In this document: piece by piece, positions 1-64,000 of the stretch | Layout: every line of letters starts with the position of its first letter | How positions within the stretch are numbered: the first letter of the stretch is position 1 | NCBI GenBank assembly: GCA_019114225.1 | Contig: DXFW01000020.1 | Span: forward strand, 62,001-126,000 | Reading direction: 5' to 3' | Source of the DNA: Candidatus Allofournierella pullicola | Lineage (GTDB): Bacteria > Bacillota > Clostridia > Oscillospirales > Ruminococcaceae | DNA length: 64,000 bases | Made by a program: the position numbers and the translations under genes | The notes under the pieces: generated by a model | Told to the model about the DNA's origin: nothing | Seen by the model: the letters and a program-made list of their open reading frames with translations, nothing else | Databases searched by the model: none

Positions 1-36
1 GTCGTGCCAAATCAGGGCTGCTACCACTTCCGTCAT
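1..36 (-). CDS. 5' end of a NUDIX hydrolase (MutT/8-oxo-dGTPase-like), cut by the window edge
   Basis: Reading the minus strand from the ATG at 36 gives twelve codons, MTEVVAALIWHD, before the window ends. This matches the first beta strand of MutT-type 8-oxo-dGTP diphosphatases, which typically begin with an xxVVAALIW stretch. A GGGGAG Shine-Dalgarno lies nine bases upstream and a good sigma-A promoter follows at 67-95. The catalytic NUDIX box would lie outside the window, so the family call rests on a short match only. Confidence 0.55.
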   Translation of the reverse strand, partial: MTEVVAALIWHD

Positions 37-66
37 TCGTTTCGTCTCCCCTCTTACTGTATTTTT

Positions 67-95
67 ATTATAGGCAAACCAGCCGCTTTCGGCAA
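67..95 (-). promoter_or_regulatory. sigma-A promoter for the NUDIX gene
   Basis: On the minus strand TTGCCG (90-95) and TATAAT (67-72) are separated by 17 bases, about 30 bases upstream of the start codon at 36. Confidence 0.65.
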
Positions 96-176
96 GGCAC
101 TGGCAGCTTCCTCTTCTCGTATTGTTCAGCCAAGGCGAAAAACGGCCTCAGAGGCAGCTCAAATCAGCTGCTCAGG

Positions 177-206
177 CTGGCACGATTTTCAAAAAGCCTG
201 TATAAT
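177..206 (+). promoter_or_regulatory. sigma-A promoter for the DUF3795/phosphoesterase unit
   Basis: CTGGCA (177-182), an 18-base spacer and a perfect TATAAT (201-206) precede the start at 239. The -35 element is a four of six match. Confidence 0.6.
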
Positions 207-238
207 AAGCAGTATCCCAAAACGAAGAAGGCTTTAGT

Positions 239-574
239 ATGGACACCCTCGAAATCGGCTGCTGCGGCGCATTTTGCAAAACCTGCCGGGAGTGCGGCAA
301 GACCTGCAAGGGGTGCAAGGTCGGTTACGCCGATGGTTCCCGTGACCTGGCGAAGGCAAAATGCAAAATCAAGGTGTGCTGTATCGGCAGAGGCCACGCC
401 ACCTGCGCCGACTGTTCAGTCTACGACGATTGCCCCACCATCCAGACATTTCACAACCATGCCGGGTATAAGTATGGAAAATACAAGCAGTCCATCGCCT
501 TCATCCGCGCCCACGGCTACGCCGATTTTCTGGAGCGGGCGGCTGCCTGGACCGGCGCTTATGGCAAACTCTGA
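239..574 (+). CDS. DUF3795 cysteine-rich protein
   Basis: A 111-residue protein with a dense N-terminal cysteine pattern (CCGAFC, CRECGKTCKGC, CCIGRGHATCADC, then a C in YDDCP), typical of the DUF3795 family, whose cysteines probably bind zinc. The C-terminal half is a short helical region with no signal peptide or membrane segment, so the protein is expected to be cytosolic. The start at 239 follows a modest AAGG site and the TATAAT promoter. It is 20 bases upstream of a phosphoesterase gene and probably co-transcribed with it. The function of DUF3795 proteins is unknown. A second member occurs at 5894. Confidence 0.8.
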   Translation: MDTLEIGCCGAFCKTCRECGKTCKGCKVGYADGSRDLAKAKCKIKVCCIGRGHATCADCSVYDDCPTIQTFHNHAGYKYGKYKQSIAFIRAHGYADFLERAAAWTGAYGKL

Positions 575-594
575 TCAATAAGCAGGAGGCAACC

Positions 595-1053
595 ATGAAT
601 CTCATCATTCTCTCCGACACCCACGGTCTGCTGAGGCCGGCGGTGCTGGAACTTCTGAAATCCGCCGACGCCATTCTCCATGCGGGGGACATCAACTCCC
701 AGGCGGTGGTGGACAAGCTGACCTCCTTCGCGCCGCTGTACGTGGTGCGGGGCAACAACGACAAGGAATGGGCCGAAGCCATTCCTCACGAGCTGACCGT
801 GACCCTTGATGGAGTGCGGTTTTGCATGGTCCACAACAAGAAGGACGTCCCCGCGGATTTAAGCGGGGCGGATGTGGTGGTGTTCGGCCACTCCCATAAG
901 TACAGCGAAGAACAGCGCGGAGATGTGCTGTGGCTCAACCCCGGCAGCTGCGGGCCGCGGCGGTTTCACCAGGAGATCACTCTGGTGCGGGCCGAACTCT
1001 CCGGCGGCTCCATCCGGGTGGAGAAAATCGTCATTCCCCACGAGGTGCCGTGA
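595..1053 (+). CDS. YfcE/MJ0936-type metallophosphoesterase
   Basis: A 152-residue calcineurin-like phosphoesterase. The metal-binding motifs are visible in order: SDTHG near residue 7, HAGD near 31, GNND near 54 and GHSH near 99, followed by LNPGSCG. The length matches the compact YfcE/MJ0936 group, which hydrolyses phosphodiesters or phosphomonoesters with Mn-type metals; the natural substrate is not predictable. An AGGAGG site precedes the ATG. Its TGA stop overlaps the ATG of the next gene (TGATG at 1051-1055), so the two are translationally coupled. Confidence 0.9.
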   Translation: MNLIILSDTHGLLRPAVLELLKSADAILHAGDINSQAVVDKLTSFAPLYVVRGNNDKEWAEAIPHELTVTLDGVRFCMVHNKKDVPADLSGADVVVFGHSHKYSEEQRGDVLWLNPGSCGPRRFHQEITLVRAELSGGSIRVEKIVIPHEVP

Positions 1054-1559
1054 TGGAGCTGGGACTGACCTTTCCGCTGCAGCGGTTCCTGCACCAAAAG
1101 CCGCCGCCCTACGGCAGCGAAACCGACCGGCGTTTCTGCTGGGACCTGCACGTCATCGAACTGCGGGGCCGCAAATGCCTTTTGGCTGTGCACTGCCACA
1201 GCCGTTACACCTTTGTGCGGTTCGATGTGCCGGGGCTGCTCTGGGCCAGCCTGCCCGAACTGTTTTGCGCCGGCCTTGCGGACAGTCTGGCTGCCGCCGG
1301 GTTTTCTCCTGAGCAAATCGCCGCTTATCTGAAAGCGGCCGGCAGCACGCATTTCACCCGCACCCACGGGCGGCGGGAGGTCGCGTTTCTCAACCGCGCC
1401 TGGGAGGATGTGCTGGCGCTGGATACCTGCCTGGACGCCGCCAGCGCCGCCCAGCCCATGCTGGACTGGGCGGTGAATGCCCACCCCAGCCGTTGCGTGG
1501 GTTTTGAGGGTCTGGCTCCTGCGGCTGGGCGAATCGGAGCGTCGCTTATTTTCAAGTAA
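1053..1559 (+). CDS. DUF6933-like protein
   Basis: A 168-residue protein starting at the ATG that overlaps the phosphoesterase stop codon. The composition is that of a soluble alpha/beta protein: an N-terminal segment on which the chain is said to process self-made RNA- or nucleotide-like ligands cannot be inferred, and no catalytic motif is evident. The middle part (LLAVHCHSRYTFV, then a helical SLPELF stretch and a THFTRTHGRREVAFLNRA segment) resembles the DUF6933 family as I recall it, whose role is unknown. The coupling to a phosphoesterase suggests co-expression. A strong terminator follows directly. The family call is moderate. Confidence 0.6.
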   Translation: MELGLTFPLQRFLHQKPPPYGSETDRRFCWDLHVIELRGRKCLLAVHCHSRYTFVRFDVPGLLWASLPELFCAGLADSLAAAGFSPEQIAAYLKAAGSTHFTRTHGRREVAFLNRAWEDVLALDTCLDAASAAQPMLDWAVNAHPSRCVGFEGLAPAAGRIGASLIFK

Positions 1560-1584
1560 ACATCATTTTCCAAACGGCGCAAAC

Positions 1585-1624
1585 GGGCCGGGCCTTCGCA
1601 TACGCGAACGCCCGGCCCTCATTT
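1585..1624. terminator. bidirectional rho-independent terminator
   Basis: A perfect nine-pair outer stem (1585-1593 with 1610-1618) plus five more pairs around an ATAC loop, followed by a T-rich stretch on the plus side and an A-rich stretch on the other. It separates the convergent genes ending at 1559 and 1624. Confidence 0.85.
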
Positions 1625-2388
1625 TATTTGTTCTTTTGCAGCACCAGCAAATACCGGTGGATCGTTCCCTCCACCACGCCATTCTGCTCCAGGATCTCCT
1701 GTGCGCGGTACAGCTGCTCCCGGCAGGTTTCCACCGAAAAGCCCGGGAACTCCCAAGGCAGCACGCGGGCGAACCACACCAGCGCCCCTATATCCCAAAA
1801 CCGGATGGGGCGAAAGGCTTCTTCCCCGCGCAGCACTCGCAGTCCGGCGCTTTTCACCGCCTCGGCGGCGCAGGCGAGTGTTTGCTGCGGGAAGGGCAGC
1901 GGCAATTCCCCCAGCAGCAGTTCCACCAGTTCCCGGTCATTTTTCGCTCCCACTTGTTCGGTGATGAACGTTCCGCCGGGCCGCAGCAGGCGGCTGATTT
2001 CCGCCGGGTCATAGCTGCCGTGTCGATTCAGAATCAAGTCAAAGGTCCCATCGGCAAAGGGCAGAAGCCCTTCGCCGTCCGCCTGTTCAAACCGTATCCC
2101 CAGCGGGGAAAGCCTCCGGCGGCAGAGATCCGCGTTGGGCGGCCAGCCCTCGGTGGCGCTGGTTTTATTGTGGGGGTGTTTCAATGACAGCAGGAACTCC
2201 CCTCCGCCGGTGTCCGTATCAAGAAGCTTCCTGTCCGGCTGCAAAAACGCCCGCACCACCTGTGCATAGTCCCAGGGCAGGTCCTGCTCTTCCTCATAGC
2301 GCCCGCGCAGGTGGGAAAAATCCCAGCCCTTCATCCGCGCCGCGTCCTCTTCCTGCAGCCATTGGCGATACAGCTCTGTTCTGTTCAT
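1624..2388 (-). CDS. class I SAM-dependent methyltransferase behind a structured leader
   Basis: A 254-residue Rossmann-type methyltransferase. Motif I appears as LLDTDTGGGEF near residues 55-65 (the usual acidic-glycine loop), a motif II-like GIRFEQADGEGLLPFADGTFDLIL near 97-120, and a post-I segment RLLRPGGTFITEQVG near 133-147. This is the YcgJ/UbiE-like fold with no visible target-recognition domain, so the substrate is unknown. The SD (AAGGAG, 2398-2403) is nine bases from the ATG and forms one arm of the outermost helix of the upstream leader. That implies translational control, as is known for some resistance methyltransferases; whether this enzyme confers resistance is inference. Confidence 0.8.
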   Translation of the reverse strand: MNRTELYRQWLQEEDAARMKGWDFSHLRGRYEEEQDLPWDYAQVVRAFLQPDRKLLDTDTGGGEFLLSLKHPHNKTSATEGWPPNADLCRRRLSPLGIRFEQADGEGLLPFADGTFDLILNRHGSYDPAEISRLLRPGGTFITEQVGAKNDRELVELLLGELPLPFPQQTLACAAEAVKSAGLRVLRGEEAFRPIRFWDIGALVWFARVLPWEFPGFSVETCREQLYRAQEILEQNGVVEGTIHRYLLVLQKNK

Positions 2389-2535
2389 TCAAAACCGCTC
2401 CTTTTCGTAGTCGTCTGTACGATCCGGTGCAGTTCGCTGATAACAGTTATTTACTCGATGCAGTCTGTTATCAGACGTATCACTGCACCGAGAGATTACC
2501 TCGAAGGAGCGTCATTCCGACTTCACCGCCTTTCA
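2389..2535 (-). promoter_or_regulatory. structured leader with nested helices sequestering the SD (putative translational attenuator)
   Basis: Three nested perfect inverted repeats lie between the promoter and the methyltransferase: 2396-2403 with 2504-2511 (8 pairs, includes the SD), 2425-2433 with 2482-2490 (9 pairs), and 2437-2446 with 2465-2474 (10 pairs). Two small side hairpins may form (2411-2422 and 2489-2503). The 5' strand of the outer helix is complementary to the SD, so the folded RNA should hide the ribosome site. A short ORF (2480-2515) overlaps the anti-SD strand. The alternative is a miniature inverted-repeat element that happens to have inserted here. Confidence 0.65.
2480..2515 (-). 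CDS. 11-codon leader peptide ORF upstream of the methyltransferase
   Basis: An ATG at 2515 opens an ORF encoding MTLLRGNLSVQ and ending in TGA at 2480. A near-consensus SD (AGGCGGTG, complement of 2524-2531) is eight bases upstream, close to the predicted 5' end of the transcript. Codons 2-4 are the anti-SD strand of the outer leader helix and the last codons enter the second helix. A ribosome paused here would therefore release the methyltransferase SD. Translation of this ORF is inferred from position and SD only. Confidence 0.5.
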   Translation of the reverse strand: MTLLRGNLSVQ

Positions 2536-2541
2536 AAATTT

Positions 2542-2571
2542 ATGATACCACAGCGACGCTTTGCCGGTAAA
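2542..2571 (-). promoter_or_regulatory. extended -10 promoter of the methyltransferase leader
   Basis: On the minus strand TTTACC (2566-2571), an 18-base spacer and TGG-TATCAT (2542-2547, an extended -10). The predicted start near 2535 would give a leader of about 147 bases. Confidence 0.55.
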
Positions 2572-2751
2572 TATGCCAGCCGGGATACAGCAACAAAAAT
2601 ATTGTAAAAGGACTGGTTTTTCCCAATCGGGTTTTGTATGATAAAAGTAGAGCTTTGCGGTCCGCTTCAGCATTCGCCAAGGACGCACCGCACTCTTTCT
2701 CGCGTAATTTTCAAACCATATTTCGAAACACTCTTCGAGGAGGAATCGAAT

Positions 2752-3854
2752 GTGAAAAAGGAATTGGAAAAAAGCGAACTTATGCCCATAGTGAAAAAGC
2801 CCCGAGTGCTTTTGGAAAAGCAATGGGCAGCCTGGGCGCCCATGCAAAAGAGACTGTGACCAAGGCACAGAGCACAGTAATGCACGTTGTGGATAAGAAT
2901 GGCAACGGCAAAATCGACGCCGAAGACTTTGGTCTGACCCGCGAAAATCTGGAAGGCGCAGGTGAAACAGTGAAAGGCGTTGCCATCGCTGCCGGACACG
3001 GACTCAAGGCAGGAAGCGCCGCTATGGGGAAAGCCTTTGTCGAAGCTCGGCTGGAACTGGACCTCAAGACCTTAAAGCCGGTTTTCCCGGACACGCTGCC
3101 CTTTTCCATCAACGACCCTCATGCTGAGGCAGCACAGCCAAGCATTTTGTCCATCGTCGCACGCGATAAAAAAAGAAGCGAGAGCGAGGTGTGCCGTGGT
3201 GCGGTAGGATACTACCAGTCTGCAAAAGGATACGAACTGTTGAATCTTTACGAGGACTATGTGTCGCAGTCTGCACTGGCTTTTTATCCGGCCGCAACCA
3301 AGGGAATTTTCCTGGCAGACCCGTATCAGGTGGGAGTTTACATTGCCCTGGACGAATACTTCGACTTTATCCGCAAAGCCCTTGTAAACGAACTGGAAGT
3401 TGTGGCTCAGGATCTCGGTGCCAAGCATGTTCGTATCAGTTTCAAAGAGGACAAAAAGTCGCTGGTCGCACAGCAGGTTCAAACAAAAGCCAAAACAAAG
3501 CTCGAATCCATGTCTGCAGAGCATTCAGCTTCCGTAGACGAATTCTCCAGTGTAGAAATTGCCGCCGACGTAAAATTCAGCGGTCATGACTCTCCTGTCG
3601 CTCCGCCCCTTGTTTATTTCAAAAACGAGAGCGATATTGTGAAGCTTGTCCGCATGCGTACCAGCGACGGGTCCAACAAAATCGAATCCAAAACTTACCG
3701 TTTTCAGTGCAATCGCCTGTTCGGCGCCAAAGAGGACGACTCCGCGCAAATCAGCGCAATCCTGAATGGTATCAAATGCACCGGGTCAGCCTCCTTCAGC
3801 CAAAACATCCAGCGTGAAAGCCGGACTATTCTGGAATACAGTATTGAATTCTGA
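2752..3854 (+). CDS. EF-hand-like cytosolic protein with an apparent frameshift near its start
   Basis: The main reading frame is open from 2634 to 3854. From about 2800 on it reads as a coherent protein of roughly 350 residues, beginning around SAFGKAMGSLGAH. It contains one canonical EF-hand/dockerin-type calcium loop (DKNGNGKIDAEDFG, about 2893-2934), then an alanine-rich helix and a C-terminal alpha/beta region; no signal peptide is seen. The best start, a GTG at 2752 with GAGGAGG eight bases upstream, is in another frame: it encodes a lysine-rich VKKELEKSELMPIVKK head that ends at 2859. Joining the two frames at about 2795-2800 would give a sensible N-terminus, implying a one-base loss, a sequence error, or -1 slippage. 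Alternative in-frame starts are TTG 2634 and ATG 2823, both with weak ribosome sites. Function is unknown. Confidence 0.55.
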
Positions 3855-3888
3855 CAAAGGCTCTGTTCCCCTTATTTCCACATTCAAT

Positions 3889-3935
3889 GGGCACAAAGGT
3901 CCTCTGTAACAAGAGGTCCTCTGTGCCCGTTTTTT
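3889..3935 (+). terminator. rho-independent terminator
   Basis: An 11-base stem with one mismatch (3889-3899 with 3918-3928), a further inner CCTCT/AGAGG pairing and a T6 tract at 3930-3935. It ends the EF-hand gene transcript. Confidence 0.85.
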
Positions 3936-4025
3936 CGCCGCCTGTATTTCACGGTCAAACATGACAGACAGCTGTCCGGTTCCTGTGGTATAATACAGGC
4001 AAACACAGGAAAGGCGGCGGAGCGC

Positions 4026-4937
4026 ATGAAGCTGGACCGGCTCATCGGCATTTTATCTATTCTGCTCCAGCGGGAAAAAGTCACCGCGCCGGAATTGGCC
4101 CAGCGGTTCGAGGTGTCCCGCCGCACCATCCAGCGGGACGTGGAGGCCCTCTGCCGGGCCGGCATTCCCATCTCCACCGCCCAGGGGGCGGGCGGCGGCA
4201 TTTCCATTCTGGACGGATACCGGGTGGACCGCACCCTTCTCACCGCCCCGGAAATGCAGGCGATCCTGGCAGGGCTGCGCAGTCTGGACAGCGTCAGCGG
4301 CACCCGCCGCTACGCTCAGCTGATGGAAAAGCTGTCCGCAGGGGCAGGCACGCTGGTGCCCGGCAGCGCCGACCTGCTCATCGATCTGTCTTCCTGGTAC
4401 AAAGACAGCCTCGCTCCCAAAATCGAGTTGATTCAGGACGCCATCCGCCTGCACCGCACCGTTCAGTTTTGCTACTTTTCCCCCAAAGGAGAATCACGGC
4501 GCACGGTGGAGCCCTGCTACCTTGTGTTCCACTGGTCGGCCTGGTATCTGTGGGGCCGCTGCCGCACCCGGGAGGACTATCGCCTGTTCAAACTGAACCG
4601 CATGACCGAGTTTTCGATGGGCGAGTCCTTTGAGCCCCGCCCCGCTCCCCTGCCGGACCTTGCCCCGGAGCGGGTCTTTCCGGTGAAATACCGGGTGACC
4701 GTCCTCTTCGACCCGGCATGGCGCTGGCGGCTGGTGGAGGAATACGGCACGGACGGCCTTGTGGAAGAACCGGACGGGCGCCTGCGCTTTACCGGCGGCT
4801 TTCCCGACGCGGACAGCGCCCTCGGCTGGGTGCTCACCTTCGGGGAGGGCGCGAAACTGGTGGAGCCGGAGGAACTGCGCGAAAAGCTGCGCAGCCTGAC
4901 CCGGTCGCTGGCAGAACGCTATAACGGGAGGGATTGA
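4026..4937 (+). CDS. YafY-type HTH/WYL transcriptional regulator
   Basis: A 303-residue protein. Residues 1-60 form a winged HTH_11 domain (LIGILSILLQREKVTAPELA, then SRRTIQRDVEAL). The central WYL domain starts near residue 140 with RTVQFCYFSPKGE and carries the WYLWGRC motif near 178 that gives the domain its name; a WCX-like extension follows (FPVKYRVTVLF). WYL domains commonly sense nucleic-acid or nucleotide ligands in regulators of DNA damage and defence systems; here the ligand is unknown. The gene sits one base upstream of a TfoX-domain gene and heads a five-gene plus-strand run to 6848, whose regulation it may govern. Confidence 0.85.
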   Translation: MKLDRLIGILSILLQREKVTAPELAQRFEVSRRTIQRDVEALCRAGIPISTAQGAGGGISILDGYRVDRTLLTAPEMQAILAGLRSLDSVSGTRRYAQLMEKLSAGAGTLVPGSADLLIDLSSWYKDSLAPKIELIQDAIRLHRTVQFCYFSPKGESRRTVEPCYLVFHWSAWYLWGRCRTREDYRLFKLNRMTEFSMGESFEPRPAPLPDLAPERVFPVKYRVTVLFDPAWRWRLVEEYGTDGLVEEPDGRLRFTGGFPDADSALGWVLTFGEGAKLVEPEELREKLRSLTRSLAERYNGRD

Positions 4938-4938
4938 T

Positions 4939-5262
4939 ATGGCGTCTCATCCGGATTTTGTTGACTTTGTGGCCGATCAGCTGCGGGAGGCCGGAACCAT
5001 CCGCAGCCGCAAAATGTTCGGCGAATACGGCCTCTATTGTGATGGCGTGTTCTTCGCCGTCATCTGTGATGACCAGTTCTTCGTAAAAATCACCCCCGAG
5101 GGCCAGGCCGCCTTTCCGGATCTGCCCAAAGCCCCGCCCTATGAAGGGGCAAGAGACTCTTTCCTGGTGGAGGACGTGGAGGACCGGGAGCAGATGACCG
5201 CCCTTGTGCGCATTACCTGTGAGGCGCTGAAAGCCCACCCCCAGAAGAAAAGGAGGAAATGA
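4939..5262 (+). CDS. TfoX N-terminal domain protein
   Basis: A 107-residue protein made of the TfoX/Sxy N-terminal domain only: RSRKMFGEYGLYCDGVFFAVICDDQFFVK near residues 23-50 is the family signature, and the basic tail KKRRK ends the chain. In Gammaproteobacteria full-length Sxy activates competence with CRP, but stand-alone domains in Firmicutes are uncharacterised. The ATG follows a GGGAGG site one base after the WYL regulator stop, and its TGA overlaps the start of the next gene (ATGA at 5259-5262). Confidence 0.85.
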   Translation: MASHPDFVDFVADQLREAGTIRSRKMFGEYGLYCDGVFFAVICDDQFFVKITPEGQAAFPDLPKAPPYEGARDSFLVEDVEDREQMTALVRITCEALKAHPQKKRRK

Positions 5263-5897
5263 CCATGCCCTTCGACTACAAAAAGGAGTATAAGGAATTC
5301 TATCTCCCGCCCAAAACACCGGGCCTTGTCATGGTGCCCGCTATGAACTTTCTGGCGGTGCGCGGGCAGGGCGACCCCAACCAGGAGGGCGGCGCCTACA
5401 AGGAGGCGCTGGGCCTGCTCTATGCCGTGGCCTACACCATCAAGATGAGCAAACACAAGCCGGGGGGCTGCTTCGATTATGTGGTACCGCCGCTGGAGGG
5501 CCTGTGGTGGCAGGAGGGCGTGCATGGCGTGGACTATGCACGCAAGGCGGATTTTCAGTGGATCAGCCTCATCCGCCTGCCGGAGTTCGTGACGGAAGAA
5601 GTGTTTCATTGGGCCATCCGCGAGGCTACCGAAAAGAAGAAGCAGGATTTTTCCAGGGTGGAGTTCTTCCCCTGGGAAGAGGGGCTTTGCGTCCAGTGCA
5701 TGCACCTGGGCCCTTACGATGACGAGCCCGCCACCGTGGCCGCGATGGACGAATACGCCCGCGACCGGGGGTATGTGCCGGACTTTGGCGAGAGCCGTTT
5801 CCACCATGAGATCTACCTGAGCGACGTGCGCCGCTGCAAGCCGGAAAAGCTGAAAACAGTCATCCGCCACCCGGTGCGGAAGGAGGGCCAGCTGTGA
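5259..5897 (+). CDS. GyrI-like small-molecule-binding domain protein
   Basis: A 212-residue protein of the GyrI-like (COG4832) family. The typical features are present: an N-terminal VPAMNFLAVRGQGDPNQEGG segment, a repeated SHS2-type fold, and a C-terminal HHEIYLSDVRR signature near residue 185. Proteins of this fold bind small hydrophobic or cationic molecules and occur as sensors fused to AraC regulators or alone. The start at 5259 overlaps the TfoX stop; a second ATG at 5265 is also possible. The stop overlaps the next gene's GTG. Its substrate is unknown. Confidence 0.8.
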   Translation: MTMPFDYKKEYKEFYLPPKTPGLVMVPAMNFLAVRGQGDPNQEGGAYKEALGLLYAVAYTIKMSKHKPGGCFDYVVPPLEGLWWQEGVHGVDYARKADFQWISLIRLPEFVTEEVFHWAIREATEKKKQDFSRVEFFPWEEGLCVQCMHLGPYDDEPATVAAMDEYARDRGYVPDFGESRFHHEIYLSDVRRCKPEKLKTVIRHPVRKEGQL

Positions 5898-6445
5898 AAG
5901 GATTTGTACGGGAATGCACAGAATTCAGTCTCTGCGGCCTTGCCTGCCTGCTCTGCCCCATGCAGGTGGGCGGATACTGCCCAGGCTGCGGCGGCGGGGC
6001 AGGCAACCAGAGCTGTGCCATTGCCCGGTGTTCGCTGGAGCAGGGCGGGCCGGAGTTTTGCAGAGAATGCACCTCCTACCCCTGCGCCCGCTACGACGAA
6101 TTTGACGCGGCGGATTCCTTTGTGCCCCACAGCCGTCGCGCCGCCGACCTGGCCCGCGCCGGGGAGATGGGGCTGGACGCCTGGTTGGCCCAGCTGCGGC
6201 AAAAGCGCGCCATTTTGGACGAGCTGCTGGCAGACTGGAACGACGGCCGCCGCAAGTCCCTTTACTGCGCGGCAGCCTATCTGCTGGAGCTGGAGGCCCT
6301 GCGCCGGGTGATGGACGCGCCGGCCGCCCAAAGCGATTTAGCCGCCGGCCCAGCCAAGGAAAAGGCACAGGCCGCCGCCGCGCTGCTGCAAGCAGAGGCG
6401 GAACGTTCGGGTATCAGCCTGAAGCTGAACAAGCGAAAGGGGTGA
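5894..6445 (+). CDS. second DUF3795 cysteine-rich protein
   Basis: A 183-residue protein starting at a GTG that overlaps the previous stop (GTGA at 5894-5897) and preceded by GGAGGG. Residues 10-60 hold ten cysteines in pairs (CGLACLLCPMQ, YCPGCGGG, CAIARC, CRECTSYPC), the DUF3795 signature and a likely zinc site. The remaining 120 residues are alpha-helical and alanine-rich, with no membrane segment. It shares only the cysteine framework with the family member at 239. Coupling to GyrI-like and TfoX genes suggests a shared stress-related role, which is inference. Confidence 0.75.
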   Translation: MKGFVRECTEFSLCGLACLLCPMQVGGYCPGCGGGAGNQSCAIARCSLEQGGPEFCRECTSYPCARYDEFDAADSFVPHSRRAADLARAGEMGLDAWLAQLRQKRAILDELLADWNDGRRKSLYCAAAYLLELEALRRVMDAPAAQSDLAAGPAKEKAQAAAALLQAEAERSGISLKLNKRKG

Positions 6446-6449
6446 GCGG

Positions 6450-6848
6450 ATGGCAACATCACAAGTAGCGATGGAGTTTCCCTGCCCGTTGGAAACGCTG
6501 TGGCACACCGTGACCGACTTGGAGCATACCGCCTGGCGCAGCGATCTTACCCGGGTAGAAATTCTGGGTGAGGGTCACTTTGTGGAGCACACCCGGAGCG
6601 GCTACGCCACCAGTTTCACAGTCACCTCCTGTGATCCCCTCAGTTTTTGGGCTTTCACCATGGAGAACGGCAACATGTCCGGCTCTTGGGAAGGACATTT
6701 TGAAGCCACAACGGACGGCTCACGTTTGGTCTGCACCGAAACCGTCAACGCAAAGCGCTGGTGGATGCGGCCCTTCGTGCCCGGGTATCTGAAGCGGCAG
6801 CAAAAGCTGTATCTGACCGATCTGCGCCGCGTTCTTTTAAGCAAATGA
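6450..6848 (+). CDS. SRPBCC (START/Bet v 1-like) domain protein
   Basis: A 132-residue protein with the polyketide-cyclase/START pattern: MEFPCPLETLWHTVTDLEH at the N-terminus, the WAFTMENGNMSGSWEGHFEA strand pair in the middle and a basic C-terminal helix. Such helix-grip proteins bind hydrophobic ligands in a central cavity. The ATG is five bases after the DUF3795 stop, so it is the last gene of the 4026-6848 run. A strong terminator follows immediately. Confidence 0.8.
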   Translation: MATSQVAMEFPCPLETLWHTVTDLEHTAWRSDLTRVEILGEGHFVEHTRSGYATSFTVTSCDPLSFWAFTMENGNMSGSWEGHFEATTDGSRLVCTETVNAKRWWMRPFVPGYLKRQQKLYLTDLRRVLLSK

Positions 6849-6854
6849 AAAACA

Positions 6855-6890
6855 CCCCTGGCAAGTGCCAGGGGCGTTTTCGTTTATTTT
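6855..6890. terminator. bidirectional rho-independent terminator
   Basis: CCCCTGGC (6855-6862) pairs with GCCAGGGG (6867-6874), flanked by T-rich sequence on the plus side and an A-run on the other. It serves the convergent genes ending at 6848 and 6884. Confidence 0.85.
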
Positions 6891-7642
6891 GCCCAGTGCT
6901 CCACCACGTCCCGCAAAAGCTGCGCGCAGCCGGGCACCTCCCGGTCATAGTAAGCGGTGAACCGCTCGTCCAGCACATACAGCTGGGCAATGCCCCGATG
7001 CTTTTGGGGCGTCAGGTCTTTCACCGTCACCGCCAGCCAGCGGCGGTGCAGTGCATAGAGTTCCTTGCCCTCCTCGCTGCCGGGCGCAAGGCCTGCCTTC
7101 ACGGCTGCTTCCAGCCTTTGGCGCAGCTCGGCATCCAGCGCGTTCCACGCGTCGTACTGCTCCTGCGTCAGACCCATCAAACTGGCGTTGGTGGCATCCA
7201 CCGCCCCGTCGCCATATTTTGCCCGGGCCTCTTCGCCGTGGGCGGCCTCGTTCTCCGCCACCAGTTTCGCTTTCAGGGCGGCAAATTTCTTTTCGTCCTC
7301 CATAGGCTCCTTCCTTTCTTCGCAGCCGATGGTCTCTTTCACCGACTGAATCAGGTCTTCCAGCCGGGCTTTCTGCGCCTGCAGGGCAGCCAGGTGCTGC
7401 CGCAGGGCGGCCAGCCGGTCAAAGGAGGGCGCGTCCAGACATTCCCGGATACGGGCCAGCTCCACCCCGAGAGCCCGGTAAAACAAGATGTCCTGCAGCC
7501 GGTCCACCTGGGCCGGGCCATAGTAGCGGTAGCCGCTCTCGGCTACCCGGCCGGGCTTCAGCAGGCCGATCTCGTCGTACCAGCGCAGGGTGCGGGTGGA
7601 CACCCCCGACAGGCGCGACAACTCATGGATGGAATATTCCAT
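6884..7642 (-). CDS. MerR-family regulator with TipAS antibiotic-recognition domain
   Basis: A 252-residue TipA-like regulator. Residues 1-70 form the MerR winged helix (YSIHELSRLSGVSTRTLRWYDEIGLL, ESGYRYYG), a coiled coil spans about 75-115, and the C-terminal 130 residues match the TipAS domain, an all-helical pocket that in Streptomyces TipA binds thiopeptides. An internal methionine near 113 with an upstream AAGGAGCC could allow a short TipAS-only product, as known for tipA; this is an inference. The promoter at 7666-7696 has the 19-base spacer characteristic of MerR-controlled promoters, so autoregulation is likely. Confidence 0.85.
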   Translation of the reverse strand: MEYSIHELSRLSGVSTRTLRWYDEIGLLKPGRVAESGYRYYGPAQVDRLQDILFYRALGVELARIRECLDAPSFDRLAALRQHLAALQAQKARLEDLIQSVKETIGCEERKEPMEDEKKFAALKAKLVAENEAAHGEEARAKYGDGAVDATNASLMGLTQEQYDAWNALDAELRQRLEAAVKAGLAPGSEEGKELYALHRRWLAVTVKDLTPQKHRGIAQLYVLDERFTAYYDREVPGCAQLLRDVVEHWAK

Positions 7643-7665
7643 GCTGCTCCCTCCTTCCTGCTATC

Positions 7666-7696
7666 AGTGTACCAGTTGACGTTACGGCAGAGTCAA
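7666..7696 (-). promoter_or_regulatory. MerR-type promoter/operator with 19-base spacer
   Basis: On the minus strand TTGACT (7691-7696) and TACACT (7666-7671) are 19 bases apart rather than 17. An inverted repeat TTGAC/GTCAA (7676-7680 and 7692-7696) lies within the spacer. This is the classic geometry of promoters that MerR proteins untwist. Confidence 0.7.
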
Positions 7697-7750
7697 GAGG
7701 GAAACGAAATGTTTCTGAAAAGAATTTTGCCCCGGGGCAAGTGGCGAAAA

Positions 7751-8413
7751 TCATTCGTTCAGGACTCCGTCTGTCAAGGTCAGAATCCTGCTTGCGGCCT
7801 TTGCCACATTGCTGTCATGGGTGATCTGCAGAATGGTGTTGCCCTGCCGGTTCAAATCGCGGAACAGCGCAAGGATTTCCTGCCCGATTTTTGAGTCCAG
7901 CGCACCGGTGGGCTCGTCGGCCAACAGAACCGCCGGGCGGGTGATGAGAGCTCTTGCAATGGCAGCGCGCTGCTGCTGCCCGCCGGAAAGCTCGTTCGGT
8001 TTATGGGCTTGCCGCTCTGCCAGGCCCACCATCTCCAGAATCTCCTGCGCCTTTTCCTGGGCGCTTTTGCGGTCTATGCCCCGGATCAGCAGCGGCATCA
8101 TCACGTTTTGCAGCACCGAGTATCTGGGAATCAGATGATATTTCTGAAAGATGAAGCCTATCTTTTCATTCCGGATGACCGCCAGCACGTCCGGTTCGCT
8201 TTGCTCCACGGAAATGCCGTCGATGGTATAGCGGCCTGTATCCAGCGTGTCCATGCAGCCGATGATGTTCATCAGCGTGGACTTGCCGCTGCCGGACGCG
8301 CCGAGGATGGACACAAACTCTCCCCGTTCCACCCGCAGTGATACATCTTTCAGCACATGGAGTGAATTTTTGCCCACGCGGTAGGATTTGTTGACGTCCT
8401 CCAGGCAAATCAT
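7751..8413 (-). CDS. MacB/LolD-type ABC transporter ATPase
   Basis: A 220-residue ATPase with all motifs intact: Walker A GASGSGKST near residue 40, Q-loop IFQKYHLIPRYS, signature LSGGQQQR near 138, Walker B VLLADEPTGAL near 158 and the H-loop ITHDS near 195. The family exports lipoproteins, peptides or drugs with a MacB-like permease and a MacA-like fusion protein. The start at the ATG 8413 is just after the TGA of the lipoprotein remnant (8416). All three partners upstream (8416-11504) are damaged, so this may be an orphan ATPase in a dying operon. Confidence 0.9.
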   Translation of the reverse strand: MICLEDVNKSYRVGKNSLHVLKDVSLRVERGEFVSILGASGSGKSTLMNIIGCMDTLDTGRYTIDGISVEQSEPDVLAVIRNEKIGFIFQKYHLIPRYSVLQNVMMPLLIRGIDRKSAQEKAQEILEMVGLAERQAHKPNELSGGQQQRAAIARALITRPAVLLADEPTGALDSKIGQEILALFRDLNRQGNTILQITHDSNVAKAASRILTLTDGVLNE

Positions 8414-8415
8414 GA

Positions 8416-8976
8416 TCACATCACCATCAGATGTTCCACCACGCCGGTGGTCTCATTTACGATCACCTGCACAAGGCTCCCCTTGTTCACGGCGTCAAGG
8501 CTGACTTCTTTGCCCATCGCATTGGTGATTTTCGCACCGGCCGGAATGGTGAAGTCGCGCACTTCTCCGGTGAACTCGATGGGCAGCTGCTCCGCGGGCG
8601 CGTTGCCCGCGCTTTCGTCCGTTCCGCTCTCCGCCGCGTCATCCGGCATCGGGACGATGATGGTGGTCGTGTTCTCGCCGGCAAACGCCTCGTCGTCTCT
8701 GGGGCGAATTTCCTGATTGCCATTTTCATCCACGTAGGCCACCTCATCGGAACCCTCGCTGCTGTCCAGCACAATTTCGCCCAGGCTCAGGGTGATGTCG
8801 TTGCCCACCTTGTCCGACACCTGGCCCATATAGCTTGCGATTTTCACTGTCTATTCCGCGGCTTCGGGGGCGCTTTCGGCCTGCGCCGGCACAGAGGTTT
8901 CGGCGGGCTGCCCCGAACAAGCGGCCAACACAAAGGCGAGGGTAAGAGCAAGTGCAGTCACGATCGAATTTTTCAT
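8416..8976 (-). pseudogene. lipoprotein gene interrupted by an in-frame amber codon
   Basis: An ATG at 8976 opens a lipoprotein signal peptide (MKNSIVTALALTLAFVLAACS; lipobox LAAC at residue 20). After 41 codons the frame meets TAG at 8851-8853. The same frame continues open from codon 43 to 8416 with a Glu/Asp-rich beta-type domain (GQVSDKVGNDITLSLGEI and so on). A GTG at 8847 could restart translation but would make an unexported fragment. A CAG-to-TAG change is the simplest origin. The intact protein would be an envelope lipoprotein of the MacAB-type operon. Confidence 0.75.
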
Positions 8977-9005
8977 TTTTCTATCTCCTTAAAAGTGGGT
9001 TTGAT

Positions 9006-9997
9006 TTATTCTTCAGCCAATGCCTGGACCGGCATTAGCAGCGAAGCCTTGTAAGCGGGGTAAAACCCGAACAGCGTGCTGGTGGCAACGGCAAAGACAC
9101 ACGCCAGAACTTTGCCGTCCCAGGAAGGCCAGACGGGAATTTCCGTGAAGGCCATCAGAGCAATGGCGGGAAAGCTCAGCGCCACGCCCACCGCGCCGGA
9201 AAACACGCCGATACAAAAAGACTCCAGCAGAAACTGAAACAGGATGTCCTTTTCCTTAGCGCCCAGCGCCTTCAGAATGCCGATTTCCTTTGTGCACTCT
9301 TTCACCGTCACAAACATGACGTTCATAATACCAATGCCGCCGACCACAAAGACAATCACCGCCACCGACACCAAAAGCAGCTTCATGGTGGTAGCCGACG
9401 CGGTGGCCGCTTCGATCCGCGTGCCGGCGTCGGACACGGAATAGGCGCTCGCCTCGGTCATATAGTAGTTCAGGGTACGATGTAACTGCCCACCGCGTCG
9501 CCGGTGCCGAACAGCTTCTCGGCGATTTTGCTGCCGATGACGGCAACCCGCTCACCATCTTCAAAATCCGTTTCTCCGAAATCCGCGCCCCGCTCAAAAG
9601 AGAGGTTGGATATTTCGGCGTAACCGGGCGTGACGCCCACCAGATTGGCGGACTGCTTTTTCGAGTTATACGTCACTTCCTGAAAACCGCTGGCCCGCAG
9701 GTACATTCCTTGCAGGGTGGTGCTTTCTTCCATGACTTTTTCCACCAGCTCCGGGGTCAGCTTTTCCACCGTGGTAATGTCTTTTCCGCCCCCCAGCGCA
9801 GTATAGTCCAGATTCACATAGATGGTGTCGGCCGAAAGGTTCGAAAACTGCTTTGCCGCCTCCCGCTCTCCGCCTTTGCCGATGGCGATCACCAGAATGA
9901 TGGTGCCGACGATAATGCCCAGAGTGGTGAGCAGGAGGCGGAATTTGTTTTCAATCATGTTGAGGGTGACAATATGAAAGGTTTCACTCAGCCGCAT
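9006..9997 (-). pseudogene. MacB-like ABC permease with internal deletion and frame break
   Basis: The first part (9997-9470) encodes the N-terminal transmembrane helix (LLTTLGIIVGTIILVIAIG) and most of the MacB_PCD periplasmic domain, ending at AVGSYIVP and a TGA. The second part (from about 9479 to 9006), in another frame, resumes with RTLNYYMTEASAYSV, then DAGTRIEAATASA and the last three membrane helices with VGGIGIMNV and KEIGILKALG. Compared with intact MacB permeases (about 400 residues), roughly 60-90 residues between the two halves are missing. The joint lies near 9480. A functional permease is not expected. Confidence 0.8.
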
Positions 9998-10000
9998 ACA

Positions 10001-11504
10001 TTACTCCTGCACAACGACGACTTCGCCTTCGGCAAGTCCATCCAGAATTTCGCTGACACGCCCGTCGGAAAAGCCTGTTAGAATCTGCTTGCGCACGAGC
10101 TCTCCGTTTTCGTCCCTCACGAGCACATGCTGCCGGCCGTTTTCCAACGTGATCGCCTTGTTGGACAAGGTCAGAACGTCAGCCTTTTCTTTCAGGATGA
10201 TGGTGGCATAAGCCTTCATTCCGGGAAGGAGCATTTGCCCGCCGGTTTCAACGGAGATGGTGACGGGATAGTCTCCGTTGTCATTGGCCACGAGAAGCCG
10301 CTCGGTTACCGTGCCGGTGAATTTCTGCTCGGCATAGGCGTCCACATAGATGTCGACCTTCTGCCCCACGGACACGCTGCCGATGTCCGCGGCGCTGACG
10401 GGCACCGTCATGCTAATTTCGTCAAGCTCGCCCACAACGCAAAGGGGCTTGCCGTCCACAACGGTGTCGCCAGCTTTATAGTTGAGCGACGTCACGACGC
10501 CGTCCAGCTGCGCACAGAGAACAGGCTCCCGTGCCAACGCCTCCAGCCGGGCCACCTTTTCCTGCGCGGCCTGCACGTTCCGGTTTGCCTTTGCGATGTT
10601 CTCATCAAGCGTTTTCAGTTCTTCACCGGTCTTGTAATCCGCGAAAGCGTTGTCATCGTTCTGGTTTTCCAGCGCCTGCTGATACTGTTTTTCGGCCCGT
10701 TCCAGTTCTTCCCGTTTGAGGGCCAGCGCTTCGCGGTCACTCTTTAGCGCAGCCTCGCACGCCTGCTGCTGCCTTTTGAGCTGCTCCAATTCCGTAAAGA
10801 CGGGGTCGGCCAGGTACGCGTCGGCCTCTTGCTGCAGGGCGGTGTTTTCGTTCTGCAGCTTTGTTATTTCCAAACGCAGGGCGTTCGGGTCCCCCGCCGT
10901 GGGGGCCGCTTCCTGCCCCTCCGCCGGGAAGGCGGAGATATCCTGCCCTTGGGCATCGCTCTCCGCCTGAAGGACTTCCTCATTCAAGGGCCCGATCTCC
11001 AGGATGTTCTGGTTGATTTTTTCTTTTAGGCTCCGGGCCTTTTCCTGCAGTTCGTCCGCTTTGGAAGAGCTTTCTTCGACCTGCTGGCGAATCTGAGTCA
11101 GCGCGGTTTCCTGCTGGGCAACGGACGCTTCCAGTCGCTTTTTTTCGCTTGTCAGCTTTTCGCTTTGGCTGGCATATTCCTGCTTCACGCCGTCGAGGCC
11201 GTCCTGTTTGTTTTTGTCATTCTGGGCAACGAGCACATCTTTGGAGCCCGACGCCTGCAGCAAAGCGGCGTTTGCCTCGGAGAGCTCGTTTTTCGCGGTC
11301 TTTATCAATTCATTCAGGTCTTCCGTAGAAATCAGCGCAAGCGGGTCGCCCTTTTTGACCTCACTGCCCACCTTCACCAGCAGCTCCTGCACCACGACGC
11401 CCGCTTCAAAGCTATGGGCGTTGGGGCCGGTCTCCAAAAGCCCGCTGGACTCCACCCCCACTGTGATTGTATCCCGCGCCGCCGTGTATTCCCGCTCCCG
11501 CACC
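10001..11504 (-). pseudogene. HlyD/MacA-type membrane fusion protein lacking its membrane anchor
   Basis: About 500 residues of a periplasmic-type adaptor: a lipoyl-like half-motif (GVVVQELLVKVGSEVKKGDPL), a long coiled coil with heptads over about 100-300, the second lipoyl half (LCAQLDGVVTSLNYKAGDTVV), a beta-barrel and a MacA C-terminal domain (NGRQHVLVRDENGELVRKQI). The usual N-terminal cytosolic tail and transmembrane helix are absent: upstream of REYTAARDTITVG (about 11500) the sequence is that of the response-regulator end in a different frame. An alternative TTG start at 11530 reads through the joint but adds no anchor. Confidence 0.75.
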
Positions 11505-11906
11505 ATAACCCATTCCCCGGACGGTCTCAATGGAAGTTTGCGCCCCCAGCGCTTTCAGTTTCTTTCTTAAAAACGAGATATAGACCTCCACATGGCGGTC
11601 TTCCGCTTCGCTGTCGAAGCCCCAGACTTTCTCGATGATCCGCTCTTTCGAGAGAACGCCGCCCCGCGCGTTCATCAGCATTTCCAAAAGCTGGCTTTCC
11701 TTCAGGGTGAGCTTGAACGATTCATTTTTGCAAAACAGCGAGAGGGTGTAGGGGTTCAGGATGATAATATCGTAGATACCGGAAAGGGCGCAGTCCAGGC
11801 CATAGTCGCCTTCGTGTGCCAGGTCGACGGTGTAGTTGTTTTTCCCCAGGACCTGCGCCACGGCCTGTGCCATGTATTCCTCGTCTTCCACCAATAAGAT
11901 CCGCAT
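11505..11906 (-). pseudogene. OmpR-family response regulator, internally truncated
   Basis: Residues 1-50 are the start of a receiver domain (MRILLVEDEE, AGDYGLD-like helix, IYDIIIL) and stop just where the phosphoacceptor aspartate should be. At about 11756 the frame passes directly to NPYTLSLFCKNESFKLTLKE, the beginning of a winged-helix effector domain that continues to ETVRGMGY. About 80 residues including the Asp are missing, so it cannot be phosphorylated normally. After GMGY (11505) the sequence runs out of frame into the fusion-protein gene, so the expected histidine kinase gene is gone. Confidence 0.8.
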
Positions 11907-12060
11907 ATCCCACTGCCTCCTTTCTGAAATCGATTCAGTATAACGCCCGAACCTTTAACGAACCTATAATCCCCCGTTGAACCGCAGTGTTATTTTTTCT
12001 ATTGTAACTCCGGATAAACAAAGATGGAAGCGTCACTCGCAATGGCTTGCCGAACCAAAC

Positions 12061-12837
12061 TCAGCCAGGATCATAGGTGGCAAGCGCCTCGCTCAGCTGC
12101 GGCAGCCACGGCGGGCCGTCGTAGCCCACGCTGGGAACGTAAATTTGCATCCACTCCACCTTTCCGTTCCGCCAGGTGCCCTGGCAGGTGAGCAGATAGG
12201 TGATGTTCTCCTGCTGCACCGTCAGCTCCAGTTCGGTGAAGAGGAACATATCGTCCAGCCTGGTGCTGCTGAAACTTGCCTCGGCGTTTCGGATGGTCAC
12301 GCCCTGCTCCCTGAGTTCCTCCAGCGCTTCATAAATACCGGCGGCATTGCCGGTATATTTTTCTATCCCCTCTTTGTCGTAGTTCTCCAGCGCCCGGGCC
12401 GCATTGCGGGCGCACAGCCACGCAGGGACACACCGCCAGGCGAACCCGTCACCGCCCAGCGTTCCGTTCAGAACCGGCAGGACGAGCAGCAGAGCCAGGC
12501 AGAGCCCCAGCGCCGCCAGCAGGCTTCGCTTGCGCGTGGTTTTTCCCTTCCGGGCAATTTCCTGTTCCGAATACCGGAGCACATCCTGCACGGCGCTGTC
12601 CACATTTTCCGGGTGTGCCTCTTGCTTTGCCCTTGCGCCGGAGATGAGTTCCAGCACAGTGGTGTCCAGCTCTTGCGCCAGAGGTTCCAGCAGGGCAATG
12701 TCCGGGGCACACAGTCCCCGCTCCCATTTGGACACCGCCCGGTCGGTCACATGCAGGCGCTGAGCCAGTTCCTTCTGGGTCAGATCCTTTTCTTTGCGGA
12801 GTTCCCGTATCAGCGCGCCGGTGGCTTCGTTGTTCAT
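12061..12837 (-). CDS. XRE-family membrane-anchored regulator
   Basis: A 258-residue protein. Residues 1-65 are a helix-turn-helix of the XRE type (LTQKELAQRLHVTDRAVSKWERG). A linker leads to one transmembrane helix near residues 105-130 (LLAALGLCLALLLVLPVL) and an extracytoplasmic region of about 125 residues of unknown fold. This domain layout is common in Clostridia and suggests sensing at the cell surface by a DNA-bound protein. The ATG at 12837 has GGGAGGGG upstream; the longer frame upstream is non-coding. No obvious target operon adjoins it. Confidence 0.8.
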   Translation of the reverse strand: MNNEATGALIRELRKEKDLTQKELAQRLHVTDRAVSKWERGLCAPDIALLEPLAQELDTTVLELISGARAKQEAHPENVDSAVQDVLRYSEQEIARKGKTTRKRSLLAALGLCLALLLVLPVLNGTLGGDGFAWRCVPAWLCARNAARALENYDKEGIEKYTGNAAGIYEALEELREQGVTIRNAEASFSSTRLDDMFLFTELELTVQQENITYLLTCQGTWRNGKVEWMQIYVPSVGYDGPPWLPQLSEALATYDPG

Positions 12838-13018
12838 CGCTCGCCCCTCCCTTTTGCCCCTATTATACCTCCTCGCCGCCGTCCCTGCACCCAACCGCTG
12901 GTTGAGCGTGCTGCCCGCCCGGCAGAAGTGCATTTCTTTGTCGTTTGCCGCTTGTTGCGCTTCGGATTTCATACTACAATAGGACATATGAAGAGGAGCA
13001 TGGAAAAGGAGAATCTTT

Positions 13019-13465
13019 ATGCCCACTGTATTGATCGACGCGGACGGCTGCCCGGTCGTAGACGTGACCATCCGTCTCTGCAAAAGCCGTGAAGTGCCGG
13101 TGCTCATTCTCTGCGACACAGCCCACCGCATTGAACGGGACGGGGCTGAAACGCTGGTGTTCGACAAGGGCGCCGACAGCGTAGATTTCGCCTTGGTCAA
13201 CCAGGTGCGCGCCGGAGATATCGTGGTCACGCAGGACTACGGGCTTGCCAGCATGTGCCTGGCCCGCCGGGCCCGGGTGCTGAACCAGAACGGGCTGGAA
13301 TACACCGCCGGCAACATCGACGCGCTGCTGGAGCGCCGCTGGCAAAACAAAAAACTCCTTCGGGCCGGCAAACACCCGAAGGGACCCGCCAAGCGCACAA
13401 AGGATCAAGACACGGCCTTTGCAAACGCGCTGGAAGAGCTGCTGCGCGGCTGCGCCGCACTGTAA
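13019..13465 (+). CDS. YaiI/YqxD (DUF188) family protein
   Basis: A 148-residue protein with the complete DUF188 pattern: an IDADGCPVVD start, the DTAHRIE and FDKGADSVDFAL segments, then VVTQDYGLA and a basic tail KGPAKRTKDQD. The acidic residues resemble a PIN-like nuclease arrangement, but the biochemical role of the family is not established. The ATG is preceded by AAAGGAG with eight-base spacing. The upstream 180-base gap (12838-13018) is a divergent promoter region with the XRE gene. Confidence 0.9.
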   Translation: MPTVLIDADGCPVVDVTIRLCKSREVPVLILCDTAHRIERDGAETLVFDKGADSVDFALVNQVRAGDIVVTQDYGLASMCLARRARVLNQNGLEYTAGNIDALLERRWQNKKLLRAGKHPKGPAKRTKDQDTAFANALEELLRGCAAL

Positions 13466-13493
13466 TGAGCCTCGGGAAAGAGAGGGATGAGCA

Positions 13494-14168
13494 ATGCACA
13501 CATTTGTTGCAGGCGGCAAGACCGTGACGGTTTTGCCCGCCAGTGTGCCGGACGCGCCGGTGGTCTATCTGAACACTTTCGGTGACGAAGGCCAAAACGT
13601 TTTTGGCGTGCTGGCTTCCGGCGGCTGTCCGCCGCTCTCGCTGGTGGCCATCAGCGGCCTTGACTGGAACCGCGACATGGCCCCCTGGGACTGCCCCGCG
13701 GTATTCAAAAACGCCGGGGCATTTTCCGGCGGCGCCGACGAACACCTCCGGCTCCTGGTCCGGGACATCCTGCCTGTGGCAGAGACAAAACTGCAAGGCA
13801 CTCCCCGCTGGCGCGGGATCGCGGGTTATTCTCTGGCGGGGCTGTTCGCGCTGTATGCCCTTTACGGGACGGATGTGTTTTCCCGTGCGGCCAGTGTGTC
13901 CGGCTCGCTCTGGTTTCCCGGGTTTCGGGAATATGTTTTCTCCCATGAGCCAAAACGCCGGCCGGACCGCGTTTATTTTTCCGTGGGCGACAGAGAAAGC
14001 AGAACAAAGAATCCTGTGCTGCAAACGGTACAGGAGAACACCGAGGCAATTTGCGGATATTACCGCGAGATGGGCATTTGCACCACATTCCGGCTGAACC
14101 CGGGCGGGCACCATGAGCGTCCGGCACAGAGAACTGCGGCGGGCATTCAATGGTTGTCCATTGGATAG
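13494..14168 (+). CDS. alpha/beta hydrolase (putative esterase)
   Basis: A 224-residue alpha/beta hydrolase related to the esterase-D/YbbA-like group. The nucleophile elbow GYSLAG is near residue 117; the C-terminal histidine is likely within GGHHERP near 203, and an acidic residue in SVGDRES near 163 could complete the triad. There is no signal peptide. It lies 28 bases after the DUF188 gene and is probably transcribed with it. The substrate is unknown; siderophore or acyl esters are hydrolysed by related enzymes. Confidence 0.75.
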   Translation: MHTFVAGGKTVTVLPASVPDAPVVYLNTFGDEGQNVFGVLASGGCPPLSLVAISGLDWNRDMAPWDCPAVFKNAGAFSGGADEHLRLLVRDILPVAETKLQGTPRWRGIAGYSLAGLFALYALYGTDVFSRAASVSGSLWFPGFREYVFSHEPKRRPDRVYFSVGDRESRTKNPVLQTVQENTEAICGYYREMGICTTFRLNPGGHHERPAQRTAAGIQWLSIG

Positions 14169-14222
14169 CGCCGCTCCGCGCGAGTGTGATACAATAGGAA
14201 AATAACAAGGGGGATTCTCGCC

Positions 14223-14828
14223 ATGAACTTTGACGTCAACAAGCTGGTCTGGACCAGGCCGCCGAAACAGTACCGCATTGCGGCGGACCAAATCGAAATC
14301 ACCACCCAGCCCCACACCGACCTGTGGCAGCGCACTTATTACCATTTCCGGAACGACAACGCTCCCCTGCTGCAGATGGAAACATCGGAACTCTATTTCA
14401 GCTTTGTGGTGAAAACCGACTTTTCCGCCGCCTGTCACCGTTTTGACCAGTGCGGAGTCGTTCTGTATCTGGACAGCGAAAACTGGCTCAAAGCCTCGGT
14501 GGAATTTGAGGATGGCCAGTTTCAGCACCTGGGCAGTGTGGTGACCAACGAGGGTTATTCCGACTGGGCCACCACCGCCATCGACGGTCAGATCCGCACC
14601 ATGTGGTACCGCCTCAGCCGCCGCGGGGACGACTATCGGCTGGAGTGTTCCCGGGACGGGGTCAATTTCAGCCAAATGCGTGTCTGCCACCTGCGCAAAG
14701 GCGGCGGCGCCATCCGTTTCGGCCTTTATGCCTGCTCGCCGGAGGAGTCCTCCTTTACCGCGGTGTTCTCGCACATGCAGGTCACCGAATGCCAGTGGCA
14801 GGCCCACGACGGCCAGCAGCCCGACTGA
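14223..14828 (+). CDS. DUF1349 (concanavalin-like) protein
   Basis: A 201-residue beta-sandwich protein of the DUF1349 family. The visible pattern is RTYYHFRNDNAPLLQM early, FDQCGVVLYLDSENWLKASVEFEDG in the middle, and the closing GLYACSPEESSFTAVFSHM strands, which fit a concanavalin-like lectin/glucanase fold. There is no export signal, so a cytosolic location is expected. The ATG has AAGGGGG upstream. Related yeast and bacterial proteins have no firm function. Confidence 0.85.
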   Translation: MNFDVNKLVWTRPPKQYRIAADQIEITTQPHTDLWQRTYYHFRNDNAPLLQMETSELYFSFVVKTDFSAACHRFDQCGVVLYLDSENWLKASVEFEDGQFQHLGSVVTNEGYSDWATTAIDGQIRTMWYRLSRRGDDYRLECSRDGVNFSQMRVCHLRKGGGAIRFGLYACSPEESSFTAVFSHMQVTECQWQAHDGQQPD

Positions 14829-14878
14829 GCGGTCTTCTCTGACGCGGCCGCCATTCAAAGCCATCAAGGAGAACTGAA

Positions 14879-15289
14879 ATGATTCGAGAGATATGCAAAG
14901 ACGTGCTGTTTCTGGCGCGAAAGTCCGAGCCAGCCACGCCCGAAGACCTGCCGGTGGCGGCAGACCTTCTGGAAACACTGAAAGCCCACGCCGACGGCTG
15001 CGTGGGTATGGCAGCCAATATGATCGGCGTGGCCAAGCGTATCATCGTCTTTGACGATGAGGGCACCTACCGGGTGCTGTTCAACCCGGAGATCGTCAAG
15101 AAAAGCGGTCCCTATGAAGCCGAGGAAGGCTGCCTGTCCCTCTCCGGCACCCGCAAAACAAAGCGCTGGAAGACCATCAAGGTGAAATACCAGGACGAGC
15201 AGTTCCGGGAGCGGTTCAAGACCTGGAGCGGCTGGTCCGCCCAGATCATCCAACATGAAATCGACCACTGCGAGGGAATCATCATATGA
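14879..15289 (+). CDS. peptide-deformylase-like metalloenzyme
   Basis: A 136-residue deformylase-fold protein. The metal-binding motifs are intact: EEGCLS (Cys ligand, near residue 82) and QHEIDH (two His ligands and the catalytic Glu, near 126). Motif 1, normally GxGLAAxQ, reads VGMAANM here, so the conserved Gln is a Met, as in a variant group of short deformylases in Clostridia. Peptide deformylase removes N-formyl groups from nascent proteins; the variant motif and accessory location leave room for another substrate. It is coupled to the next gene by an ATGA overlap at 15286-15289. Confidence 0.8.
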   Translation: MIREICKDVLFLARKSEPATPEDLPVAADLLETLKAHADGCVGMAANMIGVAKRIIVFDDEGTYRVLFNPEIVKKSGPYEAEEGCLSLSGTRKTKRWKTIKVKYQDEQFRERFKTWSGWSAQIIQHEIDHCEGIII

Positions 15290-15600
15290 AAAAGTGCAAA
15301 ATCACCGTCATGCGCGTCACACGGTACGAAGACCTGATGGCGCTCTATGAAAATCCCATCGAACACGCCTGCGATTTGCGGGAAGGCCAGGTGTTCATCG
15401 CGGACGGCTGGGCGAAACCGGAAGGGTTTTGCCCCAGCGCCTGGGACACCCTCTCCCCCTTCGTGCTGGCCTTGAGCCACGGCGCGGAGAACTTCTACGA
15501 CGGCTGGATGAAAAATCCCCGTTCCGCCATGCTCTCCTGCAATGACGGGTTCCGTCCGGTGAGTTTTCTGGTGGAGGCGCTGGACGAGGACGAGGACTGA
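15286..15600 (+). CDS. TIGR04076 family protein
   Basis: A 104-residue protein matching the TIGR04076 pattern: a KCKITVMRV start, a central GQVFIADGWAKPEGFCPSAWDTLSPFVLAL segment and the ending CNDGFRPVSFLVEAL. Conserved cysteines (in FCPSAW and SCNDG) suggest a metal or redox site. Members are often encoded near redox enzymes; here it lies between a deformylase-like gene and an SDR oxidoreductase, with start and stop overlaps showing coupled translation. Function is unknown. Confidence 0.85.
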   Translation: MKKCKITVMRVTRYEDLMALYENPIEHACDLREGQVFIADGWAKPEGFCPSAWDTLSPFVLALSHGAENFYDGWMKNPRSAMLSCNDGFRPVSFLVEALDEDED

Positions 15601-15612
15601 GGAGGAAACACC

Positions 15613-16329
15613 ATGTTTGAAAACAAAGTAGCCGTCGTGACCGGAGGCGCGAAGGGTATCGGCAAGGCCATTGCCCAGGAGTTTCGCAACGCCGGGGCAA
15701 AAGTGTGTGTCATCGACCTTCTGCCGAACGACTATTTCGTGGGCGACCTGGCCGACCAGCCGGTGCTGGAGGAATTTGCCCGCAAGGTCATCGCGGATCA
15801 CGGCCATGTGGACTATCTTATCAACAACGCCCTGCCCCTGATGAAGGGGATCGACGAGTGCAGCTATGAGGAGTTCAACTATGCTTTGCGGGTGGGCGTG
15901 ACCGCCCCCTTCTATCTGACCAAGCTGTTCGCCCCTTATTTTGCGCCCGGGGCGGCGGTGGTGAACATCTCCTCCTCCCGGGACCGGATGAGCCAGCCTC
16001 AGACCGAAAGCTACACCGCGTCCAAGGGCGGTGTCTCGGCGCTGACCCATGCCCTGGCGGTAAGCCTGGCGGGCAAGGTGCGGGTGAACAGCATTTCCCC
16101 GGGCTGGATCGAGACCGGAGACGCGATGTGGACCGGCCCGGACGCAGTCCAGCAGCCCGCCGGGCGGGTGGGCCGCCCGCTGGACATCGCCAACATGGTG
16201 CTGTTTCTCTGCTCGGACAAAGCGGGCTTCATCACCGGCGAGAACATCTGTATTGACGGCGGCATGACCCGCCAGATGATCTACCACAATGACTTTGGCT
16301 GGACGCTGCAAGGAGGAGACGAAGGATGA
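15613..16329 (+). CDS. SDR-family oxidoreductase
   Basis: A 238-residue classical short-chain dehydrogenase. The cofactor motif is VTGGAKGIGKA near residue 8, the structural INNA motif is near 74, the catalytic Ser lies in NISSS near 119 and the YTASK pair near 135. The IDLLPN segment after the second strand (acidic residue) favours NAD(H), which is an inference. The stop overlaps the start of a flavodoxin gene (ATGA at 16326-16329). Substrate not predictable. Confidence 0.9.
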   Translation: MFENKVAVVTGGAKGIGKAIAQEFRNAGAKVCVIDLLPNDYFVGDLADQPVLEEFARKVIADHGHVDYLINNALPLMKGIDECSYEEFNYALRVGVTAPFYLTKLFAPYFAPGAAVVNISSSRDRMSQPQTESYTASKGGVSALTHALAVSLAGKVRVNSISPGWIETGDAMWTGPDAVQQPAGRVGRPLDIANMVLFLCSDKAGFITGENICIDGGMTRQMIYHNDFGWTLQGGDEG

Positions 16330-16772
16330 AAACGGCAATTTGCTATCTTTCCTGCCATCATGGCAACACCCGCAAGGTGGTGGAAGCCATGGCCGGGGCA
16401 GGCGGCGCCGACCTCATCGACGTGCGCACCCGGCAGGCGGTGCAGCTGGAAGAATACGACTGCATTGGCCTGGCGTCGGGAATCTACGGTTTTGAAATGC
16501 ACAAGTCGGTGACAGCCTTCGCCCGGCAGTATCTGCCCGCAGGCAAGCCGGTGTTTTTTGTCTACACCTACGGCGGCGCGAAGGGCACCGGCTCCAAAGT
16601 GCTGGCACAGATCGCCCATGAAAAAGGCTGCCCTGTGCTGGGCGAATTCAGCTGCAAAGGCTACGACACCTTCGGGCCGTTTAAGCTGGTGGGCGGCATT
16701 GCAAAAGGGCGCCCCAACGAGCAGGACCTGGAAAAGGCACGGGCGTTCTTTTTGAGTCTTCAAACGAAATAA
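16326..16772 (+). CDS. flavodoxin-domain protein
   Basis: A 148-residue flavodoxin. The FMN phosphate loop reads YLSCHHGNTRKVVEAM near residue 7, the second flavin loop is ASGIYGFEMH near 50, and TYGGAKGTGS near 84 completes the site. It probably acts as a one- or two-electron carrier or a small reductase and is translationally coupled to the SDR gene, suggesting a shared redox step. No membrane segment. Confidence 0.85.
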   Translation: MKTAICYLSCHHGNTRKVVEAMAGAGGADLIDVRTRQAVQLEEYDCIGLASGIYGFEMHKSVTAFARQYLPAGKPVFFVYTYGGAKGTGSKVLAQIAHEKGCPVLGEFSCKGYDTFGPFKLVGGIAKGRPNEQDLEKARAFFLSLQTK

Positions 16773-16785
16773 GGAGCGGGCGGAT

Positions 16786-17424
16786 ATGTTTGGACCGAAT
16801 CCGAATGCTGTTCATCCCAACGAAAACATCCCCAGTATCTGCTATATCAAAAATGTCATCACCCGCCCCAACGTTCTGGTGGGCGAATACACCTACTACG
16901 ATGACGCCGCCACCGGCGGCGAGGACTTTGAGTCGCACGTGACCCATCACTACGAGTTCATCGGTGACAAACTCATCATCGGCAGATTCTGCGCCATTGC
17001 CAAGGGCGTGGAGTTTGTGATGAACGGCGCCAATCACAGGATGGCCTCAGTCACGACATACCCGTTCAACATCTTCGGCCACGGTTGGGAGAAATGCACC
17101 CCGTCGCTGGACGACCTGCCGCTCAAAGGCGACACCGTGGTGGGCAACGATGTGTGGATCGGGCAAAACGTCACCGTTCTGCCCGGAGTGCACATCGGTG
17201 ATGGCGCCATCATCGGGGCAAATTCCGTGGTGGCGGGCGACATCCCGCCCTACACCGTTGCCGCCGGGAATCCCTGCCGTGTGATTCGTAACCGCTTTGA
17301 CGCTGAGCTAACGGACTATCTGCTGAATCTTCGGTGGTGGGACTGGGAGTCGGAGAAAATTTTCCGAAACCTGGACGCCCTGTGCTCCGGCGATCTGACG
17401 CTTATCCGCCAAATCGATCTCTGA
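16786..17424 (+). CDS. Vat/CatB-type xenobiotic O-acetyltransferase
   Basis: A 212-residue left-handed beta-helix acetyltransferase. The N-terminus GPNPNAVHPNEN, the ITRPNVLVGEYTYYDD segment, the catalytic histidine in MNGANHRM near residue 83, and the hexapeptide run VVGNDVWIGQNVTVLPGVHIGDGAIIGANSVV match the Vat/CatB (streptogramin A and chloramphenicol acetyltransferase) group closely in length and motif order. It would acetylate a hydroxyl using acetyl-CoA. Resistance activity is plausible but many chromosomal homologues have no known drug substrate. It has its own GGAGCGGG ribosome site 13 bases after the flavodoxin stop. Confidence 0.85.
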   Translation: MFGPNPNAVHPNENIPSICYIKNVITRPNVLVGEYTYYDDAATGGEDFESHVTHHYEFIGDKLIIGRFCAIAKGVEFVMNGANHRMASVTTYPFNIFGHGWEKCTPSLDDLPLKGDTVVGNDVWIGQNVTVLPGVHIGDGAIIGANSVVAGDIPPYTVAAGNPCRVIRNRFDAELTDYLLNLRWWDWESEKIFRNLDALCSGDLTLIRQIDL

Positions 17425-17470
17425 CAGAGCGCGTGCAGGCGGATCTTGTACAGCTGAAAGGAGAAAAGCA

Positions 17471-17704
17471 ATGGGCTGGAAATTCGAGACTGCCGGGCCC
17501 ACCGGGGAGTGCAAAGCCTTTGGCGTGAATATTTTCAAGTATCCCTGGCGGAACTGCGGGGAGAAGGCAGTCGTGACCGACCCCCGCCACGGCGTGGAAA
17601 AGGTATTCCCGGTCTACGAGGTGGAGATCGGCGGCACGCCCCACCGCTTTGCCGGCGGGGAATTCTCGAACGGCGTGTTCGGAGTGTATCTGCCGGAGGA
17701 ATGA
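17471..17704 (+). CDS. small hypothetical protein
   Basis: A 77-residue protein (GWKFETAGPTGECK start, then VFPVYEVEIGGTPHRFAGGEFSNGVFG) with a strong AAGGAG ribosome site. It is rich in beta-prone residues and has one or two cysteines near the N-terminus; no family is recognised. It is soluble and follows the acetyltransferase by 46 bases. Coding is supported by the SD, composition and a clean start. Confidence 0.6.
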   Translation: MGWKFETAGPTGECKAFGVNIFKYPWRNCGEKAVVTDPRHGVEKVFPVYEVEIGGTPHRFAGGEFSNGVFGVYLPEE

Positions 17705-17812
17705 CATCTTTTTATACCGCAGTGCCACTCCGCTGATTCACAGCCTATTCAGCCTGCCACCATTGCTTGCGTGCCCACCCAGCTGTAGTCACTCTATTTT
17801 AAAGGAGCCTCC

Positions 17813-18646
17813 ATGAGTATTCGAGAAGACCGCCGGCCGACGCTCGCTTCCTGGCCCAAGCGAATGTATGACTGGAACGAAGTGCCGCCCCGGTTTCAGC
17901 CCGCTTTGGCAGACTGGAACGCCGCCGGCATGCCGCCGGGGAACATCACCCTCATCCCCCGCATTCACCAGTATTCCGGCGCGCCGGAATATGTCACTGC
18001 ATGGCTTGGGAGCGAAGTCTGCCTTCAGCGCCTCGCCGACGGCAAGTTGGATGTGTGGCACATTCGCCCCGGCGACGTGGTTCTGGTCAGCTATTCCATC
18101 CAGCTGATCAAATGCACGGTCACCGTCCGGCTGAAGGACGGCACCCAAACCGGCTTTTCATACAATAAAACAAAGGAGGACCAACTGTATCCAGTTCTCA
18201 GCCTCCTGCTGGGCCAGCCTGCCGACCGGCGTCCGCCCTCCCAATACCCCGACGCTCCTGCTTTTGCCCGGCTCCGCCAGGAGAGCTACGCCATGTACTA
18301 CACCTCTCTCCTGGCGTATCGCTTTGGCGGCCAAATTCTGGATCATCTCTTTCTGCGGGGGAAAAACCGCAACTTTCTTTACATTCTCCAGCACCGGCCA
18401 GACCCCGAGTTCTTCTGCGCCATGACAGACGCCGGACCGGTGTGTATCATCACCGACTTTTACGGCACCTCCGTTCTTTATGTGCCAAAGTCTTCGCCCT
18501 GCTTTCTTGAAGTCAGCCCCCAGTCTCACGGAAAGGGCAGCGCGCTTTATCTGCGCACCCCGGCCGGCGGGGAGCGTCTGTATTTTGGCCTTCTTCCCGG
18601 CCAGGAAGAACCGGCCGCCTCCTTTGCCCGCCGCTGGTTTTCTTGA
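17813..18646 (+). CDS. hypothetical protein, 277 residues
   Basis: The ATG at 17813 has AAGGAG five bases upstream. The protein is cytosolic with no signal or membrane segment and alternates alpha and beta elements (ITLIPRIHQYSGAPEYVTAWLG, DVVLVSYSIQLIKCTVTVRL, VCIITDFYGTSVLYVP). I do not recognise the family. Codon usage and GC are like the neighbours. The preceding 108 bases and following 228 bases (18647-18874) hold no other gene apart from the terminator at 18831. Confidence 0.6.
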   Translation: MSIREDRRPTLASWPKRMYDWNEVPPRFQPALADWNAAGMPPGNITLIPRIHQYSGAPEYVTAWLGSEVCLQRLADGKLDVWHIRPGDVVLVSYSIQLIKCTVTVRLKDGTQTGFSYNKTKEDQLYPVLSLLLGQPADRRPPSQYPDAPAFARLRQESYAMYYTSLLAYRFGGQILDHLFLRGKNRNFLYILQHRPDPEFFCAMTDAGPVCIITDFYGTSVLYVPKSSPCFLEVSPQSHGKGSALYLRTPAGGERLYFGLLPGQEEPAASFARRWFS

Positions 18647-18830
18647 AATTCCCGCGCAGTGAAAAGCAGTTTGGGATGGCTTTTTAACATACGCTTTCCC
18701 CTCTTCCGCCGTTCGAATGCCATTTCATCTTTAGGCGGCGTTCCGGTTCATCCCGGAACTGCCACAGCTTTTCGCGGCCAGCGCTTTTGCATGCAGCTCC
18801 CTTTTCCATCGTCTTTTCCTGAGAAACAAA

Positions 18831-18870
18831 AAAGCGGCAGCCCGCCATTTGGCAGGCTGCCGCTTTTTTG
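18831..18870. terminator. bidirectional rho-independent terminator
   Basis: AAAGCGGCAGCCCGCC (18831-18846) pairs with GGCAGGCTGCCGCTTT (18851-18866) with one mismatch, flanked by an A-run on one side and T6 on the other. It separates the convergent genes ending at 18646 and 18875. The rest of 18647-18830 shows nothing. Confidence 0.85.
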
Positions 18871-18874
18871 ATTT

Positions 18875-19774
18875 TTAATAGACGGGAGGAGCTTGTTGTT
18901 CAAGGCCGTCAAATAGACCGCCAAAGGTGTCGGAAAAGTCCTGCGGCGTTGTGTAGCGTCCATCGCCAAACATAGCGATGTTCAGGGACGGGATCAGATA
19001 GAAGCCATAGCTTGTGCCGTCGTCAAGGTCGAAGGTGACCCGAAAGGACTTGCCTTCCCGCTGGGCCCGCCCGATCTGCTGATACTGTTCGTCGCTCAGC
19101 TGGGCAGGCACGCTTTGCGCCAACGCCGCCACGAACTGCTCCATCTCCTTTTGCGGAAGCTGTGTCAAAAGGCTGCTGCCGCTGTGGTCAAAAACGGAGA
19201 CCGCCTGGATATTGTCCGGGAAGCCGGCCAAAGTGAAATACGAAGCCGGGTCCAGGGGCGTTCCGTCAGTAAATGCAGTGCTCTGGCAGATGCAATAACC
19301 ATCGTCGTACTCCACAGCCACCCGGAACTGTGTGTCGTAATTCTTCAGTTCATACACCGTGCCCCCCAATGCGTAGGTGGCGGAAAGGTCTTTGCCCGCA
19401 TTGGCCTCGGGGTCGGCGGCGATGTCGTGGATGAGCGTTCCAAGTGCTTCGCCCAGCTGCCCTTCAGGAATCTGATAGACAGCGCCGTTCTCCAAAAACT
19501 CGTAGCGCATGCCGTTCCAGTTCATGAAGCGCCGCATACCGTTCGGAGCATCCGACGCAGGGGCGGTCTGCACGATTGGCTCAGTCTCCGGCTGGAAGAC
19601 AAAGCCCCGCGCGGCAAAAACAGATGCCGCAAGCAGGCACAAGCAGGCGGCAGCCGCTGCCAACCGCTTCCAGGTGAACCGAATCGTTTTCCCTGCACTC
19701 TGAGGCTGAGCGGCCCCGGCGACGAAACGATCGTCCACGTTTTGCATAGCGTCTGAAAACTTTTCTACTTTCAC
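18875..19774 (-). CDS. membrane-anchored anti-sigma-type protein
   Basis: A 299-residue protein with a short cytosolic N-terminus (MKVEKFSDAMQNVDDRFV), one transmembrane helix near residues 38-55 (LAAAAACLCLLAASVFAA) and a 240-residue outer domain. The layout, and the four-base overlap of its ATG with the stop of the sigma-factor gene, are those of an anti-sigma factor or sigma-linked sensor in Firmicutes. No zinc-binding ZAS motif (HxxxCxxC) is visible, so the mechanism differs from RsrA-like factors. Role inferred from context. Confidence 0.65.
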   Translation of the reverse strand: MKVEKFSDAMQNVDDRFVAGAAQPQSAGKTIRFTWKRLAAAAACLCLLAASVFAARGFVFQPETEPIVQTAPASDAPNGMRRFMNWNGMRYEFLENGAVYQIPEGQLGEALGTLIHDIAADPEANAGKDLSATYALGGTVYELKNYDTQFRVAVEYDDGYCICQSTAFTDGTPLDPASYFTLAGFPDNIQAVSVFDHSGSSLLTQLPQKEMEQFVAALAQSVPAQLSDEQYQQIGRAQREGKSFRVTFDLDDGTSYGFYLIPSLNIAMFGDGRYTTPQDFSDTFGGLFDGLEQQAPPVY

Positions 19775-20328
19775 AAATACACCTCGTTTTCCTGCAAAAA
19801 TGTCCGCAGCTTTTTTCGAAGGCGGGTGAGCCGCACCGACACGTTCTTCTCGCTGAGCCCGGAAACATGTGCGATTTCCGGGTAAGTGTCAAAATACCAG
19901 TACCGCCGCATAAATAGCAGCCGATCGCGCGGGGTGAGGCTTTCCAGATAGACGTTGAGCAAACGCGTCAGCTCCTGCGCGTCCGTCTGCGCTTCCGGAG
20001 AGTCCGCCGAGGGAAGGAACGGTTCCAGTTCATCCCAGGACTGGGTGAGCGCGTCATCCCGCTTCGCCGCATGCCGTTTTCGATAGCGCTCAATGGAAAG
20101 ATTGCGCACGACTTTGCAGAGATACGGCAGCAAAGGCAGCGGTCTGGCAGGCGGCACCGCGTTCCATACCGCCAGATAGGCGTCGTTCACGCATTCCTCA
20201 GCGTCCAGATCATTTTTCAGCACATTGACCGACAATCTGCGGCACACCCCGCCGTACTGTTCCGCAAGAGCACGGACGGCCTCTTCGGAACGGCGAAAAA
20301 GGAGTTCTATGATTTGCGCGTCATCCAC
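19771..20328 (-). CDS. ECF RNA polymerase sigma factor
   Basis: A 185-residue sigma-70 family protein. Region 2 spans about residues 20-85 (DLDAEECVNDAYLAVWNAVP, YLCKVVRNLSIERYRK) and region 4 about 125-178 (LTPRDRLLFMRRYWYFDTYPEIA, VSVRLTRLRKKL). No region 3 or 1 is present, as expected for extracytoplasmic-function factors. It is translated first in a two-gene unit with the membrane protein at 18875. The upstream 130 bases likely hold its promoter, but no clear element was identified. Confidence 0.9.
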   Translation of the reverse strand: MDDAQIIELLFRRSEEAVRALAEQYGGVCRRLSVNVLKNDLDAEECVNDAYLAVWNAVPPARPLPLLPYLCKVVRNLSIERYRKRHAAKRDDALTQSWDELEPFLPSADSPEAQTDAQELTRLLNVYLESLTPRDRLLFMRRYWYFDTYPEIAHVSGLSEKNVSVRLTRLRKKLRTFLQENEVYL

Positions 20329-20458
20329 TGTCTGAACGCCTCCTTTCCTTCTTCACTTTGATATACGGTTTTTTTCGCAGAAAACTACACTATGCCGTCT
20401 GCTTTTTTACGAAGTCAGATTTGATTTTACCACGTTTTCCTCTTTTGGTCTAAAGATA

Positions 20459-20493
20459 CAAAAAAACCGCCGCGGAACATCGGCCGCGACGGG
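20459..20493 (-). terminator. rho-independent terminator
   Basis: CCGCCGCGG (20467-20475) and CCGCGACGG (20484-20492) form a nine-pair stem with one mismatch, with a T8 tract on the minus strand (20459-20466). It ends the ferredoxin operon. Confidence 0.75.
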
Positions 20494-20510
20494 GAGCCTC
20501 ATCGGATTTC

Positions 20511-21089
20511 TTATACTGTCTGCCCGTTTTTGGCTTTGCAGATCAGCTGGGTCATGGTGCCCATGGGGCAATAAACGCACCAGCTGCGGGGTTTGAACAG
20601 CGCCATTGTGATCAGGCCCAGCACGGTGGAGGTCAGCATTACGCTGTAAAAGCCGAAGGCGAACTGGGCCACGCCGGGATGGAACAACGTGCCGTGGTAC
20701 GCCCAGTTCCAGGGCAGTTTAAAGGTCCACAGCAGCGTGACCACCTGCTTCAAGTCCTGCGCCCCGGCGAACACCAGGTATGTATTCCACAGCATTAGGA
20801 AGAACATGGCGAAGAAAAAGGCAAGAAAGCCATAGCGAAAAGCCTTACTTTTCATCCAGCGGGGCACATCCTTTTTACGAGACAGACCGAACCGCCCTCC
20901 CAACAGCCCGAACAGCTGGCCCCGGCCGCAGTAGCGGTTGCAATAGCCCTTGTTCCCTCCCGCCACTGCGAAAATGAGCGGAATGAAAAAGCACAACAGG
21001 CCCAGCCATGCAAACAGGATGTTGAAAAAGCCCAGCACCAGATAGAGCAGCGAGGCAATCCACAGATAGTCCCACCATTGTTTTTTCAT
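20511..21089 (-). CDS. polytopic membrane Fe-S protein (NapH/YccM-like)
   Basis: A 192-residue protein with about four transmembrane segments (LWIASLLYLVLGFFNILFAWLG, LLCFFIPLIFAV, a central FFFAMFFLMLW helix, and a MLTSTVLGLITMALF helix). Cysteines in CNRYCGRGQ and CVYCPMG resemble the loop cysteines of NapH/CcoG-type membrane proteins that transfer electrons with ferredoxin domains. The ATG at 21089 overlaps the ferredoxin stop (ATGA). The partner donor or acceptor is not in the window. Confidence 0.75.
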   Translation of the reverse strand: MKKQWWDYLWIASLLYLVLGFFNILFAWLGLLCFFIPLIFAVAGGNKGYCNRYCGRGQLFGLLGGRFGLSRKKDVPRWMKSKAFRYGFLAFFFAMFFLMLWNTYLVFAGAQDLKQVVTLLWTFKLPWNWAYHGTLFHPGVAQFAFGFYSVMLTSTVLGLITMALFKPRSWCVYCPMGTMTQLICKAKNGQTV

Positions 21090-21295
21090 GCCTGCACCTC
21101 CTGCAGCGCGATCACGCTGGCCGGGCACTCGGCAACGCACTTGCCGCAGCCCACGCACTTGCCGGCGTCCACCCGGGCGGCGACGCCCCGAACGACCTCA
21201 ATGGCTCCCAAGGGGCAAACCTTTACACAACAGCCGCAGGCCACGCAGACCGCGCTGTCCACCTGGGCCTTTCGGCGTTTCTTTTTCGTCTCCAT
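21086..21295 (-). CDS. 2[4Fe-4S] ferredoxin
   Basis: A 69-residue protein with two CxxCxxCxxxCP motifs (CVACGCCVKVCP near residue 17 and CVGCGKCVAECP near 48) that bind two [4Fe-4S] clusters. It is coupled to the membrane Fe-S protein, so the pair likely moves electrons between a soluble donor and a membrane redox site. Confidence 0.9.
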   Translation of the reverse strand: METKKKRRKAQVDSAVCVACGCCVKVCPLGAIEVVRGVAARVDAGKCVGCGKCVAECPASVIALQEVQA

Positions 21296-21401
21296 CGCGT
21301 ACCTCCCAATTTTGCAATGGGTCCAGTATAGCGAAAAAGGCAGCTTGATTTCTGTGATGAGGTCACCTGAAGACCCGAAAGCTTAGCGGCCGGCCGCGCA
21401 G

Positions 21402-21436
21402 AACAAAGCCCCAGCCTGCGGGCCGGGGCTTTGTGT
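21402..21436. terminator. bidirectional rho-independent terminator
   Basis: CAAAGCCCC (21404-21412) pairs with GGGGCTTTG (21425-21433), with additional GCC/GGC pairing inside. It lies downstream of the BlaR-like gene. Confidence 0.8.
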
Positions 21437-21446
21437 TCTTCTGTTG

Positions 21447-23267
21447 TCAGTCCACATCGCCCACGGCGAAGCGGAACTCGGCGCTGTAAACGCCGTTGCT
21501 GCCTTCCAGCGCGGCCTGCACCCGGTAGAGGGCGGGGCCGTCCGCCAGCGGCAGAAGGCCGTCTTCCGACGGGGCGAGGGCGAAGGGCGCGCCGCTTTCC
21601 GGCTCCGCCGTGACGGAATACTCCTGCACCGGCAGCGAGAAGGAAAGGCGCACCCGCCGCGCTTCCTCATAGCCGAAGATGCCGCTCACGTCTTCGGGGG
21701 AGCCGGTGCGGTCCTCCAGCACCGTGCCGCCCTGTTCCAGCCGCCAGAGGCTGGCGTTGATGTCCGCGAAGCGCTGGCCGTTTTCATCCTCAAAAACGAG
21801 ATAAAGGGCGGGCTGGGGTTCGAAGAAGGCTTCGAACCGCGTCCAGTCCATCCCGCCGGGCACGGAATACCAGGTGGCCTCCATCTTCTCGGTGTAGAAG
21901 GGCACCACCTTGACGGCCTTTTCGTAGAACACGGTGGAGAGGGTGCCCCGGGGGGTGTCCCAGATGATGATGGTCTCCCGCGGGCCGTCGGTGAAGGAAT
22001 AGTTGCCGGTGATCTGCTCCAGCGGGAGGGCGGCGAGGAAGCCGGCAAAGCCCTGTTCGTCCAGGCAGAGCAGTTCTTGCCGGCTGTCGTCTTTCCAGTT
22101 GCGCGCGCTGGCGATGGTGCAGGCCGCCGGGTCCTGCCCGTCAAAGAGCACATCGGCGCCCGTGCCCGCATCAAAGGCCAGGGTGACGTAGCCGCTGGTC
22201 ATGCAGAGCACAAAGAACACGGCCCCCACCAGCACCCCGCCGGTGAACTTTTTGGCCGGCTTCACCACGCTTTTCAGCCGGTAGCGCATGGCTTTGGCAC
22301 CGGGAGAAAGGCAGGTGGTGAAGCCGCGCCCATCCCCTGCGGCGGTGAGCAGCAGGTCGGCGTACTGACGGCGGCGGGCGTCGCTCTCGTTTTGCAGCAC
22401 CGCCTCGTCGCAGGAGAGTTCCAGGTCGTCGGCACTTTTGCCCATGGCCAGCCACATCAGCGGATTGAACCAGCACATGGCAGTGCAGAAGGCCAGAAAG
22501 AACTTGGACCAGGCGTCCTGCCGGCCGATGTGGACCAGCTCGTGGCGGAAGATGAGGGCCAGTTCCTCCGGGCTGTATTCCCTTTCGGGAAGCACCACCC
22601 GTGTGGTGCGCTCAAAAAGGCCGATGGAGAGGGGCGATGAAACCGCGGGCGAGCGCACCATGCGGAATTTTGGTTTTTTGAAGCGGGCGGCCTCTATTTC
22701 CGCATTCCAGACCGCCAGCACCGCCGGGCCCTCTTCCGCCCGGGCGGCGCGGAGCACCTGCCGGCGAAAGCGCAGGTGGGAAGCGATTTTGAAGAGCATC
22801 ACCGCCGCCGCGCCCGCGGCCCACACCGCCAGCAGCACCCCCGCCGTGCCCATGGGGAGGCGCAGCGTCAGCGCCGGGGCGGGCAGTTCCATATAGTTCT
22901 GCTGGGTGAGATAGAGATAATTCGGGATGAGCCACAGAGCCGCGCAGGCGGCGGCGCTGAAGTGCCGGCGCAGAAAGGGCAGCAGCGCCAGCAGGATCAG
23001 ATAGTAGACGCTGATGTGCAAAAACAGGCTGAAGAACATGGAGAGGATGGACTGCTCCACCCCCACAGGGCGGACGATGAGCATCACCGCGGCGGTGCCA
23101 AGGACGAACACCGGCAGAATGACGCCCGAAATAACGGGCAGATACCGCTGGCCCCCGCCCTCCGGGGCGAAGACGTCCTCCTCGTTTTTGTTGCGGTAGA
23201 GCACCCAGCAGAAGCCCCCGCCCATGATGAGGGCAAGCAGCCCCCGCATAAACAACGATGTGCTCAT
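21447..23267 (-). CDS. BlaR1/MecR1-like M56 peptidase
   Basis: A 606-residue membrane protein. N-terminal transmembrane helices cover about residues 1-170, the M56 metallopeptidase site HELVH lies near residue 245 with a downstream CDEAV element near 290, and a further helix near 350 precedes a 250-residue extracytoplasmic C-terminal domain. That domain lacks obvious penicillin-binding SxxK signatures and is not recognised. The ATG overlaps the stop of the BlaI-like gene (ATGA, 23264-23267). In BlaR systems the sensor cleaves or inactivates BlaI on ligand binding; here the ligand is unknown. Confidence 0.85.
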   Translation of the reverse strand: MSTSLFMRGLLALIMGGGFCWVLYRNKNEEDVFAPEGGGQRYLPVISGVILPVFVLGTAAVMLIVRPVGVEQSILSMFFSLFLHISVYYLILLALLPFLRRHFSAAACAALWLIPNYLYLTQQNYMELPAPALTLRLPMGTAGVLLAVWAAGAAAVMLFKIASHLRFRRQVLRAARAEEGPAVLAVWNAEIEAARFKKPKFRMVRSPAVSSPLSIGLFERTTRVVLPEREYSPEELALIFRHELVHIGRQDAWSKFFLAFCTAMCWFNPLMWLAMGKSADDLELSCDEAVLQNESDARRRQYADLLLTAAGDGRGFTTCLSPGAKAMRYRLKSVVKPAKKFTGGVLVGAVFFVLCMTSGYVTLAFDAGTGADVLFDGQDPAACTIASARNWKDDSRQELLCLDEQGFAGFLAALPLEQITGNYSFTDGPRETIIIWDTPRGTLSTVFYEKAVKVVPFYTEKMEATWYSVPGGMDWTRFEAFFEPQPALYLVFEDENGQRFADINASLWRLEQGGTVLEDRTGSPEDVSGIFGYEEARRVRLSFSLPVQEYSVTAEPESGAPFALAPSEDGLLPLADGPALYRVQAALEGSNGVYSAEFRFAVGDVD

Positions 23268-23641
23268 AGTTCGTCCCTCTCCAGCAGGCGGCGCAGCTCG
23301 GCCAGTTCCTCCCGGCTGAGGCCGCTGTCGCACAGAGCGGCGGCGAAGGCGGGCAGGCTGCCGCCGCAGAGTTTCTCCAGAAAACGGCGGCTCTGCTGGG
23401 CCAGATACTCCTCCCGGCTGACCAGCGGGATGTATCGGGCGCTGCGGCCCTGCTTTTCGATGCGCAAAAAGCCCTTGTCCGCAAGGCGGGTGAGCACCGT
23501 GAGCAGGGTGGTCAGGGCCATGGGGTGGGTGTCCTTGAGCTTTGCGTCGATGTCTGCCCGGGCCGCGGGCGCTTCGCAGGCCCAGACGGCCTGCATCACC
23601 TCCAGCTCGGCGTCCGGCAGGCGGCGGATGGTCTTGTCCAC
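23264..23641 (-). CDS. BlaI/MecI-family repressor
   Basis: A 125-residue Penicillinase_R protein: winged helix ELEVMQAVWA, ALTTLLTVLTRLADKGFL and the basic EKQGRSARYIPL wing, with a C-terminal dimerisation helix. It starts at a GTG preceded by GGAGGG. BlaI proteins bind TACA-NN-TGTA dyads; exactly such a dyad lies in its own promoter (23657-23699), so autoregulation together with the coupled M56 sensor is expected. No beta-lactamase gene is in the window. Confidence 0.9.
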   Translation of the reverse strand: MDKTIRRLPDAELEVMQAVWACEAPAARADIDAKLKDTHPMALTTLLTVLTRLADKGFLRIEKQGRSARYIPLVSREEYLAQQSRRFLEKLCGGSLPAFAAALCDSGLSREELAELRRLLERDEL

Positions 23642-23656
23642 AGAAAGCCCTCCTTT

Positions 23657-23699
23657 GCTCTACAAATGTAGTTCTATTTTTATTCTATATTTGTAGAGC
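23657..23699. promoter_or_regulatory. BlaI operator: 11-bp inverted repeat with TACA-AA-TGTA box
   Basis: A perfect inverted repeat, GCTCTACAAAT (23657-23667) and ATTTGTAGAGC (23689-23699), includes TACAAATGTA at 23661-23670, a classic BlaI/MecI half-dyad. The right arm overlaps the spacer of the promoter, so occupancy should block initiation. Confidence 0.8.
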
Positions 23700-23710
23700 A
23701 AGTTTGTCAA
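23682..23710 (-). promoter_or_regulatory. strong sigma-A promoter of the blaI-blaR-like operon
   Basis: Perfect TTGACA (23705-23710), 17-base spacer, TAGAAT (23682-23687) on the minus strand. Confidence 0.85.
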
Positions 23711-23714
23711 CCCC

Positions 23715-24629
23715 TCAATACAGGCCGTTGAAGCGGGGCAGAGGATAGTTCTGCTCAAAATCGCGGCAGTGCTCCAAAAAGGCTTTGGCCACCGCGGGCA
23801 GGTATTTGTCCTTGTGATAAATGATGCGGAACTGGCGGCAGAAATCCAGCCCCTCCACCTTCACCGAGACCACCAGCCCCCGCTCCACCGCGCTCACGAT
23901 GAGCCGCTGGGGCAGCACCGAGATGCCCAGCCCTTCGATCACGGCGTTCACCAGCGCCGTGGTAGACATGGCCTCCCAGGCAGGCGTGACCGAAAAGCCC
24001 GCCTGCTCGATGGCGCGGTCGAATTCCTCCCGGGTGCCGCTGCCCTTCTCCCGCAGAAGAAAGCGCTGGGTGCGGAACTGTTCCACCGTGATGGTCTCGC
24101 CCTGGCGGAAGGGCCCGCCCGCCGGGCAAATCACCGCCAGATGGTCCTCCATGTAGTTCTCGCTCACCAGTGACGGGTCGCGGGGCACGTTCTCCACCAG
24201 GGCGAAGTCCAGCTCGTTTTCCATGATCTTTTCGCTGAGGGCCTCGGTGGGGGCCACCTGCGCCCGTATTTCCAGCCCCGGATGCAGCGAGAGGAAGGTC
24301 TTGACGTAACTGGGCAGGAAACGGGAGCCCACCGTGATGCTGGCCCCCACCCGCAGCACGCCCAGGTGCCCCCAGTCCCGCAGGGTCTTTTCCATATCGT
24401 CGAACATGGAGGAGATGTGGCTGGCATACTCCCAAAAGCGCTTGCCCGCCTCGGTGATACACAGCCGCCGGCCGATCCGGTCAAACAGGGCCACGCCGTA
24501 ATACTCTTCCAGCTCATGGATGGCAAGGCTCACTGCCGGCTGGCTCATGTGAAGCTGCTCGGCGGCTTTGGTGGTGTTCTGCCCCGCTTCGCACACGGCC
24601 AGAAAAATGTTGATGTGCCGGATGGTCAT
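23715..24629 (-). CDS. LysR-family regulator
   Basis: A 304-residue LysR protein: N-terminal HTH (NTTKAAEQLHMSQPAVSLAIHELE near residues 18-42), linker helix and a periplasmic-binding-like effector domain ending near 295 (LPAVAKAFLEHC). It is divergent from the chromate-transporter pair with a 95-base AT-rich intergenic region (24630-24724) containing interrupted dyads such as TTATc...aTAAT, so it probably controls that pair. Effector unknown. Confidence 0.85.
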   Translation of the reverse strand: MTIRHINIFLAVCEAGQNTTKAAEQLHMSQPAVSLAIHELEEYYGVALFDRIGRRLCITEAGKRFWEYASHISSMFDDMEKTLRDWGHLGVLRVGASITVGSRFLPSYVKTFLSLHPGLEIRAQVAPTEALSEKIMENELDFALVENVPRDPSLVSENYMEDHLAVICPAGGPFRQGETITVEQFRTQRFLLREKGSGTREEFDRAIEQAGFSVTPAWEAMSTTALVNAVIEGLGISVLPQRLIVSAVERGLVVSVKVEGLDFCRQFRIIYHKDKYLPAVAKAFLEHCRDFEQNYPLPRFNGLY

Positions 24630-24724
24630 GTTACGCCCCTCCTTATATCTTTTTACTTATCATTTGAATAAAATTATAATATTTTTCTTATCTCATTTCA
24701 AGGAGTATACTGGGGTGCGAAGGA

Positions 24725-25306
24725 GTGATCGGATTGAAATCGAAATTGAAAAAATACGCGGTCCTGTTTCTTTCCACCTTTCAGCTCAGCGCCTTCACCT
24801 TTGGGGGCGGCTTTGTCATCATCCCCCTCATCCGCAAAAAATTTGTGGAGCAGCTGGGCTGGATCGAAGAGGAAGAAATGCTGGACCTGGCCGCCATCGC
24901 CCAGTCCTCGCCGGGGGCCATTGCGGTGAACATCTCCATCCTGGTGGGCTACCGGGTGGCCGGCATCCCCGGCGCGCTGCTGACGGTGGTGGGCACCGTC
25001 ACGCCGCCGCTCATCATCATCTCGGTCATCTCGCTGTTCTACGCCGCCTTCCGGGACAACGTGTTCGTGAACATGGCCATGTGCGGCATGCTGGCCGGGG
25101 TGGCCGCCGTCATTCTGGACGTGGTGCTGCGGTTGGCGAAGGACATCTTCCGCCAGAAGCGGGTGCTGCCGGTGCTGATCCTGGCGGGCGCCTTCGTGGC
25201 CAACCGCTTTTTGAACGTGAACATCATCGTCATCATTCTGGTGTGCGCCACCTTTGGCGTGCTGGATCTTATGCGCCGTCAGCGCAGTGCAAAGGGGGCC
25301 GCGTGA
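24725..25306 (+). CDS. chromate transporter, short-chain subunit 1
   Basis: A 193-residue CHR-family protein with the FTFGGGFVIIPLI motif near residue 26, SSPGAIAVNISILVG near 60 and about six transmembrane helices. Short CHR proteins work in pairs; the second subunit follows with overlapping stop and start (TGATG at 25304-25308). The start is a GTG preceded by AAGGA; a TTG nine bases on is possible. Reported substrate is chromate (by sulfate-like transport), but gut homologues may move other anions. Confidence 0.85.
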   Translation: MIGLKSKLKKYAVLFLSTFQLSAFTFGGGFVIIPLIRKKFVEQLGWIEEEEMLDLAAIAQSSPGAIAVNISILVGYRVAGIPGALLTVVGTVTPPLIIISVISLFYAAFRDNVFVNMAMCGMLAGVAAVILDVVLRLAKDIFRQKRVLPVLILAGAFVANRFLNVNIIVIILVCATFGVLDLMRRQRSAKGAA

Positions 25307-25869
25307 TGCTTTTCGCCCAGCTTTTCTGGAGCTTTTTCCAAATCGGACTGTTCAGCATCGGCGGCGGCTATGCCGCTATGCCGCTGATCCAGCAGCAGGT
25401 GGTGGACCAGCACGCCTGGCTGACCATGAACCAGTTCGCCGACATCATGACCATCGCCGAGATGACCCCCGGCCCCATCGCCATCAACTCGGCCACCTTT
25501 GTGGGCATTCGGGTGGCGGGGCTGCCCGGCGCCATCGTGGCCACGGCGGGGTGCGTGCTGCCCTCCTGCGCCATCGTGCTGACACTGGCCTTCGTCTACT
25601 ATCACTTTTCCCACCTCACCGCCGTGCAGGGCGCGCTGCAGGGCCTGCGGCCTGCCGTGGTGGCCATGATCGCCTCCGCCGGACTCTCGCTTTTGCTGCT
25701 GGCGCTGTTTGGCGGGCGCGAGATGAGTGTGGGCCCGCTGGGGCTGGACACCGTGGCCGCTGTTATTTTTGCCGCGGGTTTTCTGGTGCTGCGCCGCAAG
25801 AGCGTCAATCCCATCTGGATTATGGTGGCTTCCGGCGCGGCGGGCGTGGCGCTCTATTCCATTGTGTAA
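25306..25869 (+). CDS. chromate transporter, short-chain subunit 2
   Basis: A 187-residue CHR-family protein. The signature FSIGGGYAAMPLI near residue 17, then MTPGPIAINSATFVG near 55 and GLPGAIVATAGC, parallels its upstream partner, giving the usual inverted paired topology of two-gene ChrA systems. About six transmembrane helices. Starts at the ATG overlapping the previous stop. Probably one transcript with the preceding gene and possibly controlled by the divergent LysR regulator. Confidence 0.85.
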   Translation: MLFAQLFWSFFQIGLFSIGGGYAAMPLIQQQVVDQHAWLTMNQFADIMTIAEMTPGPIAINSATFVGIRVAGLPGAIVATAGCVLPSCAIVLTLAFVYYHFSHLTAVQGALQGLRPAVVAMIASAGLSLLLLALFGGREMSVGPLGLDTVAAVIFAAGFLVLRRKSVNPIWIMVASGAAGVALYSIV

Positions 25870-25882
25870 GGGGGAGACGATC

Positions 25883-26400
25883 GTGAACTACAGATTGTTA
25901 TCCGGCGTTTTGTACGGCGGGAAGGACGGCGCGCCGCTGGCTAAGATCCACGGCAGCGTGTGCGGCCCGGAGAAGGAGATCACCGCGGCGGACGGCAAGC
26001 GGCTCTACACCAGTGAAATACGGCATTTGGAAGCGCCGGCGGGGCGCTCCGGCGAAGTGAATTATCACAAATACGCCCTGACGGCAGCTGCATTGAGGCG
26101 AGCCCTGCCTACAACCCCGACTTTGACGCCGCGGCGGACGGCTGGCCCCTCTGCCGCCTGCCCCGCACCGACCGGGCCATGCTGGCGCTGGGCAGCGTCC
26201 TGTACACCCTCATCATGCAGAACACCCAGAACTACATCCTGCAAAATGCGGCCGGCGCGGTGGTGGCCCGTATCGTGCACCGGGGCGTGACCGGCGGCTG
26301 GGACATCGACGCTCCCGCCGCCATGTCCGCCGGGCTGGTGTGCGGGCTGTATGTGTTCAGCCGTTATCTGGAACGGGAAAACGAGTTTTTGACTGTATAA
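25883..26400 (+). pseudogene. hypothetical gene with a one-base frameshift (tubby/LURP-one-like suspected)
   Basis: From the GTG at 25883 the frame encodes NYRLLSGVLYGGKDGAPLAKIHG and continues to HKYALTAA near 26085, then becomes out of character. The next frame takes over with SCIEASPAYNPDFDAA and runs to the natural stop at 26400 (YILQNAAGAVVARIVHRG, GGWDIDAPA, SAGLVCGLYVFSRYLE). One base seems lost between 26080 and 26090 (CTGACGGCAGC would read CTG ACN GGC AGC). The joined protein would have about 172 residues with beta-rich features reminiscent of tubby/LURP-one folds. Low confidence on family. Confidence 0.6.
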
Positions 26401-26403
26401 AAG

Positions 26404-26434
26404 GAAAAGCCCCCGGCAGCAGCCGGGGGCTTGT
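26404..26434. terminator. bidirectional rho-independent terminator
   Basis: AAGCCCCCGGC (26407-26417) pairs with GCCGGGGGCTT (26422-26432). It separates the frameshifted gene and the decarboxylase gene, which converge here. Confidence 0.85.
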
Positions 26435-26440
26435 TTGCTT

Positions 26441-27766
26441 TCAGCGCACCACGCGCAGGGTTTTTATCCCGTAATAGTCAAAGACCGCGGCGGCGTCCGG
26501 GCCAATCACTTCGCCGCTCACCGCCACCGGAACTGCCGGGGGGCAGCCCACCGTGGGGGCGGCGCAGACGCGGCCCGCCGCAGCCGCCACCGGAACTTCT
26601 TCGGCGGGGGCCAGCAGGGCGGTCCGGATGGGCATGGCCTGCCGGGGCCGGGCCATTTGAGGCGGCGTTTGGAACACATTGCTCCCCTGCCCCGCCCCAG
26701 CCAGAGCGCCGCGCACCTTTTCCAGGTCTTCGGCGGAATTCTGGGGGCTGATCATCAGCACAAGGTAGTCCGGGTCGGCGTATTCACACTCCACGCCCTT
26801 CCGGCGCAGGAAGTTCGCCAGCGCGTCTCCCCTCCAGCCCCGCTTTGAGGCATGGACGGTCACCTTGAGGGACTCGCTTTCCGCCACGGTCCAGCCCTGG
26901 GCCGCAAGGTCCGCTTTGAGCACCGCCACCGTCTTGACACAGGCGGCAAGCCGGGGCCGGGCCTCGCCGGCCAGATACCGGTTGCAGGCGTCCAGCGACT
27001 GCAAAATCAGATAAGAGGGGCTGGTGGAGCCGAACAGGGACAATGCCGCCCGCACTTCTCCTTCCTCCGCGCTCAAAATCCCGTGGCCCAGGTGAAGGTA
27101 GGCGCCGCCGGTGAGCACCGGCAGAGTCTTGTGGGCGGAGTCGCAGCAGAGGTCCGCACCCTCGTCCAGCGGATGGGCAGGTTTGGGCAGAAAATGGAGA
27201 TACGCCCCGTGGGCGTTGTCCACTAAAAGGGGCACGCCGCGGGCGTGGCAGACCTCGGCCAATTGCGACACCGGCTGCACGTTGCCCAGATAGTCCGGGC
27301 TGGTGACGTACACCGCCGCCGGCGCTTCGGGCAGGGCCGCCAGGGCCGCTTCCAGCATGTCGGGGGTCACCGGGCAGCGCAGCAGCGAGTAAGGCTGGGG
27401 CCAAAGCCAGCGCACATCCGCGTCCAGCAGGGCCGCCGCGTGCAGAAAGGACTTGTGGGCATTGCGGGCGGCCAGCACCACCCGGCTCTTGCTTTTTTGC
27501 AGCGCAAGGCAGAGCATGGCTCCCACGCATTGGCTGGAGCCGCCGGCGGAATAGAAGGTGGCGCTTGCGCCGAAGAGAGCGGCGGCATTGCTCTCGCTCG
27601 CGGCGATGACGCCGCCGGCTTCATAGAGGCTGTCGGCTCCGGCGATCTCGGTGATGTCCCGCCCCTCGCAGCCCAGAGGGCCTTTGCCCTTGTGGCCGGG
27701 CATGTGCAGACGGGCGGCGCCGCTTTTTTCGTAGGCGGCCACAAAATCGCAGACGGGGGTATCCAT
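26441..27766 (-). CDS. Orn/Lys/Arg decarboxylase-family PLP enzyme
   Basis: A 441-residue fold-type I PLP protein. The N-terminus HMPGHKG near residue 22 and GADSLYEA near 45 are the signature of the arginine/lysine/ornithine decarboxylase group; the PLP lysine is in CDSAHKTLP near residue 208. It is shorter than inducible decarboxylases, like the SpeA/YaaO group of Firmicutes. The ATG (27766) overlaps the stop of the SCIFF maturase by one base (TAATG), so it is translated by coupling; no own SD is visible. Substrate cannot be assigned; arginine (for agmatine) or lysine are likely. Confidence 0.8.
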   Translation of the reverse strand: MDTPVCDFVAAYEKSGAARLHMPGHKGKGPLGCEGRDITEIAGADSLYEAGGVIAASESNAAALFGASATFYSAGGSSQCVGAMLCLALQKSKSRVVLAARNAHKSFLHAAALLDADVRWLWPQPYSLLRCPVTPDMLEAALAALPEAPAAVYVTSPDYLGNVQPVSQLAEVCHARGVPLLVDNAHGAYLHFLPKPAHPLDEGADLCCDSAHKTLPVLTGGAYLHLGHGILSAEEGEVRAALSLFGSTSPSYLILQSLDACNRYLAGEARPRLAACVKTVAVLKADLAAQGWTVAESESLKVTVHASKRGWRGDALANFLRRKGVECEYADPDYLVLMISPQNSAEDLEKVRGALAGAGQGSNVFQTPPQMARPRQAMPIRTALLAPAEEVPVAAAAGRVCAAPTVGCPPAVPVAVSGEVIGPDAAAVFDYYGIKTLRVVR

Positions 27767-29142
27767 TACAAATCGCCCTGGGCGATCTGGAGCATGATGG
27801 CGCACTCGATCCGCTTTTTGAACAGCTCACAGCCCTGTTTGTACACGCCGCCAATGCTGCCGGTGGCGTGGTAGGCGTTGGCGGCGCAGCCGCCGGAGCA
27901 GTAGAGGCGGGCCCAGCAGTCCCGGCACTCGGGGCGGGAATAGGCGTTGCAGCCGCGGAACTCGCTGCGCACCGCCTCGTTGGTCACACCCTGCCAGATG
28001 TCGCCCAGCTTGTAGGCTTCCTCGCCCACGAACTGGTGGCAGGGGTAGAGGTCGCCCCAGGGGGTGACGGCCACATACTCGGTGCCGCTGCCGCAGCCGG
28101 ACAGGCGCTTGTAGATACAGGGGCCGCCGGTGAGGTCCAGCATATAATGATAGAACACGAAGGGCTTGCCCGCCTTTTTGCGCTCGATCATTTCGATGGC
28201 CAGCTTCTCGTACTCTTTCAGCACCACCTGGATGTCCTCGTCGGTGAGGGCGGCGGGGTCGTCCGGCGCGCAGACCACCGGCTCCATGCTCAGGCGGTCA
28301 AAGCCCAGGTCGGCCATGTGGAACACGTCCTTGGTGAAGTCCGGGTTCGCATGGGTGAAGGTGCCCCGCATATAGTACTCTTTGTCGCCACGGCGGCGCA
28401 CAAATTCCTGGAACTTGGGCACAATGCGGTCATAGCTGCCGTTGCCGGCGTAGTCCACCCGCAGGCGGTCGTGGATTTCCTTGCGGCCGTCCAGGCTCAG
28501 GACCACGTTGTTCATCTCCCGGTTGGAGAACTCGATCACGTCGTCGTCGATGAGCATGCCGTTGGTGGTGAGGGTGAAGCGGAAGTGTTTGCCGCACTCC
28601 TTCTCCCGCTCACGGGCATAGGCCACCAGCTGTTTGACCACGTCCCAGTTCATCAGCGGCTCGCCGCCGAAGAAGTCCACTTCCAGGTTGCGGCGGGTGC
28701 CGGAGTTCTCGATGAGGAAGTCCAGCGCGCGCTTGCCCACCTCCAGGCTCATCAGCGCCCGCTCGCCGTGGTATTTGCCCTGGCTGGCAAAGCAGTAGGA
28801 GCAGTTGAGGTTGCAGGTGTGGGCCACATGCAGGCACATGGCCTTGATGACGTTCTCCCGCTTGCCCTTGAACTGGCCGGCCAGGTCGGCGAAGGTGTCC
28901 GGGCTGTAGAGCTTGCCCGCGGCCTCCAGGCCCTTCACGTCCTCCAGGCACTGGCGCACTTCGGCCTCGGTGACGCCCTCCGTGCCCTTGTATTTCTCGC
29001 AAACGCGGCGGATGAGGTCTTCCTCCGGCTCGTTCTTGTAGCCGGCGATGAGGTCATAGGCCACCTCGTCCACCACGTGGATGGCGCCGGAGCAGGTGTC
29101 CAGCACGATGTTGTAGCCGTTGAGCTGGTATTGATGGATCAT
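27766..29142 (-). CDS. scfB: SCIFF-peptide radical SAM maturase
   Basis: A 458-residue radical SAM enzyme of the SPASM type. It has an N-terminal RRE-like region, the radical SAM motif CNLNCSYC near residue 106, a DFFGGEPLMNW motif, and the C-terminal SPASM cysteines (CGSGTEYVAVTPWGDLYPC, CRDCWARLYCSGGC). It follows the SCIFF peptide gene, whose product it is predicted to modify by thioether crosslinks. The ATG at 29142 has GGAGG upstream. A terminator hairpin (29162-29194) lies between peptide and enzyme, which should favour peptide excess. Confidence 0.92.
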   Translation of the reverse strand: MIHQYQLNGYNIVLDTCSGAIHVVDEVAYDLIAGYKNEPEEDLIRRVCEKYKGTEGVTEAEVRQCLEDVKGLEAAGKLYSPDTFADLAGQFKGKRENVIKAMCLHVAHTCNLNCSYCFASQGKYHGERALMSLEVGKRALDFLIENSGTRRNLEVDFFGGEPLMNWDVVKQLVAYAREREKECGKHFRFTLTTNGMLIDDDVIEFSNREMNNVVLSLDGRKEIHDRLRVDYAGNGSYDRIVPKFQEFVRRRGDKEYYMRGTFTHANPDFTKDVFHMADLGFDRLSMEPVVCAPDDPAALTDEDIQVVLKEYEKLAIEMIERKKAGKPFVFYHYMLDLTGGPCIYKRLSGCGSGTEYVAVTPWGDLYPCHQFVGEEAYKLGDIWQGVTNEAVRSEFRGCNAYSRPECRDCWARLYCSGGCAANAYHATGSIGGVYKQGCELFKKRIECAIMLQIAQGDL

Positions 29143-29161
29143 TGTATCCTCCGAATTTAAG

Positions 29162-29194
29162 CACAAAAAAGCCGCCTTGTTGTTCGGCGGCTTT
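29162..29194 (-). terminator. intrinsic terminator/attenuator between SCIFF peptide and maturase
   Basis: On the minus strand GCCGCC (29186-29191) and GGCGGC (29171-29176) form a hairpin with flanking AAA/TTT, followed by a T6 tract ending at 29165. It would end most transcripts after the peptide gene. Confidence 0.75.
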
Positions 29195-29211
29195 CCTGGA
29201 AGTTTAGAAGT

Positions 29212-29358
29212 TTACTTGTCAGCGTTCTCGCACTTCTGGTTCGCAACACCGCAGGAGGTCTTGCAAGCGGACTGGCAGGAGGTCTGGCACTCGCCGCAGC
29301 CGCCGTTCTTGGCGCTCTCGCACAGGTTCCGGGTCTCGATGGTCTTGATTCTTTCCAT
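29212..29358 (-). CDS. scfA: SCIFF ribosomal peptide precursor (seven cysteines)
   Basis: A 48-residue peptide that matches the six-cysteines-in-forty-five (SCIFF) family: GGCGECQTSCQSACKTSC, then VANQ and a final C. The family has six cysteines; this one has a seventh at position 13 (NLCESA). It is the substrate of the adjoining radical SAM maturase. The strong promoter at 29435-29463 and the GGAG site upstream fit high expression. SCIFF peptides are near-universal in Clostridia and their role is unsolved. Confidence 0.92.
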   Translation of the reverse strand: MERIKTIETRNLCESAKNGGCGECQTSCQSACKTSCGVANQKCENADK

Positions 29359-29434
29359 AACGACATCTCCAGTTGTTCAGCATATTTTGCTGCCGGGCCG
29401 CACGGCGGCCAAAGCACACAATCGATACGCGCAA

Positions 29435-29463
29435 AGTATAGCATGAAGACGGCGGATTGTCAA
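29435..29463 (-). promoter_or_regulatory. strong sigma-A promoter of the SCIFF operon
   Basis: Perfect TTGACA (29458-29463), 17-base spacer, TATACT (29435-29440) on the minus strand. Confidence 0.85.
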
Positions 29464-29498
29464 GGAAAGGCGGCGTTTCGGCGGCAGCAAAAACCCGG

Positions 29499-29527
29499 TT
29501 GACACCGCCGCCGCGGCGCTTTATGCT
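29499..29527 (+). promoter_or_regulatory. sigma-A promoter of the flavin reductase gene
   Basis: Perfect TTGACA (29499-29504), 17-base GC-rich spacer, TATGCT (29522-29527). Confidence 0.8.
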
Positions 29528-29563
29528 GTAAGTAGCCAAAAAGCGCAAAGGAGGCTGCCCGCC

Positions 29564-30106
29564 ATGTATGTTCCGAAGTTCATCGACCCACTGGAATACG
29601 CCGGCGTCATTGCCAAAGCCCTGGACCCCGGCGTGCTGCTGACCACCCGTGCAAAGGGAAAAACCAACACCATGACCATCGGCTGGGGCACCGTGGGCGT
29701 GGAGTGGGGCCGGCCGGTGTTCATCGCCTTTGTGCGCAGCCACCGCTTCACCCACGAACTGCTGGAAGAGAGCGGCGAGTTCACGGTGAACGTTCCCGTG
29801 GGAGCCTTTGGCAAGAGCATTCTGGGCCTGTGCGGCACCCGCACCGGCCGGGACTGCGACAAATTCGCCCTGGCGGGGCTGACCGCCGTGCCCGGACAGA
29901 AGGTGGCCGCCCCCGCCATCGCCCAGCTGCCCCTGACGCTGGAGTGCAAGGTCATTTACCGCCAGCACCAGGACCCCGCCGCCATTCCCCCGGCCATCCG
30001 GGAGAAGTTCCACCCCCAGGACGTGGAGCCGGATTTTCACGGGCGCAACCGGGATTTTCACACCGCTTATTACGGCGAGATCGTGAGCGCCTACATTCTG
30101 GAATAA
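29564..30106 (+). CDS. flavin-reductase-family (flavoredoxin-like) protein
   Basis: A 180-residue FMN-binding split-barrel protein. The NTMTIGWGTVGVEWGRPVFIAFVRSHRFTHELLEESGEFTVN segment, seen in short parts (TIGWGT, RPVFIA, EFTVNVP), is the FMN contact region of flavoredoxins. It likely binds FMN tightly and reduces or transfers electrons with NAD(P)H or ferredoxin. It has its own promoter and an AAAGGAGG ribosome site and is monocistronic, ended by the terminator at 30108. Confidence 0.85.
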   Translation: MYVPKFIDPLEYAGVIAKALDPGVLLTTRAKGKTNTMTIGWGTVGVEWGRPVFIAFVRSHRFTHELLEESGEFTVNVPVGAFGKSILGLCGTRTGRDCDKFALAGLTAVPGQKVAAPAIAQLPLTLECKVIYRQHQDPAAIPPAIREKFHPQDVEPDFHGRNRDFHTAYYGEIVSAYILE

Positions 30107-30107
30107 A

Positions 30108-30140
30108 AAGAGAGGTCCGCAGCCGCGGGCCTCTCTTCAT
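30108..30140. terminator. bidirectional rho-independent terminator
   Basis: AAGAGAGG-CCGC pairs with GCGG-CCTCTCTT (30108-30137) with one bulged mismatch, between convergent genes; T-rich sequence follows on both strands. Confidence 0.8.
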
Positions 30141-30988
30141 TTTTCGTAGTAGAAGCAGGCAACGCCCACCGCGCCGGGGCCGGTGTGGCAGGCAATGCTC
30201 AGGGAGAGGGGCGCCGAGTGCACCCGGCAGCGGGGCAGGCGGGTCTGAACATATTTCTGCCACTTCTTGCCCATCTCCGGGTCGCCGCTGTAGGCTGTGC
30301 CGATGTGGAGGTTCATGCCGTTGAAGCGGCCGGTGATGTCGTCGCAGATGGCGTCCAGCATTTTTTCCACCGCCTGGTGCATGCCCCGCACCTTGGCGTA
30401 AGCGTCGATTTTTTCGCCCTGGATCTGCAGCACCGGCTTGATGTTCAGCACCGTGCCGATGGCGGCCGCCGCAGGGGTGATCCGTCCGCCCTTTTTCAGG
30501 TATTTGAGGTCACTGCAGGTGATGTAGATGCTGGAATCCAGCGCGTGCTGCTCCAGCTGCGCCTTCACCTGGGCGGCAGTGAGGCCCCGTTTGACCAGGC
30601 GCTTGGCGTCCAGCACCGACTGCAGCTGGGTGAGGGAAATGCGCTTGTTGTCCACCACCTGGACCCGGCCGTCGTAGTCCTGGGCCAGGGCCGTGGCCGC
30701 CGCGCAGGAGCCGCTCAGGCCGCTGGTCATGGGGATGTAGACCAGCTCGTCATGGTCGGCCAGCAGCTTTTCCCACAGGCCGGTCACATCCGCCGGGCTG
30801 GGCATGCTGGTGGTGATCTCCGCGCCCGCCGCCTGCGCTTTGTAAAAATCCGGCGCAGTGAGTTGTACGCCTTCATACAACCACTCGCCGTTGATGGAGA
30901 AAGGCATTGGAACGACATGGACCCCCATCTTGCGGGCTTGGCGCTCAAAGATACCGCTGTTGCTGTCGGTTACAATTGCGATCTTCAT
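30137..30988 (-). CDS. DegV-family fatty-acid-binding protein
   Basis: A 283-residue DegV protein: KIAIVTDSNSGI at the start (fatty-acid carboxylate loop), the SMPSP motif near residue 60, TSGLSGS near 88, and the SDLKYLKKGGRI signature near 160. Members bind fatty acids and in some species hand them to the FakA kinase for phospholipid synthesis; no FakA partner is nearby. The ATG at 30988 is preceded by AGGTGCAGGAC. A promoter follows at 31061-31089. Confidence 0.88.
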   Translation of the reverse strand: MKIAIVTDSNSGIFERQARKMGVHVVPMPFSINGEWLYEGVQLTAPDFYKAQAAGAEITTSMPSPADVTGLWEKLLADHDELVYIPMTSGLSGSCAAATALAQDYDGRVQVVDNKRISLTQLQSVLDAKRLVKRGLTAAQVKAQLEQHALDSSIYITCSDLKYLKKGGRITPAAAAIGTVLNIKPVLQIQGEKIDAYAKVRGMHQAVEKMLDAICDDITGRFNGMNLHIGTAYSGDPEMGKKWQKYVQTRLPRCRVHSAPLSLSIACHTGPGAVGVACFYYEK

Positions 30989-31060
30989 GGTCCTGCACCT
31001 TGCTCTGATCAATCTGTCTGGCCGGCCTGACGCCGGCAGGTCCATACTATTATTAGTTTA

Positions 31061-31089
31061 ATGCTATCATCCGGGGGGCTGTTTGTCAA
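31061..31089 (-). promoter_or_regulatory. sigma-A promoter of the DegV gene
   Basis: Perfect TTGACA (31084-31089), 17-base spacer and TAGCAT (31061-31066) on the minus strand. Confidence 0.75.
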
Positions 31090-31182
31090 ATCCGGCCCCG
31101 AAAAATCTCTGGCACATCCCGGGGTTTTATGCTATATTTATAATGAAATTTTGTGCGCTGAACGTAAAGGAGCATTTCCCGC

Positions 31183-32091
31183 ATGACCTACCGTCTGAAC
31201 GAAAACGCCGGCGATTCCATCGCCGTGCCACAGCTGGTGTTCCGCCATCTGGACCGGGCCGGCGGCGACCCGGTGCGGGTGGCCTTGTACATGATCGCCA
31301 CCCGCTGCACCGACCCCAAGACCATCGCCCATGACCTGAAGCTCAAGACGGTGGCTTCGGCCCAGAGCGCGCTGGAATTCTGGCACGGCGTGGGCCTTTT
31401 GGAAAAGGAGCAGAGCGGCCCGGCAACGCCTCCGCCTGCGGAAAAGGCTCCGCCCCTCACCGCGGAAGAGCTGCGGCTGGCCTCCCTGCGGGACCCCACC
31501 GTTTCCATGCTGGCCAGCGAGGCCCAGACCTGCCTTGGCAAGGCGCTGGGCCAGAAGGACATCCAGCGGGTGGTGTCGCTGTATGTGAACGAGAGCATTC
31601 CCGCCGAGGTCATCCTGCTGTGCGCGGCCTACAACGCCGGGCGGGGCCGCCGCTCGGTGGCGCAGCTGGAGCGGGAACTGGACCGCTGGGCCCAGGAGGG
31701 CGTGGTGAACGGCGAGGACGCCGAGCGCCATCTGCAGCTGCTGGCCGACCGGGCGCGGCATGAGCGCACCGTGGCAGAGCTGCTGGGCGTGCCCGCCGAA
31801 GACCTGACCATGGCGGACAAAAACTGCGTGCGCCGCTGGTATGAGGAGTACCGCTATGACGACGCCATGGTGGCCGAGGCGGTGCTGCACGCGGGGGCGG
31901 GCAAGGACGCGAAGTATGTGAACGGCATTCTGAAGAGCTGGCACGGAAAGGGCTGGCGCACCCTGGCGGACACCCGGGGCGCCGGCGGGCTGGAGGGCAG
32001 CAACATCCGGGTGGACCGGACGGCCCCCAGCGGCAACGACATCCTGCGCCGGGCGCAAAACCGCCCGCTGCGGCTGAAACGGGAGGATTGA
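31183..32091 (+). CDS. DnaD-domain replication protein
   Basis: A 302-residue DnaD/DnaB-type protein. Residues 1-75 form a winged-helix region (LVFRHLDRAGGDPVRVALYMIA), and two DnaD/DnaB_2 helical domains follow, each with the characteristic ending (LERELDRWAQEGV near 165; KYVNGILKSWHGKGW near 245). It should remodel DNA and help load the replicative helicase. A TATAAT at 31139-31144 may be its promoter. It adjoins a DnaI/DnaC-like loader gene, four bases away, so the two probably act together. Confidence 0.88.
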   Translation: MTYRLNENAGDSIAVPQLVFRHLDRAGGDPVRVALYMIATRCTDPKTIAHDLKLKTVASAQSALEFWHGVGLLEKEQSGPATPPPAEKAPPLTAEELRLASLRDPTVSMLASEAQTCLGKALGQKDIQRVVSLYVNESIPAEVILLCAAYNAGRGRRSVAQLERELDRWAQEGVVNGEDAERHLQLLADRARHERTVAELLGVPAEDLTMADKNCVRRWYEEYRYDDAMVAEAVLHAGAGKDAKYVNGILKSWHGKGWRTLADTRGAGGLEGSNIRVDRTAPSGNDILRRAQNRPLRLKRED

Positions 32092-32095
32092 ACCT

Positions 32096-33070
32096 ATGCG
32101 CACGAAAACGGAACTGCTGAAAGAAGCGCAGCGTCAGACGGCCAGCGCCCGCCAGCGGGCCATGACCCTGGCGGCACAGCGGCGGCAGGCCGCGGCGGCG
32201 GCCATCCCCGAGCTGGAGCCGCTGGAGAGCAAGGTGCGCTCGCTGGGCGTGCGGCTGGTGCAGCTGGCGGCCGCGGGCGCAGCGGAAGCGGAACAGAACG
32301 CCGCCCGCGCAGAGCGCGCCGCCGCCCAAAAGCAGCTGGAGGCCCTGCTGGCAGACAACGGTTACGGCCCCGCCAGCCTGGAGCCGGCCTTTTCCTGCCC
32401 GGTGTGCAAGGACACCGGCACCGTGAACGGGCGGATGTGCGCCTGCGTTTCCCGCCGGGCCCGGCAGCTGCGCCGGGCGGAGATCGCCAAGGAGTCGCCG
32501 CTGTCGCTGTGCGGGTTTGACTCGATGGAGCTGCGCTACTACCCCGACGAGCCGGACGAAGCCACCGGCGTGAGCATTCGCACCGAGATGGCCGAGACGC
32601 TGGCCGCTCTGCGGGACTATGCCGAAGGTTTTGACATGAAGAGCACCAGCCTGCTGCTTTGCGGCAACGCGGGGCTGGGCAAGACCCACGCGGCGCTGGC
32701 CATTGCCCAGACAGTGCTGGAAAAGGGCTTTGACGTGGTGTACATCAGCGCCCAGAGCCTCTTCGGCCAGCTGGAGCGGGACCGCTTTGCGGACGGCTGC
32801 CCGCTGATGGAGGCGGTGCTGGAGGCGGACCTGCTGGTGCTGGACGATCTGGGCACCGAGTATGTGAGCCCCTATGTGCTCAGCTGTTTTTACAACCTGC
32901 TGAACACCCGCCTGCTGGAAAAGCGCCCCACGGTTTACACCACCAACATCGTGGACGGCAAAGCCTTTGAGGCCCGCTACACCGAAAAAATCGCCAGCCG
33001 CCTGGGCGGCAGCTGCGAGCCGGTGCTGTTTCTGGGGCAGGACATACGCAAGCTGAAAAGCATGGAATAA
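32096..33070 (+). CDS. DnaC/DnaI-like helicase-loader ATPase
   Basis: A 324-residue AAA+ protein with an N-terminal coiled, alanine-rich domain, a zinc-finger-like CPVCKDTG...MCAC element near residue 101, Walker A GNAGLGKTH near 187, Walker B LVLDDLGTEY near 247 and a sensor TTNI near 286. This is the layout of Bacillus DnaI, which loads DnaB/DnaC helicase. Adjacent to a DnaD-like gene, it completes a primosome pair. The SD is within the end of the preceding gene (GGGAGG). Confidence 0.88.
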   Translation: MRTKTELLKEAQRQTASARQRAMTLAAQRRQAAAAAIPELEPLESKVRSLGVRLVQLAAAGAAEAEQNAARAERAAAQKQLEALLADNGYGPASLEPAFSCPVCKDTGTVNGRMCACVSRRARQLRRAEIAKESPLSLCGFDSMELRYYPDEPDEATGVSIRTEMAETLAALRDYAEGFDMKSTSLLLCGNAGLGKTHAALAIAQTVLEKGFDVVYISAQSLFGQLERDRFADGCPLMEAVLEADLLVLDDLGTEYVSPYVLSCFYNLLNTRLLEKRPTVYTTNIVDGKAFEARYTEKIASRLGGSCEPVLFLGQDIRKLKSME

Positions 33071-33097
33071 ACAAGAGAAAAGGACGTGTCGCGAGGA

Positions 33098-34459
33098 ATG
33101 AAAGAAAATATCATGGGCACAAAGCCCGTTGCGCCCCTTTTGCTGAGCATGGCCTTCCCCATTATGATCAGCATGCTGGTGCAGGCCCTTTACAACATTG
33201 TGGACAGCATTTTCGTTGCCCGCCTCTCCGACGCGGCGCTGGCCGCCGTGAGCTTTGCCTACCCGGTGCAAATGCTGACCATCGCCGTGGCGGTGGGCAC
33301 CAGCGTGGGCGTGAACGCCCTGCTCAGCCGCCGGCTGGGCGAGGGCAACCGGGAAGCCGCCGACAAGGTGGCCCACAACGGCATGCTGCTGATGTTTTTC
33401 AGCTGGCTGGCCTTTGCGGTGTTCGGGCTGTTCTGCTCGGAACTGTTCTTCAGCTTTTTCACCCAGAATCCCGCCATTGCCGCCGACGGCGCGGCCTATC
33501 TGCGGGTGTGCCTGGTGTTCAGCTTAGGCATGTTCTTCCAGATCTGCCTGGAGCGGCTCATCCAGGTGACCGGGCGCACGGTGTTCCAAATGCTGAGCCA
33601 GATGTCCGGCGCCATCGTCAACATCATCCTGGACCCCATCCTCATCTTCGGTCTGCTGGGCGCGCCCCGGCTGGGGGTGCTGGGCGCGGCGGTCGCCACC
33701 GTCATCGGCCAGTGGTTCGGCTGCTGCGTGTGCTTTATCCTCAACCTCAAATTCAACAACGAGGTGCGGCTGCACTGGAAAAAGCTCCGGTTTGACGGCC
33801 CCACCGTGGCCGGGATCTACGACGTGGGCCTGCCCAGCATTATCATGCAGAGTATCAGCAGCGTGATGAACTTTGGCATGAACAAGATCCTCATCGGCTT
33901 TTCCGAGACGGCCGTTTCGGTGCTGGGCGTCTACTTCAAGCTGCAGAGCTTTGTGTTTATGCCCGGCTTCGGTCTGACCAACGCGCTGGTGCCCATCGTG
34001 GGCTACAACTACGGCGCCCGCCGCAAAGAGCGCATTCTCTCCGCCATCAAGGTCTGCATGGTGGCCATGTTCTGTGTGATGGCTGTGGGCACCATTATCT
34101 TCCAGCTGTTCCCCGGCCAGCTGCTGGCCATGTTCAGCGAGGGAGGCGACCTTGGCCACATTGGCCAGCCTGCGCTGCGTATCATCAGTCTGAGCTTTCT
34201 TTTTGCCGGGGTGGACATCGTGTTCAGCAGCCTGTTCCAGGCCGTGGGCGAGGGTCTTTTGAGCCTTCTGATGAGCGCCTTCCGCCAGCTGGTGCTGCTG
34301 CTGCCGGTGGCTTGGCTGCTGAGCCTTACCGGCAACCTGGACGCGGTGTGGTACAGCTTCTTCATCGCAGAGGTCTGCGCGCTGGTGCTTGCCACCTTCT
34401 TCTTCCGCCGCACCTATAAAAACAAGATCCAGCGGCTGGAAACCATCGAATTCAAATAA
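33098..34459 (+). CDS. MATE-family multidrug efflux transporter
   Basis: A 453-residue twelve-helix transporter of the DinF/MATE type: starts MKENIMGTKPVAPLL, with the pair of homologous six-helix halves recognisable by PIMISMLVQALYNIVDSIFV and a second half near residue 240 with GLPSIIMQSISSVMNF. It extrudes cationic drugs with Na+ or H+. The ATG at 33098 is preferred over the GTG at 33086 because homologues begin MKENIMGTK, although the SD is weak for both. Follows the helicase-loader gene by 27 bases. Confidence 0.88.
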   Translation: MKENIMGTKPVAPLLLSMAFPIMISMLVQALYNIVDSIFVARLSDAALAAVSFAYPVQMLTIAVAVGTSVGVNALLSRRLGEGNREAADKVAHNGMLLMFFSWLAFAVFGLFCSELFFSFFTQNPAIAADGAAYLRVCLVFSLGMFFQICLERLIQVTGRTVFQMLSQMSGAIVNIILDPILIFGLLGAPRLGVLGAAVATVIGQWFGCCVCFILNLKFNNEVRLHWKKLRFDGPTVAGIYDVGLPSIIMQSISSVMNFGMNKILIGFSETAVSVLGVYFKLQSFVFMPGFGLTNALVPIVGYNYGARRKERILSAIKVCMVAMFCVMAVGTIIFQLFPGQLLAMFSEGGDLGHIGQPALRIISLSFLFAGVDIVFSSLFQAVGEGLLSLLMSAFRQLVLLLPVAWLLSLTGNLDAVWYSFFIAEVCALVLATFFFRRTYKNKIQRLETIEFK

Positions 34460-34470
34460 CCGCCAAACAC

Positions 34471-34512
34471 AAAAGCCGCCCGCGCACGAAACAACGTGCG
34501 CGGGCGGCTTTT
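34471..34512. terminator. perfect 18-bp bidirectional terminator
   Basis: AAAAGCCGCCCGCGCACG (34471-34488) pairs perfectly with 34495-34512 around a six-base loop, between convergent genes at 34459 and 34528. Confidence 0.92.
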
Positions 34513-34527
34513 CTTTTTCGTCCTGGT

Positions 34528-34794
34528 TCAGCTGTGCTTCTGCTTCTCCAGCGCTTCCTCCAGGGCCAGGGAGATCTGGTCCGGGCAGGAGGTGGGGCGG
34601 GGGCCGCAGGTGGTGCCCCGCATGCGGCGGATGGCGTCGGCGGCGTCCATGCCCACCAGCAGGCTGCTGACGCCCTTCAGGTTGCCGTTGCAGCCGCCCA
34701 CCACTTCAATGCTGTGGATGGTGCCGTCGTCGTTCAGGGTCACAGTGGTGCTGCGGGAGCAGGTGCCGCTGTTTTTGCGGGTGATGGTTGTCAT
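34528..34794 (-). CDS. TSCPD-domain protein (TIGR03905)
   Basis: An 88-residue protein with the TSCPD signature near residue 68 (GTTCGPRPTSCPDQI) and an N-terminal GTCSRST. The domain also forms the C-terminus of vitamin-B12-dependent ribonucleotide reductases, where it is thought to bind metal; the free-standing version is uncharacterised. The gene has a GGAACC-type weak SD and is followed by the terminator at 34471. It is 17 bases from the PHP gene upstream. Confidence 0.85.
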   Translation of the reverse strand: MTTITRKNSGTCSRSTTVTLNDDGTIHSIEVVGGCNGNLKGVSSLLVGMDAADAIRRMRGTTCGPRPTSCPDQISLALEEALEKQKHS

Positions 34795-34811
34795 TTTGGG
34801 TTCCTTCTCTC

Positions 34812-35660
34812 TTATGCTTTCTTCGATTTTGCCAGTGCGTTCAGCCGCAGCACTTCCTCGTCGGTGCAGCGGCAGAGGCCCAGCCGCCGGGGTTTTCCGG
34901 CGTGGATCCCGTGGAAGTCGGTGCCGCCGGTGGTGACGAGGCCGTACTCTTTGGCCAGGCGGCGAAGTTCCTCTTTGTCCTCGGGGGTGTTGCGGGGGTG
35001 CTCTATCTCCACCCCGTCGATCCGGCCGGCAGCGGCCAGCTCCCGCACCAGCTCCATGCTGTTGTAGACGCTGGGGTGGGCAAACACCGCCACGCCCCGG
35101 GCGGCTTTGATGACCGCCAGAACGTTATCCACCGGCTCGTACTCCGGGTTGTGGAGCACCTTGCCGCCCCTGGCCCCGAAAAGGGTCTTGTAGTCCTGCT
35201 GGTAAATGCCGTCCACCAGGCCGTACTCATAAAGCACGCGCATGAGGGTGCTTTTGAAAATCACGCCGCCGCCCTCGTCGGCCATGCGGCGGGCGTCCTC
35301 CAGCTTGAACTGGGGATAGAGTGCCTCCAGTTCTTTGGCGCTCTGGGTGCAGACGGCGTTGCGCCGCTGCCCCATCAGACGGCAGTGGGCCGCCAGTTCG
35401 GGGCAGTCCTGATCCGGCCAGTAGCACAAAATGTGCACCTGCCGCTTCCGCTCATAGTCATAGGCGGTGAGCTCCGTGGCGGGGATGAGGCCGACCCCTT
35501 CCACCGTGGGGTTTTCGTAGGCGTACTTCACCGGGAACAGGGTGTCGTGGTCGGAAATGGCCAGCCACGCAAGGCCCGCCCGGGCCGCCAACCTGGGCAG
35601 CACGGGGGCGGGCAGCGCCCCGTCGGACCAGGTGGTGTGGGTATGCAGATCGCCGGCCAT
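34812..35660 (-). CDS. PHP-domain phosphatase
   Basis: A 282-residue polymerase-and-histidinol-phosphatase domain protein. Metal-binding motifs are HTHTTWSDG near residue 6, SDHD near 35, PATEL near 60, HPSV near 185 and GGTDFHG near 245. This matches YciV/RNase AM-type enzymes that hydrolyse 3',5'-nucleoside bisphosphates or nucleotide 5'-ends. The ATG at 35660 (AAGGAAGG upstream) sets the start; the longer frame overlapping the aconitase gene is rejected. Confidence 0.85.
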   Translation of the reverse strand: MAGDLHTHTTWSDGALPAPVLPRLAARAGLAWLAISDHDTLFPVKYAYENPTVEGVGLIPATELTAYDYERKRQVHILCYWPDQDCPELAAHCRLMGQRRNAVCTQSAKELEALYPQFKLEDARRMADEGGGVIFKSTLMRVLYEYGLVDGIYQQDYKTLFGARGGKVLHNPEYEPVDNVLAVIKAARGVAVFAHPSVYNSMELVRELAAAGRIDGVEIEHPRNTPEDKEELRRLAKEYGLVTTGGTDFHGIHAGKPRRLGLCRCTDEEVLRLNALAKSKKA

Positions 35661-35682
35661 GGGTTCACCTTCCTTTGGGTTT

Positions 35683-37956
35683 TTAGCCGTGCTTGTAGTA
35701 GTTGATAAGGCAGCCGTCCAGCAAAATTTGCCGCTCGTCCGCCGTGAGGGGGGCGATGGAGAGGCTGAAGGCCTTGGGGCCGTTTTCGCCCAGCACATAG
35801 GCCGGAATGCTCTCCAGCCGGTTTTCGGCCAGCAGCGCCCGCGCGCCGGGGATGAGGACGTAGTCGCCCAGGCCGAAGGGGGTGGGGCCGTCCAGCTGGA
35901 AGGGCAGCATGCCCCAGTTGATGAGGTTGGAACGGTAGCGCTTGGTGGCGTACTCCACCGCGATGTTGGCCCCCGCGCCCAGCACGCGCTGGCAGCTGGC
36001 GGCCTGCTCACGGGCAGAGCCGTCGCCGGGCTTCACCGCGTAGATGGTGCTGGCGATGGCCAAATCCTTCCAGGTGAGGGCCTCGCAGCCGGGCACGGCG
36101 TGCACCTGCGCCAGCAGGGCTTCGCTGCCCTTGCCGGCGGCGCGGTCGGCCTCCTCGGCCTGCACCGCCTTGGCGCGGCCCACATAGGCCGGGTCCTTGC
36201 GGCTCAGGGTGAACTCCGCCAGGCCCAGAGGATTGGAGCGGTAGCTGCTGGTCTCGCCGCTGGGGATGAGCTCGTCGGTGGTGGTCACCGGGTCGGTGAT
36301 GTAGCTGGTGACCTTCAGCAGCAGGTTGTCGGCCAGAGGCTGGATGGCGGGCCAGTCCTTGATGTTGGGTCCAAGGCGCAGCAGGCTGTCGTAGTCGCCC
36401 TTGCCCCAGCCGTTGTAGACGCGGCTCTTATAGCTGGAGTCGTCGAACTCGTACTCGGGGATATTGGGCTGGTAGTCGATGTCGGTGGCAGGGGTGAGGA
36501 TACCGCCCATGCGGGTGGTGGCGGCGATGGAACGGGCGTCCATCAGCGCCACGCCGGCGATCTGGCCGTTGCCGGGCTTGGAGCCCTCGCGGCTGGGGAA
36601 GTTGCGGGTGGTGTGGCGGATGGACAGCGAGCCGTTGGCCGGCACGTCGCCCGCGCCAAAGCAGGGCCCGCAGAAGGCGGTGCGCACGGTGGCGCCGCCG
36701 GCCATCAGGCTGGCAAGGGCCCCGTTTTTCATCAGCGCCATCATCGTGGGCTGGCTGGAGGGGTAAACGCTCAAGGCGTACTCCCCGTTGCCGCCGGAGA
36801 AGCCCTCCAGGATCTGGGCAGCCTCGCAGATGTTGGAGTAGGTGCCGCCGGCGCAGCCGGCGATGACGCCCTGGTCCACCCGCAGGCGGCCGTTCTCGAT
36901 CTTGCTCACAAGGTCCAGCTTGACCTTGCCGCCCACCAGCGCGGCGCAGTCCTCCTCGGTCTTGTGGAGGATGTCCTCGAGGTTCGCGTTCAGCTCCTCG
37001 ATGGTGTAGACGTTGGAGGGGTGCATGGGCAGGGCGATCATGGGCCGCACTTTGTCCAGCGCCACTTCCACCACGCCGTCGTAATAGGCCAGCTCCGCCG
37101 GAGCCAGGGGCTTGTAGTCCCCTTCCCTGCCATGGACGGCCAGATACTTCCGGGTGGTCTCATCGGTGACCCAGATACTGGACAGACAGGTGGTCTCGGT
37201 GGTCATCACGTCGATACCGCTGCGGTATTCCAGCGGCAGATTGGCCACGCCGGGGCCCACGAACTCCATGACCTTGTTCTTCACATAGCCATTGGCGAAC
37301 ACCGCGCCGATGATGGCCAGAGCCACGTCCTGGGGGCCCACGCCGGGCACGGGCGCGCCGGTGAGGTGCACCGCCACCACGCCGGGGCAGGCCACGTCGT
37401 AGGTGCGGTTCAGCAGCTGCTTTGCCAGCTCGCCGCCGCCCTCGCCGATGGCCATGGTGCCCAGCGCGCCGTAGCGGGTGTGGCTGTCGGAGCCCAAAAT
37501 CATCTTGCCGCAGCCGGCGTACATCTCGCGCATGTACTGATGGATGACCGCCAGATGGGGCGGCACGTACACGCCGCCGTACTTTTTGGCGGCGGACAGG
37601 CCGAAGAGGTGGTCGTCCTCGTTGATGGTGCCGCCCACCGCGCACAGGCTGTTGTGGCAGTTGGTGAGCACATAGGGCATGGGGAATTTGGTGAGGCCCG
37701 AAGCGCGGGCAGTCTGCACGATACCCACAAAGGTGATGTCGTGGCTGGCCATCGCGTCAAATTTCAGCTTCAGGGCGTTTTCGTCGCCGCTGTGGTTGTG
37801 TGCCTGCAGAATGCCCCAGGCAATGGTGCCTTTGCGGGCGTTTTCGCGGGCAGTCTCGTCAAAGCCCAGCGCCGCCAGGGCGGCGGGAGCGTTTTCGTCC
37901 GCGGGGACCCACTGACCCCGGGCGTAGTACATTCCGGTCTTGGAGCAAGTGACCAT
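35683..37956 (-). CDS. aconitase-family hydratase (AcnA/YbhJ-like)
   Basis: A 757-residue protein of the aconitase superfamily. Cluster cysteine motifs are visible: TTCLSSIW near residue 256, GCAGG near 359 and [10 protein letters not shown] near 424; the swivel domain follows ([14 protein letters not shown] near 700 as the family GxLNWG-type site). It is one continuous chain like YbhJ rather than a split LeuCD enzyme. Substrate in the absence of other TCA genes here is uncertain. Its promoter overlaps the hairpin at 38043. Confidence 0.8.
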
Positions 37957-38028
37957 GGGAAGCCTCCTTCGTACCCGGGCGGCGCCTGCCGCCGGGAAAC
38001 CGATATTTTTTCAAAAGCCGTTCTTGTT

Positions 38029-38057
38029 ATTATAGCACAACCGCCCGGCTTTTGAAA
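38029..38057 (-). promoter_or_regulatory. sigma-A promoter of the aconitase-like gene, embedded in an upstream hairpin
   Basis: Perfect TATAAT (38029-38034) with TTTCAA (38052-38057) 17 bases upstream on the minus strand. The -35 lies inside the terminator-like hairpin 38043-38065. Confidence 0.65.
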
Positions 38058-38065
38058 AGCCGGGC
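38043..38065. terminator. hairpin downstream of the CapA-like gene
   Basis: GCCCGGCTTTT (38043-38053) pairs with AAAAGCCGGGC (38055-38065) with almost no loop. A T6 tract lies only on the plus side (38070-38075); on the minus strand, where the CapA gene ends, the T-run is missing. Terminator strength is uncertain. Confidence 0.55.
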
Positions 38066-38080
38066 AGTGTTTTTTGCCGT

Positions 38081-39223
38081 TCAGGCTGCCTCTTCCGGCG
38101 GATGGAGCACGCCGTCCGCGTCGAACCAGCCGCTCTCGCTGATGGCATTGAGATGGTCCAGGATACGCTCCTTCTCTCCTTCGTCGGTGAGAACGGAGGT
38201 GCGTCCGCCGGTCTGCACACAGGGGATGAGACGGACGGTGGCGTTTTCCGCCCCGGGGCCGGTGAGGGTGACGGTGAGCAGGGCGGTGTCCACCGTTTCC
38301 ATGTTGAACCAGAAGTTGCCCAGGCTGTAGAGCACGGGCACGTCCCCGCGCCAGCCAGCCCCCTGCAGGATGTGGGGGTGGCTGCCCACGATGAGGTCCG
38401 CCCCCGCCTCGGCAAAGAGGGTGGCGAGATCGGTTTGGGCCTGCTCCAATTGAGTGCTGTACTCGGTGCCCCAGTGGACATAGACCACCAGATAGTCGCA
38501 CCGGCTGTCGGCCTCTTCGATGACCTGCACCGCCAGTTCCGGGTCATAGCAGCGCAGCACGCCGGGGCTGTCCTCCCCTGCCTCGGGGGTGAGGATGTAC
38601 TTTTCCGCCCGGGTGCAGGCCACGTATCCGATGGTGAGCCCGTCCGCCGTGAAGTAGCGGGGCGTCATGGCCTCTTCCAGATCCGCGCCCGCCCCCACAT
38701 AGGCGATGTCCGCGTCCGAGAGGGCGGTCAGGGTGTCGGCAAAGGCGTCGGCGCCGTAGTCAAAGCAGTGGTTGTTGGCAAGGCTGACGACGTCCACCCC
38801 CAGCTGCTGCCAGATAGCGGCGTTCTCTGGGCGGGAGCAGAAGGTGAACTGCTTGCCGGGCATGGGACTTCCCCGGTGGGAAAAGGCAAACTCGTTGTTG
38901 GAAAGCAGGATGTCCGCGCCGCGCATTTCTTCCAAAAGCAGCGGATCAAAACAGTCCTCCACGCCACCGGTTTTTGCGTAGTGGAGCATGTTGTACCAGT
39001 CATCGGCAAAGTTCACGTCGCCGGTGAAAGCCAGCGTCACTTCGGGCGTGGGAGTGGGCGACGGGCTGGGAGCGGGGGTGGCGGAAGGGGCGGGTGCCGG
39101 GTCGGGCACGGAGGCAGCAGGCTGCCCTGCGCCGGAGCCGGGCGCGAAGGCGGCTGCGGCGAACGCCCCCGCAACGCACACCACGCCCAAAAAGATTTTT
39201 ACCGCTTCCAACGGATTTTTCAT
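38081..39223 (-). CDS. CapA-family (PGA_cap) metallophosphatase-like lipoprotein or exported protein
   Basis: A 380-residue protein with an N-terminal signal-type hydrophobic stretch (residues 8-27), a Pro/Ser/Ala-rich linker (PAPAPSATPAPSPSPT) and a CapA domain. The motifs are FTGDVNFADDWY near 66, LSNNEF near 107, LANNHCFDYG near 146, HWGTEY near 250 and GSHPHILQ near 279. CapA/PgsA proteins aid poly-gamma-glutamate or capsule export. A TATACT/TTGCAC promoter lies at 39253-39281. No poly-glutamate synthase genes are nearby. Confidence 0.82.
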   Translation of the reverse strand: MKNPLEAVKIFLGVVCVAGAFAAAAFAPGSGAGQPAASVPDPAPAPSATPAPSPSPTPTPEVTLAFTGDVNFADDWYNMLHYAKTGGVEDCFDPLLLEEMRGADILLSNNEFAFSHRGSPMPGKQFTFCSRPENAAIWQQLGVDVVSLANNHCFDYGADAFADTLTALSDADIAYVGAGADLEEAMTPRYFTADGLTIGYVACTRAEKYILTPEAGEDSPGVLRCYDPELAVQVIEEADSRCDYLVVYVHWGTEYSTQLEQAQTDLATLFAEAGADLIVGSHPHILQGAGWRGDVPVLYSLGNFWFNMETVDTALLTVTLTGPGAENATVRLIPCVQTGGRTSVLTDEGEKERILDHLNAISESGWFDADGVLHPPEEAA

Positions 39224-39252
39224 TTGCTCACCCGCCTTTGACCGTTTCCTTT

Positions 39253-39281
39253 AGTATATGGTCTTTTTCGCTTCGGTGCAA
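39253..39281 (-). promoter_or_regulatory. sigma-A promoter of the CapA-like gene
   Basis: TTGCAC (39276-39281), 17-base spacer, TATACT (39253-39258) on the minus strand. Confidence 0.7.
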
Positions 39282-39306
39282 GGGGCCGCGGAGGCGGAAA
39301 AAGGGT

Positions 39307-39335
39307 TTGACATTTCGCCCCCCGGCGGGTATAAT
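39307..39335 (+). promoter_or_regulatory. perfect consensus sigma-A promoter of the tRNA
   Basis: TTGACA (39307-39312), exactly 17 bases, TATAAT (39330-39335), with the tRNA starting 17 bases later. Confidence 0.92.
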
Positions 39336-39351
39336 AAACAGGTATTCACCT

Positions 39352-39425
39352 GCGGGGTTAGTACATCGGTAGTGCGTCGGCTTCCCAAGCCGAACAGGCG
39401 GGTTCGACTCCCGTACCCCGCTCCA
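39352..39425 (+). tRNA. tRNA-Gly(CCC)
   Basis: The acceptor stem GCGGGGT/ACCCCGC is seven perfect pairs with encoded CCA at 39423-39425. The anticodon arm is TCGGC-TTCCCAA-GCCGA (anticodon CCC, glycine) and the T arm GCGGG-TTCGACT-CCCGT is regular. A transcription terminator follows at 39452-39479. Confidence 0.95.
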
Positions 39426-39451
39426 CGTCGGAATGGACTGCGCTCCATTCA

Positions 39452-39480
39452 AAAAGCCCGGTCACAAGACCGGGCTTTTC
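39452..39480 (+). terminator. rho-independent terminator after the tRNA
   Basis: AAAAGCCCGGTC (39452-39463) pairs perfectly with GACCGGGCTTTT (39468-39479) around an ACAA loop. Confidence 0.9.
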
Positions 39481-39681
39481 TCATACCGCTCTGTCCTTCC
39501 TCCTTCTCCCCACGAAACTTTGCTTTGCAAACTTTCGCGGGGGCCCCGGCCGCTTCGCGGCATGTTATCGCAAGCGTCATATCGCTTGCGGCGGCTTTTG
39601 TAAGAAGCCACCGTGCGCTCTTTGCCCCGCCGCCCTGGCAGGCGGCAAAGCACAAACGTCCCCTTGCCTGCGTCGATTTTT
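39481..39681. other. hairpin-rich intergenic region without a gene
   Basis: About 200 bases between the tRNA terminator and the terminator of the DivIVA-like gene. Several hairpins can form, for example GCAAGCG-tcatat-CGCTTGC near 39573 and CCGC/GCGG near 39550, plus a GC-rich GCCGCC/GGCGGC pairing near 39630. No ORF with a ribosome site is convincing and no known small RNA is recognised. Confidence 0.45.
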
Positions 39682-39724
39682 TAAAAAAGAAGCCCCGGAA
39701 GAAAGTTCTTCCGGGGGCTTTTTT
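39682..39724 (-). terminator. terminator of the DivIVA-like gene
   Basis: A 14- to 15-pair stem (AAGCCCCGGAAGAA with TTCTTCCGGGGGCTT, 39690-39720, one bulge), with a T-run on the minus strand at about 39682-39689. Confidence 0.85.
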
Positions 39725-40701
39725 TATTCTTTCAGGGCGCGCTCCAAAAGGTCCAGCAGACTCTCGCTCACCGTGCGGCGGCGGGCCGGGCGGCGGGGCG
39801 GACGCTTGTCCCGTTCGGGGCGGGGGTGAGCTTTCGGCTGTTCCGGCTGCGGAGACAGAGGCTTGGGGAAACTCTCGGCCTGGGCACCCAGGGTCACCAG
39901 GTTCTGCTCGGTCTCGCCCAGGGCGGTGTAGATCGCGCCGGTGGCTCTTTGCAAACGCTCGGCGGCCTCCGCGATCTGACGGTCCACCTGCTCCAGCTGG
40001 CTGCGCAGCAAAAGCACTGTGTCTGCCATCTGCTGGGCGCTCTGGCGGGCGGATTCCTGCTGGGTGCGGCGGGTCTGGTCGAAGCGGGCTTTTTCCAGCT
40101 CCAGCTGGCGCTCGGCAGCCTGCCGCTGCTGCTCCATCTGAAGGCGGGCAGCCTCTTTTTCCTCTTCCATCTGCCGCAGGCCGGCCTGTTTTTCCTCTTC
40201 AAAAGCGCCGCGCTGGCGCTCCAGCTCTTCCCGGCCCTGTCTTGCCTTTTCCTCGCCTTCGGCGCGGGCGGCCTCCAGATCGGCCAGTGCCTGCTCCAGC
40301 TGGCGGTGCTGCTGTTCCAGCTGCTCGGTGAGGCGGGCGTTGTCTGCCCGGAGGACCACCGTCTCCTGCTCCTTGGTGAACAGACGGCTCTTGTAGCCGT
40401 TTGCGGTCTCCTCCATGTGCAGCAGCTGTTCGCTGATGGCGCGGGCGCGGCTTTCGGCTTCGCCGGCACGCTTTTCCTCACTGGTGAGGCGGTCGCAGAC
40501 TTCCTTCGTTTTTTCCAGCAAAACGTCGTTGTCCGCTTTGGCGTTTTCCAGTTCCTTGCGCAGAGCCTCGGCGGCTTCTTCCTGCTGCTTCTGGCTCTCC
40601 AGCGCCTTGGCGCTCAGCTCGTCAATGTAGGCCAGCACCTGGGCTTTTTGAAAGCCCATCAGGGACGTTTTGAATTCGCCGGGGGTGGGCTTGTCCGCCA
40701 T
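39724..40701 (-). CDS. DivIVA/GpsB-like coiled-coil cell-division protein
   Basis: A 325-residue protein with the DivIVA-type N-terminal membrane-binding motif (EFKTSLMGFQKAQVLAYIDEL, residues 8-28) followed by about 220 residues of continuous coiled coil rich in Glu, Gln and Arg. A basic, proline-rich tail (HPRPERDKRPPRRPARRR) and a short C-terminal helix end the chain. It likely localises to the septum or poles as a scaffold. It lies directly downstream of ftsZ (34 bases), so the two are co-expressed. It is longer than typical DivIVA and the C-terminal half is not recognised. Confidence 0.75.
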   Translation of the reverse strand: MADKPTPGEFKTSLMGFQKAQVLAYIDELSAKALESQKQQEEAAEALRKELENAKADNDVLLEKTKEVCDRLTSEEKRAGEAESRARAISEQLLHMEETANGYKSRLFTKEQETVVLRADNARLTEQLEQQHRQLEQALADLEAARAEGEEKARQGREELERQRGAFEEEKQAGLRQMEEEKEAARLQMEQQRQAAERQLELEKARFDQTRRTQQESARQSAQQMADTVLLLRSQLEQVDRQIAEAAERLQRATGAIYTALGETEQNLVTLGAQAESFPKPLSPQPEQPKAHPRPERDKRPPRRPARRRTVSESLLDLLERALKE

Positions 40702-40735
40702 GGTGCCGCCTCCTTTCGATCAAAATTCGGGTCTT

Positions 40736-41872
40736 TTATCTGCGGTTGTTCAAAAGGCCCATGATCTGGTTGAAGTAGTCCTCGTCGTCGTCCTCGCTCT
40801 TGGTCTCGGCGGCGGGAGCGGTGGAAGCGGCAGCGCCGGTGTCGCCGCTGAACACCGGCTGGGGCACGGTGTGCACCGGGGCGGCCTCGCTGCGGGGCGC
40901 AGCCTGGGCCGAAGGCGCGTTCTCAAAGCCGGTGGCCACCACGGTGACCCGCAGCTCGTCCGACAGGTTCTCGTCGAAGGTGGTGCCCCAGATGATGTTC
41001 GCGTCGGGGTGAGCGGACTGGGTGATGAGGCTGGACGCCTGCTCCACCTCTTCCAGGCCGATGTCCGGCGAGGAGGTGATGTTGATGATGACGCCCCGCG
41101 CGCCGGCGATGGAGGTCTCCAGCAGGGGGCTGGAAACGGCGGCCTTGGCGGCGTTCTCCGCCTTGCCCGCGCCCTTGGCGCTGCCCACGCCCATGTGGGC
41201 GTAGCCGGCGTCCTTCATAATGCTGCGCACGTCGGCAAAGTCCAGGTTGATGAAGGCGGGGATGTTGATCAGGCTGGAAATGCTCTCCACGCCCTGACGC
41301 AGCACGTTGTCGGCGGCTTCGAAGGCGTTCATCAGGGTGATCTTCTCCTGGCTGATGAGCTTCAGGCGCTCGTTGGGGATGACGATGAGGCTGTCCACAT
41401 GCATCAGCAGCGCGGCAATGCCCTGCTCGGCCAGGCTCATCTTGCGGCGGCCCTCAAAGGCGAAGGGCTTGGTGACGATGCCCACGGTGAGAATGCCCAG
41501 GTCGTGGGCAACCTCGGCCACAACGGGGGCCGCGCCGGTGCCGGTGCCGCCGCCCATGCCGGCGGTGATGAACGCCATCTGCGCGCCCTTCAGCGCGTTG
41601 GCGATCTCGTCCTTGCTTTCTTCGGCGGCGCGCTGGCCCACCTCGGGGTCGGCGCCCGCGCCGCGGCCCTTGGTGAGCTTGGTGCCGATCTGCACCTTCT
41701 GGGTGGCCTTGCTGTTCAGCAGAGCCTGCTGGTCGGTGTTCATGGCGATGAACTCCACGCCCTGCAGCCCGGCGGCCACCATGCGGTTCACGGCGTTTCC
41801 GCCGCCGCCGCCCACGCCGATCACCTTGATGTTCGTAATATTCATCATCTCTTCATCGAGAATGAAAGCCAT
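40736..41872 (-). CDS. ftsZ: cell division GTPase FtsZ
   Basis: A 378-residue FtsZ. The tubulin-like nucleotide motifs are all present: GGGGGNAVN near residue 20, the [10 protein letters not shown] signature loop near 106 and the T7 loop [11 protein letters not shown] near 205. The C-terminus ends in the short conserved [14 protein letters not shown] segment that binds FtsA/ZipA/SepF partners. Polymerises into the Z-ring. It has its own promoter at 41955. FtsA, its usual upstream neighbour, is absent here. Confidence 0.97.
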
Positions 41873-41954
41873 CTTGCAACTTCCCCCTAAGCGTTTTTAT
41901 GCCACATCCAGCTGCGGGGCAGACTGTGCCACCGTAGAATGTAAAACTAATAAT

Positions 41955-41983
41955 AGCATAGCAGACAGGCGGCAGAAATTCAA
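41955..41983 (-). promoter_or_regulatory. sigma-A promoter of ftsZ
   Basis: TTGAAT (41978-41983), 17-base spacer, TATGCT (41955-41960) on the minus strand. The remainder of the 231-base gap 41873-42103 holds only the terminator at 42064. Confidence 0.7.
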
Positions 41984-42063
41984 GTGGGAGGGGCTGGTGA
42001 ATTTGCGGTTTTTTGCCCGCAGTTTGCCGTTTTCCGCCTTGGCGCGCCCGGTGAAAACACGGC

Positions 42064-42103
42064 GGGGCGGAACAGGCCCGCACCGCCCGTTCCGCCCCGT
42101 TTT
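42064..42103. terminator. terminator between murA and ftsZ
   Basis: GGGGCGGAAC and GTTCCGCCCC form a ten-pair stem around a 16-base GC-rich loop, with a T6 tract on the plus side (42098-42103) and a weaker T4 on the other. Confidence 0.65.
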
Positions 42104-43369
42104 TTACTGCCGCTGGCAGACCGCTTCCGCCCCCAGCGAGCGCAGGGTGCCCGCCAGGTCGCCGTATCCCCGGCGGATGTGCTCGAGGCCGAAAAGTCGG
42201 CTCTCCCCCTCGGCGGAAAGGGCGGCCACCGCCAGCGCCGCCCCGCCCCGCAGGTCCCGGGCGGTGAGGTCCGCGCCCGACAGGCGCTTCACCCCTTTGA
42301 TCTCCAGCGCGCGGCCGCAGCGCACCGCCTTGCCCCCCAGGGCGGAAAAGCCCTCGGCGCAGGCAAAGCGGTTTTCGAACACCGTGTCCTCCACCGCGCT
42401 GCGCCCGGCTGCCGTGAGCAGCGCCGCCGCCACCATGGGAGCCGCGTCGGTGGAAAAGGCGGGGTACACCCCGGTGTAGACCCGGCCCACCCCCTTGAGC
42501 GGCCCTTCGCGGCTCACCGTCACCGTGCCTCCGCCGTGCTCGGCGGTGCAGCCCGCCCGGCACAATATCTCCATGGTGGGGGCCAGCGGCTCCCAGGGGC
42601 AGCTCAGCAGCTTCACCCTGCCTCCCGCGCCGGCCACGGCGGCCGCCAGCGTGGCGGCCACAATGCGGTCCGGGATAGGGGTGTGGACTGCGCCGTGCAG
42701 CGCCTCCACGCCCCGGATGTGCACCAGCGGCGTGCCCGCGCCCTGAATGTCCGCTCCGCAGGCGGAAAGAAAGGCCGCCAGGTCCGCGATCTCCGGCTCC
42801 GACGCCGCCCCCCGCAGCACCGTCTCCCCTTTTGCCAGCACCGCCGCCATCAGCAGTGTTTCGGTGGCTCCCACGCTGGGCAGGCGCAGGCTGTAGTCCG
42901 CGCCGGAAAGGCCCTGGGGCGCGGTGACGGTGAGGGTCTCGCCCTGCCACTGCACCCGCGCGCCCATCTTCACCAGGCCGTCCAGATGGATGTCGATGGG
43001 CCGGGGCCCCAGCTTGCAGCCGCCAGGCATGGGCATGCTCACCCGCCCGCACCGGTGCAGCGCCGGCGCAAGGTAAAACACCGAACTGCGCATGGCGCGC
43101 ACCGGGCCTTCCGGCAGCTCACCGCCGCCCCCCGCGCCCGCCGCGTCCACCACCAGGCCCCGCCCCCGCCACTGGCAGCGGCAGCCCAGCGCCGTGAGGA
43201 TGGCCGTGCTCTGCTCCACGTCCGACAGGCGCGGCACCTGCGCGAGGGTGCTTTCCCCCTTGCACAGCAGCGAGGCCGCCAGCAGCGGCAGCACACTGTT
43301 TTTGGCCGCGGGCAGCCGCACCGTTCCCGAAAGCCTCCGCCCGCCCCGAATCAACATGTATTCCGTCAA
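42104..43369 (-). CDS. murA: UDP-N-acetylglucosamine 1-carboxyvinyltransferase MurA
   Basis: A 421-residue EPSP-synthase-fold enzyme that adds enolpyruvate to UDP-GlcNAc, the first committed step of peptidoglycan synthesis. The catalytic loop PGGCKLGPRPIDIHL has the nucleophilic Cys at residue 118, the fosfomycin target. Other signatures: KNSVLPLLAASL near 23 and NPGS-like glycine motifs near the C-terminus. It follows the FtsW-like gene, and a terminator separates it from the FtsZ promoter region. Confidence 0.95.
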   Translation of the reverse strand: MTEYMLIRGGRRLSGTVRLPAAKNSVLPLLAASLLCKGESTLAQVPRLSDVEQSTAILTALGCRCQWRGRGLVVDAAGAGGGGELPEGPVRAMRSSVFYLAPALHRCGRVSMPMPGGCKLGPRPIDIHLDGLVKMGARVQWQGETLTVTAPQGLSGADYSLRLPSVGATETLLMAAVLAKGETVLRGAASEPEIADLAAFLSACGADIQGAGTPLVHIRGVEALHGAVHTPIPDRIVAATLAAAVAGAGGRVKLLSCPWEPLAPTMEILCRAGCTAEHGGGTVTVSREGPLKGVGRVYTGVYPAFSTDAAPMVAAALLTAAGRSAVEDTVFENRFACAEGFSALGGKAVRCGRALEIKGVKRLSGADLTARDLRGGAALAVAALSAEGESRLFGLEHIRRGYGDLAGTLRSLGAEAVCQRQ

Positions 43370-43439
43370 TCTTCTTCGCCCCCCTCAAGCCGTTCCATTG
43401 TGCCATGGCCCACTGTATGTTCCGGGGGCGGTTTTGGTG

Positions 43440-43493
43440 AAAAAAGCCCGCCGGGGCAGCGGAAAATCCTTCCGCTGAGCCCCGGCGGGCTTT
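43440..43493 (-). terminator. terminator between the FtsW-like gene and murA
   Basis: AAAAGCCCGCCGGGG and CCCCGGCGGGCTTTT pair around an inner GCGGAA/TTCCGC hairpin (43445-43493), with a T6 tract on the minus strand. Transcription of murA past it therefore needs readthrough or a promoter in 43370-43439. Confidence 0.8.
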
Positions 43494-43495
43494 TG

Positions 43496-44734
43496 CTAAT
43501 ATTTCTGCTGGCCCGCCTGCCGGCTGACCGACAGCACAATGCCCATCTCCCCCAGCAACATCATCAGGCTGGTGCCGCCGGAGGAAAAGAAGGGCAGGCT
43601 GATCCCGGTGTTGGGGATGGTGTTGGTGACCACCGCCATGTTGAGCACCGCCTGCATGACCACCTGCACCGTGAAGCCCACGGTGAGCAGGGCGCCGAAT
43701 TTGTCCGGCGCGTTCACCGCGATGGTAATGCCCCGCAAAAGCAGCAGCACGAACAGCAATATCACAAGGCAGGCCCCGATGAACCCCAGCTCCTCGCAGA
43801 CGATGGAGAAGATGAAGTCGTTCTGAGGCTCGGGCACATAGAGGTATTTCTGGCGGCTGTTGCCAAGGCCCAGCCCGGTGGCGCCGCCGGAGCCGATGGC
43901 GTAGAGACTCTGGATGGTCTGATGGCCGTCGCCCAGCGGGTCGGCAAAGGGGTCCAGCCAGCTGTTGAGCCGGTCGGCGGCGTAGGGCACAAGGTCGGGC
44001 AGAAAGACCAGCGCCGCCGCCACCGCCGCGATGCCGCCCCCCGCCGCCATGGCGAACCACCGCAGCCCCGTGCCCCCCACGAACATGAGCACCGCACCAA
44101 TGCCGAAGAGCAGCAGCGTGCCGGACAGGTGCGGCTCCAGAAGCATGAGCACCGCCAGCACCCCCAGGATGGCGGCGAAGGGCAGCACCCCCACCGAGAA
44201 CCGCTTCATGCGGGTGTGGTTGAGGGAGATGATGTGGCTGAACACCAGGATGACGGCAAACTTGGCGATCTCGCTGGGCTGCAGCGTGCCCACCGGCAGC
44301 ACGATCCACCGCTTGCAGCCGTTGTATTCCGGCATGAAAAGCACCACCACCAGCAGCACCAGCGACACCCCCAGCACCGGCCAGGCCAGTTTGTGGTAGA
44401 TGTGGTAGTCCACCCGGCTGGCGACGTACATGGCCGCGAGGCCCACCGCCGCGAAGAGCAGCTGGGGCCGGATGTAGGCGTAGGGGGTGCCCCGGCGATA
44501 CATGGCCACCGCGTAACTGGCGCTGAAGAGCATGACCAGCCCGAAAGCCACCAGCGCCAGCACCAGAATGAGGAAGGGCAGGTCCAGGGAAGGCTGGCCC
44601 GCGCCCAGCAGCTTTGCCAGCCAGGGCGGCAGGGGCTTTTTCTCCCGCTTGGGCCGGGCGCGGCGGGTGGCCGTCCCGGCAGGCGCGGCTGCCTTTGGGG
44701 CCGGCGAGCGGGAAGGATGGTTTGGAGCGAACAG
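43496..44734 (-). CDS. SEDS glycosyltransferase, FtsW/SpoVE-type (apparent CTG start)
   Basis: A polytopic SEDS protein that polymerises glycan strands with a partner class B PBP. Motifs visible: LFSASYA near the first helix, GTLQPSEIAKFA, the catalytic Asp region near SWLDPFADPLGDGHQ, and NTIPNTGISLPFFSSGGTS at the C-terminus, with ten transmembrane helices. The frame has no ATG or GTG before the first helix. An AAGGAGG sits eight bases before a CTG at 44734, giving a 412-residue protein with a basic, proline-rich head (PKREKKPLPPW) like the paralogue at 61298. A start at the ATG 44563 would delete part of helix 1. The immediately upstream gene is its probable PBP partner. Confidence 0.85.
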   Translation of the reverse strand: MFAPNHPSRSPAPKAAAPAGTATRRARPKREKKPLPPWLAKLLGAGQPSLDLPFLILVLALVAFGLVMLFSASYAVAMYRRGTPYAYIRPQLLFAAVGLAAMYVASRVDYHIYHKLAWPVLGVSLVLLVVVLFMPEYNGCKRWIVLPVGTLQPSEIAKFAVILVFSHIISLNHTRMKRFSVGVLPFAAILGVLAVLMLLEPHLSGTLLLFGIGAVLMFVGGTGLRWFAMAAGGGIAAVAAALVFLPDLVPYAADRLNSWLDPFADPLGDGHQTIQSLYAIGSGGATGLGLGNSRQKYLYVPEPQNDFIFSIVCEELGFIGACLVILLFVLLLLRGITIAVNAPDKFGALLTVGFTVQVVMQAVLNMAVVTNTIPNTGISLPFFSSGGTSLMMLLGEMGIVLSVSRQAGQQKY

Positions 44735-44791
44735 GCTGACCGCCTCCTTGCGTGAGCATTGCCCTAACAGTGTGCGCAGGCTTTGCCCGGT

Positions 44792-47035
44792 TTAGTCCAT
44801 CTTCACGTCCTCGTCGGCGGGCACGGTGTAGTCATAGAAAGTTACGGTGACGAGGCTGCCCTGGGGCAGCTGTTCCCCCGCCGGGCTGCTCTGGCGCACC
44901 GCCACCGCCCCCTCCATCTCCGCGGCCCCCGCCGCCTTGATGTTCAGCCCGGCGGCGTGCAGGGTCTCGGTGGCCTCCGCCAGCGTCTGGCCCGCCGCGC
45001 TGGGCACGGTGGTGACCTGGCGGGCAGCGTTTTCCTCCGTGTAGAGCAGGACGGTGGAGCCCCGGGGCAGGGTCTCGCCTGCCGCGGGGTATTGCGACAG
45101 CACCGTTTCCCCGCCGCCCACCACACGGGCGGCAAAGCCCGCCTCCTGCAGCTTTGCCGCGGCGGCCTCTGCCGGAAGCGTGCCCACATCGGGCAGCTGG
45201 TTTTCCAGCCGCTGCTGTTCCTCGGGGGTGTACTGGGGCTGCACGCCGTAGTAGCGCAGGGTCTCCTCAATGACCTGCGCCGCCACCGGGGCCGCCAGCG
45301 CGCCGCCGCCGCTCGCGAAGGTATGGGGTTCGTCCAGGGCGATGAGCACCGCGATTTTGGGGTCGTCCGCCGGGGCAATGCCCACAAAGCTGGCAATGCG
45401 GGCCTCCTCGTCCTCCGAGTCCAGCTTCTGGCTGGTGCCGGTCTTGCCGCCCACCCGGTAGCCCGCCACATAGGCGTTTTTGCCGCTGCCCTCGCTCACC
45501 ACGCCCTCCATCATCCGGCACATTAAGGCGCTGGTCTCGGGGCGGATGACCTGCCGGCGCACCGTGGGCTCGGTGGTGCTGACCACGTTGCCGGAAGCGT
45601 CGGTGATCTTTTCCACCACATAGGGCTGCATGAGGTTCCCCCCGTTCACCACCGCGCAGACGGCGGTGATCATCTGGATGGGCGTGATCTTGCTGGACTG
45701 ACCGAAGGCGCAGCTGGCCAGTTCCACCGGGCCCATGCGGTCGGCGGTGTAGAATTCCGACTTTTTCGGTTCCGCGGGCAGGTCAATGCCGGTGGCTCCC
45801 TGCAGGCCGAAGGCCTCGAAATAGTCGCAGAAGTCCTGCACGCCCAGCCGCTGGCCAATCTGGATAAAACTCTGGTTGCAGCTGTTGGCCAGCGCCTGGG
45901 CCACCGTCTGCGTGCCGTGGCTCTTGTGGTTGGCGCAGTGGAAGGGAATGCCCGCCACCTTGTAGGCCTTGCCGCAGACAAAAGTGCTGGATGGGCTCAC
46001 CGCCCCGGTGTCCAGCGCGGCGGCGCAGGTGATGAGCTTGAACACCGAGCCCGGCTCGTAGAGGTCGCTCACCGCCTTGTTGCGCCACTGGGTCTGCTGG
46101 GCCAGCTGCAAGGCGGCGCTGCGTTCGGTGCCCGAAAGGCTATCCACCAGGGCGCGGGCCTCCTCGTCCGCCAGCACCCGGGGCTCGTTGGGGTCGTAGT
46201 CCGGCTTTGTGGAGATGGCCAGCACACGGCCGGTGTCCACCTCCATCACAATGCCCACCGCCCGCTGGCCCACGTTGTAGGCGTCCACCGCGTAGCTGAG
46301 GTAATTTTCCAGATAGTGCTGCACGTTCACGTCGATGGTGAGCTGGAGGGTGTTGCCCTGCACCGGGGGGATGTAGGTGTCGTAGCCGGTGGGCATGTCG
46401 TAGCCCCAGGCGTTCTTTGCGCTGAGCACCCGGCCGCTGGTGCCGGTGAGCTGCTCGTCGTACTCCAGTTCCAGGCCCGCCATGCCCGCGTTGTCCACGT
46501 TGGTGAAGCCCAGCAGACTGGCGGCAAAGTCCCCCTCGGGGTACCAGCGCTTGGTGTCCTCCAAAAGCAGAATGCCCTCCCAGCCGTTTTCGGCACAAAG
46601 CTTTCGCACCGCGTCGGCAGTCTCCCGATCCGCCCGGCGCAGCAGCAGCGCGTCGTTGCTGGACCGCTGAGACAGTATCGCATAGAGTTCTTCATACTCC
46701 ATGCCCACCAGCGGCGCCAGCGCACGGCTGGCGGGTTTCACGTCCTCGTCCGCCATCTCCCGGGGGGCAGCGCGGATGGTCCAGCAGGTGGCGTTCACCG
46801 CCAGCGGCACGCCGTTTGTATCCATGATGTCGCCCCGGGGCGCGGGCACCACGGTGTCCCGCAATTGCTGGCCGCTGGCCCGCCCGGCGTAAAAATCGTG
46901 GTCGGTGATCTGGATGTACCACAGCCGGGCCGTCAGCCCGCCGAAGCACACCAGCGCGAAAAAGCCCGCCACCAGCCGTGTGCGCAGCTTCATGCCCCGG
47001 TCCTGCGCGGCCTTGAGCATTGGTTCCAGCGCCAT
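44792..47035 (-). CDS. class B penicillin-binding protein (FtsI/SpoVD-like) with PASTA repeats
   Basis: A 747-residue transpeptidase. One N-terminal membrane helix (residues 21-39) is followed by the PBP dimer domain; the catalytic motifs are YEPGSVFK (S330), SCN (385-387) and KTGT (531-534). Two PASTA domains occupy about residues 615-740 (TVLLYTEENAARQVTTVPSAAG etc.). Crosslinks peptidoglycan at the septum or in spore formation, together with the SEDS protein 57 bases downstream. The SD lies in the arm of a strong hairpin just before the ATG (47041-47083). Confidence 0.93.
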   Translation of the reverse strand: MALEPMLKAAQDRGMKLRTRLVAGFFALVCFGGLTARLWYIQITDHDFYAGRASGQQLRDTVVPAPRGDIMDTNGVPLAVNATCWTIRAAPREMADEDVKPASRALAPLVGMEYEELYAILSQRSSNDALLLRRADRETADAVRKLCAENGWEGILLLEDTKRWYPEGDFAASLLGFTNVDNAGMAGLELEYDEQLTGTSGRVLSAKNAWGYDMPTGYDTYIPPVQGNTLQLTIDVNVQHYLENYLSYAVDAYNVGQRAVGIVMEVDTGRVLAISTKPDYDPNEPRVLADEEARALVDSLSGTERSAALQLAQQTQWRNKAVSDLYEPGSVFKLITCAAALDTGAVSPSSTFVCGKAYKVAGIPFHCANHKSHGTQTVAQALANSCNQSFIQIGQRLGVQDFCDYFEAFGLQGATGIDLPAEPKKSEFYTADRMGPVELASCAFGQSSKITPIQMITAVCAVVNGGNLMQPYVVEKITDASGNVVSTTEPTVRRQVIRPETSALMCRMMEGVVSEGSGKNAYVAGYRVGGKTGTSQKLDSEDEEARIASFVGIAPADDPKIAVLIALDEPHTFASGGGALAAPVAAQVIEETLRYYGVQPQYTPEEQQRLENQLPDVGTLPAEAAAAKLQEAGFAARVVGGGETVLSQYPAAGETLPRGSTVLLYTEENAARQVTTVPSAAGQTLAEATETLHAAGLNIKAAGAAEMEGAVAVRQSSPAGEQLPQGSLVTVTFYDYTVPADEDVKMD

Positions 47036-47083
47036 AGAAAAAGCCCCCTCTCCCCTGCCATTCTATGCGGGGAGCGGGGGCTT
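47036..47083 (-). promoter_or_regulatory. terminator-like hairpin abutting the PBP start codon
   Basis: AAGCCCCCTCTCCCC (47041-47055) and GGGGAGCGGGGGCTT (47069-47083) form a 15-bp stem with one mismatch. On the minus strand the hairpin is followed by CTTTTTCT and then the ATG at 47035, and the SD (AGAGGGGG) lies in its 3' arm. It can act as an attenuator or as an SD-hiding element for the PBP gene. Confidence 0.65.
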
Positions 47084-47185
47084 GTATGAGTTTGGGCTTT
47101 TTCTTCCCGGAGAGATACAGTATAATCATCAAAAATTGACCTGCCCGCCCCGCCGGACGTATACAGGGTGAAAGGAGATGGTGGC

Positions 47186-47686
47186 ATGCTTTCAAGGCCA
47201 GGCGTTCCCCCACAGGCGGCGCAAGCCGCGGTGGAGGCTCACGGCGACCGGCTGTTCCGCCTCTGCTTTGTGCTGCTGGGCAGCGCAGCCGACGCAGAGG
47301 ACGCGGTGCAGGAGACTCTGCTGAAGTATCTGCAAAAGGCCCCCGCATTTGCCAGTGCGGAACATGAAAAGGCGTGGCTTTTGCGGGTGGCGGCCAACCA
47401 CTGCCGGGATGTGCACCGGCGGCGGCTGCGTCACCCGCAGACGTCCCTCGAAGAGCTGGACCTCCCTGCACCGGATCCGGAAAGCCGTGAACTTCTGGAC
47501 GCACTGGTGGCTCTGCCGGAAAAATTCCGGGCGGTGCTGGTGCTGCATTATGTGGAGGGCTACCGGGTGGAGGAAGTGGCAAAAATCATCGGCAGAACGC
47601 CGTCGGCAGTGAAGATGAGGCTTCAAAAAGGGCGGCGGCTGCTGGCACAGCAGTACGGAAAGGAGGCTGCGGGGCATGGAATTTGA
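47186..47686 (+). CDS. ECF RNA polymerase sigma factor
   Basis: A 166-residue ECF sigma factor with region 2 (DRLFRLCFVLLGSAADAEDAVQETLLKYL near residues 22-50, AWLLRVAANHCRDVHRR near 64) and region 4 (LPEKFRAVLVLHYVEGYRVEEVAKIIGRTPSAVKMRL). The ATG at 47186 has AAAGGAG eight bases upstream and is preferred to the GTG at 47168. It is divergent from the PBP gene and overlaps the next gene, its likely regulator. Confidence 0.9.
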   Translation: MLSRPGVPPQAAQAAVEAHGDRLFRLCFVLLGSAADAEDAVQETLLKYLQKAPAFASAEHEKAWLLRVAANHCRDVHRRRLRHPQTSLEELDLPAPDPESRELLDALVALPEKFRAVLVLHYVEGYRVEEVAKIIGRTPSAVKMRLQKGRRLLAQQYGKEAAGHGI

Positions 47687-48722
47687 ACGTCTGAGACCCG
47701 CATTGGAACAGATCCGCATGCCGGACGACGCAAAGCGCCGTGTGGCCGCCGCTCTGGCGGAAAAAGCCGAAGCGCCCCGGCGCAGCGGCTTGCGGCGCGG
47801 GCCCGTGCTGGCGCTGGCCGTCCTTGTGCTGTTGCTGGCGCTGGCAATGCCTGTTTTTGCTTCGGTGGAGCCCATTTACCGGCTGATGTATCTGGTGAGC
47901 CCCGCCGTGGCCCAGTTCTTCCGCCCTGTGCAGCAAAGCTGTGAGGACCAGGGGATCCGCATGGAAGTGGTGTCCGTTTACATCCGCGACGGCACCGCCC
48001 AGATCTATCTGACGGTGCAGGATGTCACCGGCGGGCACACCGACGGGCCGGTGGACCTGAACGACAGCTACGCCATCCGCAGCCCCTTCGACTGCGCCGC
48101 TGCCTGCAGCCGGGTGGGTTACGACGAGGCCAGCCGCACCTCCACGTTTCTGGTCACTCTTTCCGGGATGAAAGGGACCGCCCTTACCGGCAACAAAATC
48201 ACCTTTTCGGTGGGCCAGCTGGTCAGCGGCAGGCATGTTTATGAGGGGATCTCCATTCCCCTTGACCTCTCCTGTCTGGAAGAAGCCGCCGGGACCCAGA
48301 CCGTGCGGTCCATCGGCGGCGGCGGGCCGGGCTATCAAAGGGACCCCGACAGCCCGGGGATGTTTTTTGAGGCCCTTGTGCCCGGTGCGGCGGACCCGGA
48401 CTTTCCCGTGGAGGGGATCGACCTCACCGGGGCGGCCCTGGTGGAGGGGCAGCTGCACCTGCAGACCGCGGTGAGGGACCACGCGGACAACGACAACCAC
48501 GGTTATTTTTACCTTCTGGACAATGCCGGCCAGCGGGTGGACAGCTACTATTCGGCCTCCTTCGTCCTCCGGGGCGACGAGGGGACCGACTACACGGAAG
48601 AAGTCTTTTGCGAGCCCGCCGGAGGATTTTCCCAATACGGACTGTACGGAGATTTCTGGATCGCGGGCCGTCACGTGGAGGGCGACTGGCAGGTGACTTT
48701 TCCGCTAGAACCAACGGATTGA
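47676..48722 (+). CDS. membrane-anchored anti-sigma/DUF4179-like protein
   Basis: A 348-residue protein with a cytosolic N-terminus of about 45 residues, a transmembrane helix near 46-63 (VLALAVLVLLLALAMPVFA) and a 285-residue outer domain of beta-type segments. It overlaps the sigma-factor gene by 11 bases in a different frame. The layout fits the sigma-linked sensor proteins annotated as DUF4179 in Firmicutes; no zinc-binding motif is seen. The signal sensed is unknown. A terminator follows at 48736. Confidence 0.7.
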   Translation: MEFERLRPALEQIRMPDDAKRRVAAALAEKAEAPRRSGLRRGPVLALAVLVLLLALAMPVFASVEPIYRLMYLVSPAVAQFFRPVQQSCEDQGIRMEVVSVYIRDGTAQIYLTVQDVTGGHTDGPVDLNDSYAIRSPFDCAAACSRVGYDEASRTSTFLVTLSGMKGTALTGNKITFSVGQLVSGRHVYEGISIPLDLSCLEEAAGTQTVRSIGGGGPGYQRDPDSPGMFFEALVPGAADPDFPVEGIDLTGAALVEGQLHLQTAVRDHADNDNHGYFYLLDNAGQRVDSYYSASFVLRGDEGTDYTEEVFCEPAGGFSQYGLYGDFWIAGRHVEGDWQVTFPLEPTD

Positions 48723-48735
48723 CCGCTGAAAAAAG

Positions 48736-48780
48736 CGCCCGTTCCTTGCCGTTTGGCAGGGAGCGGGCGTGTTTTTTTAT
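48736..48780. terminator. bidirectional rho-independent terminator
   Basis: CGCCCGTTCCTTGCC (48736-48750) pairs with GGCAGGGAGCGGGCG (48755-48769) with two mismatches, then T7 on the plus strand and an A-run on the other. It separates convergent genes at 48722 and 48777. Confidence 0.85.
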
Positions 48781-50129
48781 AATCCGTAACGGGCCGCCAG
48801 CTTGTGATAGCGGCAGTTGCTGGCGATACAGCGGACGAGCGCCAGCGGCGGGGCAAACCAACTGAAGAAGAGAGCGAACGAGCCGCTCAACGAGTGGGAA
48901 GCCTCGGGAAAGACAAGCACCGACAGGGGCACCCACACAAGGATCAGCACCCCGCAGACAGCAGTGAGGGCAAAGCGCGCCCGTTTGGACAAACGGAAGT
49001 ACCATTTGCGCCCGGGCAGGGCGGCGGCCACATAACAGGACAGAAGGCCGGCCGCGCTGGCGGGGCCCACACCGAAGAAAAAGAGGGCCAGGAAGAAAAG
49101 CTGGAACCCCCGCAGCACCAAAACCCGCGTGGCGGGCAGCCAGCCCCGGGCCTGCATGCGCTGCACCAGCAGCGTTGCCACCACGCCCGCCGCGCCGCCC
49201 AAGAGGCTCAGCGGCAGGCGCAGAACGATGTGCAGCCCGTCCAGGACAGCCAACAGCACGATCACGGCGATCGCGCCGACGCAGAGCGCGGCAATGTTGC
49301 CCGGGCGGGCGGCCTCCCTGGCGTTCTGCTCCTGGGCTTTCTGCCAATGGGCCTGCCAGAGGGGGCGCAGCAGCCGGAAGAGTTCTTCGTGGGCCACGTC
49401 CGGGGCCTTGTCCGATTTGGGCAGGCCATAGGCGTAGGCCAGGTCCACCGCCAGTTTTTCCAGGCAGGCGGGGTCGTTTTTCAGCAGGAGGACCAGCGTC
49501 TCCAGAAATTCCGGGGCGTGCTGGAGCTCGCGGAACTCCTCGCTCTCCAACAGGTCCTTGGCCTGCCAGCGGTCCGCGTCGGGGCCGCAGGCCGCCCGCA
49601 GCTGGTCTGCCAATGCCTGGGAGCGCTGCCGCCGCTGGCGGCTGACCTGCTGGGGCAGATGGTCAAAATCGAACTGGGGCTGCGGCTCGGGCGGCGTTTG
49701 CGCCGCCGCGGGAGGCTGGTCTTCTTCGTCGCCCGGCTCGCGGGGCCGCGCGGGGGCGCGGCGGGGGCCGGTGTCGGCGGCGGAAAAATCAAAGGTGGTC
49801 GGCTCCCCTGCCTGGCGGGCGGCAGAGCCGTTCTTTTTCATCCAGGCAAGATAGGCCGCCTGCTCGGCGGCAAGGCAGCTTTCCCGGGTGCCGGAGACCG
49901 CCGGGGCCGCGGGCGCGGCGGCAGGGCGTTTTTCCGGTTTGGGGGCCGCAGGCGCGGACCGGCGGGAGCGCCGGGCATACTGGGTCGCCTCCTGAAAAGC
50001 GGTGTGCAGCTTGTCAAAGCCTTCCGGGTCTTCCTCCGGGTGGCAGGTGCGGGTCTTTTCGGCATAGGCGTGCCGGATGGCCGCCAGGTCGGTGGTGGGC
50101 GAAATGCCCAGTATCTCCCAGAAATTCAT
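48777..50129 (-). CDS. membrane-bound J-domain protein
   Basis: A 450-residue protein. The first 55 residues are a J domain (NFWEILGISPTTDLAAIRHAYAEKTRTCHPEEDPEGF) whose catalytic HPD tripeptide reads HPE. A Pro/Ala-rich disordered linker (about 60-165) leads to a helical part, then four or more transmembrane segments (from about residue 300: AALCVGAIAVIVLLAVLD, LLGGAAGVVATLL, LFFLALFFFGVGP, LTAVCGVLILVWVPLSVLVF). It overlaps the Hsp70 gene by four bases and is presumably the dedicated co-chaperone, recruiting it to the membrane. Confidence 0.8.
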   Translation of the reverse strand: MNFWEILGISPTTDLAAIRHAYAEKTRTCHPEEDPEGFDKLHTAFQEATQYARRSRRSAPAAPKPEKRPAAAPAAPAVSGTRESCLAAEQAAYLAWMKKNGSAARQAGEPTTFDFSAADTGPRRAPARPREPGDEEDQPPAAAQTPPEPQPQFDFDHLPQQVSRQRRQRSQALADQLRAACGPDADRWQAKDLLESEEFRELQHAPEFLETLVLLLKNDPACLEKLAVDLAYAYGLPKSDKAPDVAHEELFRLLRPLWQAHWQKAQEQNAREAARPGNIAALCVGAIAVIVLLAVLDGLHIVLRLPLSLLGGAAGVVATLLVQRMQARGWLPATRVLVLRGFQLFFLALFFFGVGPASAAGLLSCYVAAALPGRKWYFRLSKRARFALTAVCGVLILVWVPLSVLVFPEASHSLSGSFALFFSWFAPPLALVRCIASNCRYHKLAARYGL

Positions 50130-51868
50130 TCTTCGTCCTCGTCGCCCTCGTCGTCAAAAAAGTCGTCCCAGTTCTGCTCGTCCAGGCCGCTGCCGGCCTC
50201 CAGCCGGTCCAGCATTTCCTTGCAGCGGCGGCTGGCCCGCAGGATACGGGCGGGCTCCTGGCTGGCCAGTTCCTCCTGGAAGGCCTCCATCACCCGGCCC
50301 ACCTGCTCGCGCACTTCGCCCAAGGTCTCTTTCCAAAGGCGCTCGCCCCGGGCCAGCAGCAGGCGGTTCTCCTCCCGGTCGCGGGGGTGGATCTTCAGCT
50401 TCTGCAGCTGTTCCAGCCGCTTTTTGGCCTCCTCTTCGGAAAGGCCGCTGCCCGGCCCCACCAGCACCGCGCTGATGGCCTTGCCGGTGGACAGACTTTC
50501 GGCCTCCACTTCCAGAATGCCGTTGATGTCGTAGGTGAAGCGCACTGCCGCGCCCTCCTGCCCTGCGGGCGCGGGCGGCACCGGCAGGTCCAGTTCGCCC
50601 AGCTTGCGGTTGTCGGCGCAGTACATCGCCTCGCCCTGATACACCTGGATGTGCAGCTTGGTCTGGCCGGGGCTGACGGTGTAATACTTTTCCACCTTGC
50701 TGGTGGGCAGGGCGCTGTTGCGCTCGATGATGGGGCTCATAATGAGGTTGTCCTCGTCCGCCGGGTTATGTACGCCCACGCCCAGAGTGAAGGGGCACAG
50801 GTCGGTGAGCACCATCTGGCGCAGTTCGGCCTTGCGCTCCTTCATGGCGGCATAAAGCCCCGCGCCCTGGGCCACCACCGTGTCCGGGTGGCCGGAATCC
50901 AGCAGGGGGCGGCCCAGCAGATGGGAGAGGTACTGGCGCACCACCGGCATTTTGCAGCTGCCGCCCACCGGCACCACGCCGTGCAGCTCCCGGGGGGCAA
51001 GGCCGCTGTCCCGCAGGGCCTTCTGCAGCGGGGTGCGCATGCGCCCGAAGAGAGTGGCGGCGTTTTCGATGAGCTTCTGGCCGGTGAGGCTCATGGAGCC
51101 TTCAAGGCCCGGCAGATCCAGCACCATCACCGCCATGGGAGCGGTGGTGAGGGTCTGCTTGCACTGCTCGGCCTGGGCCAGCAGGATGGCCCGCAGGCCG
51201 GGCTCCAGCGCGTCGTAGTCGATGTTGTTCTCCTGGCAGTACATGTGGGCGATGGCCGCGTCCAGGTCGTTGCCGCCCAGCTGGTTGTCACCGCTGACGG
51301 CCAGGATGTTCACCACATTTTCAAAGCAATCCACCACCGAGACGTCCAGCGTGCCGCCGCCGAAGTCGTAGACCAGAAAGGCCGCGTCCCCCTGGTCGGG
51401 GTCGTAGCAGGCCAGGGCCGCGGCGCTGGGCTCGTTGATGAGCCGCTCCACCTTGAGGCCCGCCAGCTTGCCCGCCCGCTTGGTGGCGGCGCGCTGGGAG
51501 TCGGTGAAATAGGCGGGCACGCTGACCACAGCCTCCTCCACCGGCTGGCCGAGATAGGCCTCCGCGTCCTCTTTCAGGCGGCGCAGCACCAGGGCCGAAA
51601 GCTCCTCCGGCAGGAAGGTGCGCCCGGCGAGGGAAAAGGTCTTGCCGGTGCCCATGTCCCGCTTGAAGGCGGCGGCGGTGCGCTCCGGGTGGGTGATCAG
51701 CCGCTCCTTGGCGGCTTTGCCCACCAGCACCGCGCCGTCCTCGTCAATGCTGACGACGCTGGGGGTGAGGGTCTCGCCGAAGGCGTTGGGGATGAGCCGG
51801 CTGGCGCCGTCTTTGTACACCGCGGCCAGGCTGTTGGTGGTTCCAAGGTCAATACCAATGATGGGCAT
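50126..51868 (-). CDS. Hsp70-family chaperone (HscC/DnaK-like)
   Basis: A 580-residue Hsp70. The actin-fold phosphate motifs are GIDLGTTNSL near residue 5, VYDFGGGTLDVS near 164 and the adenosine motif GGSCKMP near 310. The substrate domain is truncated compared with DnaK and the C-terminal lid ends in an acidic run DDFFDDEGDEDEE. This layout is that of HscC-like specialised Hsp70s. The clearest partner is the membrane J-protein encoded next to it. It is 42 bases downstream of murE, so both are likely in one transcript. Confidence 0.88.
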   Translation of the reverse strand: MPIIGIDLGTTNSLAAVYKDGASRLIPNAFGETLTPSVVSIDEDGAVLVGKAAKERLITHPERTAAAFKRDMGTGKTFSLAGRTFLPEELSALVLRRLKEDAEAYLGQPVEEAVVSVPAYFTDSQRAATKRAGKLAGLKVERLINEPSAAALACYDPDQGDAAFLVYDFGGGTLDVSVVDCFENVVNILAVSGDNQLGGNDLDAAIAHMYCQENNIDYDALEPGLRAILLAQAEQCKQTLTTAPMAVMVLDLPGLEGSMSLTGQKLIENAATLFGRMRTPLQKALRDSGLAPRELHGVVPVGGSCKMPVVRQYLSHLLGRPLLDSGHPDTVVAQGAGLYAAMKERKAELRQMVLTDLCPFTLGVGVHNPADEDNLIMSPIIERNSALPTSKVEKYYTVSPGQTKLHIQVYQGEAMYCADNRKLGELDLPVPPAPAGQEGAAVRFTYDINGILEVEAESLSTGKAISAVLVGPGSGLSEEEAKKRLEQLQKLKIHPRDREENRLLLARGERLWKETLGEVREQVGRVMEAFQEELASQEPARILRASRRCKEMLDRLEAGSGLDEQNWDDFFDDEGDEDEE

Positions 51869-51910
51869 GTCGTTCGTTCGCTTCCTCGTGTTTCGTTGTG
51901 TTCGTTCGGC

Positions 51911-53389
51911 TCATTCCAGGCCGGTCTCCTGGGCGTATTCCAGCAGCAGCTCCCGCTCCAGGAAGGGGGTCTTTTTGCCCTTGCGGTCGCGGTAGGTCTC
52001 GTGGCCCTTGCCGATGACGGCGATCATGTCGCCGTCCTGGGCGTGGTCCAGGGCGTAGTGCAGGGCGTCCAGGCGGTCGGGAATTTCCACATAGGGCACG
52101 TCGGGGCGGCCCTGGGCAATGCCGATCTTGATGTCCGTCAGGATGGCTTCCACCTCTTCAAAGCGGTTGTTGTCCTCGGTGAGGATGAGGAAATCCGCCA
52201 GGCGGCTGGCCACCTCGCCCATGCCGTAACGGCGCAGGCGGCTGCGGTCGCCGCCGCAGCCGAAGAGCACCACCAGCCGTTTGGGCTGGTAGGCCCGCAG
52301 GGTGGTGAGCAGATTCTCGGTGCCCGCCTCGTTGTGGGCAAAGTCGATGAGCACGGTGAACCGCTTGCTCACCGGCACCAGCTCCACGCGGCCCTTGACG
52401 CTGACCTGCTCCAGGCCCTTGCACACGGCCTCCATCTCAAGGCCCAGCACCTGGCCCACCGCCAGGGCGGCCAGGGAGTTGTAGACGCTGAACTCGCCGG
52501 GCATGTTCACCCGCACACGGGCGTTCCACACGCCGCTGAGCTGGTAGGAAATGCCCAGGAAGTTTTCGCCCCGCTCCAGTTCCAGGCCGCTGCCCACAAA
52601 GTCCGCTTCCTTGTGCATGGCATAGCTGACCAGCCGGCAGGTGTGGCCCGCCAGCAGGGTGTTGCAGTTTTTGTCGTCCACGTTCACCACGCCCACGTCG
52701 CAGCGGCGGAACAGCTGGCCCTTCCAGGCGCGGTATTCCTCAAAGCTCTGGTGTTCGCCGGGGCCGCCGATGTGGTCGGGATAAAGGTTGGTGAACACGC
52801 CCACGTTGAAGTGGATCCCGTCCACGCGGCTCATCATCAACCCCTGGCTGGACACCTCCATCACCACGCTGTCGCACCCGGCGGCCAGCATTTCGGAGAA
52901 GAGCTTTTGCAGCTCGTAGCTTTCGGGCGTGGTGTTGACCAGGGCATGGCGCTCGCCGGCGAAGGCGGTGCCGTTGGTGCCGATGATACCGCATTTGCGC
53001 CCGGCGGCCAGCAGCGCCGCCTGGATCATGTGGGCGGTGGTGGTCTTGCCCTTGGTGCCCGTGACGCCGATCATGGTCATCTTGCGGGACGGATTGCCGA
53101 AGAGATTGCAGCTCATAATGGCCAGGGCGTGGCGGCTGTTCTCCACCTGCACCACCGTGACCCCGGCGGGCATTTCGTCCAGCTTGTGCTGGATGACCAG
53201 CACGCTGGCCCCGGCGGCGGCCACATCCTCGGCGTAATCATGGCTGTCGCGGCTGGTGCCCACCACGCAGACAAAGGCAAAGCCCGGCTGCACCTTGCGG
53301 GAGTCGTAGGCAACGTCGGCCACTTCCGTCTCGGCGCTGCCCTGCAGGACCAGATAATCCAGCCCTTCCATCAGCTGGGAAAGTTTCAT
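51911..53389 (-). CDS. murE: MurE ligase with a DNNR specificity motif
   Basis: A 492-residue Mur ligase that adds residue 3 to UDP-MurNAc-L-Ala-D-Glu. The ATP loop GVTGTKGKTT is at 108-117, the carbamylated-lysine region is YRAWKGQLF (K223) and GDRSRLRR is near 380. The residue-3 specificity motif, DNPR in meso-diaminopimelate enzymes and typically DNPA or similar in lysine enzymes, reads DNNR at 406-409. The arginine favours diaminopimelate, while the substituted proline leaves lysine or another diamine open. Context with an Aslfm-type ligase nearby makes this notable. Confidence 0.9.
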   Translation of the reverse strand: MKLSQLMEGLDYLVLQGSAETEVADVAYDSRKVQPGFAFVCVVGTSRDSHDYAEDVAAAGASVLVIQHKLDEMPAGVTVVQVENSRHALAIMSCNLFGNPSRKMTMIGVTGTKGKTTTAHMIQAALLAAGRKCGIIGTNGTAFAGERHALVNTTPESYELQKLFSEMLAAGCDSVVMEVSSQGLMMSRVDGIHFNVGVFTNLYPDHIGGPGEHQSFEEYRAWKGQLFRRCDVGVVNVDDKNCNTLLAGHTCRLVSYAMHKEADFVGSGLELERGENFLGISYQLSGVWNARVRVNMPGEFSVYNSLAALAVGQVLGLEMEAVCKGLEQVSVKGRVELVPVSKRFTVLIDFAHNEAGTENLLTTLRAYQPKRLVVLFGCGGDRSRLRRYGMGEVASRLADFLILTEDNNRFEEVEAILTDIKIGIAQGRPDVPYVEIPDRLDALHYALDHAQDGDMIAVIGKGHETYRDRKGKKTPFLERELLLEYAQETGLE

Positions 53390-53421
53390 AAAATCAGCCC
53401 CCCTTTATGAATTGCGTATGC

Positions 53422-55254
53422 TCAGCGCTTTACAAAATATTCGTTGTACCACACAAGGAACATGAACACGCACCAGATCTGGCGCCAGTTGTCCCGCTTG
53501 CCGGAGACATGGTCGTCCAGCAGCTTTTTCAGTTCCTGCGTCTTGAAGAATTTGGCCGCGGCCTCGCTCTCAAAGGCCTTTCGCACCACGGCGGCGTACT
53601 GCTCGTCCCGCAGCCAGGCGCGCACCGGCACCGGGAAGCCCAGCTTCTTTTTGTCGGCGGTGCGCTCGGGGATACTGCGGGCAGCGGCCCCGCGCATGGC
53701 AAGCTTGGTGCCCCCGGCATTGGCGCGGTATTTCACCGGGATGTGCCGGGCCACCTCGAACACTTCTTTATCCAGGAAAGGCACCCGCAGCTCCAGGCTG
53801 TTGGCCATGCTCATCTTGTCGGCCTTCAAAAGGATGTCCCCCGCCAGCCACAGGTGCAGGTCGGTGAACTGCATGCGGGTGACCAGGTCCTGCCCTTTGG
53901 TCTTTTCAAAGAAAGGCCGGGAGAGGTCGGCGGGCTTGACGCGGCCGGTGTAGTGCTTCAGCAGCTTTTTCTTCTGCCGCTCGCCCATCAGGTTGGTGTT
54001 GCCGATGTAGCGCTCTTCCAGGGGTTTGGAGCGCCGCACCAGGAAGTTCACGCCGTGCACCGGTGGCAGCAGTTCGGCCACCGCGCCCACCGCCCGGCGC
54101 AGGGGCAGGGGGAGCTTGTCGTACCAGCTGACGGTGAAAGGCTCCTTGTAGATGTTGTAGCCGCCGAAGAACTCGTCCGCGCCCTCGCCGGAAAGGCACA
54201 CCTTCACCTGCTTGGCGGCCTCCCGGTTGACGAAGTAGAGGGCGGCGCTGGCGGCGTCCGCCAGAGGCTCGTCCATGTGGTACTGGATACGGCCCAGGTT
54301 TGCCCAGTATTCCTCCGGCTCAATGCGGTAGGCAAAGTTCTTCACGCCCAGGAATTTGCTGAACTCCGAGGCGTACTCGGTCTCGTCGTACTGCTTGTTG
54401 GCAAAGCCCACGGTGAAGGTCTTGTCCACCTTGGCAAGGCAGGCCATATAGCTGGAGTCCACGCCGGAGGAGAGGAAGGAACCCACCTCCACATCGGCCA
54501 CCTTGTGGGCGGCCACGCTCTCCTTCATGGCGGCTTCGATCTTGTCTTCCCAGCCGGTCATGTCGGGGCCGTCGTCCGCCTCGAACCTGGGCTGCCAGTA
54601 GCGGCCGGTGGACACTTCGCCCGCTTTCCAGCGCAGCCAGTGGGCGGGCAGCAGTTTTTTGACGCCCTTGAAAAAGGTGTCCTCCCCCGGGGAATACTGG
54701 TAGGTGAGGTAAAGCTCCAGCCGCTCCTCGTTCAGCTCCTTCACAAAGCCCGGATGGGGCAGAAAGCTCTTGATCTCGCTGCCGAAGAGCAGTTCGCCCT
54801 CGGCACCCGTGTAGTAATAAAAGGGCTTGATCCCGAAGGGGTCCCGGGCGCAGAAGAGGCTCTGGTCCGCTTCGTCCCAAATGGCGAAGGAGAACATGCC
54901 CCGCAGCTTTTCCAGCATGCCCTCGCCCCACTCCTCATAGCCGTGGAGCAGGACCTCGGTGTCGGAGTGGTCGGTGGCGAAGGTGTGGCCCGCCGCCTGC
55001 AGCTGGGCGCGCAGCTCCATGAAGTTATAGATTTCGCCGTTGAACACCACCGCCAGGCGTTTGTCCTCGTTGAACATGGGCTGGCGGCCGCCCTCGATGT
55101 CGATGATGGAAAGCCGCCGGTGGCCCAGCGCCACCCCGTCGCCGAAATAGCTGCCCTCGCCGTCCGGCCCGCGGTGAGCGATGGCGTCCATCATGGCTTT
55201 CAATATTTCCTCACGGTCGGCGCGCCGGCCGCAAAATCCCACGATTCCGCACAT
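53422..55254 (-). CDS. glutamine-hydrolysing asparagine synthase-type amidotransferase (copy 1)
   Basis: A 610-residue AsnB-family protein. It starts with the catalytic MCGIVGF (N-terminal Cys2 nucleophile of the glutaminase) and has the amidotransferase signature IAHRGPDGEG near residue 31; the synthase domain begins near 220 with the PP-loop SFLSSGVDSS. It transfers ammonia from glutamine to an aspartate carboxylate. It is divergent from an ATP-grasp ligase and 32 bases upstream of murE, so cell-wall aspartate may be a substrate. The ATG at 55254 is preceded by AAAGGAA. Confidence 0.88.
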   Translation of the reverse strand: MCGIVGFCGRRADREEILKAMMDAIAHRGPDGEGSYFGDGVALGHRRLSIIDIEGGRQPMFNEDKRLAVVFNGEIYNFMELRAQLQAAGHTFATDHSDTEVLLHGYEEWGEGMLEKLRGMFSFAIWDEADQSLFCARDPFGIKPFYYYTGAEGELLFGSEIKSFLPHPGFVKELNEERLELYLTYQYSPGEDTFFKGVKKLLPAHWLRWKAGEVSTGRYWQPRFEADDGPDMTGWEDKIEAAMKESVAAHKVADVEVGSFLSSGVDSSYMACLAKVDKTFTVGFANKQYDETEYASEFSKFLGVKNFAYRIEPEEYWANLGRIQYHMDEPLADAASAALYFVNREAAKQVKVCLSGEGADEFFGGYNIYKEPFTVSWYDKLPLPLRRAVGAVAELLPPVHGVNFLVRRSKPLEERYIGNTNLMGERQKKKLLKHYTGRVKPADLSRPFFEKTKGQDLVTRMQFTDLHLWLAGDILLKADKMSMANSLELRVPFLDKEVFEVARHIPVKYRANAGGTKLAMRGAAARSIPERTADKKKLGFPVPVRAWLRDEQYAAVVRKAFESEAAAKFFKTQELKKLLDDHVSGKRDNWRQIWCVFMFLVWYNEYFVKR

Positions 55255-55347
55255 ACTGTTTTTGTTCCTTTCCCGTAAAAGGGCGTAACTGCCCAATATA
55301 GGGTTTATTATACTACAAACGGCGGCGGTTTAAAAGGGGGCGGCAAA

Positions 55348-55377
55348 TTGACAAGGGCCCCATAAAAGAAGTAGAAT
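55348..55377 (+). promoter_or_regulatory. sigma-A promoter of the ATP-grasp/asparagine-synthase operon
   Basis: Perfect TTGACA (55348-55353), 18-base spacer, TAGAAT (55372-55377). Confidence 0.75.
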
Positions 55378-55413
55378 ATACGCGACACTGAATTCTCAAA
55401 AAAGGTGATGGAT

Positions 55414-56634
55414 ATGAAAGACCTTCTCCCTGTGCTTTTGGGCAGCGACGCCAATGTTTACGGCATGGCCCGCAGCTTTTACATGGAATACGGCGTGACC
55501 AGCCTTGCCATCGGCAAGGGGGCGCTGGCCGCCACGGCGAACTCCAAGCTGGTGAAGATGGCGGTGGTGGAGCCGAACCTGGAAGACGACGCGGTGTTCG
55601 TGCGCACCCTGACCGATTTTGCCAAGGCTCACACCGGCAAGACGCTGGTGCTGGTGAGCTGCGGCGACAACTACACCGGTCTGATGGCCCGGGCCCGCGC
55701 GGCGCTGGAGCCCTATTACAAGTTTGCCTGCCCCACCCCGGAACTGGTGGCGGAGCTGGACACCAAAGAGTTCTTCTACAAAGCCTGCGAGCGGCACGGC
55801 CTTGCCTACCCCCGCACCTTCGGCTGCACCAGCGAAAACTACAAGACGGTGGAGCTGCCCTTCCCCTTCCCCTGTATCATCAAGGCCAGCAACAGCGTGG
55901 CCTACTGGAACTGCAAGTTCCCCCACAAGAAGAAGGTGTTCGTTGCCTACTCGAAAGAGGAGTTCGACGCCATCACCGCCGCCATCTATTCCTCCAGCTA
56001 CCAGGACAATCTGGTGCTGCAGGAGTACATTCCCGGCGATGACAACTGCATGCGGGTGCTGAACTGCTACTCCGGCCTGGACCACAAGGTGAAGCTGATG
56101 GCCCTGGGCCGCCCCCTGCTGGAGGAGCAGACCCCCGAAGGCATTGGCAACTACGCAGCCATCGTCAACGTGCGGGACGACGAGCTGATGGAAAAGATGA
56201 AGGCGTTTTTGGAGGACGTGGGCTGGGAAGGCTTCTCCAACTTCGACATGAAGTACGACGCCCGGGACGGCAAGTACAAGCTGTTTGAGATGAACCCCCG
56301 CCAGGGCCGCAGCAGCTTTTTCGTCACCGCCAGCGGCTACAATCTGGCCAAGTGGCTGGTGGAGGACGTGGTGGAGCACAAGGAGCAGGAGCTGACCATT
56401 GCCGACGCCCACCATCTGTGGATGATCGCCCCGGCGGGCATTCTGAAGAAGTACCTGAAGGACGAGGCGCTGCTGGCCGAGGCCAAGGAACTCATGCGCC
56501 AGGGCAAGGTGAGCCACCAGCTGTTCTGCAAAGAGGACGCGGGGCTCAAGCGCCGTATCTGGTACATCAAAAACCAGCTGAACAACTACCGCAAGTACAA
56601 ACGCTATTTCGGCAACAAGGGCCTGGTGGACTGA
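55414..56634 (+). CDS. ATP-grasp carboxylate-amine ligase of the Aslfm (D-aspartate ligase) type
   Basis: A 406-residue ATP-grasp protein. The start LLGSDANVYGMARSF, the IKASNSVAYWNCKF lysine region, PGDDNCMRVLNCYSG and the magnesium/ATP region FSNFDMKYD...KLFEMNPRQGRSSFFV, followed by GYNLAK and a YKRYF tail, match the Enterococcus faecium D-aspartate ligase family as I recall it. That enzyme adds D-Asp to the lysine side chain of the stem peptide, the first part of the cross-bridge. The ATG at 55414 has AAGGTGAT eight bases upstream. Sits with AsnB paralogues on both sides and upstream of one of them in the same transcript. Confidence 0.75.
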   Translation: MKDLLPVLLGSDANVYGMARSFYMEYGVTSLAIGKGALAATANSKLVKMAVVEPNLEDDAVFVRTLTDFAKAHTGKTLVLVSCGDNYTGLMARARAALEPYYKFACPTPELVAELDTKEFFYKACERHGLAYPRTFGCTSENYKTVELPFPFPCIIKASNSVAYWNCKFPHKKKVFVAYSKEEFDAITAAIYSSSYQDNLVLQEYIPGDDNCMRVLNCYSGLDHKVKLMALGRPLLEEQTPEGIGNYAAIVNVRDDELMEKMKAFLEDVGWEGFSNFDMKYDARDGKYKLFEMNPRQGRSSFFVTASGYNLAKWLVEDVVEHKEQELTIADAHHLWMIAPAGILKKYLKDEALLAEAKELMRQGKVSHQLFCKEDAGLKRRIWYIKNQLNNYRKYKRYFGNKGLVD

Positions 56635-56659
56635 GGCCGCCGGGCAAAAGGAGAAGCCA

Positions 56660-58510
56660 ATGTGTGGAATTACCGGCTTTGTGAACGCAAAGCACGACCT
56701 TGACGAAGCGAAAAAAACGCTGAAGGCCATGGCCGACCTCATCGCCCACCGCGGGCCGGACGGCGAGGGCTTTTATGTGGACGAGCGGGCGGCGCTGGGG
56801 CACCGGCGGCTGTCCATCATCGACATCGAGGGCGGCAGCCAGCCCATGTTCAACGAGGACAAAACCCTCGTGACGGTGTTCAACGGCGAAATTTATAACT
56901 TCATGGAGCTGCGCGGCCAGCTGGAAGCGGCGGGCCATGTGTTTGCCACCCATTCCGACACCGAGGTGCTGCTGCACGGGTATGAGGAATGGGGCGAGGC
57001 TCTGCCCGAAAAACTGCGGGGCATGTTCGCCTTTGTCATCTGGAACAAGGCGGAGGGCACCCTGTTCGGCGCCCGGGACATCTTTGGGATCAAGCCCTTC
57101 TACTACTACCAGAACGGCGACTTTTTGCTGTTCGGCAGCGAGATCAAGAGTTTTCTGCCCCACCCCGGCTTTGTGAAGGAGCTGAACGAGGAGCGGCTGC
57201 CGGAGTATCTCTCCATCGAGTACATCCCGAACGCCGAGACCATGTTCAAAAACGTCTACAAGCTGCCGGGCGCGCACCGCTTCACCTTCAAGGACGGCAA
57301 GCTGACGGTGAGCCGCTATTACGACATTGCCTACCATGTGGACCACAGCAAGACCCTGGAGGACTGGAAAAAGGCCATCGCCGACACCTTTGCCGAGAGC
57401 GTGCGGGTGCACCAGATCGCGGACGTGGAGGTGGGGTGCTTCCTCTCCTCCGGCGTGGATTCCAGCTTTGTGGTGAACGAGGTTGCCAAGGGCACGCCCC
57501 ACGTCAAGAGTTTCAGCGTGGGCTATGAGGAGGAGAAATACTCCGAGCTGCCCTATGCCCAGGCCTTCAGCAAGGAGATCGGCGTGCCCAGCATTGCCAA
57601 CAAGGTGAACGCCGACCAGTTCTTTGAGGCAAACCAGACCATCCAGTGGTATCTGGACGAGCCCATGCCCAACCCCAGCGAGGTGCCTCTCTACTTCCTC
57701 ACCAAAAACGCCGCCCGCTATGTGAAGGTGGTGCTGAGCGGCGAGGGCGCGGACGAATTGTTCGGCGGCTATCCCCTCTACTGCGCGGCTCATCACTTTG
57801 AGGAATACGCCAAAGTGCCCCGTCCTCTGCGCAAGGCGGCGGGCGCGGCGGCGGGGGCGCTGCCGGAATTCAAGGGCCGCAACTTCCTGGTGCGCGGCGC
57901 ACAGGAGCCCTGGCAGCGGTGCATGCGGGCGAACTACGTGTTCTCCACCCCCGCCGAGCGGGACAAATACCTGAAGAAGGACTACCATGCCAAGGCCCCC
58001 GAGGAGTATTTCAAGCCCTACTTCGACCATGTGAAGGACCTGGATGAGCCCACTCAGCTGCAGTGGGTGGACATCCACACCTGGATGCTCTACGACATTC
58101 TTCTCAAGGCCGACCGCATGAGCATGGCCAACAGCCTGGAGCTGCGGGTGCCCTTCCTGGACCGGGAAATGCTGGAACTGGCCCTCTCCATCCCGGCGGA
58201 GTACCGCTCTTCCAAATCGGAAACGAAAATTGCCCTGCGGGCGGCGGCGCTGGCCGAGCTGCCCGAGAGCGTGGCCAAACGGCGCAAGCTGGGCTTCCCG
58301 GTGCCGCTGAACGACTGGCTGCGTCAGGACAAATACTACAACATGGTGCGGGAGAAATTCGAAGGCCCGGTGGCCGAACAGTTCTTCAACGTGCCGGAAC
58401 TGCTGAAGCTGCTGGACGCCCACAAGGCGGGCCAGAACGGCGGCATGACCAAGATCTGGAGTTTTTACAGCTTCATCCTTTGGTACGAGCTGTTCTTTGT
58501 GCAGCGGTGA
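56660..58510 (+). CDS. glutamine-hydrolysing asparagine synthase-type amidotransferase (copy 2)
   Basis: A 616-residue paralogue of copy 1 with the same layout: MCGITGF with Cys2, IAHRGPDGEG near residue 31, and the PP-loop CFLSSGVDSSF near 260. It follows the Aslfm-type ligase by 25 bases with an AAAGGAG ribosome site and shares its promoter. In enterococci and lactococci such enzymes (AsnH-type) amidate the D-aspartate cross-bridge to D-asparagine. Which copy does that and which makes free asparagine cannot be told from sequence. A terminator follows at 58515. Confidence 0.85.
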   Translation: MCGITGFVNAKHDLDEAKKTLKAMADLIAHRGPDGEGFYVDERAALGHRRLSIIDIEGGSQPMFNEDKTLVTVFNGEIYNFMELRGQLEAAGHVFATHSDTEVLLHGYEEWGEALPEKLRGMFAFVIWNKAEGTLFGARDIFGIKPFYYYQNGDFLLFGSEIKSFLPHPGFVKELNEERLPEYLSIEYIPNAETMFKNVYKLPGAHRFTFKDGKLTVSRYYDIAYHVDHSKTLEDWKKAIADTFAESVRVHQIADVEVGCFLSSGVDSSFVVNEVAKGTPHVKSFSVGYEEEKYSELPYAQAFSKEIGVPSIANKVNADQFFEANQTIQWYLDEPMPNPSEVPLYFLTKNAARYVKVVLSGEGADELFGGYPLYCAAHHFEEYAKVPRPLRKAAGAAAGALPEFKGRNFLVRGAQEPWQRCMRANYVFSTPAERDKYLKKDYHAKAPEEYFKPYFDHVKDLDEPTQLQWVDIHTWMLYDILLKADRMSMANSLELRVPFLDREMLELALSIPAEYRSSKSETKIALRAAALAELPESVAKRRKLGFPVPLNDWLRQDKYYNMVREKFEGPVAEQFFNVPELLKLLDAHKAGQNGGMTKIWSFYSFILWYELFFVQR

Positions 58511-58514
58511 AAAG

Positions 58515-58550
58515 AAAGGCCCGGGCAGCGTGCCCGGGCCTTTCCCTTTG
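58515..58550. terminator. bidirectional rho-independent terminator
   Basis: AAAGGCCCGGGCA (58515-58527) pairs perfectly with TGCCCGGGCCTTT (58531-58543) around a GCG loop. Confidence 0.88.
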
Positions 58551-58556
58551 TCTTTT

Positions 58557-58790
58557 TTAATACAGCATCAGCAGGAACAGCACCAGGGTGACCGCCCCCG
58601 CCAGGGCCAGCAGGCCGCACAGGACGGCCAGCAGCAAAAACAGGGTCTGGCGGTTTTCTCCCCTTTTTTTCGCGCCGCGCCACAAAAGGAGGAACACCAC
58701 CCCCAGGACCAGCCCCAAAATGCCCAGCCCCATCATGCCAAACATAGCCATGAGGAACAAATAGAGAAGCATGATGCCGATAAAAGCCAT
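58557..58790 (-). CDS. small membrane protein
   Basis: A 77-residue protein with two transmembrane helices (residues 3-35, rich in Met, Gly, Leu and Phe, and 49-76), joined by a basic loop RGAKKRGENR. No family is recognised. It begins at an ATG with a GGGGG site upstream. It is separated from ftsQ by the terminator at 58838 and is probably its own unit. Such small helical-hairpin proteins are common near cell-wall genes but a role is not assignable. Confidence 0.6.
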   Translation of the reverse strand: MAFIGIMLLYLFLMAMFGMMGLGILGLVLGVVFLLLWRGAKKRGENRQTLFLLLAVLCGLLALAGAVTLVLFLLMLY

Positions 58791-58837
58791 AGGCTCACCC
58801 CCTTTTTTCAGTATAGCACAAATTCCGCCGCAGAAAA

Positions 58838-58876
58838 GGCCGCCGCTTGATAAAATCGAGCGGCGGCCCTTTTGTT
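58838..58876 (-). terminator. terminator of the ftsQ transcript
   Basis: GGCCGCCGCT (58838-58847) pairs with AGCGGCGGCC (58859-58868), with T4 on the minus strand; also T-rich on the plus side. Confidence 0.75.
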
Positions 58877-58877
58877 T

Positions 58878-60125
58878 TTATTGTTCCTGCTGGGAAGCGC
58901 TTTGGGATGTGCTGGCGGATGCGGACCCGGAGGCCGGCGCGGAATCGGAAGAGGGCTGCGAGGCGGACGCAGAACCGGAGGCCGCCTCAGAGCCGGAGGC
59001 CGCGCTGGCGGAGGAAGAATTTGCCGTATCCGGCGGCGGGAGTTCGCTTTCTTCCTGTTCAAAGCTGCCGGGAGCAAAGGTGAACCGGTGGACCGTGCTG
59101 TCCAGCTGACTGGACACATCCAGCGTGCCCCGGTCGCTGGCGCTCAGATATTCGCCGCTCTCGTTTTTCAGCAGCAGGGCGGCCACGCTCAGCTTATAAT
59201 CCAGGTTGTTGAAGGTGCCCAGCAGCACCTTGATCCGCCCGTCGTAAACAAAATAAGCGTCGTTGCCAAGGCCCATGTCGATCCGGGTGCAGTGGTCGGC
59301 CAGGTCCTGGCCGTAGAGCTGCACCATCAGATCGCTGATCTGTTCGCTCTGGGCCTGGGTGGTGGTGGAGAGATACCGCCCGGCGGTGGGCGCGTTCACT
59401 CCCAGGCCGGTGATGACCGGCAGGCTGTCCGGCTGGTCCGGCTGCACCTTCAGCACCTTCAGCCCGTCGCTGAGAATGGCCCAGCCGGCGTCGGTCTTGA
59501 CGCACCACGCCTCGGTGGCCGGAGCCACCTGCACCACCACCGTGTCCGGCAGACGGCGGCGCACCCGGATGGTTTCGAGATAGGGCAGCTGCAGTTCCAT
59601 CGCCGCCTGCTTTTCCGCGGCCGAAAAGCCAAAGAGGTTTTCTTCCATGGGCACGGCCAGCGCGCCGAGGATCGCGTCCTCGGTGTAAATGCCGGTGTTG
59701 GCGGGGGTGGTCTTGTCCAGATTTTCCACCACGATGTGCTTGACCTTGAACAGCACCGTGACCGACAGGATGAAGCCCACCGCCATCAGAAACACCACAA
59801 AGAAAAAGGCCAGCCACCGGCGCCGACGGCGGCGGCGCCGCATTTCGCCCCGTGTCATCTGCCTGCGGCGGGCAGGTTCGGTCGCGGGCTTTTTTCTGCC
59901 CGCCGGCTTTTTCCTCCGCTGGGGGGGCGTGTCGGGCGCGTCCAGCGGCTCCATGCCCACCGCGCCCAGGGGCAGCGTCATCTGCTGCATTTCGCCCGCG
60001 CCGCGCCGGGGCTGCCTGGGGATGGGGGCCGTCTGCTGATCAAAAAGCGGGGCCTGAGGCGCAGGCTTGCCGCCGTCCCGGCGCGAAGCAGGGCGGCGCA
60101 CCGTCAGTTTGTTTTTGTCGCTCAC
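58878..60125 (-). CDS. ftsQ: cell division protein FtsQ/DivIB with low-complexity Ser/Ala tail
   Basis: A 415-residue divisome protein. A basic, disordered cytosolic head of about 105 residues (RRRRRRRR before the membrane) leads to one transmembrane helix near 107-125 and the extracellular POTRA domain starting KVKHIVVENLDKTTP near 130, followed by the beta domain (VAPATEAWCVKTDAGWAIL). The last ~60 residues are almost only Ser, Ala, Gly, Glu and Pro repeats. FtsQ links FtsL/FtsB with the septal synthase. It follows murG, as in the standard Firmicute order, with murB missing. Confidence 0.88.
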   Translation of the reverse strand: MSDKNKLTVRRPASRRDGGKPAPQAPLFDQQTAPIPRQPRRGAGEMQQMTLPLGAVGMEPLDAPDTPPQRRKKPAGRKKPATEPARRRQMTRGEMRRRRRRRRWLAFFFVVFLMAVGFILSVTVLFKVKHIVVENLDKTTPANTGIYTEDAILGALAVPMEENLFGFSAAEKQAAMELQLPYLETIRVRRRLPDTVVVQVAPATEAWCVKTDAGWAILSDGLKVLKVQPDQPDSLPVITGLGVNAPTAGRYLSTTTQAQSEQISDLMVQLYGQDLADHCTRIDMGLGNDAYFVYDGRIKVLLGTFNNLDYKLSVAALLLKNESGEYLSASDRGTLDVSSQLDSTVHRFTFAPGSFEQEESELPPPDTANSSSASAASGSEAASGSASASQPSSDSAPASGSASASTSQSASQQEQ

Positions 60126-60159
60126 AGGCTGCGCCGCCTCCTTTTCCGCCGGGCGCCGC

Positions 60160-61278
60160 TCACAGTTCCATCAGCTCCGCCAGCTTTGCCCAGATTTTTT
60201 CAAGGCTTTCCGGCTCGGCCAGGGCGCGGGCCATCTTGCCCATCACCGCCAGCTTGCCGTTTTCCTGCACCAGCTGCTGCACCGTCTGCACCAGCACCGC
60301 GCCGGTGAGATCTTTTTCCTCAATAACCACCGCCGCCCCGGCCTTTTGCAGCTCCAGAGCGTTGTAATACTGGTGATTTTCCGCCACATTGGGGCTGGGG
60401 ATGAGGATGGCCGCACGGCCCACCGCCTCCAGCTCCGCCAGGGTCAGCGCCCCGGCGCGGCTGATGACCAGATCGGCCGCGGCCAGCAGCTCGGGCATGT
60501 TTTCGATGTATTCCTGCACCTGCAGGCGGCTGCCGGGCTGCACGCCCTTTTCGGCCAGCAGCTTGCGGAACAGCTCCATCCCCCGGCTGCCGGTGGCATG
60601 GATGTGCAGGATGTTCCAGGGGCAGGTCTTTTCCCAGGCGACCAGTTCGGCCACCACCTCGTTGATCCGCCGCGCGCCCAGGCTGCCGCCGAAGCTGAGG
60701 ATGACGGTGCGCTGACCCGCGTCCAGCCTGCTGCGGGCCAGGTCACGGTTCTGCATAAAGATCTCCGGCCGCACAGGGTTGCCCACAACACTGGTCTTTT
60801 CCGGCGCGCCCAGCTTTTCCACCGCAGCGGGCACCGCGGCAAAAATGAGGTCCACATCCTTGGCCAGCAGCTTGTTGGTCACGCCGGGGAAGGCGTTCTG
60901 CTCGTGGATGGCGGTGCGAATGCCCATTTTGGCGGCGCAGCGCACCACCGGCCCGCTGACGTAGCCGCCGCAGCCGATGACCAGGTCCGGCTTCAGGGCC
61001 CGCAGCATTTTTTTCGCCCGGGGCCCGGAGAGCGCCAGGTGATACACCGCCTGCACGTTGCGGGCGATGTTTTTGGGGGTGAGGCGGCGCTGAATGCCGT
61101 TGACCTCGATGTGATGGAAGGGATAGCCCGCCTGGGTGACCAGGCGGTATTCCATGCCCTCTTTGCGGCCCGCAAAATGGATCTCCGCGTCCGGCCGGTG
61201 GGCTTTGATGGCCCCCGCAATGGCCAGAGCCGGGTTGATGTGGCCGGCGGTGCCGCCGGCGGCGATGAGCACGCGCAT
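60160..61278 (-). CDS. murG: undecaprenyldiphospho-muramoylpentapeptide GlcNAc transferase MurG
   Basis: A 372-residue GT28 enzyme that adds GlcNAc to lipid I to make lipid II. The N-terminal GGTAGHINPALA loop near residue 8 contacts the lipid phosphate; the nucleotide-sugar motif GGSLGARRIN is near 190 and RAGALTLAELEAVG near 265 is the family signature. The ATG at 61278 has GGAGAG upstream. Encoded between ftsW and ftsQ. Confidence 0.96.
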   Translation of the reverse strand: MRVLIAAGGTAGHINPALAIAGAIKAHRPDAEIHFAGRKEGMEYRLVTQAGYPFHHIEVNGIQRRLTPKNIARNVQAVYHLALSGPRAKKMLRALKPDLVIGCGGYVSGPVVRCAAKMGIRTAIHEQNAFPGVTNKLLAKDVDLIFAAVPAAVEKLGAPEKTSVVGNPVRPEIFMQNRDLARSRLDAGQRTVILSFGGSLGARRINEVVAELVAWEKTCPWNILHIHATGSRGMELFRKLLAEKGVQPGSRLQVQEYIENMPELLAAADLVISRAGALTLAELEAVGRAAILIPSPNVAENHQYYNALELQKAGAAVVIEEKDLTGAVLVQTVQQLVQENGKLAVMGKMARALAEPESLEKIWAKLAELMEL

Positions 61279-61297
61279 GTTGTTCTCTCCTTTGGAG

Positions 61298-62647
61298 TCA
61301 GGGTTTGTTCGCGCGGAACACATGAGTTTCCCGCGCGGCCTTTTCTTCGGCCTCGCGCGCCTTGCGCTCGGCCTTGGCCTTGTTGGCCGCCCGGCTGACG
61401 CTGAACACCACGCCCATTTCGCCCATCAGCAGCAAAAGGCTGGTGCCGCCGGAGGAGAAGAAGGGCAGGCTGATACCGGTGTTGGGGATGGTGTTGGTGA
61501 CCACCGCCACATTGAAGAAGAACTGGAAGCCGATCTGGGCCATCACGCCCACCACCAGCAGGCAGCCCGCCCGGTCGGGGGCGTTCACGGCGACGTAAAT
61601 GCCCTGGGCAATGAGCAGGGCGAACAGGGCGATACACAGCAACGCCCCCACAAAACCCAGCTCCTCGCCCAGAATGGCGAAGATGAAGTCGTTTTGAGCC
61701 TCGGAAAGCCACATATGCTTTTGGGTGGAGTTGCCAAGGCCCACCCCGAACCAGCCGCCCGAGCCGATGGTGTAGAGGCCCTGGGCCGTCTGCATGGTGG
61801 AGTCCAGCACGTCGGAGAAAGGGTCCAGCCAGCCGGAAAGGCGCTCCTGCACATAGCCTTTGCTGGTGATGAGCAGCAGGGCAATGCCGCCCGCCGCCGC
61901 GCCGCCGCCCAAGGCGAACCACATGAGATTGGTACCGCCCACGAACATCAGGGTGGCGGTGATACAGCACATCAGGATCATGGCGCTGTTGTGGGGTTCC
62001 AGGCGCAGCAGCACCAGCATGGGCAGCAGCAGCACGCCCGGCAGCAGAATGCCCTGGCGGAAGTTGTGCATGCGGCTGCGGTTCTGTTCAAACAGCACCG
62101 CCAGCAACAGCACGATGGAAAACTTGGCGATCTCGCCCACCTGCACGGTGGGCAGGCCCTTGATGTTGATCCAGCGGTGCACGTCGTTGATGGGCGGCAT
62201 GAACAGCACCGCCACCAGCAGCACCAGCGTCACCCAATAGAGGGGCCAGGCAAAACGCAGCAGCCAGCGGTAGTTCACCCGGCTGATGACCAGCATGACC
62301 GCGAAGCCCAGCACCGCATAGATGGCCTGGCTGCGGATGTAGTGATAGCTGTCGCCGAATTTGTAGTAGGCGATGGCATAGCTGGCGCTGAACAGCACGA
62401 TGAGGCCGAACACCAGCAGCACCACCAGGTTTGCCAGAAGGCCGGCGCTCAAAGGGCCGGGGTCCTTGGTGAACATGGCGGGCCAGGGCATTTTGCGCCG
62501 GAACGCCCCCACCGGGCGCAGGCGGCCCGAACGCCCGGGCGCGGGCCGGGGCGCGGGCATGGTCACAGGCCGCGCGGGAGCAGCGCGGCCGCCCCCGGGC
62601 ACAGGCGGGCGGCGCAGCGGCCGGCCGGACATATCTCTTGTGGACAC
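61298..62647 (-). CDS. ftsW: SEDS glycosyltransferase FtsW/SpoVE
   Basis: A 449-residue SEDS protein with a basic Pro/Arg-rich cytosolic head of about 75 residues, then ten transmembrane helices starting at NLVVLLVFGLIVLFSASYAIA. Signatures: GLPTVQVGEIAKFSIV, the loop GWLDPFSDVLDSTMQ, and NTIPNTGISLPFFSSGGTS. It lies between mraY and murG, the position of spoVE/ftsW in Firmicutes. Shares architecture and length with the paralogue at 43496. A GTG at 62647 is the likely start (AAAGGGGG upstream). Confidence 0.92.
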   Translation of the reverse strand: MSTRDMSGRPLRRPPVPGGGRAAPARPVTMPAPRPAPGRSGRLRPVGAFRRKMPWPAMFTKDPGPLSAGLLANLVVLLVFGLIVLFSASYAIAYYKFGDSYHYIRSQAIYAVLGFAVMLVISRVNYRWLLRFAWPLYWVTLVLLVAVLFMPPINDVHRWINIKGLPTVQVGEIAKFSIVLLLAVLFEQNRSRMHNFRQGILLPGVLLLPMLVLLRLEPHNSAMILMCCITATLMFVGGTNLMWFALGGGAAAGGIALLLITSKGYVQERLSGWLDPFSDVLDSTMQTAQGLYTIGSGGWFGVGLGNSTQKHMWLSEAQNDFIFAILGEELGFVGALLCIALFALLIAQGIYVAVNAPDRAGCLLVVGVMAQIGFQFFFNVAVVTNTIPNTGISLPFFSSGGTSLLLLMGEMGVVFSVSRAANKAKAERKAREAEEKAARETHVFRANKP

Positions 62648-62680
62648 GGCCGCACCGCCCCCTTTCTCAACATGCAGACA

Positions 62681-63691
62681 TTACAGGTAATAAACGTAAG
62701 CGAACAGCACCCCCAGCGCCGCCGCGCCGAAGGCGATGAAGCTGAACACACAGTCGATCTTGACCTCGCTCCAGCCGCGCATTTCGAAGGCGTGGTGGAT
62801 GGGGGTCATCTTGAACAGGCGCTTGCCGTGGGTCAGCTTGAAGTAGGTGACCTGGATGACCACCGTGGTGGCCTCCCAGATATACACCGCGCCAAAGAAG
62901 AAAATGAGTTCCGGCCGGCCCATGGCATAGGCGATACCAGCCACCGCGCCGCCCAGGAACATGCTGCCGGTGTCGCCCATGAAGGTCTTGGCCGGGTAGA
63001 AGTTCCAGAACAAAAAGCCGGTGAGCGCGCCCGCCATGGCGGCGGCAAAAAGGCTGAGATTGAACTCGCCCAAAAGGCTGGTCAGGGTCAGAAAGCCCAG
63101 CATGGCCACAAAGGTCACGCAGCTGCACAGGCCGTCGATCCCGTCGGTGAGGTTCACCGCGTTGACGATCCCGATGATGAGGCCGTAGGACAGCGGGTAG
63201 TACAAAAGGCCCAGGTCCACATAGCCGAGGCCCGGCAGGGTGACAAAGGTGGTGAGGGTGCCGTTCATGTGCAGCGCGAACAGCAGCGCGGTGGTGATGA
63301 GCAGCTGCGCCACGATCTTCTGCATGGCGCGCAGGCCCAGGTTGCGCTTTTTGACCACCTTGATGAAATCATCCAGAAAGCCCACCATGCCAAAGGCGAA
63401 GGCGGAGAACATGGCGATGTAAAGGCTGCGGGCGGCGGGGCCGCCCAGCATGTCGGGCGCGCTGTGCAGAAGGCTCAGAACTGCAAGCGCCACCGCAACG
63501 GTGCCCGCAAAGATGAAGCACAGGCCGCCCATGGTGGGTGTGCCCTGTTTTTTGTTGTGCCAGGTGGGGCCTATCTCCTTGATGGTCTGCCCGAAGTGCA
63601 GCTTGTGCAAAAAGGGGACGATGACGATTCCGGAGACCGCCGAAAGGACGAACCCGGTGAATGCCGCAAGGATCAGCGCGTAGCGTGCCAT
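62681..63691 (-). CDS. mraY: phospho-N-acetylmuramoyl-pentapeptide transferase MraY
   Basis: A 336-residue polytopic enzyme that makes lipid I. Signatures in order: KKQGTPTMGGL near residue 48 (substrate loop), FLDDFIKVVKKRNLGL near 105 (metal-binding Asp pair), NLTDGIDGL near 185 (catalytic Asp) and the C-terminal MTPIHHAFEMRGWSE near 290. Ten helices are expected. Starts at ATG 63691 with GGGAG upstream. murF precedes it and ftsW follows; murD, which often lies between mraY and ftsW, is absent. Confidence 0.97.
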   Translation of the reverse strand: MARYALILAAFTGFVLSAVSGIVIVPFLHKLHFGQTIKEIGPTWHNKKQGTPTMGGLCFIFAGTVAVALAVLSLLHSAPDMLGGPAARSLYIAMFSAFAFGMVGFLDDFIKVVKKRNLGLRAMQKIVAQLLITTALLFALHMNGTLTTFVTLPGLGYVDLGLLYYPLSYGLIIGIVNAVNLTDGIDGLCSCVTFVAMLGFLTLTSLLGEFNLSLFAAAMAGALTGFLFWNFYPAKTFMGDTGSMFLGGAVAGIAYAMGRPELIFFFGAVYIWEATTVVIQVTYFKLTHGKRLFKMTPIHHAFEMRGWSEVKIDCVFSFIAFGAAALGVLFAYVYYL

Positions 63692-63781
63692 ACTTTGAAA
63701 CTCCCTCTCACTTTTGCCGTGCGCGGGCACGGCGTGATGACGCCTCCCGGAAGGGGGCGCCGCAAAAGTACGCCTTTTATT

Positions 63782-64000
63782 TTATTGCAAAGTTTCCTCG
63801 CCGTAAAGGGCTTTCAGGATATTTTCCAGCTTCATGCCGCGGCTGGCCTTGGCCAGCAGCGCGTCACCCGGCTTCAAAAGGCCTTTGAGGGCTTCCAGCG
63901 CGGCGGCGGGAGTGTCGCAATGCACCGCCGCGAGGCCCGCCTTTTCGGCCTCTTCGGCCATCGCCCTGCTCTCTGCGCCCAGGGCCACCAGGCCCGCAAG
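63782..64000 (-). CDS. murF: MurF C-terminus (partial; gene continues outside window)
   Basis: The C-terminal 72 residues of UDP-MurNAc-tripeptide--D-Ala-D-Ala ligase: LVALGAES, a helical AMAEEAEKAGLAAVHCDTPAAALEALKGLLKPGDALLAKASRGMKLE tail, the last short pieces being characteristic of MurF's end (SRGMKLE). The rest of the gene is beyond the window at the higher coordinate. Position directly upstream of mraY matches the dcw order. Confidence 0.85.
   Translation of the reverse strand, partial: LAGLVALGAESRAMAEEAEKAGLAAVHCDTPAAALEALKGLLKPGDALLAKASRGMKLENILKALYGEETLQ

Follow-up and report, generated by a model that had tools for sequence, protein, structure and literature searches.

Is the RNA leader in front of a methyltransferase gene a switch that senses ribosomes, and if so, where must a ribosome stop to open it? 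The question arises from the minus strand of the 64,000-nucleotide stretch of Candidatus Allofournierella pullicola DNA analysed here (the window), where a reading of the sequence from position 2571 to 2388 gives a promoter, three nested helices and, behind a Shine-Dalgarno (SD) sequence that is close to perfect, an ORF of 11 codons. The reading we favour, at a probability of roughly 0.75, is that of a ribosome-sensing translational attenuator belonging to a new RNA family, in which the SD of the methyltransferase is opened by an early stall on the leader ORF.

The promoter, located by consensus scan and in the sequence, consists of TTTACC (2571-2566), an 18-nt spacer and a TG-extended TATCAT (2547-2542); from its position, transcription should start near 2535. 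Since shuffled sequences yield 0.6 sites in the scan, compared to 1 here, the promoter is weak when taken alone. The leader ORF (2480-2515) encodes MTLLRGNLSVQ in 11 codons followed by TGA; its ATG (2515-2513) lies about 8 nt 3' of an SD region (AAAGGCGGTGA, 2518-2533) that is kept as an SD-like sequence in homologues. On the RNA, the leader codons are followed by segments B, C, D, E and F and then by the SD of the methyltransferase. Segment B (CTCGGTGCAG, 2483-2492) lies within codons 8-11 and can pair with D or with F; C (CTGATAACAG, 2465-2474) pairs with E (CTGTTATCAG, 2437-2446); D (CTGCATCGAG, 2454-2463) is conserved within the loop of the closed form and is an alternative 10-bp partner of B; and F (ACTGCACCG, 2425-2433) binds either B, as an antisequester, or the SD region of the methyltransferase, as a sequester. 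Folding also gives a small hairpin, TCGTA...TACGA (2405-2422), adjoining that SD (AAGGAG, 2398-2403), which is 9 nt 5' of the methyltransferase ATG at 2388.

The outermost helix joins codons 2-4 (CGCTCCTT, 2511-2504) to the SD (AAGGAGCG, 2403-2396) over 8 bp; the second, of 9 bp, pairs CGGTGCAGT (2490-2482) with F (2433-2425), and the innermost, of 10 bp, is C:E (2474-2465 with 2446-2437). An earlier note on this DNA had listed these three helices together with the extended -10 promoter and the 11-codon ORF with its near-consensus SD, and all of them lie on the minus strand where it had placed them. The minimum free energy (MFE) of positions 2535-2380 (156 nt) is -53.5 kcal/mol, compared to -38.1 +/- 3.74 for 200 dinucleotide shuffles, none of which was as low (z = -4.1). 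A scan of positions 2380-2720 found no terminator-like site in the window leader, a result that favours control at the level of translation.

Homologues of the leader were found in Oscillospirales, in Lachnospiraceae-like and Paenibacillaceae-like genomes, and on Lactiplantibacillus plasmids, mostly 5' of the same methyltransferase. According to a protein search, closely related methyltransferases are encoded by other Fournierella, by Lachnospiraceae bacteria and by one uncultured Oscillospiraceae; the leader was present at six of nine loci with a close methyltransferase and absent from three. Close methyltransferases without a leader were seen at L011, L013, L015 and in Fusobacterium vincentii (L048). 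With a 21-nt pattern the leader was detected in 6 of the 198 genomes of the family, the control giving no match. A covariance model run over 398 genomes of the phylum returned five leaders adjoining the methyltransferase and one before a transporter of the major facilitator superfamily (MFS), a weak match inside a coding sequence (L035) being left out of the count. In the same 398 genomes, the methyltransferase profile exceeded 360 bits in exactly the five leader-bearing genomes; six distant homologues at 226 to 262 bits had no covariance model match, and the leader was absent from those of their upstream sequences that were read. A wider model gave matches in 21 of 199 genomes of a Paenibacillaceae-like family (that of G418), 23 of 299 of a Lachnospiraceae-like family (that of G341), 7 of 260 in the class of G418 and 5 of 196 in the class of the window. 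Two of the leaders (L095 and L098), situated close to the ends of their contigs, were located by the coordinates that the covariance model gave.

Do the substitutions among these homologues preserve the structure? In a 13-row alignment, 11 pairs show two-sided changes, a number equalled by none of 500 shuffles, and 94% of cells are paired, compared to 24 to 56% in slid controls; in the smaller curated alignment, the B:D pairing was supported more weakly (14 of 500 shuffles). With 63 distinct rows (up to three of them antisense self-matches), B:F is paired in 93.3% of cells, C:E in 93.0% and B:D in 92.9% (29 to 40% when slid; 19 to 40% over all slid controls), and two-sided changes occur in six of nine, eight of ten and five of ten pairs, respectively; as the leaders are phylogenetically related, these counts are not independent. 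Two foldings, B:F with C:E on the one hand and B:D on the other, thus show compensatory changes in about 60 leaders. Because B:D and B:F share B, they are mutually exclusive, and the RNA is therefore a two-state one.

The ORF, its start, its frame and its SD are likewise kept across the approximately 60 leaders. The earlier note had named conservation of MTLLRGNLSVQ in relatives as a check: frame and start are conserved, but the residues encoded by B are not. S is replaced by L or P, V by G, I, A or M, and Q by R or a stop codon, with pairing mostly re-established; at L103, where the peptide is MKHLRGIYSI followed by a stop, the change of Q to a stop codon leaves both B helices restored. As substitution or loss of these amino acids mostly goes together with restored pairing, the constraint on B bears mainly on the RNA. 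Selection on the peptide RGNYSVQ was considered and is not supported, its S, V and Q changing or vanishing in the same way. From these comparisons, the leader ORF seems to need translation only as far as about codons 5-10. No arrest motif is evident in the leader peptides.

How the SD is locked was examined in 59 leaders by comparing duplex energies with those of shuffled partners. Segment F pairs with the SD beyond shuffles in 37 of them, codons 6-9 in 16, and codons 1-5 (codons 2-4 in the window) in only four, namely the four Fournierella leaders. The outermost helix, which the earlier note had taken as the lock, therefore exists in the window and is a local variant; it does not extend to the family. 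F varies together with the sequence next to the SD, for example ACTGTACT with AGTACAGT in L092, a leader that precedes an ABC exporter. On the comparative evidence, the family-wide lock is predicted to be segment F, and segment B of the leader is in competition with the SD for it. Not all SDs of the homologues are predicted closed when the 59 leaders are folded.

To model the position of the ribosome, a mask of 30 nt, taken as its footprint, was moved along the leader and the RNA folded at equilibrium (other footprints were also run). In 32 of the 59 leaders, SD accessibility was sharply maximal when, counted from the first base of codon 5, the front edge had advanced by 12 nt, compared to five of 59 when the intervening RNA was shuffled. 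The predicted stall position brought no gain for the SD in 12 of 59 leaders, and the Paenibacillaceae-like leaders L036, L071 and L074-L076 showed essentially no specific opening under masking. The distance from the P site to the front edge of a ribosome is usually 15-16 nt, which places codon 4 in the P site at the optimal edge. The model thus predicts maximal opening with the front edge just before B, at about codon 4 in the P site, and codon 5 (CGA, Arg; 2501-2503), according to masking and leader comparison, would be the A-site codon of the inducing stall. The earlier note had likened the layout to exactly that of erm and cat genes; on this point it is not borne out, the best opening being predicted for a ribosome stopped before B and not on it.

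The switch may then work as follows. The leader ORF would be translated from its own SD. In the idle state, or after a ribosome has passed, the SD of the methyltransferase would be locked in either or both of two ways: throughout the family by F, whose CTGCACC pairs with GGAG..., and by codons of the leader, which are 6-9 in many relatives and 2-4 in Fournierella. In this closed state B could be held by D. A ribosome stalled early, with its P site at about codon 4 and its A site at codon 5, would cover those leader codons that pair with the SD, together with the start of B:D, and leave enough of B free to form B:F, with C:E inside; F being engaged by B, the SD would be released and the methyltransferase translated. 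Stalling on B itself would free F and lock the SD again. The likely cause of stalling is a compound of lincosamide, phenicol, pleuromutilin or macrolide type that inhibits early elongation, and protection against this compound is probably the task of the downstream gene. The ORF, the helices, the covariation and the exclusive pairings are computed; the stall position we infer.

Could a simpler attenuator of the erm/cat type account for the same observations? Codons 2-4 alone would then hold the SD, a ribosome at any place on the leader would free it, and D and F would be mere parts of a long hairpin. The window taken alone fits this well: CGCTCCTT/AAGGAGCG is its strongest SD partner (-14.3 kcal/mol, p 0.01) and is present in the MFE structure of the free RNA, and SD accessibility rises from an unpaired probability of 0.09 in free RNA to 0.5-0.8 for nearly every placement of the ribosome. 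Such a codon 2-4 partner is nevertheless confined to the Fournierella leaders, and in different families D and F are kept, with substitutions that compensate each other, which would not be expected of D as a mere loop; we consider this explanation unlikely. Because the codon 2-4 lock opens with a ribosome anywhere on about codons 1-5, the gate of the window is broader than that of its relatives. Somewhat less probable again is an attenuator that senses a charged tRNA (for example that of Arg, read at CGA) or the general speed of translation in place of an antibiotic. Almost all leaders from Clostridia have CGA as codon 5, and its distance to B is constant, but although most leaders have Arg there, several have Tyr, Phe, Met, His or Leu, and the downstream genes (methyltransferase, exporters, radical-SAM proteins, MFS transporters) are not amino-acid genes.

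The strongly conserved structure 5' of the methyltransferase might also be expected of an RNA that binds a protein or a metabolite, in the manner of a riboswitch, with the ORF incidental. Against this, ORF, SD and frame are kept, the mutual pairing of B, D and F accounts for those nucleotides that are conserved most strongly, several gene families share the element, and a search of Rfam 15 gave no match up to E = 1 for the window and only one unrelated tRNA for 20 homologous loci; this makes a binding RNA improbable. As for a miniature inverted-repeat element without regulatory role, it would explain the nested inverted repeats, and at L023 the leader MRILRGNYSVQHI, with partly decayed helices, adjoins a transposase-like ORF in place of the methyltransferase. 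A DNA search of the genome, however, returned no second copy of the 116-bp inverted repeat (the remaining matches being chance 14- to 17-mers), and the covariance model found one site; a mobile repeat is thus excluded by the single copy. Its position before the start codon is moreover fixed and its substitutions are compensatory, not decaying, so that such an origin can be set aside almost entirely. The translational attenuator of the earlier note (a leader ORF with an SD-sequestering RNA) has therefore come through both of the comparisons by which that note had proposed to refute it, as leader and helices are present in homologous loci with compensatory changes and the repeat occurs nowhere else in the genome.

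The attenuator we favour is a widespread version of a known kind of device, a variant in mechanism and not a new kind, and its RNA family, which has no match in Rfam, would be a new one. Literature searches with a scope that left out most subscription journals found no paper for the leader peptide string and only known attenuators for comparable systems, and are consistent, within this incomplete coverage, with the view expressed earlier that no attenuator had been described for this methyltransferase family. The smtA motif (PMC11109978), an RNA of more than 350 nt from Thioalkalivibrio, is unrelated.

Among the closest known attenuators are those of the erm(C)/cat-86 type, treated in the discussion section of PMC4191407. 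Like the window leader, in which no terminator was found, they have a sequestered downstream SD, helices that form alternatively and a short ORF in the leader that is served by an SD of its own. They differ in that the order here is B-D-F-SD, with B:D and F:SD in the locked form and B:F (with C:E) in the open one, that the ribosome is predicted to stop before B and not to cover the first segment, and that the downstream genes are unrelated. In the bmrB-bmrCD system of Bacillus subtilis, too, a leader peptide is combined with drugs that target the ribosome and with an ABC exporter, the last being found behind some homologues here; its 53-codon bmrB ORF, however, has a terminator inside and acts on transcription (PMC4191407), whereas none was found in the window leader. 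The tylosin-inducible leader of yxjB, which encodes a methyltransferase, depends on NusG-dependent pausing (PMC6851288), and vmlR has a tripeptide uORF (MIN), transcription attenuation and an SD-sequestering hairpin (PMC9226507). Both resemble the present element in a small uORF that senses ribosome inhibitors, yxjB also in its methyltransferase and vmlR in its SD hairpin, and differ from it in pausing or transcription attenuation. For bmrB, yxjB and vmlR, the distinction is drawn from their descriptions and not from their sequences. The plasmid genes tet(M), tet(O), tet(W) and tet(S) (L026-L029) share a leader ORF, ATGCGGCAAGGTATTCTTAAATAA, encoding MRQGILK; this too is a short ORF, before a ribosome-protection gene, but the sequences, read directly, are different, and a relation was rejected.

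What the switch would control in the window is a class I SAM-dependent methyltransferase of 254 aa (1624-2388, minus strand; Pfam Methyltransf_11, 1e-8). An AlphaFold2 model built with an alignment of 16 homologues reached a pLDDT of 94. Its top Foldseek match was RlmA (1p91; E 1.1e-14, TM 0.58), also the second profile match (1.5e-5); in structural comparison the Z score of 1p91, 16.6, was tied with many class I enzymes, including small-molecule ones. RlmA/TlrB enzymes, which are 23S rRNA guanine methyltransferases, have an N-terminal Cys-rich zinc site. The alignment to 1p91 starts at its residue 51, and the RlmA-type zinc site is absent, as there is no Cys among the first 80 residues encoded in the window. 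No Erm/KsgA-type model matched above cut-off, Pfam giving only Methyltransf_11/25, and the sole Erm-named NCBIfam match, Erm(32), a guanine-748 N1 enzyme, scored 19.5 bits against a cut-off of 550. At L085 the methyltransferase ORF continues in frame into a sequence resembling a dicarboxylate symporter; the fusion is probably an assembly junction.

The leader also precedes other genes: ABC exporters (L086, L087, L089, L090, L092, L093, L096 and L103), radical-SAM/SPASM proteins (L088, L094 and L099) and MFS transporters (L033 and L105). An order-level scan around the first MFS case yielded no further example, and the second comes from another member of the class. This gene company, the carriage on plasmids and the architecture together point to an antibiotic response; distribution and gene company are computed, and it is from this company, plasmids and architecture that we infer induction by a drug and, with it, the inducer and the role of the enzyme. 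Such leaders normally sit on resistance genes, so that four poorly characterised protein groups become likely defences against ribosome-targeting compounds. We propose more tentatively, with the odds leaning slightly against it, that a mobile family of Bacillota attenuators acts as a position gate, which would open before the decision helix and re-lock further on, and whose coupling to at least four gene families would single out the genes for the methyltransferase, the ABC exporter, the radical-SAM enzyme and the MFS transporter as inducible and as conferring resistance to inhibitors of early elongation. As an RNA switch the element is compact, testable and strongly supported by comparison, and it occurs in gut Clostridia, in Paenibacillaceae-like bacteria and on Lactobacillus plasmids; its segment arrangement suggests tuning to a single stall position, and further leaders can be sought with the covariance model.

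Some neighbouring and related loci deserve mention. In the window, an ORF without Pfam match and with an EF-hand-like stretch, DKNGNGKIDAED, is divergent from the methyltransferase (2709-3854, plus strand), and about 4.5 kb from the methyltransferase (6884-8419, minus strand) a MerR-TipAS drug-binding-type regulator is the neighbour of a MacB/LolD-type ABC ATPase. The MFS gene of L033 is apparently frameshifted near its N terminus, and its leader is readable in two overlapping frames. Candidatus Fournierella merdipullorum has two diverged copies of leader and methyltransferase on different contigs (L007 and L009). BLASTN with the 147-nt leader against plasmids and phages and a pattern scan of viral_contigs gave no match, the plasmid homologues surfacing only through the methyltransferase protein search. 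In a related genome (L020), the methyltransferase is followed directly on its 3' side by an ORF like a phage-type integrase (2644-3021 of the reverse complement), which suggests mobility. On Lactiplantibacillus and Levilactobacillus plasmids the methyltransferase is found between repA and mobQ, and the Lactiplantibacillus plasmids that were read have the leader, with the peptide M[E/Q]IKYDNCSVQL. On plasmid p3 of Lactiplantibacillus pentosus (L049, leader before 4001), the start codon is CTG, compared to ATG in the sister plasmids; this is a natural start-codon variant, which could be silent or altered.
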